A program made the position numbers and the translations under genes. From positions 1 through 43,244 of the forward strand of contig CANRKK010000017.1 of NCBI GenBank assembly GCA_947631195.1: a stretch of DNA of 43,244 bases, written 5' to 3'. Shown piece after piece: positions 1-43,244 of the stretch. The first letter of the stretch is position 1, and each line of letters opens with the position of its first letter. Under the pieces are notes generated by a model. That model was given only the letters and a program-made list of their open reading frames with translations. It did no database searches and was not told the DNA's origin. Source of the DNA: an uncultured Clostridia bacterium (GTDB lineage Bacteria > Bacillota > Clostridia > Christensenellales > Borkfalkiaceae).

Positions 1-4
1 CACC

Positions 5-60
5 CCTTGGCTCCCTTTAGCAAGGGGAGCTGTCACCGATAGGTGACTGAGGGGATTGTC
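5..60 (+). repeat. Interspersed repeat A, copy 1
   Basis: This 56-bp copy reads CTTGGCTCCC..., then AGCTGTCACCGATAGGTGAC and ends GGGGATTGTC. The same sequence recurs at 8149-8205 and, interrupted, at 15701-15875. It contains the small hairpin TCACC-GATA-GGTGA. No coding function is visible; it resembles MITE- or REP-like repeats of clostridial genomes. Positions 61-119 after it hold no recognisable feature. Confidence 0.8.
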
Positions 61-119
61 ATTTAAGTTTGACGTGCAAAAAAACAAATCAAGCGTTATC
101 GCAATAAAGAAACACTGAT

Positions 120-145
120 GCAACGTCACGTTGCTTTTTCTTTTT
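120..145 (+). terminator. Rho-independent terminator of an upstream gene
   Basis: GCAAC and GTTGC arms around a 5-nt loop are followed directly by TTTTTCTTTTTT. The T tract lies on the plus strand, so it would end transcription of a gene outside the window on the left. The stem is short but the T run is strong. From 146 to 270 I see only a C-rich stretch (GTCCCGCCCACCCCC, also at 8246-8263) and no gene. Confidence 0.6.
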
Positions 146-270
146 TATTTTTGTCCCGCCCACCCCCCCCAATATTGTAAAAAATATATGGGAACGTCCG
201 CCGCAATTCTAAATAATACCGCCGCACCCGATGCGCCCCAACCGCTGTGAAGGGCGGGCGGATATAATAC

Positions 271-299
271 TTTACATTTCCCCTTTTGCGTGTTATAAT
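271..299 (+). promoter_or_regulatory. SigA promoter of ade
   Basis: A -35 box TTTACA (271-276), a 17-nt spacer and a consensus -10 TATAAT (294-299). Transcription should begin near 306, leaving a leader of about 10 nt that holds the ribosome binding site AGGAGG at 305-310. No room is left for a purine riboswitch. Confidence 0.75.
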
Positions 300-316
300 G
301 GTATAGGAGGAATAAA

Positions 317-2032
317 ATGCTCAAACAACTTATAACTGCGGCCCGCCGCGAACAAAAGGCGGAGCTGGTCTTAAAAAATGCAACGTATGCCGACGTTTTC
401 AGCGGCGTTCTGCGCCATGGCGACATAGCGATAACGGGCGGGAAAATAGTGGGAGTGGGCCAATACGACGGCTTGGAGGAAATCGACTGCTCGGCGCTCG
501 TCGTTCTCCCGGGCTACATAGACGGCCACGTGCACATAGAGAGCTCCCAGCTCTCCCCCGAGGAATTTGCCTCTTTAGTGGTGCCGCGCGGCACTTCGGC
601 GGTAATCGCCGACCCGCACGAAATCACGAACGTGTGCGGCATGGCGGGCTGCGAATACATATACGGCGCGTCGAAAAACCTGCCGCTCGACGTATTTTTG
701 CAGCTGCCTTCCTGCGTGCCCGCAACGCCCTTTGAAACAAGCGGAGCCACTCTTTCGGGGCAGGACGTAGAGGACAATATCGGGTCTCCGCATATTTTCG
801 GGCTGGGCGAATTTATGAACTACCCGGGCGTGATAAACTGCGACGGCGACGTCCTCAAAAAGCTCGAAGCGGCGCACGCGGCGGGCAAAATAATAGACGG
901 CCACGCACCCTCGGTCTCGGGCTGCGACCTCAACGCATACCTCTGCGGCGGCATTTCCACCGACCATGAGTGCACCTTAAGGGAGGAAGTGGAGGAAAAG
1001 ATATCCAAGGGCATGTACGTGCATATCCGCCACGGCTCCTCAACGCAAAATTTAAGCAACGCGCAATATATCACGCAGGCCAACGCCCGCCGTTTCATAC
1101 TTTGCACCGACGACAGGCACGCCGTGGACCTGATGCAAAAGGGCCATATCGACGACGCACTGCGCCATATGGTGCAAGATTATCACATAGACCCGCTGAC
1201 TGCGGTCACGTGCGCCACCTTGAACGCGGCCGAGTGTTACGGCTTAAAGTGGCGGGGCGGAATCGCACCCTTCTATAAGGCCGACCTCGTCGCCGTGGAC
1301 AATCTCTCGGACTTCAACGCAAAAATAGTCATAAAGGACGGCAAAGTGGTTGCACGGGAGGGCAAGCCGCTGTTTGACACTTCAAAGCGGTATCTTCCCG
1401 AGGCCGTATTAAACACCGTCCGCCTCAAAAGGCCGCTTGTGCCCGACGACTTCAAAATAACGCTCAAGGGCGGCAGGGTCAGGGCAATCACGGCCGAGCC
1501 GGGCAGCATAGTCACGGGCTGCGAAACAGTCGAAGTAAAGAGCGCGGGCGGCGACGTCGCGCTTGACGGCACGGATCTTTTGAAGCTCGCCGTCGTGGAG
1601 AGGCACAAGCTCACGGGCAACATAGGACTCGGACTGTTCAAGGGCTACGGCTTCAAAGGGGGCGCGCTGGGCATTTCCGTCGCCCACGACTCCCACAACA
1701 TAATCTTAATCGGGGACGACAACGCAGCGATGGCGGCTGCCGCAAACGCATTGAAGGAGGCGGGCGGCGGCATGGTCATAGCGGAGAGCGGCGGCAAACT
1801 GCACGTTCTTCCCCTCGATATAGGCGGTCTCATGTCCTCGGGCAGCGCGCCGCAGTTTATAAAGGAGAGCGCGGCGATGCTCGACAGGGCGTATGCCATG
1901 GGCGTAAACAGGGGCTACGAGGCCTTTATGTCCCTTGCCTTTATGTCGCTTGCGGTGATTCCCAAGCTGAAACTTCTGGACACGGGGCTGTTTGACGTGG
2001 AAAAATTCTCATTTACGGATTTGGAGGTGTAA
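317..2032 (+). CDS. ade: Adenine deaminase
   Basis: This enzyme hydrolyses adenine to hypoxanthine and ammonia for purine salvage in the cytoplasm. The 571 residues fit the Ade family of the amidohydrolase superfamily (about 570-600). Metal-site motifs are visible: GHVHIE with H71 and H73, ADPHE with H101, GHAP with H196, STDHE with H217 and CTDDRH with D265/D266. The C-terminal half carries the Ade-specific GNIGLGLFKGYG stretch. The start follows AGGAGG by 6 nt and a strong promoter. The next gene begins 1 nt after the stop and its ribosome binding site lies inside the ade end, so the two are probably cotranscribed. Nothing suggests truncation. Confidence 0.95.
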   Translation: MLKQLITAARREQKAELVLKNATYADVFSGVLRHGDIAITGGKIVGVGQYDGLEEIDCSALVVLPGYIDGHVHIESSQLSPEEFASLVVPRGTSAVIADPHEITNVCGMAGCEYIYGASKNLPLDVFLQLPSCVPATPFETSGATLSGQDVEDNIGSPHIFGLGEFMNYPGVINCDGDVLKKLEAAHAAGKIIDGHAPSVSGCDLNAYLCGGISTDHECTLREEVEEKISKGMYVHIRHGSSTQNLSNAQYITQANARRFILCTDDRHAVDLMQKGHIDDALRHMVQDYHIDPLTAVTCATLNAAECYGLKWRGGIAPFYKADLVAVDNLSDFNAKIVIKDGKVVAREGKPLFDTSKRYLPEAVLNTVRLKRPLVPDDFKITLKGGRVRAITAEPGSIVTGCETVEVKSAGGDVALDGTDLLKLAVVERHKLTGNIGLGLFKGYGFKGGALGISVAHDSHNIILIGDDNAAMAAAANALKEAGGGMVIAESGGKLHVLPLDIGGLMSSGSAPQFIKESAAMLDRAYAMGVNRGYEAFMSLAFMSLAVIPKLKLLDTGLFDVEKFSFTDLEV

Positions 2033-2033
2033 T

Positions 2034-2498
2034 ATGAGCATGTATGACGAACTTGCGCACAGACTCAATCTCGGTCTCGAGGAATACAAACCCATTCCTT
2101 TGGCGGAGGTGCGCAATATCAGGTACAAGGGCGAGGACTTTCCCTTCGTGGTGTTTGAAAACAAGCAAAACCACAGGGGCATAGCCATTTCTTACAGCGA
2201 GGGATATTGGATAATAGAATATCTCGGCACGCACGTAACCGTTCCCGACATGGAGGACATAGACGAGTTCATTTTGGAGAACTACGTTCTTCCTATCTTC
2301 GCCGACATGCTTGTCGTGGCGGCAATGTCCGACGGCAGCAGATACACTTTTATGACTACCGAACTCGAAAACAAAAAATTCACCTCTGGCGAACTCGACG
2401 GCGACCCCGACACGCAGATAATATGCTGGAGCGGCGCGCTGAATAGGGAAGTGGAGCTGCGCTGCAAGGCGTACGCAAGGCGGCTGTGGCGGAAATAA
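2034..2498 (+). CDS. Conserved hypothetical protein, 154 aa
   Basis: I do not recognise a family. The protein is soluble, mixed alpha/beta, with no signal peptide or membrane segment; it begins MSMYDELAHRL and ends in a basic helix AYARRLWRK. The frame is open further upstream into ade, but 2034 is chosen because GGAGGT at 2023-2028 lies 5 nt before it and the start then sits 1 nt beyond the ade stop. Translational coupling to ade is likely. A strong terminator follows, so ade and this gene form a two-gene operon. A role in nucleobase metabolism would be guesswork. Confidence 0.75.
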   Translation: MSMYDELAHRLNLGLEEYKPIPLAEVRNIRYKGEDFPFVVFENKQNHRGIAISYSEGYWIIEYLGTHVTVPDMEDIDEFILENYVLPIFADMLVVAAMSDGSRYTFMTTELENKKFTSGELDGDPDTQIICWSGALNREVELRCKAYARRLWRK

Positions 2499-2515
2499 AA
2501 CTCCGTAAAATGGTT

Positions 2516-2552
2516 GCCGCGGCGGACAAAAGTCCGCCGCGGCCATATTTTT
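2516..2552 (+). terminator. Rho-independent terminator of the ade operon
   Basis: A perfect 12-bp stem, GCCGCGGCGGAC (2516-2527) with GTCCGCCGCGGC (2532-2543), closes an AAAA loop and is followed by CATATTTTT. It lies 18 nt after the stop of the 154-aa gene. Confidence 0.9.
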
Positions 2553-2604
2553 CCAAAAAAATACAAATTTTCCGAAAAAACAATTTTACATATACGGCAA
2601 AATA

Positions 2605-2635
2605 TTGTACAATTAAGGTTGAATAACTATATAAT
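2605..2635 (+). promoter_or_regulatory. Probable secA promoter
   Basis: A consensus -10 TATAAT (2630-2635) is preceded by TTGTAC (2605-2610) with a long 19-nt spacer. The leader of about 75 nt up to secA can form a GC-rich stem (GTGC...GCAC enclosing GCGC/GCGC at 2651-2681), whose role is unknown. Confidence 0.5.
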
Positions 2636-2718
2636 TTGTTTATATAAAAATGTGTGCCCGCGCCTTTTGCGCGCCCGCACCCGTTCACCCCAATCCCAAC
2701 AAAACAACAGGAGAAATT

Positions 2719-5700
2719 ATGGGACTTATAAAATTCATTTTGGGCTCCGACAGCCGCGGCGCCCTCAAAAAACTCGATAAAATGGCCGACAAGGTCGAGG
2801 CTCTCGAACCCAAATACGCCGCCATGACCGACGAACAGCTCAAGGGCCAGACCAAAATTTTTAAGGACAGGCTGGCCGCGGGCGAAACGCTGGACGACAT
2901 TCTCTACGACGCGTTTGCCGCTCTGCGCGAGGCGAGCTGGCGCGTTTTGAAGATGAAGCACTTCCACGTGCAGATAATGGGCGGCATCTGTCTGCATCAG
3001 GGCAGAATCGCCGAGATGAAAACGGGCGAAGGCAAAACGCTCGTCTCCACGCTTCCCGCCTATTTGAACGCGTTGACGGGCAAGGGCGTCCACATCGTAA
3101 CGGTAAACGACTACCTTGCAAAGCGCGACGCCGAGTGGATGGGCAAAGTTCACAAATTTATGGGTCTCACGGTCGGAGTGGTCGTGCCCGGCATGGACGA
3201 CAAAGACAAGCAGCACAGCTACAACTGCGACATAATCTACGCCACCAACAACGAGCTCGGCTTCGACTACTTGAGGGACAATCTCAAAACGTCCATACCC
3301 TCGATGGTGCAGAGGGAGCTGAACTTCTGCATAATCGACGAGGTGGACTCCATCTTGATAGACGAGGCCCGCACCCCGCTTATCATATCGGGCAGGGGGG
3401 GCGAAAGTTCCAAGCTCTATCAGGATGTGGACAGGTTCGTGCGCACCCTTTCGGGCGGCTTTGACGACGACAAAAAGGACGCCGAAAAGAAGGCGCCCTC
3501 CCGTAAGAAAAAAGAGCTGTCCAAGGCCGAGCAGGAGGCGCAGGACCGCCTTGCGCAGATTCTCGAGGATATGGAAAACTGGGACTATATCATCGACCGC
3601 AAGGATAAGTCGGTTACAATCACCGAAAAGGGCGCGGAAAAGGCCGAAAGATTTTTCAATATCAGAAACCTCGGCGACATCGAAAACGCCGATTTGAACC
3701 ACCATATACAGCAGGCGCTCAAGGCGCACGAACTCTTCCACAACGGCGAGGAATACATCGTGTCCCCCGAGGGCGAAATTCTCATCGTGGACGAGTTTAC
3801 GGGCCGTATCCTCAACGGCAGACGTTATTCCGACGGTCTCCATCAGGCGATAGAGGCCAAGGAGCACGTGAAGGTCAAGGAGGAAAACAAGACCCACGCC
3901 ACCGTCACATTCCAGAATTATTTCCGTCTCTACAAAAAGCTGTCGGGCATGACGGGTACCGCCAAGACCGAGGAGGACGAATTCAGAACGATATATTCCC
4001 TCGACGTCGTTCCCATTCCCACCAACCGCCCCGTAAAGCGCGTGGACTATGCCGACATGATCTACTCCACGGTGGAGGGCAAAAAGCGCGCCATAGTAAA
4101 CGAAATAGTTGAGCGCCACGCAAAGGGCCAGCCCATTCTGATAGGTACGGTAACGGTTGACAAGTCAGAGGAAATATCCAGGCTTCTCATACGCAACAAC
4201 ATAAAGCACAATATCTTAAACGCCAAAAACCACGAGCGCGAGGCCGAAATAGTCGCGCAGGCGGGCAGGCTCAACGCCGTAACCATCGCCACCAACATGG
4301 CGGGCCGCGGCACCGATATTCTCTTGGGCGGCAACCCCGAATACCTTGCCAAAAAGCGCATGCGCGAGGAGGGCTACGACCACGACATGATCGAAGTTGC
4401 AATCTCCTACGCCGACCGCGAATTCAACGAGGAGGAGCAGCAGGCGCGCGCCCGCTATGCCGAACTGTACGCAAAGTACAAGGAGGAAACGGACGCAGAA
4501 AAGCAGCAGGTCATCGCCGCGGGCGGTCTGTGCATACTCGGCACCGAACGTCACGAGAGCCGCCGCATAGACAACCAGCTCCGCGGCCGTTCGGGCAGGC
4601 AGGGCGACCCCGGCGACTCCATCTTCTTTATCTCCCTCGAGGACGATTTGGCAAAGCGCTTCGGCGGCGAGAGCATGAAAAAGCTGTACACCGTGTTCAA
4701 GATAGACGAGGACCAGTGCCTGCAATCCAAGATGCTCACCCGCTCGATAGAGAACGCGCAGAGGGCGATAGAGGGCCGCAACTTCGGCATAAGAAAAAAC
4801 ACCCTCCAATACGACGAAGTAATGAACGAACAGCGCAAAACCATCTACGGCGAGCGCATGAAAGTTTTGAAGGGCGAGGACGTGCACGAGCAGATGCTCA
4901 AATACATTCCCGACTATGTCGCAAAGGTTGTCGGGGAGGCGGTCAACACCGAGGAGATGCCCGAAAAGTGGGACGAAAACGTCCTCAACGAGGCCCTCGC
5001 GCAAAAAGTCTATCCCGAGGAGTGTACCTTCGTAATCACCCGCGAAATGCTTGAAAAGTGGGACTACGAGCACGCAATTAACAAGATAAGCAAGGAAGTA
5101 ATCAAGGCCTACGAGCAAAAAATAACCAACATAACCCAAATGACCGAGGGTCAGGTCGACTATCACCAGATAGAGCGCAACGAACTGTTAAGAAGCGTAG
5201 ACAGAAACTGGATCGACCACATCGACGCAATGGACCAGCTCAGAAAGGGCATAGGTCTGCGCGGCTACGCCCAGCAGGACCCCATAATCTCCTACAAAAC
5301 CGAGGGCTACGAGATGTTTGAGGAGATGATAGAGCGCGTCCAGACCACGACTATTTCCCGCCTGTTAAAGGGCAGAATAGTCCGCGTCGCGCCGCAAACG
5401 CCCGTGCCCAAGCAAATAATCCCCACCCCCAAGCGCGAGGGCATAATGCCGATGAACCCTTCGGTCGCCGCCCGCGCGCAGGAGATAATGGACCGCCGCG
5501 TGCAGGAGCGCATGGAACAGGCGCAGGGTCAGGGAGAAACTCCCCAACAGCCCGCGCAGCCCCAACAGCCCGCCGCGCAGCAAACTCCCGCCGCGCCGCA
5601 CAAAGCGGGGCCTTTGGCGGGGCCCGTGATAGGCGACGCGCCGCTGCCCCCGCAGGACCTTGCAACCAACATAGGCGGCAAGGCAATCCCCAAGGTCAAC

Positions 5701-5784
5701 AGCAAAAAGAAGATAGGGCCCAACGATCCCTGCCCGTGCGGGTCGGGGTTGAAATACAAAAAGTGCCACGGCAAGATAGTGTAA
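2719..5784 (+). CDS. secA: Protein translocase ATPase SecA
   Basis: SecA drives preprotein export through SecYEG at the cytoplasmic face of the membrane by ATP hydrolysis. The 1021 residues contain Walker A MKTGEGKT (100-107), the DEVD box (207-210), the second nucleotide-binding fold with ATNMAGRGTDILLGGNPEYL, and the HWF/scaffold region. A Q/P/A-rich linker leads to a C-terminal zinc motif CPCGSGLKYKKCHG for SecB or ribosome contact. A lysine/glutamate-rich insert (DDKKDAEKKAPSRKKK) lies near residue 250. The ATG at 2719 is chosen over an open ATG at 2650 because AGGAG sits 5 nt upstream and the family N-terminus starts there. The order secA then prfB is typical of Firmicutes. A structured repeat starts 2 nt after the stop. 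Confidence 0.97.
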   Translation: MGLIKFILGSDSRGALKKLDKMADKVEALEPKYAAMTDEQLKGQTKIFKDRLAAGETLDDILYDAFAALREASWRVLKMKHFHVQIMGGICLHQGRIAEMKTGEGKTLVSTLPAYLNALTGKGVHIVTVNDYLAKRDAEWMGKVHKFMGLTVGVVVPGMDDKDKQHSYNCDIIYATNNELGFDYLRDNLKTSIPSMVQRELNFCIIDEVDSILIDEARTPLIISGRGGESSKLYQDVDRFVRTLSGGFDDDKKDAEKKAPSRKKKELSKAEQEAQDRLAQILEDMENWDYIIDRKDKSVTITEKGAEKAERFFNIRNLGDIENADLNHHIQQALKAHELFHNGEEYIVSPEGEILIVDEFTGRILNGRRYSDGLHQAIEAKEHVKVKEENKTHATVTFQNYFRLYKKLSGMTGTAKTEEDEFRTIYSLDVVPIPTNRPVKRVDYADMIYSTVEGKKRAIVNEIVERHAKGQPILIGTVTVDKSEEISRLLIRNNIKHNILNAKNHEREAEIVAQAGRLNAVTIATNMAGRGTDILLGGNPEYLAKKRMREEGYDHDMIEVAISYADREFNEEEQQARARYAELYAKYKEETDAEKQQVIAAGGLCILGTERHESRRIDNQLRGRSGRQGDPGDSIFFISLEDDLAKRFGGESMKKLYTVFKIDEDQCLQSKMLTRSIENAQRAIEGRNFGIRKNTLQYDEVMNEQRKTIYGERMKVLKGEDVHEQMLKYIPDYVAKVVGEAVNTEEMPEKWDENVLNEALAQKVYPEECTFVITREMLEKWDYEHAINKISKEVIKAYEQKITNITQMTEGQVDYHQIERNELLRSVDRNWIDHIDAMDQLRKGIGLRGYAQQDPIISYKTEGYEMFEEMIERVQTTTISRLLKGRIVRVAPQTPVPKQIIPTPKREGIMPMNPSVAARAQEIMDRRVQERMEQAQGQGETPQQPAQPQQPAAQQTPAAPHKAGPLAGPVIGDAPLPPQDLATNIGGKAIPKVNSKKKIGPNDPCPCGSGLKYKKCHGKIV

Positions 5785-5786
5785 AA

Positions 5787-5995
5787 GGTTCACAAAAATT
5801 TTCGTGCGGTTGCGCGCCCTCAAATTTTTCGTGAGTTTGGGCGGCTCTGCCGCCCTTGCCGCCATTTTTAGGGCGCACATATTATATAATGGCGGCAATT
5901 CCCACCGCTCAGGCGCAAGTGTGCGCAAATTGTGTCGTGCCGGCGCAGGGAAACCCTGCTTGCACCATAAATTATTTAAATTGTACGCGGCAATC
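5787..5995 (+). ncRNA. Candidate structured RNA element E, copy 1
   Basis: This roughly 200-nt element has a second copy at 30905-31095. Helices seen: P1 5790-5801 with 5822-5834 (12 bp, single bulged C5830), capped by 5804-5808/5813-5817; P2 5839-5845/5849-5855; P3 5856-5866/5888-5898 (11 bp, directly stacked on P2); P4 5913-5917/5922-5926; P5 5945-5950/5954-5959 inside 5937-5940/5962-5965. P2 and P3 differ in sequence from copy 2 yet pair perfectly in both. The P3 loop (AGGGCGCACATATTATAT) and P4-P5 are almost invariant. One G-U pair in the P1 cap favours a plus-strand RNA. It starts 2 nt after the secA stop. No known RNA family was recognised; a transposable palindrome is the main alternative. 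Confidence 0.5.
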
Positions 5996-5999
5996 CAAC

Positions 6000-6144
6000 C
6001 CTTGCCCTCTTCCGTGTAACGGGGGAGGGTGCCCTGAAAGGGCAGGTGGGAGAAACGCAATACATATAATTATTTTTGGGCGAACCGAGCGTTACAACCT
6101 CAACTTTCGTTAGCCATTCATTCCGCTGAGCGCTACAAACCGTT
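6000..6144 (+). repeat. Composite repeat D-F, copy 1
   Basis: Repeat D (6000-6052, CCTTGCCCTCTTCCG... with the hairpin GCCCT-GAA-AGGGC) is joined by an AT-rich link to repeat F (6073-6144, TTTTTGGGCGAA...GCGTTACAACC...CGTTAGCC). The same D-F composite is at 30751-30896, with only a few differences over 145 bp. D alone is at 6206-6258, 8615-8667 and 8996-9048; F alone is at 24302-24365. Confidence 0.8.
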
Positions 6145-6721
6145 TCAGCAAACAGGCGGCGGGCGCGCTTGCAACATTATTATTTAAAAAAATAACAACC
6201 CTCAACCTTGCCCTCTTCCGTGTAACGGGGGAGGGTGCCCTGAAAGGGCAGGTGGGAGTAGCCACCTTTCTCGTCATTCCGCGCGAGGGACCTTTCCTTC
6301 TCTTGTCATTCTGAGGAGGGCACAGCCCGACGAAGAATCTGTCGCGCAGCGACTTTCTAAAATAATATCACCGCCAATTAAGACTTGTCATTCCGCGCGA
6401 GGGCTTTGCCCGATGTTCTCACACGGCGTAAGGACAACGCCGTGTTCGGGCACCGTTCGCGCGGGACGAATGCGCTCACTCATCTCGCGCAGCAAAACAG
6501 CGCACTGTGCTGTTTTGAGAAATCTGCGCTCGTCCCCCAGTGGACTGCTTTTGGTGCGTTAAAAACGCACACAAAGCCGTCGCTGCGCTCGGGCGGGGCC
6601 TGATAACACGGTTCTCCTCATCTCCACCGCGGCTTCTTCCCCTTGGGGGGGGAAGCTCACGCGTAGCGGGTGATGGGAGGGGGATTGTCATAAAATTTAT
6701 TTTATCTCCGCAACAAAAAAA
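6145..6721. repeat. Repeat island between secA and prfB
   Basis: No credible gene is seen. The stretch holds repeat D (6206-6258), repeat H (6304-6381, GTCATTCTGAGGAGGG then CGACGAAGAATCTGTCGC), a short C-type repeat (6385-6415), element B (6416-6535) and an A-like repeat (about 6620-6690, ending GGGGGATTGTCA). Open frames here, such as those starting at 6385 and 6540, run through repeat sequence and are not convincing. Confidence 0.7.
6416..6535 (+). repeat. MITE-like element B, copy 1
   Basis: A 120-bp element starting TTCTCACACGGCGT and ending TGAGAAATCTGCGCTCGTCC. It has a 5' hairpin CACGGCGT/ACGCCGTG, a 3' hairpin CAAAACAGC/GCTGTTTTG, and short TTCTCA...TGAGAA inverted ends. Other copies: 8434-8574 (with a 21-bp extra hairpin), 31171-31291 and 15721-15841 (reverse). 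Confidence 0.75.
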
Positions 6722-6751
6722 TTCAATCCGCGGCAAAAGCCGCAATATAAA
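6722..6751 (+). promoter_or_regulatory. Possible prfB promoter with a spacer palindrome
   Basis: TTCAAT (6722-6727) and TATAAA (6746-6751) are 18 nt apart, and the -10 ends 7 nt before the prfB ATG, so the mRNA may be leaderless. A palindrome GCGGC-AAAA-GCCGC (6730-6743) fills the spacer. There is no Shine-Dalgarno sequence before prfB. The -35 match is weak. Confidence 0.35.
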
Positions 6752-6758
6752 CCCATTT

Positions 6759-7859
6759 ATGTTTAAAGCAGACGATTACAGATTAAAACTCAAAGCCCTT
6801 GCAGATTCCCTATCGGAGGCAAAGTACGCGCTCGATATCGACAATTTGGGCGCGCGGCTCGACGCTCTAAAAAAGGAACAGGAAGACCCCGAAGTCTGGC
6901 AGGATTTGGAAAAGTCCGCCAAAATCGGCAGGGAAATTTCCTCCGTCGAAAACAAAATATCGGGCTACAAAAAGGGCGAAGCCGCCCTTGCCGACGCTTA
7001 TGCCTTCGTCGACCTCATCGAGGAGGCGGACGACGAAAGTCTTATTCCCGAACTCGAGCAGATGATAGCCGCCGCCGAAACGGATATCGAGGATATGCGC
7101 ATACGCGCGCTTTTAAAGGGCAAGTACGATTCCAACAACGCAATCTTAAACCTGCACGCGGGCGCGGGCGGCACCGAGGCGTGCGACTGGACGCAGATGC
7201 TGTACAGAATGTATTGCCGCTACTGCGAACAGCAGGGCTTTAAAGTCACCGAACTCGACTTTGAGGACGGCGACGAGGCGGGCTTGAAGAGCGTAAGTTT
7301 CAAAGTGGACGGCGAAAACGCATACGGCTTTTTAAAGGCCGAAAAGGGAGTGCACCGCCTCGTGCGCATCTCCCCGTTCGACAGCAACAAACGCCGCCAC
7401 ACCTCCTTTGCCTCGCTTGAGGTAATGCCCGAAATCGAGGACGAAAACGAGGTGGAAATCCGTGACGAGGACATAAGGATAGACGTGTACCGTTCCTCGG
7501 GCGCGGGCGGACAAAAGGTAAACAAAACCGAAACGGCCATAAGGATCACCCACTTCCCGACGGGCATAGTCGTCACCTGCCAGAACGAAAGGAGCCAGCT
7601 CCAGAACAAGGCTATGGCGTTCGAATATCTGCGCGCCAAGTTGGTGGAGCGGCAGATAGCCGAGCGCGAGGCCTCGGACGCCGAATTAAAGGGCGAAATC
7701 AAAAAGATAGAGTGGGGCAGCCAAATCCGCTCCTACGTATTTTGCCCCTACACGCTGGTAAAGGACCACCGCACCGGCTACGAAAATTCCAACGTGCAGG
7801 CGGTCATGGACGGGGATATACAGGGGTTCATCATCGATTATCTGAAAAAAACAGTTTAA
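6759..7859 (+). CDS. prfB: Peptide chain release factor 2
   Basis: RF2 recognises UGA and UAA stop codons and triggers peptide release on the ribosome. The 366 residues include the stop-recognition tripeptide SPF (205-207) and the catalytic GGQ (250-252), at the same numbers as in the E. coli protein. The start at 6759 gives the family N-terminus (MFKADDYRLKLK). Where many prfB genes carry an in-frame UGA and a +1 frameshift site (about codon 26), this gene reads straight through as ...YALDIDNL..., so the classic autoregulatory frameshift is absent. No Shine-Dalgarno sequence precedes it; a weak promoter lies just upstream. A 106-bp repeat (G) follows the stop. Confidence 0.96.
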   Translation: MFKADDYRLKLKALADSLSEAKYALDIDNLGARLDALKKEQEDPEVWQDLEKSAKIGREISSVENKISGYKKGEAALADAYAFVDLIEEADDESLIPELEQMIAAAETDIEDMRIRALLKGKYDSNNAILNLHAGAGGTEACDWTQMLYRMYCRYCEQQGFKVTELDFEDGDEAGLKSVSFKVDGENAYGFLKAEKGVHRLVRISPFDSNKRRHTSFASLEVMPEIEDENEVEIRDEDIRIDVYRSSGAGGQKVNKTETAIRITHFPTGIVVTCQNERSQLQNKAMAFEYLRAKLVERQIAEREASDAELKGEIKKIEWGSQIRSYVFCPYTLVKDHRTGYENSNVQAVMDGDIQGFIIDYLKKTV

Positions 7860-7867
7860 CCGCGAGT

Positions 7868-7973
7868 GTGTATAAGCGTCGTTCTGCTGTGTTGCGCTGC
7901 GGCAACTTTCGGTTACGTACGTCTATGTACGCTCCCTCAAGTTTTCCTCGCGCGCCTTGCATAACTCGCTTCT
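7868..7973 (+). repeat. Repeat G, copy 1, after prfB
   Basis: This 106-bp repeat starts GTGTATAAGCGTCG and ends CATAACTCGCTTCT. It is matched at 22284-22389 with two differences and contains the hairpin CGTAC-GTCTAT-GTACG. Both copies begin within 20 nt of the stop codon of the preceding plus-strand gene. A related sequence with the same CACGTAC...GTACGCTCC core fills 7990-8145. Confidence 0.8.
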
Positions 7974-8433
7974 GCGCACCGCCAACTTCGTGATTTCAGC
8001 TCCCGCCAACGGGTGATAAACGGCGCATAGCGGTGTCAAGCTCCGCGCCGCCTAAGTCACGTACGTCAATGTACGCTCCTGTCGTCGGTGCTCGCTTTCC
8101 TTGCTCTGCTTGTTTCTAACCCGTTGCCAACTTCGTAAATACAGTTTTCCTTGGCTCCCCGTAGTAGGGGGAGCTGTCACCGATAGGTGACTGAGGGGAT
8201 TGTCACATTAAATTCAACAGATATAATAATTTTACTTTTCTATTTTGTCCCGCCCACCCCCCCAATATTGTTAGCAAAGTTCACAAAAATCTCGCGCGTG
8301 AGCGAAGCGCACCCCCCCTCTGTCATTCTGAGGAGGGCGCAGCCCGACGAAGAATCTGTCGCTCAGCGACTTTTTAAAATAATATCACCGCCAATTACTC
8401 CGTGTCATTCCGAGCGTGAGCGAAGCTCGAGAG

Positions 8434-8574
8434 TTCTCACACGGCGTAAGGGCAACGCCGTGTTCGGTAAGGCTGCGCCTTCGGTACGACACCGTTCGCG
8501 CGGGACGTATGCGCTCACTCATCTCGCGCAGCAAAACAGCGCACTGTGCTGTTTTGAGAAGTCTGCGCTCGTCC
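8434..8574 (+). repeat. MITE-like element B, copy 2
   Basis: Same ends as the 6416 copy (TTCTCACACGGCGT and GCGCTCGTCC), but with about 21 extra bases forming the hairpin AAGGC-TGC-GCCTT in the middle. It is flanked by the two halves of a C-type repeat (GAGAG on the left, CCCCCGTGGCTGC on the right). An uninterrupted C repeat at 8950-8970 reads GAGAGAATCCCCCCGTGG. Confidence 0.7.
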
Positions 8575-8777
8575 CCCCGTGGCTGCTCGGGGCTGTTTGA
8601 AACGGCACCCCAAACCTTGCCCTCTTCCGTGTAACGGGGGAGGGTGCCCTGAAAGGGCGGGTGGGAGCAACATAAATATTTTTATCCCGTCCCCCAAATA
8701 TAGTAAATATCGGCGGCACGCCGCCTTCACTCTCCTGTCATTCTGCGCGAGGGACCTTTCCTTCTCTTGTCATTCTG
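8573..8777 (+). repeat. 205-bp direct duplication, left copy
   Basis: Starts CCCCCCGTGGCTGCTCGGGG and ends CTTGTCATTCTG. The right copy is 8954-9158, offset exactly 381 bp, with only a few substitutions. Both contain repeat D (8615-8667 and 8996-9048) and the palindrome CGGCGGCACGCCGCC. Confidence 0.85.
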
Positions 8778-8953
8778 CGCGAGGGCTTTGCCCGACGCCC
8801 TGCCGAGGGTTCCCTTTGGGAAACGGCAGAGTCGGGCGCAGCCCGACGAAGAATCTGCCGCGTAGCGCCTTTTTAAAATAATATCACCGCCAATTAAGCC
8901 TTGTCATTTCGAACGATATGAGCCCCACGCAGTGGGCGATTGAGTGAGAGAAT

Positions 8954-9158
8954 CCCCCCGTGGCTGCTCGGGGCTGTTTGAAACGGCACCCCAAATCTTG
9001 CCCTCTTCCGTGCAACGGGGGAGGGTGCCCTGAAAGGGCGGGTGGGAGCAGCACAAATATTTTTATCCCGTCCCCAAAATATAGTCAATATCGGCGGCAC
9101 GCCGCCTTCACTCTCCTGTCATTCTGCGCGAGGGACCTTTCCTTCTCTTGTCATTCTG
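8954..9158 (+). repeat. 205-bp direct duplication, right copy
   Basis: Near-identical partner of 8573-8777. After it comes repeat H (9149-9205), which ends at the T run just before tsaD. Confidence 0.85.
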
Positions 9159-9214
9159 AGGAGGGCGCAGCCCGACGAAGAATCTGCCGCGTAGCGCCTT
9201 TTTTAATAAAAATT

Positions 9215-10249
9215 ATGTATTCACCAAACACAACCCTTAAACCCACACCCATAATTCTGGGCATAGAATCGAGTTGCGACGAAACGGCCGCGGCGGTAAT
9301 CTGCGGCAGAAAACTACTTTCGTCGGAAATAATTTCCTCTGCAACCGAGCAGGCCAAATACGGCGGAGTGGTGCCCGAAATCGCCTCCCGCGCCCATACC
9401 GAGGCGGTGGACGAGGTGGTCCGCAGGGCTTTAAAAACCGCAAACGTATCGGCAAAACAGCTCGACGCCGTCGCCGTAACCTACGGCGCGGGGCTTTTGG
9501 GCGCGCTCTTAGTGGGGCTGTCCTTCGCCAAGGGTCTGGCCTGTTCCCTGAACATTCCGCTCATAGGCGTAAACCACATCCGCGGCCATCTTGCCGCCGC
9601 CTATCTCGTGGACGAAAACTTAAAGCCGCCCTTCGTCACGCTGCTTGCAAGCGGGGGGCACACGGCGGTTTTATATACCGAAAGTTATCTCTCGTTCAGG
9701 GACCTCGGCGGCACCTGCGACGACGCTGCGGGCGAAGCGTTTGACAAGGTTGCAAGGATTTTGGGGCTGGACTATCCGGGCGGGGCCAACGTGGAGCGGC
9801 TGGCGCGCGGCGGGGAAAACGTAGTAAAACTTCCGTCCGCGCTCGTCAAAAATTCGTCGCGCCTGCAATTTTCATACAGCGGGCTCAAAACGGCGGTCAT
9901 AAACGCGGTACACAACGCCGAACAGCGCGGCGAAAGCATAAACTATGCCGACGTGGCATGTTCTTTCCAGCACGCCGCAGTGGACCCGCTCGTAAAAAAG
10001 ACCGTCGAGTGCGCCAAAAATTTGGGAGTGGACGCGGTTACGGCGGGCGGCGGGGTGATTGCTAACGGCTACCTGCGCGACAGCCTCACCAAGGCCTGCC
10101 AAAAGGCGGGGCTGAGGTGCGTTCTCCCCGAAAAGAGGTTCTGCACCGACAACGCGGCGATGATAGCGGCGGAGGGGCTCACCCAATACCGCGCGGGCAA
10201 CTTTGCCCCCCTCTCCATAAACGCCTGCGCCCGTATTCCGCTGGTATAA
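9215..10249 (+). CDS. tsaD: tRNA N6-adenosine threonylcarbamoyltransferase TsaD
   Basis: TsaD transfers threonylcarbamoyl from its adenylate to A37 of ANN-decoding tRNAs (t6A), working with TsaB and TsaE, which are not in this window. The 344 residues match the family length. Visible motifs: ILGIESSCDETAAAV (14-28), the metal-binding HIRGH (H121, H125), LLASGGHTAVLY, the CDDAAGEAFDKVARILGLDYPGG region, and DNAAMIA near the C-terminus. The start at 9215 gives the conserved N-terminus; the frame is open further upstream but only through repeat DNA. No Shine-Dalgarno sequence is visible and the upstream region is repeat H, so the promoter is unclear. Confidence 0.96.
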   Translation: MYSPNTTLKPTPIILGIESSCDETAAAVICGRKLLSSEIISSATEQAKYGGVVPEIASRAHTEAVDEVVRRALKTANVSAKQLDAVAVTYGAGLLGALLVGLSFAKGLACSLNIPLIGVNHIRGHLAAAYLVDENLKPPFVTLLASGGHTAVLYTESYLSFRDLGGTCDDAAGEAFDKVARILGLDYPGGANVERLARGGENVVKLPSALVKNSSRLQFSYSGLKTAVINAVHNAEQRGESINYADVACSFQHAAVDPLVKKTVECAKNLGVDAVTAGGGVIANGYLRDSLTKACQKAGLRCVLPEKRFCTDNAAMIAAEGLTQYRAGNFAPLSINACARIPLV

Positions 10250-10292
10250 AAATTTCATTTTCCCTAAATTTTGTTTTACCGCCGAAAATGTG

Positions 10293-10321
10293 TTGACATA
10301 ATTTATCGGCTTTGATATACT
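10293..10321 (+). promoter_or_regulatory. Strong SigA promoter of rpsU
   Basis: A perfect -35 TTGACA (10293-10298), 17-nt spacer and -10 TATACT (10316-10321). It drives rpsU, whose ribosome binding site AAGGAGGG is at 10361-10368. Confidence 0.85.
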
Positions 10322-10374
10322 TTAAAAGCGTTTTAAATAAACGACTAAACGCACAGGGCAAAGGAGGGTAGGAA

Positions 10375-10551
10375 ATGTCAACAATAAGAGTAGGCGAAAA
10401 CGAGTCTGTGGAGAGCGCTCTCAGAAGATTCAAAAGAAAGTGCTCGCGCGACGGCATAATAGGCGATCTCCGTAAAAAGGAATTTTACGAATCTCCCTCC
10501 GTTAAAAAGCGCAAAAAGGCCGAAGCGGCAAGAAAGAGAAATAAAAACTAA
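10375..10551 (+). CDS. rpsU: 30S ribosomal protein S21
   Basis: This small, very basic protein of the 30S subunit helps translation initiation. The 58 residues begin [19 protein letters not shown] and end in a lysine/arginine-rich tail ([15 protein letters not shown] type), which is the S21 signature. AAGGAGGG lies 6 nt before the ATG, and a near-consensus promoter lies upstream. A 13-bp terminator follows after 4 nt, so it is monocistronic. Confidence 0.96.
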
Positions 10552-10555
10552 AGCT

Positions 10556-10594
10556 AAGTTCGTTGCACAAAAGTGAAGTGCAACGGACTTTTTT
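10556..10594 (+). terminator. Rho-independent terminator of rpsU
   Basis: A 13-bp stem (AAGTTCGTTGCAC at 10556-10568 with GTGCAACGGACTT at 10578-10590, one G-U pair) is followed by a run of six T. The 9-nt loop is AAAAGTGAA. Confidence 0.9.
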
Positions 10595-10638
10595 CTTACA
10601 AAAAAATGTCGCAATTTATCGGATTATGGAAGGGTTTT

Positions 10639-11031
10639 ATGGGTAACGACCTCAAGGTTTTGGCGCGCGCCGCCAAGCAGCGTCTCAAAAGCGATTTTTG
10701 GAAGGACTGCAAAAAAAATTTTAACGAAAACGCAAGCGGCGCCAGGGAGCGCGGCGTAAGCGAAATAAAAGTCAAATCTTCCCTCAAAGGCAAAGTGATA
10801 AGCGCCATCCGCGGCGAAAAGGAGGACGAGTTTTACCTCAGGGTCAAGGCAATGCTCGACGCCGAGGGGGAAGTTTCCGACGCAATAGGCAGGCTCACCG
10901 ACAGGGCCTATTATGAAACGCTCACCTACGAGGAAAAGCAGCGCTACACGTTTGAGCTGTCCAACCGCTACCTTGCCGCCCTCGCCAAGTACAGAAAGGA
11001 AAAGGAGCTGTCCGCCCTAACGGGCGAATGA
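10639..11031 (+). CDS. Hypothetical protein, 130 aa, highly charged
   Basis: Not recognised. It starts MGNDLKVLARAAKQRLKSDF and is mostly helical and charged, with no membrane segment or signal peptide; a central stretch SEIKVKSSLKGKVISAIRGE looks like a short beta unit. The start at 10639 is chosen because GGAAGGG sits 5 nt before it; an earlier ATG at 10573 lies inside the rpsU terminator. It is flanked by terminators on both sides, so it is expressed alone, perhaps from AT-rich DNA near 10590-10625, where I see no convincing promoter. Confidence 0.7.
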   Translation: MGNDLKVLARAAKQRLKSDFWKDCKKNFNENASGARERGVSEIKVKSSLKGKVISAIRGEKEDEFYLRVKAMLDAEGEVSDAIGRLTDRAYYETLTYEEKQRYTFELSNRYLAALAKYRKEKELSALTGE

Positions 11032-11037
11032 CGGGTT

Positions 11038-11077
11038 GCGCCCGCCGCGGAATTTCCGCGGCGGGCGCGCGCTTTTT
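11038..11077 (+). terminator. Rho-independent terminator
   Basis: A perfect 13-bp GC stem, GCGCCCGCCGCGG (11038-11050) with its complement at 11056-11068, around AATTT and followed by GCGCTTTTT. It ends the 130-aa gene. Confidence 0.9.
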
Positions 11078-11108
11078 CGGCGCGGCGGCGTTAAAGCCGA
11101 AAAATCTA

Positions 11109-11137
11109 TTGAGTTTTTTACCGCCCCGTGTTATAAT
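11109..11137 (+). promoter_or_regulatory. Leaderless-type SigA promoter of pcrA
   Basis: -35 TTGAGT (11109-11114), 17-nt spacer, -10 TATAAT (11132-11137), then AACCGT and the ATG at 11144. The expected transcription start coincides with the start codon, and no Shine-Dalgarno sequence exists. Confidence 0.8.
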
Positions 11138-11143
11138 AACCGT

Positions 11144-13405
11144 ATGGACGAATTGCTAAACAGTTTAAATTCAGAACAGATTAAGCCCGTAAAAGACACC
11201 GAGGGCGCGGTGCTCGTGCTTGCGGGCGCGGGCAGCGGCAAAACGCGCGTTTTAACCAGCCGCATAGCCTATATCCTGCGCGAGGGCAAGGCAAGCCTTT
11301 CTCAGATTTTGGCCATCACTTTCACCAACAAAGCGGCAAACGAAATGAAGGAGCGCCTCACCCGTCTTATAGGCGAGGGCGAGAGCAAGTGGATATGCAC
11401 AATCCACAGCATGTGCGTGAAGATTTTGCGCGAGTTCGGCTCCAAGACGGGCATAAAAAGCAACTTTTCCATCTACACCGACGTGGAGCGCAACAACGTG
11501 ATAAAAAAGTCGTTCAAGGAGCTCGACTTTTCGGACGAAAGCCTTTTAAAAGCGGCCAAATATCACATAGGCAACGCAAAGATGCTCGGGCTCGATCCCG
11601 ACCAGTACGGCCGCAAATTCCAGTTCGAGCGCGGCATCGACGATATAGTTTTGATCTACGACAAATACAACCAACACCTCAAAGCCAACAACGCGCTCGA
11701 CTTTGACGACCTGCTCATCGAAACTTTGCGCCTTTTGCGCCATGACGGGGACGTGCGCGGCTATCTTGCCGATAAATTCCGCTACATTCTTGTGGATGAA
11801 TTTCAGGATACCAACGCCGTCCAGTACAACATAATAAAGTTGCTCGCCTCGGTGCACAAAAACATATTCGTCGTGGGCGACGACGACCAGTCCATATACG
11901 GCTGGCGGGGGGCCGAAATAGAGAACATACTCAAATTCGACAGCGATTTCCCGGGCGCAAAGGTCTACAAGCTCGAGCGCAACTACCGCTCCACGAAATC
12001 AATTTTAAATCTTGCAAACGCAATAATAAAAAACAACCGCTCCCGCCGCGGCAAGGTGCTGTGGACGGAGGCGGCCGAGGGCGAAAAGCCGCAATACTAT
12101 CAGGCGGACGAGGAATCGGGCGAGGCTCTCTTTGCCGCCCGCACGATAGTCGCGGGAGTAGATTCTGGCCGCAGATATTCCGACTACGCCGTTTTGATGC
12201 GCATCAACGCGCTCACCCGCTCGTACGAGCAGGAATTTACGAAATACGGCATACCGTATAAAGTTTTCGGCGGCTTCCGCTTCTACGAGCGCAAGGAAAT
12301 CAAGGACATTTTGGCCTATTTAAGGCTTGTTTCCAACCCCTTTGACAGCGAGGCGGCCGAGCGCATAATCAACGTGCCCCGCCGCGGGATAGGCAGCAAA
12401 ACAATCGACGCAATGTACGCGTATGCGCGGGACTATAACCTTTCGCTGTACGACGCCGCGGTGGACGCCGACAGCCTGCCCCTGCCCAAGGGCACGAGGG
12501 ATAAATTAAAGGACTTTGCAAATCTTATTAAGGGCTTTATTTTAAGTTCCCTTCAAAACAACGCGGCGCAGCTCGTGCGCGACATAATACGGCTTGCAGA
12601 TCTGCGTTCGGCATACGACGACGGCACCGACGAGGGCGACGGCAAACTCGCCAACCTGGACGAATTTATAGCCTCCGTGGACGACTTCGTGCGCCTCAAC
12701 CCCGAAGCTACATTGGACGAATATCTCAATCAGGTCACGCTCTCCTCCGACGTGGACGACATGGACGACGGCAACTACGTCACCCTTGCCACAATCCACG
12801 CGGTAAAGGGTCTGGAATTCCCCGTGGTTTTCATCTGCGGGCTGGAGGACGGAATAATGCCCTCCTCCCGCGCGGAGGCGGACGGCAGGGATCTCGAGGA
12901 GGAGAGGCGGCTGATGTACGTGGCCATAACCCGCGCGCAGGAGAGGATATATCTCACCCGCTCCAAGTCCCGCTATCTCTACGGCCACCGCGCCGTTTCA
13001 ACCCCGTCGCGCTTTATTTTGGAGCTCGCCTCCGAGCTGGGCATAAACGCAAAAGCCGATACATACCGCTCCGCAGACAGATACGGCGAATACCGCAGCC
13101 AAAGATATCGGGGCTATGAGGAGCGTTCCTCGGGCCGCTCCGTCTACTCCGACGATTCGGGATACCAAAGCGACGAGCCGCCCAAAACCGCGGGCACGTT
13201 CAAGGCCTTCTGGGGCGGGCAGCAAAAGGCGGGGGGCGGTCAAACCGCAAAGTACGCCGTCGGCATGAAAGTCAAGCACCCCAAATTCGGGTTCGGCATG
13301 GTGATAGCCGTAAAAAACGGCGGCAGCGTCGTAAACGTGGCGTTTGAAGGGCAGGGCATAAAGGAGCTCTCGGCCTCTCTCGCCCCCCTCGAAATAATAA
13401 AGTGA
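11144..13405 (+). CDS. pcrA: ATP-dependent DNA helicase PcrA/UvrD
   Basis: An SF1A 3'-5' helicase that unwinds DNA in nucleotide excision repair and removes protein roadblocks. The 753 residues show Walker A AGAGSGKT (27-34), ITFTNKAANEM (motif Ia), LVDEFQDTN (motif II), GDDDQSIYGWRGA (motif III), the ERNYRS motif (IV), VTLATIHAVKGLEFPVVF (motif V) and YVAITRAQ (motif VI). The C-terminal tail ends in a Tudor-like unit (GMKVKHPKFGFGMVIAV), known from PcrA to bind RNA polymerase. The start is fixed by the promoter placement and by the family N-terminus MDELLNSLNSEQ. ligA follows after 9 nt, as in Bacillus pcrA-ligA, so the two form an operon. Confidence 0.96.
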   Translation: MDELLNSLNSEQIKPVKDTEGAVLVLAGAGSGKTRVLTSRIAYILREGKASLSQILAITFTNKAANEMKERLTRLIGEGESKWICTIHSMCVKILREFGSKTGIKSNFSIYTDVERNNVIKKSFKELDFSDESLLKAAKYHIGNAKMLGLDPDQYGRKFQFERGIDDIVLIYDKYNQHLKANNALDFDDLLIETLRLLRHDGDVRGYLADKFRYILVDEFQDTNAVQYNIIKLLASVHKNIFVVGDDDQSIYGWRGAEIENILKFDSDFPGAKVYKLERNYRSTKSILNLANAIIKNNRSRRGKVLWTEAAEGEKPQYYQADEESGEALFAARTIVAGVDSGRRYSDYAVLMRINALTRSYEQEFTKYGIPYKVFGGFRFYERKEIKDILAYLRLVSNPFDSEAAERIINVPRRGIGSKTIDAMYAYARDYNLSLYDAAVDADSLPLPKGTRDKLKDFANLIKGFILSSLQNNAAQLVRDIIRLADLRSAYDDGTDEGDGKLANLDEFIASVDDFVRLNPEATLDEYLNQVTLSSDVDDMDDGNYVTLATIHAVKGLEFPVVFICGLEDGIMPSSRAEADGRDLEEERRLMYVAITRAQERIYLTRSKSRYLYGHRAVSTPSRFILELASELGINAKADTYRSADRYGEYRSQRYRGYEERSSGRSVYSDDSGYQSDEPPKTAGTFKAFWGGQQKAGGGQTAKYAVGMKVKHPKFGFGMVIAVKNGGSVVNVAFEGQGIKELSASLAPLEIIK

Positions 13406-15352
<1,947 letters not shown>

Positions 15353-15700
15353 GCTGCCGCCAACGGGTGATAAACTTCGCAATACTGTGTCGCGTTTGCG
15401 CGCTCCTCGGTCACGTACTTCAGTGTACGCTCCCGTCGTCGCTTACGCACGCTCCTTGTCTTGCTCGTTTCTGCCCCGTTGCTAACTACGTAAGGGCAAT
15501 GTCTTGCTCGTATCTGCGCGCTTGCTAACTTCGTAAGGGCAATGTCTTGTTCGTTTCTGCCCCGTTGCTAACTACGTAAAACAGCTCCCGCAATTTAAAA
15601 ATAATTCCAACGCAAGTTAAGGCTTGTCATTTCGAGCGTGAGCGAAGCGGTAAGCGAGAGAATCCCCCCGTGGGCTGCTCGGGGTTGGATAAGACGCCAC
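15353..15700 (+). repeat. G-like and C-type repeats after ligA
   Basis: No gene is seen. A G-like repeat starts within 10 nt of the ligA stop (CCGCCAACGGGTGATAAAC, then CACGTACTTCAGTGTACGCTCC). A 43-bp tandem repeat follows at 15458-15579. A C-type repeat (GTCATTTCGAGCGTGAGCG...GAGAGAATCCCCCCGTGGG) is at 15625-15690. Confidence 0.7.
15458..15579 (+). repeat. 43-bp tandem repeat, 2.8 copies
   Basis: Units start at 15458, 15501 and 15544, each beginning GTCTTG(C/T)TCGT(T/A)TCTGC and containing TTGCTAACT(A/T)CGTAA. Units 1 and 2 end GGGCAAT; the third breaks off after CGTAA. No protein is encoded across it. Confidence 0.8.
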
Positions 15701-15875
15701 TCCTTGGCTCCCTTTAGTAAGGACGAGCGCGGATTTCTCAAAACAGCACAGTGCGCTGTTTTGCCGCGCGAGATGAGTGCGCGCATAGTGCAAGGCGCGC
15801 ACGGTGACCGAACACGGCGTTTTCCTTACGCCGTGTGAGAAAGCTGTCACCGATAGGTGACTGAGGGGATTGTCC
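15701..15875 (+). repeat. Repeat A copy interrupted by element B
   Basis: The left part of repeat A (15702-15722, CCTTGGCTCCCTTTAGTAAGG) and its right part (15842-15875, AGCTGTCACCGATAGGTGAC...) are separated by a complete B element in reverse orientation. The uninterrupted form at 5-60 joins these halves directly. Confidence 0.85.
15721..15841 (-). repeat. MITE-like element B, copy 4, inside repeat A
   Basis: On the minus strand this reads TTCTCACACGGCGT ... TGAGAAATCCGCGCTCGTCC, 121 bp, most similar to the copy at 31171-31291 in its middle part (GTGCGCGCCTTGCACTATGC). It sits inside repeat A, evidence that B moved after A was in place. Confidence 0.8.
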
Positions 15876-15906
15876 TTCAATTTTAAAACTCTCCACCCCC
15901 CAAACA

Positions 15907-15938
15907 AAAAATCCCAAGCACGGCGGCTTGGGATTTTT
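15907..15938 (-). terminator. Bidirectional terminator between ligA and the phosphohexomutase
   Basis: A 12-bp stem, AAAAATCCCAAG (15907-15918) with CTTGGGATTTTT (15927-15938), loop CACGGCGG. A-runs on one side and T-runs on the other allow termination in both directions; it lies 12 nt beyond the stop of the minus-strand gene. Confidence 0.85.
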
Positions 15939-15950
15939 CTTAAACCATAT

Positions 15951-17678
15951 TTACGCTAAAAGTTTTTTAACAGCATTTTGCATCTTTTCCAGCGCTTCCT
16001 CGGCGTCGGACTTTTTTTGCATCTTAACCGAGAAATAAATCTTCAGTTTGGGCTCCGTGCCGGAGGGGCGCACGCATATAAAGCTGCCGTTCTCCAGCTC
16101 GTAGTACACGCAGTTGGTGAGGGGGGAGCCTATCTCGCTCTTTTCGCCCGTCGCGATGTCCGTCTTTATATTTTTGGAGTAGTCGCGCACGGCGGAAACG
16201 TTGTATATATCGAACTTGGTTACGGGGTTAACTTTAAGTCCGTCAACCACCTTGTTCATATCGTCCATTGCGTGCAGGCCCTTGAACGGTATGGAAATGT
16301 TGCAGTCAAGCACGTATCCGTAGGTATCGTAAATTTCCTGCAATCTCTGATATACCGTTTTGCCTACCGAGGTATAATAGCAAACCATCTCGGCGCACAG
16401 CATCGAGGCTACCACGGCGTCCTTGTCGCGCGCGTGCGTGCCGCGCAGATATCCGCAGCTCTCCTCAAACCCGAACACAAAGGTGTAGGGGTGTTCGCAG
16501 TCGGGGCGCTCCCACAGCTTGATCTTTTCGCCTATAAATTTAAACCCGACGGGCACTTCGAACAGCGTGACGCCGAATCTCGCGCAAATGGCCTTTGCCA
16601 TTCCCGTAGTTACGAACGATTTTACTACGGCGGGATTTTCGGGCATCGTGCCCTCTTCCTTCAGGCGGTTCAAAACGTAGTCCAAAAGGAGTATGCCCAC
16701 CTGGTTGCCCGAAAGAGCTTCAAATTCGCCCTCGTTGTTTTTAACCGCAACGCCGAGGCGGTCGGAGTCGGGGTCCGTGCCGAACACAACCGTCGCGCCT
16801 ATCTTTTCGGCGTATTTTATGCCCATCGAAAGGGTCTCTTTAAATTCGGGATTGGGCACTTCCACGGTGGAGAAGTCGGTGTCGCGCTTCGTCTGTTCCT
16901 CAACCACGGTGGCGTTTATGCCTATTCTCTTCAATATGGTGGTCACGGGTATGTATCCCGAGCCGTGCACGGGCGTATATACAAGTTTAAGGTCCTTGCC
17001 GTACTTCTTTATTGCCTGTTTGGAAATTGTCAGTTTTTCAAGTTCGTCATAGTACTTCTTGTCCACTTTTTCCGGAATGGGCTTTATATATTTTGCCTTT
17101 TGTTCCTCGGTGGGGGTGTGGGGGGCAAGGTAGTCGCTAATCTGCTTTATAAAGTCGACAACGACTTCGGTGTCCTCGGGGCTCATCTGCGCGCCGTCCT
17201 CGCCGTAAACCTTGTAGCCGTTGTATTGCTTGGGGTTGTGGGAGGCGGTGACCATAATTCCCGCAAAAGCGTTCAGCTCTCTGACCGCAAACGAGAGCAT
17301 GGGCACGGGGTGTTCCATTCCGAACAGGTGCGCGGTTATGTTGTTTGAAGCCAACACTTCCGCCGCCGCCCTTGCAAATTCGTCGCTCTTAAGGCGTGTA
17401 TCATAGGAGATTGCAACGCCGCGGTCCATGGCCGCCGCGCCCTTGGTCTTTATAAATTCGGCAAGGCCCTGGGTCGCGCGTTTAACGGTGTAAACGTTCA
17501 TCATGTTGGTGCCAAAGCCTATAATGCCGCGCATGCCCGCCGTGCCGAACGCAAGTTCCGCGCCGAAGCGGTATTCTATATCTTCGTTATTTCCCGCAAT
17601 TTTTTCAAGTTCGGCTTTTCCCTCTGCCGAAATACGGGGATCCGTAAGCCATTGTTTATAGGTATCAGTGTAACTCAT
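15951..17678 (-). CDS. pgcA: Alpha-phosphoglucomutase / phosphomannomutase
   Basis: A phosphohexomutase that interconverts glucose-6-phosphate and glucose-1-phosphate (or the mannose equivalents), feeding cell-wall and polysaccharide precursors. The 575 residues match the PgcA-type enzymes of Firmicutes (about 580). Visible: GTAGMRG near the N-terminus, the phosphoserine loop TASHNPK (S146), the Mg-binding GTDPDSDR (D302, D304, D306), the sugar-binding GFEESCGY and the phosphate-binding RPSGTEPKLK. The start follows TAAGGAGGAAA on the minus strand. A terminator lies directly downstream. The exact sugar cannot be told from sequence. Confidence 0.93.
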   Translation of the reverse strand: MSYTDTYKQWLTDPRISAEGKAELEKIAGNNEDIEYRFGAELAFGTAGMRGIIGFGTNMMNVYTVKRATQGLAEFIKTKGAAAMDRGVAISYDTRLKSDEFARAAAEVLASNNITAHLFGMEHPVPMLSFAVRELNAFAGIMVTASHNPKQYNGYKVYGEDGAQMSPEDTEVVVDFIKQISDYLAPHTPTEEQKAKYIKPIPEKVDKKYYDELEKLTISKQAIKKYGKDLKLVYTPVHGSGYIPVTTILKRIGINATVVEEQTKRDTDFSTVEVPNPEFKETLSMGIKYAEKIGATVVFGTDPDSDRLGVAVKNNEGEFEALSGNQVGILLLDYVLNRLKEEGTMPENPAVVKSFVTTGMAKAICARFGVTLFEVPVGFKFIGEKIKLWERPDCEHPYTFVFGFEESCGYLRGTHARDKDAVVASMLCAEMVCYYTSVGKTVYQRLQEIYDTYGYVLDCNISIPFKGLHAMDDMNKVVDGLKVNPVTKFDIYNVSAVRDYSKNIKTDIATGEKSEIGSPLTNCVYYELENGSFICVRPSGTEPKLKIYFSVKMQKKSDAEEALEKMQNAVKKLLA

Positions 17679-17706
17679 CTTTTCCTCCTTAAATTATGTA
17701 TATATG

Positions 17707-17734
17707 GCTATACATACCTTTATACCACGTTCAA
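17707..17734 (-). promoter_or_regulatory. Possible promoter of the phosphohexomutase
   Basis: On the minus strand TTGAAC (17734-17729) and TATAGC (17712-17707) are 16 nt apart, 28 nt before the ATG. Both boxes are imperfect. Confidence 0.4.
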
Positions 17735-17740
17735 TTATAT

Positions 17741-17772
17741 AAAAAAAACTTCCCCTTGTAAAGGGGGGAAGT
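17741..17772 (-). terminator. Terminator of the rdgB-yfcE-membrane gene run
   Basis: The minus strand reads ACTTCCCC, loop, GGGGAAGT and then eight T. It lies 30 nt after the stop of the 326-aa membrane gene. Confidence 0.85.
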
Positions 17773-17802
17773 CAAAAAAGTTAATTTTATAGCCAAATTT
17801 TT

Positions 17803-18783
17803 TCACTGGCTGTCATCGGGATCGTAGCCCTTAAAGAACTGTTCGCGGGTGATAACGCGCTCTTTTTCGGGTTTGATGATGGTGTATTTGTCCAAAAAGT
17901 ATTTCAAATCCATCGTGTCGTAATAGTTTACCATCTCATAGCAGATTAAAGCCACGTAGCTCGCGGGCAGTGTGACGAGCAGCCCCACGCCGAAGGTGAA
18001 AAACAGCGCCATAACGTTCAAAGCCAATATTATGAGCTCTAAAATAACGAAGTTGGAATATATCCCCACGGTATGCTTGCCCTTGCGGTCAAAGGAATAG
18101 AGCATCGCCCTCTTTTGTCCCATCTTGCCGCGTATCAGCGCGGGCAGCCAGTCGCAGGTGAAGGTCATTTTAACGGCTATGGCGAGTATCATTATAAGCG
18201 TGAACAAAAACAGGCTCACAAACAGATAACCTATGCCGTGCAGGATAAAAAACAGAATGACTATCATCGCCGCGGCTATCGCAAGGTCGAACAGCATGGA
18301 GAGGGGCACGTATATCAGATTATACAGCGCGGCCTCCTTAAAATGGCTTATCAGCGTCTGGAAGAAGGGGGATGACTTCCTCAGCGCCATCTTGTCGTTT
18401 ATTATGACGGCGGTGGTGTAGTTGCCCAGGCCCGTAAACCACTTTTCGACGAGGAGCACGGCCAGCAGCAACAGCCCCGTCAGCACAAGTTGCACTATCC
18501 TTGTGTTCAAAAGGTGCAACACCTGTTCGTATGCCTCCGCCACGCGCACGGAAATGGCTTTCAGTTCCATAACGTCGCCCTGCAACAGCTCTACTATAAA
18601 GTTGTGCACGCCCGACAGCAGCGAGTTCAGCGCCTCGGAATTTATGAACACCGTGATAAACGGGGTGATGCAGCCCCAGCTTATGGCAAGCGCAACGATA
18701 AGTATCACCAACCTGTACAGCATCTGCTTATAGGTCACCGAAAAGTTGTCCACGAAAACGTGGAATGTATGTTTGAATTTCAT
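17803..18783 (-). CDS. Multi-pass membrane protein, 326 aa, unknown
   Basis: No family recognised. About six hydrophobic helices are visible: LYRLVILIVALAISWG (near 22-37), LVLTGLLLLAVLLVE (near 100), FDLAIAAAMIVILFFILHG, YLFVSLFLFTLIMILAIAV, FVILELIILALNVMALFF and FGVGLLVTLPASYVALI. The last 40 residues are charged and cytoplasmic-looking. The helices and a loop TSRDLP-like basic patch (RKSSPFFQTLISHFKEAALYN) recall DUF975/YciC-type proteins only in style. It overlaps the phosphoesterase gene by 4 nt (ATGA), so the two are translationally coupled. Confidence 0.75.
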   Translation of the reverse strand: MKFKHTFHVFVDNFSVTYKQMLYRLVILIVALAISWGCITPFITVFINSEALNSLLSGVHNFIVELLQGDVMELKAISVRVAEAYEQVLHLLNTRIVQLVLTGLLLLAVLLVEKWFTGLGNYTTAVIINDKMALRKSSPFFQTLISHFKEAALYNLIYVPLSMLFDLAIAAAMIVILFFILHGIGYLFVSLFLFTLIMILAIAVKMTFTCDWLPALIRGKMGQKRAMLYSFDRKGKHTVGIYSNFVILELIILALNVMALFFTFGVGLLVTLPASYVALICYEMVNYYDTMDLKYFLDKYTIIKPEKERVITREQFFKGYDPDDSQ

Positions 18784-19262
18784 AAGTTCCTCTCATCGGC
18801 GTCAACGATCTTTGCAACCGCTTTTGCGCCGTTTATAACAAGATAACAGTAACTTTTTTTGGAATAGCGGGAGAGCGTCCCGGGGTTTACAACCAGCACG
18901 CCGTCAACTTCGCCCTCAAACGCCGAGTGCGTGTGCCCGTACAGCGCCACGCCGCACCCCAGCGCCTTTGCCCGCTCTATAAGTTTGGCCTGCGTGTATT
19001 TTACCGAATACATATGTCCGTGGCAGGCAAAAATCTTAACCCCCTCGACGGTGAGCGTAAGTTCGTTTTCGCCGGCTTTCATAAGGTCGCAGTTGCCGTT
19101 CACGACGTAAGTTTTTTGGGGGAAAGCCGCCCGTATATACGCTCCGTCCTGCGAGGTGTCGCCGAGGTGTATGATATAGTCGCACTCCCCCATGACGGGG
19201 AAAAGTTCCTCTATCGCCCGCCTGTTTCCGTGCGTATCCGAAACAACTATTATAGTTTTCAT
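18780..19262 (-). CDS. YfcE-type metallophosphoesterase
   Basis: A small calcineurin-like phosphodiesterase of 160 residues. All dinuclear metal motifs are present: SDTHGN (near 8-13), HLGD, NGNCD, the ACHGHMY segment and GHTHS. The family includes YfcE of E. coli and MJ0936, active on model phosphodiesters, with physiological substrates largely unknown. The gene begins 1 nt after the rdgB stop and has no Shine-Dalgarno sequence of its own; rdgB and a YfcE-like gene are common neighbours in Firmicutes. Expression must depend on the rdgB promoter. Confidence 0.9.
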   Translation of the reverse strand: MKTIIVVSDTHGNRRAIEELFPVMGECDYIIHLGDTSQDGAYIRAAFPQKTYVVNGNCDLMKAGENELTLTVEGVKIFACHGHMYSVKYTQAKLIERAKALGCGVALYGHTHSAFEGEVDGVLVVNPGTLSRYSKKSYCYLVINGAKAVAKIVDADERNL

Positions 19263-19263
19263 G

Positions 19264-19836
19264 TCAGTTTAGTTTATTTTTCAAATCCTGCAGCGCGCGG
19301 AAGCGGTGCGACACCGAGTTTTTCTCCTCCTCGGTCGCAAGCCCGAACGACTTTTTAAGGTCGTCCGAATAGAACAGACGGTCATATCCGAAGCCCGATC
19401 GGCCTATCTCCTCGTACAGAATTTTTCCGTAGGTCTTGCCCTCGCCGAAGTATGTATGTCCGTCGGGCAGATACAGGCACACCGCGCACTCGAAGTGCGC
19501 CCTCCTGTCCGCCACGTGCTCCATTCTCTGCAAAAGCAGCTTTCTGTTCGCCGCTTCGCCCTCGCCCGAAAACCGCGCCGAGTATATCCCGGGCGCGCCG
19601 TTCAGTCCGTCCACGCACAGCCCCGAGTCGTCCGCAAGGGTGGGCAGGTTAAAGGCTTTGGCCACGGCTTCGGCCTTTATCTTTGCGTTTTCCCTGAAGT
19701 TTTTGCCCGTTTCCTCTATGTCGCCCGTAAATCCGAGTTCGGCCATGGACACGAGTTCTACGCCCGTAAAAATCTCTTTTATTTCTCTGAGTTTGCCCGC
19801 ATTGCCTGTGGCAACGGCGATTTTGGTCAGTTCCAT
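19264..19836 (-). CDS. rdgB: XTP/dITP diphosphatase (RdgB/HAM1)
   Basis: It hydrolyses non-canonical purine nucleoside triphosphates (XTP, dITP, ITP) to monophosphates and cleans the nucleotide pool. The 190 residues contain the family motifs ATGNAGKLREI (9-19), LADDSGLCVDGLNGAPGIYSAR-like core (read as two parts: LADDSGLCVDGLNG and APGIYSARFSGE), GYDRLFY and the C-terminal SHRFRAL. The start codon lies exactly 6 nt after a TATAAT box, so the mRNA is probably leaderless. It heads a three-gene run with the phosphoesterase and the membrane protein. Confidence 0.95.
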   Translation of the reverse strand: MELTKIAVATGNAGKLREIKEIFTGVELVSMAELGFTGDIEETGKNFRENAKIKAEAVAKAFNLPTLADDSGLCVDGLNGAPGIYSARFSGEGEAANRKLLLQRMEHVADRRAHFECAVCLYLPDGHTYFGEGKTYGKILYEEIGRSGFGYDRLFYSDDLKKSFGLATEEEKNSVSHRFRALQDLKNKLN

Positions 19837-19842
19837 AATAAT

Positions 19843-19871
19843 ATTATAGTATAAATATTTTAAAAAGTAAA
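19843..19871 (-). promoter_or_regulatory. Leaderless-type promoter of rdgB
   Basis: On the minus strand TTTACT (19871-19866), 17-nt spacer, TATAAT (19848-19843), then ATTATT and the ATG. No Shine-Dalgarno sequence is possible in the expected transcript. Confidence 0.7.
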
Positions 19872-19875
19872 GAAG

Positions 19876-20370
19876 TTAATCCCACTTTAAGCGGTGCAAC
19901 TGCCCTTCGGTTTTAAAACCTTTGTAATCCAGCTGCCTCAAACCCTCGTAAACGGCTATCGCGACGGAGTTGGACAAATTCAGGCTCCTTGTTTCGCCTA
20001 TCATCGGAATTCTCAAACAGCTTTCCCTGCGGCCTTTAAGCAGTTCCTCGGGCAAACCTTTTGTCTCCTTGCCGAACACCAAAAAATCCCCCTCGGCAAA
20101 CTTCGCGTCGGAGTGTCTCTTTTGTCCCTTAGTGGTAAAAAACCAAAAGCGGGAGGAGGGGAACGCGGCAAAAACTTCCTCTATGCAATCATAATAAAAT
20201 ATCTCCACGTCGCTCCAATAATCCAGCCCCGCGCGTTTTAAGTGCTTGTCGTCCACCTCAAACCCAAGCGGGCGCACAAGGTGCAGGCGGCAGCCCGTCG
20301 CGGCGCACGTCCTTGCGATATTGCCCGTATTTTGCGGTATTTCGGGCTCCACCAAAACTATGTCGAACAT
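19876..20370 (-). CDS. trmL: tRNA (cytidine/uridine-34-2'-O)-methyltransferase TrmL
   Basis: A SPOUT-class enzyme that methylates the 2'-OH of the wobble base in certain leucine tRNAs using SAM. The 164 residues show the TrmL/TrmH motifs: LVEPEIPQNTGNIARTC (6-22), LVRPLGF, LKRAGLDYW, FGKETKGLP and IPMIGETRSLNLSNSVAI, which form the trefoil knot. The start is fixed by the conserved N-terminus. Its -10 box lies exactly 6 nt before the ATG, so it looks leaderless. The gene ends 39 nt before rdgB, which has its own promoter. Confidence 0.95.
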   Translation of the reverse strand: MFDIVLVEPEIPQNTGNIARTCAATGCRLHLVRPLGFEVDDKHLKRAGLDYWSDVEIFYYDCIEEVFAAFPSSRFWFFTTKGQKRHSDAKFAEGDFLVFGKETKGLPEELLKGRRESCLRIPMIGETRSLNLSNSVAIAVYEGLRQLDYKGFKTEGQLHRLKWD

Positions 20371-20376
20371 ATCTAT

Positions 20377-20405
20377 ATTGTAATTTATCCCGCGCGCAAA
20401 TGCAA
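20377..20405 (-). promoter_or_regulatory. Leaderless-type promoter of trmL
   Basis: On the minus strand TTGCAT (20405-20400), 17-nt spacer, TACAAT (20382-20377), then ATAGAT and the ATG at 20370. Confidence 0.7.
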
Positions 20406-20427
20406 CCCATATCGGCTAAAATTTTAT

Positions 20428-20457
20428 TTGACATTTATTGCCGTTTGTTGTTACAAT
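20428..20457 (+). promoter_or_regulatory. SigA promoter of the Na/Pi cotransporter gene
   Basis: -35 TTGACA (20428-20433), 18-nt spacer, -10 TACAAT (20452-20457), 45 nt before the ATG. It is divergent from the trmL promoter, with the two -35 boxes 22 nt apart. Confidence 0.7.
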
Positions 20458-20502
20458 ATTAACGGTGGAAATTGTTCCATTAATCTTATTTGAGAGTGAT
20501 TT

Positions 20503-22266
20503 ATGGCTTCAGCAATGCTCGCGCCCCTTGCTTTCGGCGACGTTCTCACGGTAATAAACAATTTTCTGTTGCTTCTCGGCGGCATAGCCGCCCTGATGAT
20601 AGGCATAAACATGATGGGCGGCAACCTCGAAAAGGCCGCGGGCAGGCACATGCGCCGCCTGATGGGCAAGGCCACCAAAAACCGCTTTGTCGGCGTGGGA
20701 ACGGGCGCGGCGGTAACCGCGCTCGTAACAAGCTCGGGCGCCACCACGGTAATGATAGTCGGCTTTGTAAACGTCGGTTTGATGACCTTGACGCAGGCCG
20801 TCCCCGTGATTATGGGCGCAAACATAGGCACAACGATAACCGCGCTCATCACGGCCATTTCCACCACGGGCGGCGGCATAGAGACGGCTGCGATATTCGC
20901 CTTTTTGGCCTTCGTCGGCGTGATGATGAACATGTTCGGCAAAAAGGATATCGTAAAGCAGATAGGTCTTATATTGGCGGGCCTCGGCCTGATTTTCGTG
21001 GGCATGACCACCATGACTTCGGCTATGGGCGAACTGATGGCCGAAAAAATAATAGTCAACGGCGAACTTGCCGACAACCCGATAGCCGCGGCGGTAAAGA
21101 ATATGTTTGCGGCGATAGGCGGGGGAGGCGGCACTTTAACGTGGCAGATACCCGTTCTGTTCCTTTTGGGCGCGCTGTTGACGGGCCTCGTGCAGTCCTC
21201 GGCGGCGGTTACGGCGATAGTGATGTCTCTCGCCTCGCAGGGCGCGGTGGATATGCAGTTTGCCATCTTCGTTATCCTCGGCACCAACCTCGGCACCTGC
21301 GCGGTCGCGCTCTTATCCTCGCTGGGGACTTCCGTAAACGCAAGGCGCGCGGCGTTCGTGCACTTTTCGTTCAACTTAATCGGCGGCGTGCTCTTTATAA
21401 TTCCGTTGTCGTTTCCTGCGGTCAGCGGTGCGCTCGTCGGCTTTTTGCAGTCCTTTATTCCCAATATCGCGCTGCAGATAGCCGTATTCCACATGTTCTT
21501 CAACATAGTGACTACCGCGCTGTTGCTGCCCTTCCAAAACCTCCTCGTAAAGCTCGCCATGGTTGTCGTCCGCGACAAAAAGGGCGCAAAGACGGGCGCG
21601 GAGGAGGACGAAACGCTGGACTACCGTCTCCTCAAAACTCCCGCCATAGCCATAGGCCAAACCCGCAAGCAGATAATAAAAATGGGCCAGCTTGCCTTTG
21701 CCAACTACAAGCTGTCCCTCGAAATGTTGCTCTCGGGCGACCTGTCGCAGGCCGACGAATTCGCCTCCCGCGAAAAGCACATCAACGAAATAAATCACTA
21801 CATAAATTCTTTCCTCGTAAAGCTCTCTTTGGAGCCCCTCTCCCAGACCGACGAAAAAAAGCTGTCCTCGTTCTATCACGTCACCAGCGATATGGAAAGA
21901 ATAGGCGACTACGCCGAAAACATAGTGGAGTACGCCCAGACCGCGTTGCAGGATAAAATCGTCTTTTCGGAGCACGCCGTGGAGCAGATCCACAAGATGG
22001 ACTACCACCTCACCGAACTGTATCAAAACGTGGAGGCGGCCTTTGAAAAAATTGATTTGAGCAACCTCGGAACGATATACGCGGAGGAGCAGGCCACCGA
22101 CGACATGTGCACGCAGATGCAGCAGTCCCACCTGCGCCGCCTCAGCGAAAACAGGTGCACTCCCGAAGCGGGCGCAATCTTCCTGCAGCTCGCCTTAAAC
22201 ATGGAGAGGATAGGGGATCATATGACTAATATTGCCAACTCGGTAAAGGACTACGCCCACAAATAA
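20503..22266 (+). CDS. Na/Pi cotransporter family protein with PhoU-like domain
   Basis: A predicted sodium-dependent phosphate transporter of the NptA/YjbB group, 587 residues. The N-terminal two thirds hold eight or more membrane helices with the duplicated QSS/TSSGATT signature (ALVTSSGATTVMIVGF near 70 and GLVQSSAAVTAIVMSL near 235) and GANIGTT / GTNLGTC motifs. The C-terminal about 200 residues are soluble and PhoU-like, with the paired motifs SDMERIGDYAENI and NMERIGDHMTNIANS. A weak GAGAGTGA precedes the start. Direction and ion use are family inference. Repeat G follows the stop within 20 nt. Confidence 0.92.
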   Translation: MASAMLAPLAFGDVLTVINNFLLLLGGIAALMIGINMMGGNLEKAAGRHMRRLMGKATKNRFVGVGTGAAVTALVTSSGATTVMIVGFVNVGLMTLTQAVPVIMGANIGTTITALITAISTTGGGIETAAIFAFLAFVGVMMNMFGKKDIVKQIGLILAGLGLIFVGMTTMTSAMGELMAEKIIVNGELADNPIAAAVKNMFAAIGGGGGTLTWQIPVLFLLGALLTGLVQSSAAVTAIVMSLASQGAVDMQFAIFVILGTNLGTCAVALLSSLGTSVNARRAAFVHFSFNLIGGVLFIIPLSFPAVSGALVGFLQSFIPNIALQIAVFHMFFNIVTTALLLPFQNLLVKLAMVVVRDKKGAKTGAEEDETLDYRLLKTPAIAIGQTRKQIIKMGQLAFANYKLSLEMLLSGDLSQADEFASREKHINEINHYINSFLVKLSLEPLSQTDEKKLSSFYHVTSDMERIGDYAENIVEYAQTALQDKIVFSEHAVEQIHKMDYHLTELYQNVEAAFEKIDLSNLGTIYAEEQATDDMCTQMQQSHLRRLSENRCTPEAGAIFLQLALNMERIGDHMTNIANSVKDYAHK

Positions 22267-22283
22267 GCTCCCGCCGTTGCGGC

Positions 22284-22389
22284 GTGTATAAGCGTCGTTC
22301 TGCTGTGTTGCGCTGCGGCAACTTTCAGTTACGTACGTCTATGTACGCTCCTTCAAGTTTTCCTCGCGCGCCTTGCATAACTCGCTTCT
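22284..22389 (+). repeat. Repeat G, copy 2, after the Na/Pi gene
   Basis: A 106-bp copy with two differences from 7868-7973. It occupies most of the 173-nt gap between two convergent genes, where no classical terminator is seen, so it may serve transcript ends. Confidence 0.8.
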
Positions 22390-22439
22390 ACCCACCGCTG
22401 AATTACAGAGCCGTGACTTCGTAATTACAGCTACATTTT

Positions 22440-23897
22440 TTAAGAAACATCGTTTTCGTCCGTTGCGGCGGCTTCGGCCTGCCGTTCGGCCTCTTCGGGG
22501 ATATCCGCGGGTGCGGTCTGCGGCGCGGCGGCGTGTCTTGCCGAAACGCGCTTTTTTATCGCCAAAATGGCATAGTATGCGCCGTTCATTGCGTAGAACA
22601 ACCCCACGTACACTGCGTACAATATTATCAAGTATGCGATATTCATGTCGCACTTCCAAATCCTCACGTTCAGCACCGGTTCGGGAATGGGCAGAGGATT
22701 TTTTTGCGTAAAGGCATAGTTGGGGTACAGCCATTCGCTCTCCTGCAGCGTGTATCCGCCGTACGAGAACGTCATCGAGGCGGAGGTAACCAGCGCGCTC
22801 GCCACCGCGGCTATAATAATCACTATGCAGTAGTATATAAGGGGGATTATCGCGTCCTTGGGCCTGAATTTATAGTGCCCCAGCGCCGTCGGCATAACCG
22901 AAAGGGTGAACAAAAGGCAGTGCGTCAGGCAGAAGTACATTATGGAATATCCGCAGAATATGCCGTAGTTTGAAATCTTGTCCCCGAAGTACAAAAACAC
23001 CGTTATCGCGCCCGCCGCGTGCACGAAAAAGGAGATGGCGTACAAAACTTTTTTCCTTAAGAACACCGAAAGGCAGGCCACGTACACGCCGATGTTGCAT
23101 ATAAACAGCGGTATGCAGGCAAACACGGTGTAATATACGTTGTAGCCGTCGCCCATCACGGCCGAATCCTTGCTGTGGTACTGGATAAGCAAAACGACGG
23201 CCATCGCAACGAGATAATCGTTTTGCTTCTCCTTCGGCTTGTTGCGGAGGAAGTAATAGCACCCTATGGTAAACGCAACCAAAATCGCAACCACCAAAAG
23301 GTGCCACACGGTAAAGCTCTTGAACAGCAAAAAGCTGTCCCCCACAAATTCGGGCGAGCGGTTATCGAACAAATTTTCGTTGTAAAAATTCTCAAAGATA
23401 TTCAGCGGAGTCACCGCAACTATGGCTACGGGCAGCCACCTGAAAGATTTTAGTTCAACTTTGAACCCGTCGCGCACGAACAGCGCGGCGCACGCGGCAA
23501 GCATAAATTCGCTCTCCAAAAAGAACAGCAGCTGGTGCACGGACTTGGGCATAAACTCGTTTATGTGCGCATACACCTTGTCCGCGGGCGAAGCGCCCTC
23601 CGTCAGCATCGTTATGTCGAAAAAATCCCCGTAAGTAAACAGAGAAACTATAATAAACAGCGGCAGAAAGTACTTCGCGATATCAGCGCAGCTCCGCTTT
23701 TTCAAAAACGCCGCAAGGGCCACAAGCAGCAGCCCCGCCTTTTTGACCCACTGGCAGATTATAAACAGCGGATTGTATTGTGTGAATTTGTCAAATATGT
23801 AGTAGTCCGAAACGGTAAAAGTAAGTACGAGCGAAATCGCAAGCAAAACGCCCGCAAAAACTTTCAGCGCACCGTCCGCGCCCTTAAAAGTTTTCAT
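22440..23897 (-). CDS. Polytopic membrane protein, YwaF-like
   Basis: A 485-residue protein with about ten hydrophobic helices, starting MKTFKGADGALKVFAGVLLA and ending in an acidic, alanine-rich cytoplasmic tail (EEAERQAEAAATDENDVS). The middle (PLFICNIGVYVACLSVFLR, then HCLLFTLSVMPTALGHYKFRP) resembles the YwaF/TIGR02206 membrane family, where the pattern 'PL-x-x-C-(D/N)-I ... H-x-x-x-x-...-RP' recurs; this is a tentative link. Function unknown. The ATG sits 6 nt after a perfect consensus promoter and lacks a Shine-Dalgarno sequence. It is convergent with the Na/Pi gene. Confidence 0.75.
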   Translation of the reverse strand: MKTFKGADGALKVFAGVLLAISLVLTFTVSDYYIFDKFTQYNPLFIICQWVKKAGLLLVALAAFLKKRSCADIAKYFLPLFIIVSLFTYGDFFDITMLTEGASPADKVYAHINEFMPKSVHQLLFFLESEFMLAACAALFVRDGFKVELKSFRWLPVAIVAVTPLNIFENFYNENLFDNRSPEFVGDSFLLFKSFTVWHLLVVAILVAFTIGCYYFLRNKPKEKQNDYLVAMAVVLLIQYHSKDSAVMGDGYNVYYTVFACIPLFICNIGVYVACLSVFLRKKVLYAISFFVHAAGAITVFLYFGDKISNYGIFCGYSIMYFCLTHCLLFTLSVMPTALGHYKFRPKDAIIPLIYYCIVIIIAAVASALVTSASMTFSYGGYTLQESEWLYPNYAFTQKNPLPIPEPVLNVRIWKCDMNIAYLIILYAVYVGLFYAMNGAYYAILAIKKRVSARHAAAPQTAPADIPEEAERQAEAAATDENDVS

Positions 23898-23903
23898 ACC
23901 GCT

Positions 23904-23932
23904 ATTATAAAATATCCCGCCCGCCTTGTCAA
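23904..23932 (-). promoter_or_regulatory. Leaderless-type consensus promoter of the YwaF-like gene
   Basis: On the minus strand a perfect TTGACA (23932-23927), 17-nt spacer and perfect TATAAT (23909-23904), then AGCGGT and the ATG at 23897. This is the best SigA match in the window. Confidence 0.85.
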
Positions 23933-24003
23933 GGGCAGAGCGGCGGGGCAGACCCGTATAAATTTTTCCAAACGGTCCATACTCATTTACAAGGAGAATT
24001 TAT

Positions 24004-24264
24004 ATGGTTATAGCAAATGTCATTTCCTACGTACTCGTCATAGTCGGCGCCCTCAACTGGGGTCTGTACGGCATATTCAACTTCAATCTGGTAAGCTGGA
24101 TATTCCAGGGTCCCCGCAGCGTCGGCTCGATAATCATCTATTCCCTCATAACGCTGGCGGCAATCTGGCTTATAATCTCGCCCATCATCTCGGGCCACGG
24201 TTTAAGGCTCGCCATGCGCGACGGGGAAGAACGCGAAGCCCGCAAGCGCGAACAGGGCGTATAA
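24004..24264 (+). CDS. DUF378 family small membrane protein
   Basis: An 86-residue protein with two membrane helices (VISYVLVIVGALNWGLYGIF and IIIYSLITLAAIWLIISPI) and a charged tail (RDGEEREARKREQGV). The first helix with VIVGALNWGL and FNFNLV is the DUF378/YuzA signature. Function is unknown in the family. AAGGAG at 23990-23995 supports the start. It is a single gene closed by a terminator 6 nt after the stop. Confidence 0.9.
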   Translation: MVIANVISYVLVIVGALNWGLYGIFNFNLVSWIFQGPRSVGSIIIYSLITLAAIWLIISPIISGHGLRLAMRDGEEREARKREQGV

Positions 24265-24270
24265 AGTGGA

Positions 24271-24298
24271 GGGGCGGCAACGTCCCTTTTTCTTTTTT
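24271..24298 (+). terminator. Terminator of the DUF378 gene
   Basis: GGGGCG (24271-24276) pairs with CGTCCC (24281-24286) around a GCAA tetraloop, followed by TTTTTCTTTTTT. Confidence 0.8.
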
Positions 24299-24301
24299 AT
24301 A

Positions 24302-24365
24302 TTTTGGGCGTAACGAGCGTTAAAGCCTCAACGTGCGTTAGCCATACATTCCGCTTTTCGCTACT
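24302..24365 (+). repeat. Repeat F, solitary copy
   Basis: TTTTGGGCGTAACGAGCG ... CGTTAGCCATACATTCCGC, matching the F parts at 6073-6144 and 30824-30896 but without the D half. The rest of 24366-24432 holds nothing recognised. Confidence 0.7.
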
Positions 24366-24432
24366 TTCCCGTTTCATCGGGCAAAAAATCAACCGATACC
24401 GCCCTATACGGGCAAAAACGTCACCCATTTTA

Positions 24433-24461
24433 TTGCAAAACACTGCGGATTATGGTATAAT
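24433..24461 (+). promoter_or_regulatory. Promoter of the GH3 operon
   Basis: -35 TTGCAA (24433-24438), 17-nt spacer, -10 TATAAT (24456-24461). The leader would be about 15 nt (ATATATTAATTTTTT) with no Shine-Dalgarno sequence before the ATG at 24483. Confidence 0.75.
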
Positions 24462-24482
24462 AATCCTATATATTAATTTTTT

Positions 24483-26705
24483 ATGAATAAATATACCGAC
24501 GAATCTATCCGCGGCATGGCGGAATATATCACGGGCACAGACTTCTGGCGCGCGGGCGGCGTCCGTTTTTCCGACGGTCCCGCGGGGCTGAGGATGCCGG
24601 GGGACAAGCGCGAGGGGCTCGGCCTTAAAACCACCCGTCCCGCAACCCTTTTCCCCGCCCATTCCGCGCTGGCGTGCTCCTTCAACCGCGGTTTGGCGCG
24701 CGCCGTGGGGCGCGCCATCGGGGAGGAGGCGGCCGCAAACGGCGCGGACATTCTGCTCGCCCCCGCCGTGAACATAAAGCGCAGCCCGTATAACGGCAGA
24801 AACTTCGAATATTTTTCCGAGGACCCCTATCTTACGGGCGAACTCGGCGCGGCGTACGTTGAGGGGGTGCAGTCGGCGGGCGTCGGCGCATGCGTAAAGC
24901 ACTTCGCCTGCAACAACCGCGAAACGGCGAGGAGCGCGGGCGACAGCGTCGTCTCCGAACGCACTTTGCGCGAGCTGTATCTGTCTGCGTTCGAACACAT
25001 AGTAAAAACCGCGCGCCCCGCCGCGGTGATGACCTCCTACAATAAGCTCAACGGCGTATATTGCAACGAAAACCATTGGCTCCTCGGCGGAGTGCTCAGG
25101 GGGGAGTGGGGCTTTGACGGCCTGATAATTTCCGATTGGGGCGGCACGTACGACCGCGTGCAATCGGTAAAGGCGGGGGCCGACGTGGAGATGCCCGCCT
25201 GCCCCGTGTCAACGGAAATATTGGTTGAAGCGTACGGGCGCGGGGAAATTTCTGGCGAAGAGATCGAAGCCTGCGCAAACCGCTTAAAGGCGGCAGCCGC
25301 ACGGCCCAAGCCCCAAACAGGGAAATACGACGGGGCGGCGCACGCGGAATTGGCGTACAAGGCGGCGTGCGAAAGCGAAGTTCTCCTCAAAAACGACGGC
25401 GTTCTCCCGCTGAGTGCGGGCGCGCGCGTGGCGGTTTTCGGCCGCGCCGCTAAAAACGCGCCCGTGCAGGGCGGCGGCTCCTCGCACATACAGGCGGGCG
25501 GCGCAAATATTCTTTCGGAATTGGAGAGGGTTTTCACCGTAACGGGCTATGCCGCCGATTGCAAAAAGTACGGCAGGAGGGAGCGCAAACTTTTGGATGG
25601 GGCGGAGGCGGCAATAGTCTGCGTCGCCGCCTCGGGCGACACCGAGGGGCAGGACAAATCCTCCCTGAGCCTCACCGACGACAGTCTCAAACTCCTTGCC
25701 GCGCTCGGGGCGAGCGGCAAAAAGATAGTGTGCCTTCTCTCCTGCGGCGGCGCAATCGACACGGGCTGGGACGGCGGCGTAAACGCCCTCTTATATCTCG
25801 GGCTGTCGGGTCAGGGCACGGCGCGGGCGGCGGCGGACATACTCTGCGGCAAAGTCAACCCGTCGGGCAGGCTGGCAGAAAGTTTTTTCAACGACGTTTC
25901 TGAACTTCCCTCCGCAAAATACTTCGGCGGGGCGGAGTACTACACCGTCTACGGCGAGGAGCTTGCCGTGGGCTACAGATACTATTCGGCAAGCGGAGTT
26001 TCCGCAAAATATCCCTTCGGCTACGGCTTGAGCTATACCGATTTTGTATATTCCGAACTGACCGCAGACGAAAACGGCGCAACTTTCACGCTCACAAACT
26101 GCGGCGGACGGAGCGGGGCGGAAACGGCGCAGGTCTATGCAAAGTTTCCCGAAGCCGCAAACGAGCCTCCCCGCCTGATAGGTTTTCAAAAGGTGTTTTT
26201 GGCGGCGGGCGAAAGCAAAACGATAACTATCCCCTTCGGCGGGCGCGCCTTTTCGGTGTACGATGCTCGTGCGCAAAAGTACGTTACCGTAAGCGGCAAA
26301 TATCTCGTCTGCGTGTCGCAAAACAGCGGCCGCGCCGCGCTCTCGGCGGAACTCGGTATCAAGGGGGAGTGCGGCGGCGTTCCGCAAGGGCGTGCGCAGG
26401 GCGAACCGTGCGTTCCGCAGCTTAAACTTACAAAGCGCGGCAGGGTGGAGGCAGACCTTTCTACCCCGTTCGGCGAACTCAAAAATTCCAAAGCGCCGCT
26501 CACCCGTCTGTTTGTAAAATGCGCGATGTTCTTTGTGCGCAAGGACCCCTTAAAGTCGGGATCGCTTAAATATTCGCCCGTAAAAACGGTGGCGCAGTTC
26601 GCCTCGATGGGCGCAAACGGCACGCGGGGATTTATATATCTTTTAAACGGCAACTATATCGAGGGAATAAAACTTTTTTTAAAGAGAGGCGGCAAAACAA
26701 AATGA
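24483..26705 (+). CDS. GH3 family beta-glycosidase
   Basis: A retaining beta-glycosidase, probably a beta-glucosidase, with no signal peptide and so cytoplasmic. Of 740 residues the N-terminal TIM-like domain (about 1-290) carries RFSDGPAG (28-35), NIKRSPYNGRNFEYFSEDP (97-115), VKHF (138-141) and the nucleophile D218 in ISDWGG. The C-terminal GH3 domain (about 300-520) has GGGSSHIQAGG and SLSLT; a fibronectin-III-like part follows (to about 620). The final 110 residues (ending LNGNYIEGIKLFLKRGGKTK) are an extra tail whose role I cannot assign. It has no Shine-Dalgarno sequence. It overlaps the next gene by 4 nt (ATGA) and heads a five-gene operon. Confidence 0.93.
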   Translation: MNKYTDESIRGMAEYITGTDFWRAGGVRFSDGPAGLRMPGDKREGLGLKTTRPATLFPAHSALACSFNRGLARAVGRAIGEEAAANGADILLAPAVNIKRSPYNGRNFEYFSEDPYLTGELGAAYVEGVQSAGVGACVKHFACNNRETARSAGDSVVSERTLRELYLSAFEHIVKTARPAAVMTSYNKLNGVYCNENHWLLGGVLRGEWGFDGLIISDWGGTYDRVQSVKAGADVEMPACPVSTEILVEAYGRGEISGEEIEACANRLKAAAARPKPQTGKYDGAAHAELAYKAACESEVLLKNDGVLPLSAGARVAVFGRAAKNAPVQGGGSSHIQAGGANILSELERVFTVTGYAADCKKYGRRERKLLDGAEAAIVCVAASGDTEGQDKSSLSLTDDSLKLLAALGASGKKIVCLLSCGGAIDTGWDGGVNALLYLGLSGQGTARAAADILCGKVNPSGRLAESFFNDVSELPSAKYFGGAEYYTVYGEELAVGYRYYSASGVSAKYPFGYGLSYTDFVYSELTADENGATFTLTNCGGRSGAETAQVYAKFPEAANEPPRLIGFQKVFLAAGESKTITIPFGGRAFSVYDARAQKYVTVSGKYLVCVSQNSGRAALSAELGIKGECGGVPQGRAQGEPCVPQLKLTKRGRVEADLSTPFGELKNSKAPLTRLFVKCAMFFVRKDPLKSGSLKYSPVKTVAQFASMGANGTRGFIYLLNGNYIEGIKLFLKRGGKTK

Positions 26706-27712
26706 GGGCTGCAATCTACGGCGCGGGGGCGATGGGCACGGTGCTCGGCGCGTTCCTCTCCCGCGCGGGCGTGCAAATAGATCTCATAACCCGCAACGTG
26801 GCTCACGTAAACGCGCTCAAAACCCGCGGGGCGACCATAGGCGGCACGGTAAATTTCACCGTACCCGTAACCGCGCTCACGCCCGCGGAAATGACGGGCG
26901 AATACGACATAATTTTTTTGATGACCAAGCAGCGCGAAAATTCCGCCATCTGCAATTTTTTAAAGGACTATCTTGCCGCGGACGGGGCCGTCTGCACCAT
27001 GCAAAACGGCCTGCCTGAGCCATCGGTTGCGGCGGTCGTCGGCGAAGAGCGCACTTTGGGCTGCGCGGTGTCTTGGGGCGCTACTTTTAAAGGCGAGGGG
27101 TGCGCGGTTTTGACTTCCGACCCCTCAAAGCTCACGTTCGCGCTCGGCGGCTATAACGCCGGCAATCCCAAAATAGCCGAAGCGGCCGCCCTCCTCAAAA
27201 ATATGGGCCCCGTCGCTGTGGAGGAAAATTTCCTCGGCGCGCGCTGGGCTAAACTTGCCGTCAACTCCGCGTTTTCCTCCCTTTCGGCGATAACGGGCCT
27301 CACGTTCGGCGAGGTGGCAAGGGGCAGGGAGAGCAAAAAAATCGCGCTCGCGCTCCTGAACGAGGCCTTTGCCGTTGCGGCGGCCTGCGGCGTGCGAATC
27401 GCAAAGATACAGGGGCACGACATAGTAAAAATTTACGGCTGCAGGGGCGGGCTTAAAAAGATGATCGCCCTAAAACTTCTCCCCCTCGCAATGAAGAACC
27501 ACGGCGACATAGTTTCGGGAATGTACTATGACTTAAAGGCGGGCAAAAAGTGCGACATATACTACATAAACGGCGTCATAGCGCACTCTGCCAAAAATTT
27601 CGGCGTGCCCGTTCCATACAACCTAAAAGTGCTCTCCGCCGCGCAGCGGATAATGGACGGGCAACTTGAAATCTCCCCGCAAAATATCGGACTTTTAACC
27701 GGCTTGAAATAA
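26702..27712 (+). CDS. Ketopantoate reductase (ApbA/PanE) family protein
   Basis: An NADPH-dependent 2-ketoacid reductase of 336 residues. The N-terminal Rossmann fold has GAGAMG (6-11) and a variable LITRN after strand 2; MTKQREN and CTMQNGLPE are the usual NADP/substrate loops; the helical C-terminal domain has WAKLAVNSAFSSLSAITG, with the family lysine and asparagine. The place in a GH3/hydrolase operon, away from panB/panC, suggests a substrate other than ketopantoate. It is translationally coupled to the GH3 gene by a 4-nt overlap. Confidence 0.88.
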   Translation: MRAAIYGAGAMGTVLGAFLSRAGVQIDLITRNVAHVNALKTRGATIGGTVNFTVPVTALTPAEMTGEYDIIFLMTKQRENSAICNFLKDYLAADGAVCTMQNGLPEPSVAAVVGEERTLGCAVSWGATFKGEGCAVLTSDPSKLTFALGGYNAGNPKIAEAAALLKNMGPVAVEENFLGARWAKLAVNSAFSSLSAITGLTFGEVARGRESKKIALALLNEAFAVAAACGVRIAKIQGHDIVKIYGCRGGLKKMIALKLLPLAMKNHGDIVSGMYYDLKAGKKCDIYYINGVIAHSAKNFGVPVPYNLKVLSAAQRIMDGQLEISPQNIGLLTGLK

Positions 27713-27737
27713 AAAAATATATGATAAAGGTGGAACA

Positions 27738-28667
27738 ATGGAAGAATTCAGCTATCTGTCCGCGGACAAAAAAACAACTATACACGCAGTTATATGGCGC
27801 CCCCAAGGCGAGGCGCGCGGCTTGGTGCAGATAATCCACGGCATGTGCGAATATATCGAACGCTACGCACCCTTTGCCGAATATCTTAACGCAAACGGCT
27901 ATATCGTCTGCGGCGAGGACCACGCGGGCCACGGCAAATCGGCTGCGGACGACGGCGGGCTCGGCTACTTCAACGACAGCCGCAGCCTCGACATGACGCT
28001 TGCCGACATCCGAACCCTGCACCTGAAAATGCAGGAGGAGGCCAAGGGTTTGCCCTACTTTATACTCGGCCACAGCATGGGCTCCTTTTTCTGCCGCAAC
28101 TATATCGCCCGCTACGGGCAGGAGCTTTCCGGCGCGGTCATAATGGGCACGGGCTACAAGGGCAAACTGCTCCTCGGCACGGCGCTCGCGCTCACAAAAC
28201 TCAACGCCGCGTTCAAGGGCTGGGACCACAGGAGCAAGTTTATCGACGGCCTCGCGTTCGGCTCCTACAACAAACGCTTCAAAGCGGAGAACAACTCAAA
28301 GGCGTGGCTCTCCGTCGATACGGACAACACCGACAGATACAAGGCCGACAAGTACTGCACGTTTATGTTTACCGACAACGGCTTTTACATTCTGTTTTCG
28401 GCAATAAAGGGGGCGTGCTCGAATAAAACCATAAAATCCGTCCCCAAAAATCTGCCCGTCTACTTTGTCGCGGGCGAGGACGACCCCGTCGGCGACTACT
28501 CGAAGGGAGTAAAAAAGGCCTACTCCAAATTTAAAAAGGCAGGCGTGCACAGGGTAGACATAAAGCTCTACAAGGGCGCCCGTCACGAGATTTTAAACGA
28601 CTTCTGCAAGGACGAAGTCAGGGCCGATTTACTCAACTTTTTCAGCGTAAACTCAACACGTTCTTAA
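27738..28667 (+). CDS. Alpha/beta hydrolase, serine aminopeptidase S33 / monoacylglycerol lipase type
   Basis: A cytoplasmic hydrolase of 309 residues. It shows the oxyanion-region HGMCEY (34-39), DHAGHGKS (61-68), the nucleophile elbow GHSMG (S113), the aspartate in AGEDDPVGDY and the histidine in KGARHEILND. This lid-containing family includes monoacylglycerol lipases and lysophospholipases; esters of lipid or phenolic type are plausible substrates. AAAGGTGG sits 5 nt before the ATG. It lies 25 nt after the PanE-like gene and 25 nt before the next hydrolase, so it is cotranscribed. Confidence 0.9.
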   Translation: MEEFSYLSADKKTTIHAVIWRPQGEARGLVQIIHGMCEYIERYAPFAEYLNANGYIVCGEDHAGHGKSAADDGGLGYFNDSRSLDMTLADIRTLHLKMQEEAKGLPYFILGHSMGSFFCRNYIARYGQELSGAVIMGTGYKGKLLLGTALALTKLNAAFKGWDHRSKFIDGLAFGSYNKRFKAENNSKAWLSVDTDNTDRYKADKYCTFMFTDNGFYILFSAIKGACSNKTIKSVPKNLPVYFVAGEDDPVGDYSKGVKKAYSKFKKAGVHRVDIKLYKGARHEILNDFCKDEVRADLLNFFSVNSTRS

Positions 28668-28692
28668 CTTTTTCATCAAGGATGGGCTTATT

Positions 28693-29469
28693 ATGATACT
28701 TAAATGGGACGTTAAAATCCCCGCTCTCACGGGCGAAAAAACGCGCAAGGCCTACGTCTATCTTCCCGTGGGCTACGGAAAGGACAAAACGGCGCGCTAT
28801 CCCGTTTTATACATGTTCGACGGCCACAATCTCTTTTCCGACGACGAGGCCACCTACGGCAAATGCTGGGGGCTTGCCGACTATCTCGACGGCACCGAAA
28901 CGCAGATTATCGTCGCCGCCGTGGAGTGCAACCATGAGGGCAACCGCAGGCTTTCGGAATATTCCCCCGTCAACTTCACCATGCCCGACGGCCAAAAGAT
29001 CGCGGGGCGCGGCAAAAAATATATGGACTGGCTTGTCGGCGAGTTCAAACCCTACATAGACGCAAATTTCCCCACGCTGCCCGACAGAACGTCTACGGCG
29101 ATAGGCGGCAGCTCGATGGGCGGGCTGATGACCCTCTACGCAATGGCGCGCTACGGCAAATATTTTTCGCGCGGGGCGGCGCTTTCGCCCAGCCTTTGGG
29201 TAAACGGCCAAAGCGTGTTGCCCTTTATTAAAAACTGCACCTTCCGCCGCGACTCGGTGATATATACCGACTACGGCAGCCGCGAGTTTTCAAATAGCAG
29301 CCCCCGCAGGGAGGCTTTTGCGGGGACGTGTGCGGTTTTGATAGAAAAGGGGGTCAACCTCACCGCCCGCGTCGTGCCGGGCGGGCTCCATTGCGAGGCT
29401 TCGTGGGAAAAGCAAATTCCCTATTTTATGCACGTTCTGGGCTTTTTGCCCCGCGTGCCCGACGATTAG
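28693..29469 (+). CDS. Alpha/beta hydrolase, esterase D-like
   Basis: A 258-residue esterase of the Esterase/DUF2974-like PF00756 type. YPVLYMFDGHNLF (37-49) supplies the oxyanion region; GGSSMGG carries the nucleophile S141; the histidine lies in GGLHCEASWEKQIPYF near the C-terminus. No signal peptide. The ribosome binding site AAGGATGG lies 8 nt upstream. Enzymes of this class remove acyl groups from sugars or hydrolyse siderophore esters; with a GH3 upstream, deacylation of a glycoside is one possibility. The substrate is not evident. Confidence 0.88.
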   Translation: MILKWDVKIPALTGEKTRKAYVYLPVGYGKDKTARYPVLYMFDGHNLFSDDEATYGKCWGLADYLDGTETQIIVAAVECNHEGNRRLSEYSPVNFTMPDGQKIAGRGKKYMDWLVGEFKPYIDANFPTLPDRTSTAIGGSSMGGLMTLYAMARYGKYFSRGAALSPSLWVNGQSVLPFIKNCTFRRDSVIYTDYGSREFSNSSPRREAFAGTCAVLIEKGVNLTARVVPGGLHCEASWEKQIPYFMHVLGFLPRVPDD

Positions 29470-29491
29470 CTTTGTTTAACAGAGGTTACAT

Positions 29492-30682
29492 ATGAAAAAT
29501 TTTATTTTTATTTCTCCCAATTTCCCCGCAAACTACTTCAGGTTTTGCCGTCACTTAAAAAATAACGGTTTCAACGTGCTGGGCATAGGCGACAGCCCCT
29601 ATGACGCGCTGTCCTACGACCTCAAAATCTCCCTCACGGAGTACTACAGGGTCGGCTCTCTCGAAGATTATGACCAGGTCTACCGCGCCGTGGCGTTTTT
29701 TGCTTTCAAATACGGCAGGATAGACTTTTTGGAGAGCAACAACGAGTATTGGCTGGAAAGCGACGCAAGGCTGCGCACCGACTTCAACATAACCACGGGT
29801 TTCGGCGTGGGGGACATAAAGAAAATAAAATACAAGTCCGAAATGAAAAGGTACTACCAAAAGGCGGGCGTAAAAGTTGCGCGCTACCATTTGGTGGATA
29901 CGCCGGAGGGCTGCAAAGAGTTTATAAAAGAGGTGGGCTATCCCGTGATAGTCAAGCCCGATAACGGCGTGGGAGCCAACGCAACGTATAAAATTTCCGA
30001 CGAGGACGGCCTTAAATCTTTCCTCGCCGCAAATCCCCGAGATTATATTATGGAGGAATACGTGGACGGCGAGGTCAACTCCTACGACGCCATAATCGAC
30101 AGCCGCGGCAACCCCGTTTTCGAAACGGGCAACGTAACTCCAAATTCCCTGATGGACGTCGTCAACAACAACGACAACAGCATCTATTATATTGTCAAAG
30201 AACCTTTCCCCGACGTCCGCGAACTCGGCAGAAAAACGGTAAAGGCCTTCGGCGTAAAGAGCCGCTTCGTGCACTTTGAATTTTTCAGGTTATTAAGCGA
30301 CCAGCCCATCGGCAAAAAGGGAGAGGTCGTCGCGCTCGAAGTCAACATGCGCCCCTGCGGCGGGTTTTCCCCCGACATGATGAACTACGCAAACTCCACC
30401 GACGTATATAAAATCTGGGCGGACGTGATGGCGTTCGACAAAACCTCCGTTCTGACGGGCGAAAAGAAGTATTGCGCCTATGCGGGCCGCCGCAATGGCA
30501 AAAACTTTGCGTATTCCGAGCAGGACATAATAGACAAATACGGCCAGAACATCAAAACGGTTGCGGCCATTCCCGACGCGCTCTCCCCCGCGATGGGCAA
30601 CACGATGTACCTTGCAACTTTCAAAACCAAGGAGGCCCTCTCCGCGTTCTATAAGGATATACTTATGGAATCCCCGGATTAA
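29492..30682 (+). CDS. ATP-grasp ligase
   Basis: A carboxylate-amine/thiol ligase of the ATP-grasp superfamily, 396 residues. The N-terminal preATP-grasp domain (about 1-115) precedes ATP-binding strands with YPVIVKPDNGVGANATYKI (near 148-166), IMEEYVDGEVNSYD and the metal-ligating EVNMRPCGG. It would join an acid to an amine or similar via an acyl phosphate; the substrate is unknown. It ends the operon, 22 nt after the esterase gene, with AGAGGT before the ATG. No terminator lies at its end; a repeat island follows and a terminator appears only at 31344. Confidence 0.88.
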   Translation: MKNFIFISPNFPANYFRFCRHLKNNGFNVLGIGDSPYDALSYDLKISLTEYYRVGSLEDYDQVYRAVAFFAFKYGRIDFLESNNEYWLESDARLRTDFNITTGFGVGDIKKIKYKSEMKRYYQKAGVKVARYHLVDTPEGCKEFIKEVGYPVIVKPDNGVGANATYKISDEDGLKSFLAANPRDYIMEEYVDGEVNSYDAIIDSRGNPVFETGNVTPNSLMDVVNNNDNSIYYIVKEPFPDVRELGRKTVKAFGVKSRFVHFEFFRLLSDQPIGKKGEVVALEVNMRPCGGFSPDMMNYANSTDVYKIWADVMAFDKTSVLTGEKKYCAYAGRRNGKNFAYSEQDIIDKYGQNIKTVAAIPDALSPAMGNTMYLATFKTKEALSAFYKDILMESPD

Positions 30683-30904
30683 AAAATATCACCGCAACTT
30701 AAACTCTGTCGCGCAGCGACTTCTAAAATTTGCCCGCGGCACCCCCAAAACCTTGCCCTCTTCCGTGTCAACGGGGGAGGGTGCCCTGAAAGGGCGGGTG
30801 GGAGAAGCGCAATACATATATTTATTTTTGGGCGAAACGAGCGTTACAACCTCAACTTTCGTTAGCCATACATTCCGCTGAGCGCTACAAACCGTTCCAA
30901 AAAA
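30683..30904 (+). repeat. Repeats after the ATP-grasp gene, with D-F composite copy 2
   Basis: A short H-type fragment (30690-30735, CTGTCGCGCAGCGAC) is followed by the D-F composite at 30751-30896, nearly identical to 6000-6144. No gene is seen. Confidence 0.8.
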
Positions 30905-31095
30905 GGTTCACAAAAATCTCGCGCCATTGCGGGCGCTGCGATTTTTCGTGATTTGAGGGCTACTCGCCCTCTGTCTGCGATTTATAAGGGCGCACATATT
31001 ATATAATCGCAGACATTCACCCCGCTCAGGCGCAAGTGTGCGCAAATCGTGTCGTGCCGGCGCAGGGAAACCCTGCTTGCACCATATATTATTTT
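30905..31095 (+). ncRNA. Candidate structured RNA element E, copy 2
   Basis: The second copy of the element at 5787-5995. P1 30908-30918 with 30940-30951 (11 bp, the same bulged C at 30947), capped by GCGCC/GGCGC (30921-30925/30932-30936); P2 GAGGGC/GCCCTC (30955-30960/30966-30971); P3 30972-30982/31005-31015 (11 bp); P4 31030-31034/31039-31043; P5 31062-31067/31071-31076 within 31054-31057/31079-31082. Relative to copy 1, P3 has four pairs changed on both sides and P2 has several, with no loss of pairing. It lies directly after the D-F composite, whereas copy 1 lies directly before one. Confidence 0.5.
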
Positions 31096-31343
31096 AAATA
31101 AGTACCCCACCCATTAAAGCTTGTCATTTCGAACGATATGAGACCCACGCAGTGGGCGATTGAGTGAGAGTTCTCACACGGCGTAAGGACAACGCCGTGT
31201 TCGGGCACCGTGCGCGCCTTGCACTATGCGCGCACTCATCTCGCGCAGCAAAACAGCGCACTGTGCTGTTTTGAGAAATCTGCGCTCGTCCCCCCGTGGC
31301 TGCTCTTGGCTGTTTGAAACGCCGCCTCAAACTAATTCGGCCT
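31096..31343 (+). repeat. C-type repeat holding element B copy 3
   Basis: A C-type repeat (from about 31119, CTTGTCATTTCGAACGATATG...GATTGAGTGAGAG) is split by element B (31171-31291) and resumes as CCCCCGTGGCTGC. The related unsplit repeat is at 8900-8990. No gene is seen. Confidence 0.75.
31171..31291 (+). repeat. MITE-like element B, copy 3
   Basis: 121 bp, TTCTCACACGGCGT to GCGCTCGTCC. Its middle forms a perfect 8-bp stem GTGCGCGC/GCGCGCAC. It is the closest relative of the reverse copy at 15721-15841. Confidence 0.8.
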
Positions 31344-31370
31344 ATCCACCCCGCGGGTGGATTTTTATTT
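31344..31370 (+). terminator. Rho-independent terminator upstream of spoIVA
   Basis: ATCCACCC (31344-31351) and GGGTGGAT (31355-31362) form an 8-bp stem around CGC, followed by TTTTATTTG. It insulates spoIVA from readthrough of the GH3 operon and repeats. Confidence 0.85.
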
Positions 31371-31391
31371 GTCCGTCCGTTCTAAATCACG

Positions 31392-31433
31392 CGCCTCCGC
31401 CGTATGTTATTATACATAGATTTTGCGGAGGCG
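31392..31433 (+). promoter_or_regulatory. Inverted repeat with the spoIVA ribosome binding site
   Basis: CGCCTCCGC (31392-31400) is the perfect complement of GCGGAGGCG (31425-31433), whose GGAGG is the spoIVA Shine-Dalgarno sequence. The 24-nt loop contains TTATTATACATAG, a -10-like box. Either the site is an operator around a promoter, or a longer transcript hides its own ribosome binding site. No clear SigE -35 is seen. Confidence 0.55.
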
Positions 31434-31436
31434 TTT

Positions 31437-32909
31437 ATGCTTGATTACAACGTTTACGAGGATGTCGCCAAACGGAGCGGCGGCGATATATACATAGGAG
31501 TGGTGGGTCCCGTGCGCACGGGCAAATCCACGCTCATAAACAGGTTTATGACCGAGCTCGTGATACCCAACGCCGTGGGCAACGAGCGCGCGGTTATGAC
31601 GGACGAACTTCCACAGGCGGGGTCGGGCAGGAGCGTTATGACCACCGAACCCAAGTTTGTGCCCGCAACGGCCGCCGAAGTAAAAATAGACAGCGCCACG
31701 GCAAAGGTCCGTTTCTGCGACTGCGTGGGCTTTATCGCCGACGGCGCGACGGGCTTTGAGGAGGACGGCTCGCCCCGCCTCGTGCACACCCCGTGGAGCA
31801 GCAGCCCGCTGCCTTTCGAGCGCGCCGCCGAACTCGGTACCGAAAAGGTGATAAGCGAACATTCCACGATAGGCATAATCGTAACTACCGACGGCAGTAT
31901 ATCCGATATCCCCCGCGCGGGCTACGTTCAGGCCGAAGAAAAAACGGTTGCCTCGCTCAAAAAATCGGGCAAACCGTTCGTCATGGTTTTAAATTGTTCC
32001 AACCCCGCTTCTGAGAGCGCAAAAGCCCTGAGGCAGGGGCTTGAAAGCAAGTACGGCGTGGCGTGCATCGCCTTAAATTGCAAGGAGGCGGACGCCGACG
32101 CACTCATAAACATTCTCCGCGCCGTTCTGTTCGAATTCCCCGTGACGGGGCTCGATGTGGATATCCCCGGCTGGATGCGCTTTTTGCCGCAGGAAAGCTC
32201 GGCAATATCCGAACTCATCGCAAAAGTCAAAACGTTCGCGCAAAACGTTGCCAAAATGAAGGACTGCGCGGCCTTTGATTCCGTGCTTTCGGACTGCCAG
32301 TTCTGGAAGAACGAGGGCACGCTCTCCCTCAATCTCGCAAACGGCAAGGCCACTTTGACCGCGGGCGTAAAGGAGGGAGTGTTCTTCAACATGCTCTCCG
32401 AAATCGCGGGCGAGGAACTCACCGACGAATACTCTATAATGCGCTACGTCCGCGCAACTTCCTCGGCAAAGCGCAGCTACGACAAAATAAAGGACGCGTT
32501 CGAGTGCGCCCGCATAAACGGCTACGGCATAGTCCAGCCCTCCGACGAGGACATGAGCCTCGAAAGCCCCTCGGTAGTCCACCGCGGCGGCAACGTGGGC
32601 ATAAAGCTCCGCGCCACGGCCCCCAGCTACCACATAGTCAAGGTGGAAGTCACGGGCGAGGTAAGCCCCATAATGGGCGCGGCGGCGCAGTCCGAGTCCA
32701 TCGTATTGGGCATGATGAACGGCTTTGAAACCCACCCCGAGGACATGTGGGACACAAACGTTTTCGGCAAATCGCTGAGGAGCATGGTAAAGGACGGACT
32801 TTCGGGCAAAGTTACGGGAATGCCCGACGAGGCAAAAACAAAAATGCGCCGCGCAATCACCCGCATAATAAACGAGGGCAAGGGCGGCATAATCTGTATA
32901 TTGCTCTAA
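31437..32909 (+). CDS. spoIVA: Stage IV sporulation protein A
   Basis: SpoIVA is the ATP-hydrolysing protein that polymerises on the outer forespore membrane and anchors the spore coat; it is made in the mother cell under SigE in Bacillus. The 490 residues match the family (492 in B. subtilis). Walker A GPVRTGKS spans 24-31, followed by the sensor-like threonine region and CVGFIADGATG; the C-terminus ends KGGIICILL, the conserved membrane-anchoring tail. The ATG at 31437 is preceded by GCGGAGG; an earlier in-frame ATG at 31404 lies inside the inverted repeat. Its presence marks the organism as a spore former. The stop overlaps the stop of a convergent small gene. Confidence 0.97.
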   Translation: MLDYNVYEDVAKRSGGDIYIGVVGPVRTGKSTLINRFMTELVIPNAVGNERAVMTDELPQAGSGRSVMTTEPKFVPATAAEVKIDSATAKVRFCDCVGFIADGATGFEEDGSPRLVHTPWSSSPLPFERAAELGTEKVISEHSTIGIIVTTDGSISDIPRAGYVQAEEKTVASLKKSGKPFVMVLNCSNPASESAKALRQGLESKYGVACIALNCKEADADALINILRAVLFEFPVTGLDVDIPGWMRFLPQESSAISELIAKVKTFAQNVAKMKDCAAFDSVLSDCQFWKNEGTLSLNLANGKATLTAGVKEGVFFNMLSEIAGEELTDEYSIMRYVRATSSAKRSYDKIKDAFECARINGYGIVQPSDEDMSLESPSVVHRGGNVGIKLRATAPSYHIVKVEVTGEVSPIMGAAAQSESIVLGMMNGFETHPEDMWDTNVFGKSLRSMVKDGLSGKVTGMPDEAKTKMRRAITRIINEGKGGIICILL

Positions 32910-33061
32910 TATTCCTTTTTTTCATCTTTTTTGTCAATGAGCGGCGGCACAAAAATCTCGCCGTTTGCACTGTATGCCGAGGCTTCGTCCTTTATGCTCA
33001 TTATATAGGCGTTGTACTGTTCTTCGGTCAGGCGGGCAATCTTTTTCTTCTTCTTACCCAT
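32906..33061 (-). CDS. Small lysine-rich protein, 51 aa
   Basis: A short gene convergent with spoIVA; the two stop codons overlap in CTAA (32906-32909). The product starts MGKKKKKIARLTEEQYNAYI and ends in the charged tail DKKDEKKEY, with a central hydrophobic EIFVPPLI. It has no recognised domain. A full GGAGGA lies 5 nt before the ATG, strong support for a real gene. A 9-bp inverted repeat covers that site, and a box CATAATA upstream fits a forespore-sigma -10. A sporulation role is inference from location and promoter. Confidence 0.7.
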   Translation of the reverse strand: MGKKKKKIARLTEEQYNAYIMSIKDEASAYSANGEIFVPPLIDKKDEKKEY

Positions 33062-33066
33062 AAAAA

Positions 33067-33116
33067 TCCTCCGCGTTTTTTATTTTATTATGCGCGGAGG
33101 AGGTTTTATTTATACT
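33067..33116 (-). promoter_or_regulatory. Inverted repeat and possible forespore promoter of the 51-aa gene
   Basis: TCCTCCGCG (33067-33075) and CGCGGAGGA (33093-33101) are perfect complements; on the minus strand the downstream arm is the ribosome binding site. Between them the minus strand reads CATAATA (33092-33086). AGTATA (33116-33111) lies 18 nt upstream of it, giving a SigF/SigG-like pair. The layout mirrors 31392-31433. Confidence 0.45.
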
Positions 33117-33256
33117 TCCCGCGGCGCTTAAAGGAAATTCGTCCGCCGCGGAAAAACTTGCCTCGATTTTATGCAAAAAATGAGTTATCCCCCCAAATAT
33201 GCCCCGACCAATCATAAAAAAATACAAAAATGCCGCAAATTTTCAAGTAATTATAT

Positions 33257-33284
33257 TTACTTTTTGTTGTATTTGGTGTAAACT
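33257..33284 (+). promoter_or_regulatory. Possible promoter of the 616-aa gene
   Basis: TTTACT (33257-33262) and TAAACT (33279-33284) are 16 nt apart in AT-rich DNA, about 57 nt before the ATG. The -10 is weak; TATAGA at 33284-33289 is an alternative. Positions 33117-33256 hold nothing else recognised. Confidence 0.3.
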
Positions 33285-33341
33285 ATAGAAGAGAACATTT
33301 TTTTAAAAATCTTTTCGGTTTTTGTGTTCAAGAGGTGAATT

Positions 33342-35192
33342 ATGGCTAACGGTAAAAACGACCCCGATTACAAGCGCAACAGGCAGACGGCAAACAAGGC
33401 CGATCTTATTCTGGAGGCCGACAAAGTCATTTTGGAAAAACTTGTCAAGCTCTCCGACGATATCAAGCGGACCAACGAGCGGATTACCGCTCTGGCAAAG
33501 CCCGCCCCCGCGCCCGCACAAAACGATATGGCTTCAAAACAGATATCCGAAGTCCACGATTCCCTTCAGGGCGAAATAAATTCCATCAGGCAGGAAATCA
33601 AATTTCTCTCCGTACAGAGCGAGAGCATTTTTGTCGCCGTGCAGAGGCAGCTCGAGGCTTTAACCTCCGCATTGGGCGGCGCGCCCGTGATGCCCGTGAC
33701 CGCCGCCGCGCCCCGCGCCGAGGTGGACTACGACAAACTTGCCGAAAAGATTGCGCAGTTGCTTCCCGTACAGGAGAGTATTTCCCCCGACTATATCGCG
33801 TGCAAAGTTGCCGAGCAGATAGTCGTGCCCGAATACGCGCCCGTGCAAAGCGGGCAAACGGAGCCTTCGGGGGATTTAAGACCCGCCCCGTCCGTTCCCG
33901 TGGATTTGCAGCTTGACGAGGACGACCTCGCCGACAGGATTGCCGTCAGATTGGGCGGAGTAAAGCCCGAGGACTTCGATATTTTGGTGGACGACGACGG
34001 CTGCGAATCCATCTCTAAGGAGATAGTTGCCAACATAAACTACGCCGAACTTGCCGCCGCCATAGCCGAAAAACTCGGCCCCACCTTGGAATATCTTGCC
34101 GACAGGGGGACGGACTACGACGAAGTTGCCACCCGCATGGGCGACAAGATAAAGGTTGCGGGCATAAACGAGGACGCCATAGCCGAAAAGGCCGCTGCCG
34201 TTCTCTCGGAATATCTGCCCGAAATAGACGCCGACGATATGGCAGACAAGATAGCGGCGCAGCTGATAAGCGTCATGCCCTCGGCCGAAGCGGGCGGCGA
34301 CGACCTCAGCAAAAAGATAGCCGACAGGCTTGCGGAAATGCAGGACGGCCACGACTACGATATAGTGCTCGACGAAGAGGGACTGGGCCAGATAACCGGC
34401 CGCGTCTCCGAAGATATAGACAATCTCACAAGCGAGCGGTTTGACAAGATTGAGCGCGAAATAGCCGAAATCAAGGCCATGCTCGCCGCGGGAGTTGCGG
34501 TGGGAGTTGCCTCGGCCGCGCCCGCTGCGGAGGAAAGCGACGCCGACGGGGAATCCCTCGTTACCGTAAGCGATTTGGTGGAGGAAGCAGGCGGGCAGGA
34601 ATCCTATGACAGCTTCGACGACCTTGTCGGCGAAGAACCCGAAGAGCTCCCGCAGGAGGAAGAGCCCGAAGAAGAGTCCGAAAGCCGGGCCGCGGGCGGT
34701 GTTGACTTTGAAAACATGATGAAGTACAACCGTTCGTTTATAGCCCGCATAATACAGGGCAGCGACGAGCAAAAGCAGTACTACGGAAGCGTAAAAACGG
34801 CGCTATTGTCCTATGCCAAGGTAAATTCCAACGTGGCGTGGGGCGCCGAGCGTTTCAACAAGGGCAGGGAAACGATCGCCCGCTTTAAAATCCGCGGCAA
34901 AACTCTGTGCCTGTATCTGGCGCTCAACCCCACCGATTACCCCTATTCGGTGTATCACCAGGTTGACGTGTCCGGCAACAAGAGCCTTCACGGCACGCCC
35001 ATGATGGTCAAAATAAAATCTCCGCGCGGCGTAAAAAAGGCCATAAGGCTGATAGACGACATGCTGGAAAAGCGCGGGGCGGTAAAGCGCAACAAGGTGC
35101 TTGAGCGCGACTATGCCGCAATGTATCCCTATGAAACCATAGAGGAACTCATAGAGGACGGGCTTGTGAAGGACGTAAACAAAAACAAATAA
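33342..35192 (+). CDS. Acidic repeat-containing protein with conserved C-terminal domain, 616 aa
   Basis: No named family recognised. The N-terminus (1-110) is helical with coiled-coil character (LILEADKVILEKLVKLSDDIK). Residues 128-335 contain degenerate repeats of the form D-D-L-A-x-K-I-A-x-x-L: YDKLAEKIAQLL (130), DDLADRIAVRLG (194), YAELAAAIAEKLG (234), DDMADKIAAQLI (298), DDLSKKIADRLA (320). A longer block of about 42 residues recurs at 192-233 and 318-360. An acidic linker (about 395-450) leads to a globular C-terminal domain (455-580) with RFKIRGKTLCLYLALNPTDY, seen in my memory of clostridial hypothetical proteins. AGAGGTG precedes the ATG. A terminator follows, so it is probably transcribed alone. 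A scaffold role is only a guess. Confidence 0.85.
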   Translation: MANGKNDPDYKRNRQTANKADLILEADKVILEKLVKLSDDIKRTNERITALAKPAPAPAQNDMASKQISEVHDSLQGEINSIRQEIKFLSVQSESIFVAVQRQLEALTSALGGAPVMPVTAAAPRAEVDYDKLAEKIAQLLPVQESISPDYIACKVAEQIVVPEYAPVQSGQTEPSGDLRPAPSVPVDLQLDEDDLADRIAVRLGGVKPEDFDILVDDDGCESISKEIVANINYAELAAAIAEKLGPTLEYLADRGTDYDEVATRMGDKIKVAGINEDAIAEKAAAVLSEYLPEIDADDMADKIAAQLISVMPSAEAGGDDLSKKIADRLAEMQDGHDYDIVLDEEGLGQITGRVSEDIDNLTSERFDKIEREIAEIKAMLAAGVAVGVASAAPAAEESDADGESLVTVSDLVEEAGGQESYDSFDDLVGEEPEELPQEEEPEEESESRAAGGVDFENMMKYNRSFIARIIQGSDEQKQYYGSVKTALLSYAKVNSNVAWGAERFNKGRETIARFKIRGKTLCLYLALNPTDYPYSVYHQVDVSGNKSLHGTPMMVKIKSPRGVKKAIRLIDDMLEKRGAVKRNKVLERDYAAMYPYETIEELIEDGLVKDVNKNK

Positions 35193-35198
35193 AAACCG

Positions 35199-35219
35199 AA
35201 GGGGGCTTGCCCCCCTTTT
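35199..35219 (+). terminator. Terminator of the 616-aa gene
   Basis: AAGGGGG (35199-35205) and CCCCCTT (35211-35217) around CTTGC, followed by a short TTA-rich run. The T tract is short, so some readthrough to rnj is possible. Confidence 0.6.
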
Positions 35220-35256
35220 ATAAATTTAATAAAAAAAACCTTAAAGAGGATCAGTA

Positions 35257-37101
35257 TTGGAAAACGAACAAAACGGAGCCAAGGTAAATAAGCTCCCGCG
35301 CCGCCGTACACAGGGCGCGCGCAAACAGGACGCAAAACCCACGAAAGCCGAACCCGTGCCCCGCGCAAAAAAGGAACCGCGCACACCCAAGGCCAAGCCC
35401 CAAAAAGTCAAAGCGGAGCCCGCAAAGGAGGCCAAGCCGCAGCGTTCCAAGCAAAAGGCGGTAAAGATAATATTTTTGGGCGGCGTGGGCGAAATAGGCA
35501 AAAACATGGCCGCGATAGAGTGCGGCAACGACATAATCATAATAGACGCGGGCGCAATTTTTCCCACCGAGGAGACCCCGGGTTTTGACCTCGTAGTCCC
35601 CGACATAACCTATCTTATCGAAAACTCGAAAAAGATCCGCGCCCTCATTCTGACCCACGGTCACGAGGACCACATCGGCGGCGTTCCCTATTTGTTAAAG
35701 GAAATACAGGTGCCCGTTATCGGCACAAAACTCACGCTCGCCCTTGTGGACAACAAGCTGCGCGAACACCGCATAAACGACGCCAAAATGCAGGTTGTCA
35801 CCCCGGGCGAAGTGATCCGTTTAGGCTGTTTTACGGTGCACTGCATCAACGTAAACCACTCCATAGCGGGCTCACTGGCCTTTGCGATAGAGACCCCGCA
35901 GGGCATTGTTTTCCACAGCGGCGACTACAAGATAGATTTAACTCCCGTTGCGGGCGAGCCAATAGATTTGACCCAAATCGCCAAAATCGGCTCGGACGGG
36001 GTGCTGTTATATTTGGGTGAAAGCACCAATATCGAACGCCCCGGGTTTACCATGAGCGAAACGGTCGTTGGCGACACGCTGGACGGGCTGTTTTCCGAAA
36101 ACGCGAAGAGGCGCATCATAATCGCCACCTTCGCCTCAAACGTGCACAGGCTAAAGCAGATCGTGGATTTGGCCGTAAAGCACCGCCGCAAGGTCGCCCT
36201 GTCGGGGCGCAGCATGCAAAACGTGGTGGAGGCGGCCGAAAAGATAGGCGAACTCGACATTCCCGACGACGTTTTGATAGACGTCTCCCGCATAAAAAAC
36301 ATGCGCGACAGCGAGATAGTGATAGTATCCACGGGCAGCCAGGGCGAGCCGATGAGCGCCCTTACGCGCATGGCCAACGGCGAAAATCCCGCCGTCACCG
36401 TGGGCGAAAACGACACGGTGATAATTTCCGCTTCGCCCATTCCGGGCAACGAAAAGCTGATATATAAAGTTATAGACAACCTGTACCGCAAGGGCGCAAA
36501 GGTGGTGTACGAGAGCATAAAAAACATTCACGTGTCGGGCCATGCCTGCTGTGAGGAACATAAGATAATGCACAGCCTCATAAAGCCCAAGTATTTTATC
36601 CCCGTCCACGGCGAATACAGGCACCTCAAAAAGCACGCCGAACTTGCCGAAGATTTGGGCATGCCCTCAAACCGCATCTTCATCCCCGATATCGGCAACT
36701 GCATAGAGGTCACTTCAAAGGGCGGTCTCCGCCGCCTTGCCGACGTTCCTTCGGGCGCAAGACTTATCGACGGCGAGGGGATAGAGGACGAAAAGGCTTC
36801 AACGGTCATCGAGGACAGGCGCCAGCTCTCCGCCGAGGGTCTGTTCATAGTTTCGGTTGCCGTTTCGGGCAGCGTGGTGATAGGCGAACCCGCCATAAAT
36901 TCCCGCGGCTTTGTGTTTGATTTCCACCGCGACTACAACAGGGAGATGCGCGAGGTGATAAAGCGGGCGATAGCCGGCTACGACCTCTACCGCGGCTCGG
37001 TGGACGAGCTCAAAAGGGTGATAAAGCGGGCTTTAAGCAACTATATCTACAAAAAAACCAAGCAGTCGCCGATGATCGTGCCCGTGGTGGTGGAGCTGTA
37101 A
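35257..37101 (+). CDS. rnj: Ribonuclease J
   Basis: A metallo-beta-lactamase/beta-CASP nuclease with 5'-3' exo- and endonuclease activity, central to mRNA decay and rRNA maturation in Firmicutes. Of 614 residues, about 68 at the N-terminus form a Lys/Arg/Pro/Ala-rich disordered extension; the catalytic core begins at KIIFLGGVGEIG (70). The zinc motif is H134-G-H136-E-D138-H139; further motifs are SGDYK, STNIERPG, the beta-CASP GSQGEP and PVHGEYRH. The start is TTG at 35257, 6 nt after AAAGAGGA. trmR starts immediately after the stop, so these genes form one operon continuing to aroA. Confidence 0.95.
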   Translation: MENEQNGAKVNKLPRRRTQGARKQDAKPTKAEPVPRAKKEPRTPKAKPQKVKAEPAKEAKPQRSKQKAVKIIFLGGVGEIGKNMAAIECGNDIIIIDAGAIFPTEETPGFDLVVPDITYLIENSKKIRALILTHGHEDHIGGVPYLLKEIQVPVIGTKLTLALVDNKLREHRINDAKMQVVTPGEVIRLGCFTVHCINVNHSIAGSLAFAIETPQGIVFHSGDYKIDLTPVAGEPIDLTQIAKIGSDGVLLYLGESTNIERPGFTMSETVVGDTLDGLFSENAKRRIIIATFASNVHRLKQIVDLAVKHRRKVALSGRSMQNVVEAAEKIGELDIPDDVLIDVSRIKNMRDSEIVIVSTGSQGEPMSALTRMANGENPAVTVGENDTVIISASPIPGNEKLIYKVIDNLYRKGAKVVYESIKNIHVSGHACCEEHKIMHSLIKPKYFIPVHGEYRHLKKHAELAEDLGMPSNRIFIPDIGNCIEVTSKGGLRRLADVPSGARLIDGEGIEDEKASTVIEDRRQLSAEGLFIVSVAVSGSVVIGEPAINSRGFVFDFHRDYNREMREVIKRAIAGYDLYRGSVDELKRVIKRALSNYIYKKTKQSPMIVPVVVEL

Positions 37102-37764
37102 ATGGATTTTTCATACGCCCACAGGGACACCTCCCAACCCGAAAAGCAAAGCCCCACCGCGCAGTTCAACCGCGCGGAATTCGGCGCGGAGCTCGAGGAA
37201 ATCATATCTTCGGCCAACCTGCGCGAGATACCCGTCTCCGACAGGGAAACGCTGACCTTTTTAACCGTCCTGCTTTCCGCCCTGCAACCAAAGAACATAT
37301 TGGAGCTGGGCACGGCGGTAGGCGTCTCTGCGGCGGCGATGCTCTCGGCGTGCAAAGATGCGCATATCACCACGGTTGAAAAGGACAAAAATTTTGCCGC
37401 GGAAGCGCTGTCAAATTTCAAAAAACTCAACATACTCCCGCAAATAACCCTCATCGAGGGGGACGCGGGCGAGGTGCTCGGAACGCTTGAAGGCCCCTTT
37501 GATTTTGTATTTCTCGACAGCGCAAAGGCGCAGTACGTAAAGTATCTCCCGCAGCTTGCTCGGGTCATAAAAAAGGGGGGCGTTCTGCTTGCCGACGACG
37601 TATTGCTCTACGGCTACGTGACGGGGGAGGCACAAACTCCCAAAAAGCGGCAGATGCTCGTCGAGCACATCAAAGAATACATCGCGGCCGTAACTTCGGG
37701 CACGGATTTCAAAACCACGGTAATAAACGCCGGCAACGGGCTTGCGCTGTCGGTAAAACAATAA
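37102..37764 (+). CDS. trmR: tRNA 5-hydroxyuridine methyltransferase TrmR-like O-methyltransferase
   Basis: A class I SAM-dependent O-methyltransferase of the PF01596 (caffeoyl-CoA/catechol type) fold, 220 residues. The SAM site ILELGTAVGVSAAAML (near 66-81) and the metal-binding FVFLDSAKAQYVKYL and LADDVL segments are visible. B. subtilis TrmR (YrrM) of this family converts ho5U34 to mo5U34 in tRNA, and sits next to the U32 genes as here. The assignment rests on that context. The ATG directly follows the rnj stop (TAAATG), so translation is coupled. Confidence 0.8.
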   Translation: MDFSYAHRDTSQPEKQSPTAQFNRAEFGAELEEIISSANLREIPVSDRETLTFLTVLLSALQPKNILELGTAVGVSAAAMLSACKDAHITTVEKDKNFAAEALSNFKKLNILPQITLIEGDAGEVLGTLEGPFDFVFLDSAKAQYVKYLPQLARVIKKGGVLLADDVLLYGYVTGEAQTPKKRQMLVEHIKEYIAAVTSGTDFKTTVINAGNGLALSVKQ

Positions 37765-37781
37765 AAAACGGAAGTATAATT

Positions 37782-38975
37782 ATGCCTGAACTTTTGGCTC
37801 CCGCCGGCAACTTTGCAAAATTGAAAACCGCGCTCTACTTCGGCGCGGACGCGGCATATATAGGGGGCAAAGACTTTTCCCTGCGCTCGTTTGCCGACAA
37901 TTTCACGCGGGACGAACTCAAAGAGGCGGTAAACTACGCCCACGCGCTCAACAAAAAGGTGTACGTAACCGCAAATATATTTGCAAAAAACTCCGATATG
38001 CCCCTCTTGGAGGACTATTTTAAGTTTCTTTCGGAGGCGGGTGCGGACGCGGCGATAATTTCCGACAGCGGCGTGTTTGCGGCGGCAAAAAAGGCGGCCC
38101 CCGCCCTGCCGTTGCACATCTCCACGCAGGCCAATTTAACCAACAAATACGCGGTAAAATTCTGGTTCGAACAGGGCGCCTCACGCGCGATTCTCGCCCG
38201 CGAACTGTCCATAGCCGAAATTGCGGAAATCCACGATTTTGTGCCGCAAATCGAACTCGAATGTTTCGTGCACGGCGCAATGTGCATATCCTATTCGGGC
38301 AGGTGCCTCTTGTCCAACTACCTTGCCGGGCGGGAGAGCAACCGCGGCGAGTGCGTGCAGGCCTGCCGCTGGAAATATTCGGTGAGAAAGCGGGACGAGC
38401 TCTCCGACAGCGGCTGGCTGGACATGGAGGAGGACGAACGGGGCACGTATATTTTAAATTCCAAAGATCTCAACATGAGCGCGCACCTCGGCGAACTTGC
38501 GGCCGCGGGCGTAAGCTCTTTCAAAATAGAGGGCAGGATGAAGGGGGAATACTATCTTGCCACGGTGATAAACGCCTACCGCCGCTGCCTCGACGTCGGC
38601 TATTCGGCCGAGACCCTGCGCGAGCTGTTAACGGCCGCCCACAGGGACTATACGACGGCATATATGTTGGGGCAAAACGACAAGACGGTAAACTATTCCG
38701 ACAGTCAGGCAAAGGGCGACTGCGACTATATCGGCAACGTCGTCCGTTGGGAAAACGGCTATGCGTATATTGAAATGCGCGGACGTTTCAGGGCGGGCGA
38801 CGAGCTTGAAATTTTGACCCCGTACAAAGATTTCGGCAAATCTTTCAGGGTGGAAAGGGCATATCTTCCCACGGGCGAGGAGACGGACGACTGCAAGCTC
38901 GTGCAGACGGTCTACAAGGTGCCCTGCCCGTACCGGTTGCACGCGGGCGACATGCTCCGCAGGAGAAAGGCATGA
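37782..38975 (+). CDS. trhP: U32 family tRNA hydroxylation protein TrhP-like
   Basis: An annotated 'peptidase U32' family protein, 397 residues. The signature lies at 161-200 with cysteines C168 (HGAMC), C175 (SGRC), C191 (GEC) and C195 (QAC), expected to bind an Fe-S cluster. Proteins of this group (E. coli TrhP, B. subtilis YrrN/YrrO) install ho5U34 at the wobble position, a step that depends on prephenate. It lies between trmR and aroA. Bacillus has two adjacent U32 genes; only one is seen here. GGAAG precedes the ATG weakly. It overlaps aroA by 4 nt (ATGA). A collagenase or RlhA-like 23S rRNA role is the main alternative. Confidence 0.85.
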   Translation: MPELLAPAGNFAKLKTALYFGADAAYIGGKDFSLRSFADNFTRDELKEAVNYAHALNKKVYVTANIFAKNSDMPLLEDYFKFLSEAGADAAIISDSGVFAAAKKAAPALPLHISTQANLTNKYAVKFWFEQGASRAILARELSIAEIAEIHDFVPQIELECFVHGAMCISYSGRCLLSNYLAGRESNRGECVQACRWKYSVRKRDELSDSGWLDMEEDERGTYILNSKDLNMSAHLGELAAAGVSSFKIEGRMKGEYYLATVINAYRRCLDVGYSAETLRELLTAAHRDYTTAYMLGQNDKTVNYSDSQAKGDCDYIGNVVRWENGYAYIEMRGRFRAGDELEILTPYKDFGKSFRVERAYLPTGEETDDCKLVQTVYKVPCPYRLHAGDMLRRRKA

Positions 38976-40186
38976 ACTACAAGGTAAAAAACATCTACAA
39001 CAAGATAACTAACAGAGACGCGGCGGTAGAGGTGCCGGGCTCCAAGAGCATCACCGCGCGCGCCCTCCTCATCGCCGCCCTTGCGCGGGGGGAGAGCATA
39101 TTATATAACGTGCGGCTTTCGGACGACTGCAACACCTTTTTGGAGTGCATAAAAACTTTGGGCATACGCTGCGGGTTGGAGGGCTCGACCCTCAAGATCG
39201 CGGGATGCGGCGGAGTTTTGCCCGTAAAACGCGCAAAAATAAACGTCGGCTCGGCTGGGACGGCGGCGCGGTTTTTAACTGCCCTTCTCGCCTTTTCGGA
39301 CGGCGAATATATCGTAGACAGCTCGCCGCAGATGAAAAAGCGGCCCATATTGCCCCTCATAGAAACCCTCACGCAGGCGGGCGCAAAAATTATCAGCGAT
39401 AACGGCACTTTCCCCCTCACGATATGCGGCACGTCCTCGCCGAAGAGCGGGATAACGGTCGATATCACAAGCAGCAGCCAGTTTTTGTCCGCCCTTTTAA
39501 TGGCGGGCGTGTGCGCCAAAAACGGCATAAAACTCAACACGGTCGGACGGCACGGCCTCGACTACGTCAATATGACCGTCGATATGATGTGGTCTTTCGG
39601 GGTTACGGTCAAGGAGGACGGCGGCTCCTACGCGGTAAAGGGAAGCTACGTCGCCAAGCGCTACGGCATAGAGCCCGACGTTTCGGCCGCGTGCTACTTC
39701 TACGCCGCCAACAAAATTTTGGGCACAAACATTTCGGTTAAGGGCGTCCTGCCGCACAGCATACAGGGCGATTTGAAATTTATAGAACTTTTAAAGGATT
39801 TCAACGGCGGCCGCGTGGACATGGGCTCCTTTTCCGACCAGGCCCTGACCCTCGCCGCAATCGCGCCATATCTTAAAGAGCCCACGGAGATCGTCGGCAT
39901 AGCCCACACCCGCGGGCAGGAGTGCGACAGGATAAGGGCTATGGCCGAAAATCTTTCGCTGATGGGGGTGCGCTGCGAGGAGAGGGAGGACGGTGTAAAA
40001 ATCTATCCCTCCGCGCCGCAACCCGCGCAAATCCAGACCTTTGGCGACCACCGCGTGGCAATGGCGTTTTCGCTCACGGGTCTGCGCGCCGACGGCATAG
40101 AAATTTTAAACGCGGAGGTCTGCTCCAAAACTTTTTCAAATTACTTCGAAGTGTTGGACGGCCTTATCGCAACCCTCACAAAATAG
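38972..40186 (+). CDS. aroA: 3-phosphoshikimate 1-carboxyvinyltransferase (EPSP synthase)
   Basis: It joins PEP to shikimate-3-phosphate in the sixth step of the shikimate pathway, leading to chorismate and prephenate. The 404 residues show PGSKSITARALL (22-33, where most enzymes have SITNRAL), SAGTAARFLTALLAF, SSSQFLSALLMAG, SFSDQALTLAAIA and the C-terminal GDHRVAMAFSL. The asparagine-to-alanine change at residue 29 is unusual but lies in a tolerant position by my reading. The start overlaps the trhP stop. A terminator lies 10 nt after the stop. No other aro gene is nearby. Confidence 0.95.
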   Translation: MNYKVKNIYNKITNRDAAVEVPGSKSITARALLIAALARGESILYNVRLSDDCNTFLECIKTLGIRCGLEGSTLKIAGCGGVLPVKRAKINVGSAGTAARFLTALLAFSDGEYIVDSSPQMKKRPILPLIETLTQAGAKIISDNGTFPLTICGTSSPKSGITVDITSSSQFLSALLMAGVCAKNGIKLNTVGRHGLDYVNMTVDMMWSFGVTVKEDGGSYAVKGSYVAKRYGIEPDVSAACYFYAANKILGTNISVKGVLPHSIQGDLKFIELLKDFNGGRVDMGSFSDQALTLAAIAPYLKEPTEIVGIAHTRGQECDRIRAMAENLSLMGVRCEEREDGVKIYPSAPQPAQIQTFGDHRVAMAFSLTGLRADGIEILNAEVCSKTFSNYFEVLDGLIATLTK

Positions 40187-40195
40187 TACATACGG

Positions 40196-40230
40196 CCCGT
40201 CCTAACGGAAGGCAGGACGGGTTTTATTTT
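40196..40230 (+). terminator. Terminator of the rnj-trmR-trhP-aroA operon
   Basis: CCCGTCCT (40196-40203) and AGGACGGG (40214-40221) form an 8-bp stem with a 10-nt loop, followed by TTTTATTTT. Confidence 0.85.
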
Positions 40231-40252
40231 AAAAATAAAGGTATGTATCGGC

Positions 40253-41587
40253 ATGGAACGCATTGTAATTCACTCTGATCTCAACAATTTTTATGCCTCC
40301 GTGGAGCGCCTTCTGCACCCCGAACTTGCGGGCAAACCGATAGCGGTGTGCGGCAACAAGGAAGAACGCAAGGGCATAGTGCTCGCCAAGAGCGAGGAGG
40401 CAAAGCGCTGCGGTGTCAAGACGGGCGACACGGTGTGGCAGGCCCAAAAAAAGTGCGCGGGCCTTATAACCGTGCCCCCGCATTTCGATAAATATATGGA
40501 GTATTCCCGCAAGGTCCGCGCCATCTACGCCCGCTACACCGACCTTATCGAAAGCTACGGCATAGACGAGTGCTGGCTGGACGTCACTCACTCCACATTG
40601 ATTTTTCCCAAGTTCGAACCTAAATTTACCGAGGCGGAGGGCGAAAAGCATTTTTCGGACGAATATCTCAGATTTTTGGGGGACGTCATACGCGAAACGG
40701 TAAAGGGTGAGCTCGGCGTAACCGTCTCCTGCGGCGTGTCTTTCAACAAAGTTTTCGCAAAGCTCGGCAGCGATCTAAAAAAACCCGACGGCACCTCGGT
40801 CATATCCTTTTTAAACTACAAAAAGGTGATATCGGGCCTGCCCGTCGGAGACCTTCTGTACGTGGGCAGGGCGACCGCCGAAAAGCTGAAATCTATGGGC
40901 ATAACCACAATCGGCAGGCTGGCCGCCGCCGACGACGGCCAAATCAAGTCCGCGTTCGGCAAGGTGGGGGAGACCCTTTTAACCTACGCCCGCGGCGGGG
41001 ACGATGAGCCCGTAAAACACATGGACTACAAGAGGGAATACAAGTCCATAGGCAATTCCTCAACCTATCCCGAGGACGTCGAAAGCCTCAACAAGATAGA
41101 GCGGCTCCTGTACGTGCTCGCCGAAAGCGTTGCCGCCCGCCTGCGCGAATCGGGGCAGGGCCTCGCCAACACCGTGCATCTGTGGGTGCGCGACAGCAAT
41201 CTCAACAGCATTTCCGTGCAAAAAAAGGTGCGCCACACCGCCCTTTGTAGCGAAATAGCCGCCCACGCCTTCGATTTATTCAAAGAAAACGTCAAGCCCC
41301 CGTTCAAAGTCCGCGCCCTCGGCGTAACCGTATCTGGTTTTGACAACGGCATGTCGCAGATGACCTTCGACGAGAGTTTCGGCGACTATCAGAAGCGGGA
41401 AAAGGCCGAGCGCACCGTGGACGAGATCCGCAAAAAGCACGGTTATGACAAGCTCCAGCGCGGCATACTCGCCAACGACCCCGTCCAGATGCACAACGAC
41501 GTAAAAAATTCCCACGTTATAAAGCCCGCCAACTTCGAGGACAGGGAGAAAGACTGGGAGGATTGGGACCCCGACGGCGATATATAA
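40253..41587 (+). CDS. dinB: Y-family DNA polymerase (Pol IV / DinB type)
   Basis: An error-prone translesion DNA polymerase of 444 residues. Catalytic D9 (HSDLNNFYASVE, with the steric-gate region F13/Y14) and D105-E106 (GIDECWLDV, in place of the common SIDEAF) are present. An insertion (FPKFEPKFTEAEGEKHFSDE) follows the second motif. VSCGVSFNKVFAKLGSDLKKPDG is the thumb-proximal motif (seen in two parts), then a helix-hairpin-helix and little-finger domain (FEEN-type). A clear C-terminal beta-clamp motif is not visible. The ribosome binding site is weak (AAAGG). No LexA-like box was seen near it. Confidence 0.9.
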   Translation: MERIVIHSDLNNFYASVERLLHPELAGKPIAVCGNKEERKGIVLAKSEEAKRCGVKTGDTVWQAQKKCAGLITVPPHFDKYMEYSRKVRAIYARYTDLIESYGIDECWLDVTHSTLIFPKFEPKFTEAEGEKHFSDEYLRFLGDVIRETVKGELGVTVSCGVSFNKVFAKLGSDLKKPDGTSVISFLNYKKVISGLPVGDLLYVGRATAEKLKSMGITTIGRLAAADDGQIKSAFGKVGETLLTYARGGDDEPVKHMDYKREYKSIGNSSTYPEDVESLNKIERLLYVLAESVAARLRESGQGLANTVHLWVRDSNLNSISVQKKVRHTALCSEIAAHAFDLFKENVKPPFKVRALGVTVSGFDNGMSQMTFDESFGDYQKREKAERTVDEIRKKHGYDKLQRGILANDPVQMHNDVKNSHVIKPANFEDREKDWEDWDPDGDI

Positions 41588-41613
41588 AATATAAATTTTT
41601 GTTAAAAAGTTCC

Positions 41614-41667
41614 ATAACCGCGGGTTATATCTTTTATAAACACTACAAAACCATATTGGCGGCCAAT
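41614..41667 (+). promoter_or_regulatory. Two perfect inverted repeats upstream of the glutamine synthetase promoter
   Basis: ATAACC-GCG-GGTTAT (41614-41628) and ATTGGC-G-GCCAAT (41655-41667). The second ends 4 nt before the -35 box. Both look like sites for a dimeric regulator; the first could also be a weak terminator for dinB, though its T tract is poor. Confidence 0.45.
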
Positions 41668-41671
41668 TAAT

Positions 41672-41700
41672 TTGACTATTTTAAAATAATTTTTTATAAT
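41672..41700 (+). promoter_or_regulatory. SigA promoter of the glutamine synthetase gene
   Basis: -35 TTGACT (41672-41677), 17-nt spacer, -10 TATAAT (41695-41700), giving a leader of about 57 nt with AAAGGAG at 41747-41753. No riboswitch fold was recognised in the leader. Confidence 0.8.
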
Positions 41701-41764
41701 CAAAAACGTAAATCCAACGGTCGGCTTATGTTAGCGGCTTAATTTAAAAGGAGTAAAGTTTTTT

Positions 41765-43244
41765 ATGAATCTTCCCTCAAAATTCGGTGAAAACGTTTTC
41801 AACGAAGCGGTCCAAAAGGAGATGCTCCCCAAGGAGGTCTATAAGGCCCTGCGGGAAACGGTAGAGGCGGGCAAACCTTTGGACACGTCCATAGCCGGCG
41901 CCGTTGCCGCGGCGATGAAGGACTGGGCGGTAAGCAAGGGCGCAACGCACTACACCCACTGGTTCCAGCCGCTCACAGGCCTCACCGCCGAAAAGCACGA
42001 CAGTTTTATAGAGCCCGACGGCGACAAGGTGATAATGCGCCTCACGGGCAGGAGCCTTATAGTCGGCGAGCCCGACGCCTCGAGTTTCCCTTCGGGCGGC
42101 TCCCGCGCAACCTACATGGCGCGCGGCTACACCGCGTGGGACCCCACGTCCCCCGCGTTCGTAAAGGAGGGAACGCTATACATACCCACAATCTTCGTCT
42201 CCTACACGGGCGAAACGCTCGACAAAAAGGGCCCCCTGCTGCGCTCTATGACCGCGCTCGACGCGCAGGCCAAGCGCATATTAAAGCTGTTCGGCATAAA
42301 CTGCAAAAAGGTCTCCACCACGGTCGGGCCCGAGCAGGAGTATTTTTTGATCTCCGAGGAGCAGTACAAACAGAGAAAGGATCTGCGCCTCACGGGCAGA
42401 ACGCTCTTCGGCGCGCCCGTCACCCGCGGGCAGGAGCTGGAGGAACACTACTTCGGCGTGCTCAAAACGCAAATTTCCGAATTTATGCGGGATCTTGACA
42501 GCGAGCTATGGAGCTACGGAGTCCCCTCAAAGACAAAGCACAACGAGGTCGCCCCCGCCCAGCACGAAATGGCGCCCATCTACGCTACTACCAACGTCGC
42601 GGTGGACGAAAACATGCTCACTATGGAGATAATGAAAAAGGTCGCCAAAAAACACGGGCTGGCATGCCTTCTTCACGAAAAGCCTTTCCGCGGCATAAAC
42701 GGCAGCGGCAAGCACAACAACTGGTCCATGTCCACCGACGCGGGCTTCAACCTGCTCGACCCGGGCAACAATCCCGAGGAGAACACCCTGTTCAAACTTG
42801 TGTTGACGGCCGTTTTAAAGGCGGTGGACGACTATCAGGGCCCCCTGCGCGCCTCCGTGGCCTCGGCGGCAAACGATCACCGTCTCGGCGCAAACGAGGC
42901 TCCCCCCGCAATCATCTCGGTATATCTCGGCGACCAGCTCGGCGCAATGGTTGACAGCATAGTCAACGGCGAAAAATACGTCCCCTGCGAGGCGCTCGAG
43001 GGCAGTTTGGGCGTGCCCGAATCGCCCATCTTCCCCAAGGACGCCACCGACAGAAACCGCACTTCGCCCTTTGCCTTCACGGGCAACAAGTTCGAATTCA
43101 GAATGCTCGGCTCTCAGGCTTCCGTCGCCGATCCCAACATCGTACTCAACACCATTGCGGCACAGATGTTCTCGGAGGCGGTGGCGGCGCTCGAGGGGGC
43201 GGAGGACTTCCCCGCCGCATGCAAGGCGTACACCGAGAAGCTGT
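41765..43244 (+). CDS. glnN: Glutamine synthetase type III, N-terminal part
   Basis: It makes glutamine from glutamate, ammonia and ATP. The first 493 codons are present; the family is about 700 residues, so the C-terminus lies beyond the window. GSIII markers: THYTHWFQPLTG (about 63-74), EPDG, the SSFPSGG segment, GPEQEYFLI (metal-binding glutamates), NEVAPAQHEMAP, the FRGINGSGKHNNWS nucleotide/substrate segment, NDHRLGANEAPPA and GNKFEFRMLGSQA. The start follows AAAGGAG by 11 nt. It is monocistronic at least on the left, with a strong promoter and two upstream palindromes that may reflect nitrogen control. Confidence 0.96.
   Translation, partial: MNLPSKFGENVFNEAVQKEMLPKEVYKALRETVEAGKPLDTSIAGAVAAAMKDWAVSKGATHYTHWFQPLTGLTAEKHDSFIEPDGDKVIMRLTGRSLIVGEPDASSFPSGGSRATYMARGYTAWDPTSPAFVKEGTLYIPTIFVSYTGETLDKKGPLLRSMTALDAQAKRILKLFGINCKKVSTTVGPEQEYFLISEEQYKQRKDLRLTGRTLFGAPVTRGQELEEHYFGVLKTQISEFMRDLDSELWSYGVPSKTKHNEVAPAQHEMAPIYATTNVAVDENMLTMEIMKKVAKKHGLACLLHEKPFRGINGSGKHNNWSMSTDAGFNLLDPGNNPEENTLFKLVLTAVLKAVDDYQGPLRASVASAANDHRLGANEAPPAIISVYLGDQLGAMVDSIVNGEKYVPCEALEGSLGVPESPIFPKDATDRNRTSPFAFTGNKFEFRMLGSQASVADPNIVLNTIAAQMFSEAVAALEGAEDFPAACKAYTEKL

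Follow-up and report, generated by a model that had tools for sequence, protein, structure and literature searches.

Two segments of a 43,244-nucleotide stretch of DNA from an uncultured Clostridia bacterium (the window) share a series of five hairpins, P1 to P5, while differing in the letters of some stems. The question raised by these two copies of what is called here element E is at which level, RNA or DNA, such a fold is used. The original prediction left three options: an RNA with a regulatory or catalytic role, a mobile element's guide or end RNA, and folded single-stranded DNA used in transposition. The reading favoured below, to which we give an even chance of being right, is that of an interspersed DNA element, non-coding and non-autonomous, that works as a folded single DNA strand.

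Extent, fold and distribution of element E

E starts with TTCAC and an end hairpin, P1, carrying a bulged C. It continues with P2, P3, a linker 3' of P3 (J34), P4, CAAAT with a short linker, P5, and an AT-rich tail. Both window copies lie on the + strand. In copy 1 (5789-5980, from TTCAC through the tail), P1 extends over 5790-5834 with its bulged C at 5830, P2 over 5839-5855 (arms 5839-5845 and 5849-5855), P3 over 5856-5898 (arms 5856-5866 and 5888-5898, with a conserved loop), and P4, delineated by pairing over the copies and by the DNA fold, over 5913-5926. P5 (5937-5965) comprises an outer part (5937-5940/5962-5965) and an inner part (5945-5950/5954-5959), the latter being the one tested for covariation, and the tail occupies 5966-5980. 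The proposed third strand within J34, CCACC at 5902-5906, is parallel to P2 bases 5840-5844. Copy 2 (30907-31097) has P1 at 30908-30951 (bulged C at 30947), P2 at 30955-30971 (arms 30955-30960 and 30966-30971), P3 at 30972-31015 (arms 30972-30982 and 31005-31015), the proposed third strand ACCCC at 31019-31023, P4 at 31030-31043, and P5 at 31054-31082 (outer part 31054-31057/31079-31082; inner part 31062-31067/31071-31076, again the one tested). The two sites are those first reported, with their limits moved from 5787-5995 and 30905-31095 to the better ends given here.

The earlier description of the copies also holds in its details. The P3 arms (TTGCCGCCATT/AATGGCGGCAA versus TGTCTGCGATT/AATCGCAGACA) are altered on both sides at four positions, the P2 arms change from GGGCGGC/GCCGCCC in copy 1 to GAGGGC/GCCCTC in copy 2, the P3 loop AGGGCGCACATATTATAT is identical, and the lone bulged C of P1 is common to both, a C occupying that column in 83 of 86 aligned copies. 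The near-invariance ascribed to the 3' half applies to the two window copies; family-wide, P4 and P5 exist in several compensated versions. With DNA parameters, the minimum-energy fold of both copies consists of P1-P5, with five extra pairs inside the P3 loop of copy 2. It is stable beyond shuffled sequence, the z value for single-stranded DNA being -3.3 for copy 1 and -5.1 for copy 2, equalled by none of 200 shuffles in either case. With RNA parameters, z is -1.9 (copy 1, equalled by 9 of 200 shuffles) and -4.2 (copy 2, by none of 200), and the minimum contains P1-P4, the inner P5 and further long-range pairs, with a different outer P5 in copy 2.

E belongs to a repeat family. BLAST finds 54 matches of copy 1 in the 2.34 Mb assembly of its own genome, and matches in 24 of the 151 genomes of the window's bacterial family (own genome included). 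From the 46 copies extracted in the own genome, 26 were aligned and 20 left out because of nested repeats, truncation or a deviating boundary pattern, while 153 nhmmer matches in relatives provided 60 distinct near-full copies. These 86 copies form alignment A2, from which covariance model R1 was built; it scores 194.7 bits over 5789-5979 and 185.3 bits over 30907-31096. R1 detects E in 49 of the 151 genomes, distributed over 5 of 18 genera (own genome included), up to 17 candidates being scored per genome, so that copy numbers per genome are "at least" values. In an order-wide sample, E is present in 11 of 200 genomes (own genome included), all within the same bacterial family. Its bearers among the relatives are uncultured Clostridia, including Candidatus Coproplasma. 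Several paired versions of each helix coexist within one genome, copies combine these versions in mosaic fashion, and some of them are chimeric.

As first supposed, E fits no known RNA family: the window has no Rfam match at the gathering threshold, and a search of 5600-6300 at E<=10 returns only DicF (17.9 bits, threshold 48) and HOXB13-AS1_2 (11.4 bits, threshold 40). No published description of the family was found in the open PMC literature. A phage or plasmid origin was rejected, as 50,697 phage and 72,556 plasmid records gave nothing matching E; three viral contigs matching a 19-base pattern were discarded too, having no nhmmer hit and only 16-bit partial model hits.

The aligned copies argue strongly that P1-P5 are under pairing constraint. 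Over the 37 pairs of the five helices in A2, 96.9% of the stem cells of the alignment are paired, versus 80.2% when the 3' letters are shuffled, a control that ignores relatedness of the copies, and 36.9-45.3% when partners are slid, a control that keeps it. Double-sided changes affect 28 of the 37 pairs (18.3 in shuffled data) and 513 cells (143.6 shuffled), and the covariation score reaches 0.431 (0.128 shuffled). Of the five measures, only the count of further pair types fails to stand out (50 versus 46.7 shuffled, with 42 of 500 shuffles reaching 50). P2 pair 65-81 is unpaired in 39 of the 86 copies, and some copies are broken, such as L002:1301-1492, in which the P3 arms come from two versions. 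The expectation that changes in P2 and P3 would prove compensatory in more copies is nevertheless borne out, substitutions preserving pairing far more often than disrupting it across the 86 copies.

Parallel covariation of P2 and J34

J34 tracks the 5' arm of P2 base by base and in the same direction, as in the P2/J34 combinations AGCGG/ACACC, AGAGG/ACTCC, AGGAG/ACCTC, AGAAA/ACTTC and GGGAA/CCCTC. In 2180 tests for association between a helix pair and an unpaired column, the highest MI (0.91; next 0.59) belongs to P2 pair 68-78 and J34 column 133, and P2 pair 66-80 with J34 column 131 comes fourth. When J34 is permuted over the 31 A2 haplotypes, x3 and x2-x4 each reach p<=0.0002, and x4 taken singly 0.059. 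Copies beyond A2 were obtained from 24 of 26 and 21 of 25 matches (45 together); removal of six A2 duplicates left 39 rows, 38 of them usable. These 38 copies (20 haplotypes) yield p<=0.0006 (x3), 0.03 (x4) and <=0.0002 (x2-x4), and the 15 haplotypes absent from A2 yield 0.0054, 0.094 and 0.0006, respectively; relatedness is left out of account in all these permutations, and most of the further copies belong to the window's own genus. Parallel register 0 is the best of 17 registers, in A2 as in the further copies, under each rule tried, with register -1 and one antiparallel register also standing above shuffles (z 3.5 and 3.1). In genus g10 (36 matches, of which 21 displayed and 19 in the P2/J34 comparison, one of them, L302, being also an A2 copy), a longer P2, AGGGGAAAC, is paired with a longer J34, mostly ACCC[CT]TTCC, and the short P2 AGGGC goes with J34 ACCCG. 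These patterns provide good support for a contact between P2 and J34. A contact between the P1 and P3 loops was also considered and set aside, as its MI hits look clade-bound.

Covariation in a parallel register is taken here as the signature of an intrastrand triplex, and the geometry appears compatible with one, since J34 exits at the base of P3 and P3 abuts P2. We infer that P2 and J34 may form a short triplex of ~5 positions in the window's genus and up to ~8 in g10, which would best fit the - strand as a purine motif made of G.G-C, A.A-T and T.A-T triples. On the + strand, a pyrimidine third strand (T.A-T, C.G-C) accounts for 127 of 230 cells, while on the - strand a purine third strand antiparallel to the purine arm accounts for 161 of 230 (z 5.9) and leaves 69 misfits; the latter rule, being wider, also admits more chance matches (126.1 cells expected from shuffles), and the 230 cells include, as haplotypes, 6 copies also in A2. 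The - strand rule accommodates A facing A, which is frequent (34 of 76 cells). Exceptions are A opposite C (20 of 76), G opposite T (24 of 135) and C opposite A (8 of 17), and the short-P2 class often has T opposite G. The available text of PMC4666352 argues for bacterial intrastrand triplexes from motif counts, biophysics and footprinting, and states that those of class II may contain C-G-G, T-A-A and T-A-T triplets, a composition that the putative third strand of the E - strand would share. A third strand changing in step with its hairpin would add evolutionary evidence that such a triplex is used.

The same data bear on the reading of E as a passive repeat, terminator- or cruciform-like, spread through recombination or by a past transposase, with stems perfected by hairpin-templated repair and a P2/J34 match that is an inherited haplotype effect. 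P1 is built as an A-tract/stem/T-tract hairpin, and a terminator scan finds terminator-like sites on both strands in the P1 of copy 2 and none in that of copy 1. The mosaic versions and chimeric copies, and the results of the transposase searches given below (Y1 absent from the own assembly, PF07282 in 0 of 10 genomes over cut-off), would suit it as well, and templated repair would also give few G-U pairs. Such repair, however, yields antiparallel complements, whereas the J34 match is parallel; J34 follows P2 in the 15 haplotypes outside A2, and in length in g10; and the bulged C is retained, unrepaired, in 83 of 86 copies. A passive repeat is considered conceivable but rather doubtful.

DNA-level or RNA-level constraint

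RNA helices pass through G-U as a half-way step between pairs. In the E helices of A2, G-U occurs 12 times and A-C 30 times among 3178 cells, versus 271 and 24 among 3187 cells of RNase P RNA from 28 genomes of the window's genus (28 of 29 matches), a control that is less diverged than E (mean identity 0.83 versus 0.70) and whose pairs were taken from RNAalifold, those of E being named by hand. When covarying pairs are chosen by one rule for both sets, G-U makes up 10 of 2404 in E, versus 86 of 1259 in RNase P. In the E copies outside A2, 13 G-U and 16 A-C are counted among 1432 cells. RNAalifold's own structure of E contains 4.3-4.5% G-U, which is attributed to the stems that it adds in J34, J45 and P5; these extra stems were rejected, having no consistent covariation on inspection. 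On the + strand, A-C is commoner than G-U (46 versus 25; binomial p 0.017, relatedness ignored), which would equal an excess of G-T on the - strand. The near-absence of G-U in E, unlike in RNase P, makes the constraint look DNA-level rather than RNA-level, a conclusion with good support from these sequences. Counting G-U against an RNA control from the same genomes offers a simple discriminator between the two.

The regulatory or catalytic RNA of the original prediction is disfavoured by this comparison. In its fuller form, this alternative holds that E is a structured RNA (a 3'-UTR, a processed non-coding RNA or a ribozyme), that P1-P5 and the P2/J34 base triples form in the transcript, and that E spreads as a useful RNA. 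RNA base triples of the T.A-T and C.G-C kinds exist and are on record, and the pair covariation is strong. The gene context, based on greedy ORF calls rather than curated genes, is also partly in its favour. Of the 46 copies in the own genome (40 with a called upstream ORF), 12 have their P1 end at -2 to 5 nt relative to a stop codon on the same strand. In relatives, where 70 copies were placed, the P1 end is 1-6 nt past such a stop in 18 of the 39 same-strand copies, a further copy overlapping its ORF call by 13. Yet 31 of these 70 copies are antisense to the adjoining gene, G-U is not commoner than A-C, contrary to RNase P of the same genus, and nothing exceeds an Rfam threshold. Overall, a structured RNA is judged unlikely.

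Genomic sites, probable mobility and known systems

In relatives, 19 of 54 copies have a called ORF no more than 10 nt from the P1 end, and 2 of 52 have one as close to the 3' end; some copies, by eye, start shortly ahead of the ribosome site of a gene on the opposite strand. E is flanked on its left by A/T-rich sequence, with a TAA beginning 7-8 nt upstream in 40 of 146 copies, and position -1 is a G in 64%. Target duplications, which together with exact ends and a lack of expression had been proposed as the mark of a plain palindromic repeat, were not found in the 79 of 86 copies compared (mean common substring 4.09 versus 4.00 shuffled, 46 of 200 shuffles being as high), and in this E is unlike a classical DDE MITE. 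The analysis yielded no clean empty site retaining both flanks. Downstream of secA, surveyed at 30 loci of the 58 genomes with a secA match, an element starting with P1 is present in 5 loci (own included): L146 and L154 have E, L157 has E interrupted by an insert, and L165 and L167 have shorter kinds, a stub being present in a further locus (L174). Copies vary in position in this way, which speaks for mobility. Some sites look inherited, such as those of L086 and L121, which have the same two neighbours. Tandem copies begin a few bases past the preceding tail, and many g10 copies form inverted dimers joined at their tails, whose AT stretches touch or overlap (L299, L300, L301, L302, L309, L310, L338). 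Versions in genus g9 retain P1 and P4-P5 with another middle or none, which designates these ends as the common part; minimal relatives of 105-109 nt consist of P1, P4 and P5 only (L277 268-372, L291 279-386, L293 551-659). A strand bias following GC skew was discarded (27 positive and 15 negative of 70).

The search for a propagating enzyme covered several families. Y1 transposases match in 53 of the 151 family genomes and in 7 of 16 congeners carrying E; the own assembly has none (the control rang in 5 of 14), and E is absent from 20 Y1 loci of relatives, 20 of those found. Y2 (IS91) transposases give 0 of 10 genomes, with no control genome ringing either. The 25 most recurrent ORF families beside the copies include, on inspection, none that is transposase-like. 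PF07282 (TnpB-type) matches none of 10 E-bearing genomes over cut-off, one of them matching below it (20.6 of 26.3 bits), with a control that rang in 6 of 14; the profile may not cover every IscB. E resembles the guide or end RNAs of TnpB/IscB-type elements in its ~190 nt size and multi-hairpin layout, but such an identity is very improbable given this lack of a PF07282 partner over cut-off in all 10 genomes and of anything over an Rfam threshold. The own genome also contains two RVT_1 reverse transcriptases (L176 1288-2379 and L177 1180-2466), likely of the diversity-generating-retroelement type, and spread by reverse transcriptase was rejected, E not being found in these two loci.

Of the options first listed, a mobile element acting as folded single-stranded DNA agrees best with the data, the absence of a Y1 transposase from the own assembly counting against it. 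In such an element, a trans-acting single-strand-specific enzyme would recognise the fold of E, mainly its P1 and P4-P5 ends, which are the parts common even to versions devoid of P2-P3, and would set E beside A/T-rich sites, for example a TAA stop codon or another E's tail. This single-stranded route is suggested by the constraint on a folded strand, the bulged end hairpin, the absence of duplications, and analogy with IS200/IS605 and REP elements as presented in the available part of PMC8266576.

Several known systems resemble this scheme. In the available text of PMC8266576 and PMC3733652, REP/BIME/REPIN are extragenic, high-copy hairpin DNA, often arrayed; a REP is a single hairpin of 20-40 bp with a GTAG or CGTC tag, and TnpA-REP (RAYT) reads the REP bulge or mismatch on single-stranded DNA. 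E is likewise extragenic, high-copy and arrayed, with a bulge in its hairpin DNA. It differs by its ~190 nt and five hairpins, by having no conserved GTAG/CGTC-type tag by eye, and by the relation to Y1 genes described above (none in the own assembly, no E at 20 loci of relatives). BOX of Streptococcus pneumoniae is an intergenic repeat assembled from modules, those at the ends being constant and the middle variable (PMC3049150, available text). The g9 relatives of E, which drop or replace P2-P3 while keeping P1 and P4-P5, are similar, whereas sequence and layout differ and the available text on BOX does not mention a triplex. E is probably a mobile, REP/BOX-like element with a candidate covarying intrastrand triplex.

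Integron attC sites are folded single-stranded DNA recognised through shape and unpaired bases. The same is described for the IS200/IS605 ends of IS608 and ISDra2 in the available part of PMC8266576. Unlike both, E has five hairpins and no transposase or integrase linked to it here. Bacterial intrastrand triplexes (ITxF, class II C-G-G; TM-ECO) combine a hairpin and a tethered third strand on one DNA strand, and were searched for as three consecutive blocks with stems of 6-15 nt and loops of 1-6 nt (PMC4666352, available text). The hairpin P2 and the tethered J34, with triples fitting the - strand, would make E similar to class II. In contrast, a whole P3 hairpin separates P2 from J34, in place of three consecutive blocks, and the stem of ~5 positions (~8 in g10) covaries across copies. 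Tentatively, and as a joint proposal that we hold to be possible rather than probable, E might found a class of propagated single-stranded DNA elements placed by an enzyme flush with gene ends and carrying a selected intrastrand triplex, of which coordinated base-triple changes across genera would be the demonstration.

Other repeats surround E. One (CTTGCCCTCTTCCGTG..GGGGGAGGGTGCCCTGAAAGGGC..GGTGGGAG) has several copies nearby, at ~6000-6055, 6205-6255 and 30752-30806 of the window. A third repeat (GGGCGAA..GAGCGTTACAACCTCAAC..CCGCTGAGCGCTACAAACCGTT) occurs at ~6077-6145 and 30831-30895, and in the own genome E often begins just past its end. A 19-nt stretch at 8279-8297 is identical to the 5' end of copy 2. 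Finally, other repeats are nested within E copies at the P1, P2 or P5 hairpins (L023, L033, L028, L025, L009 and others).
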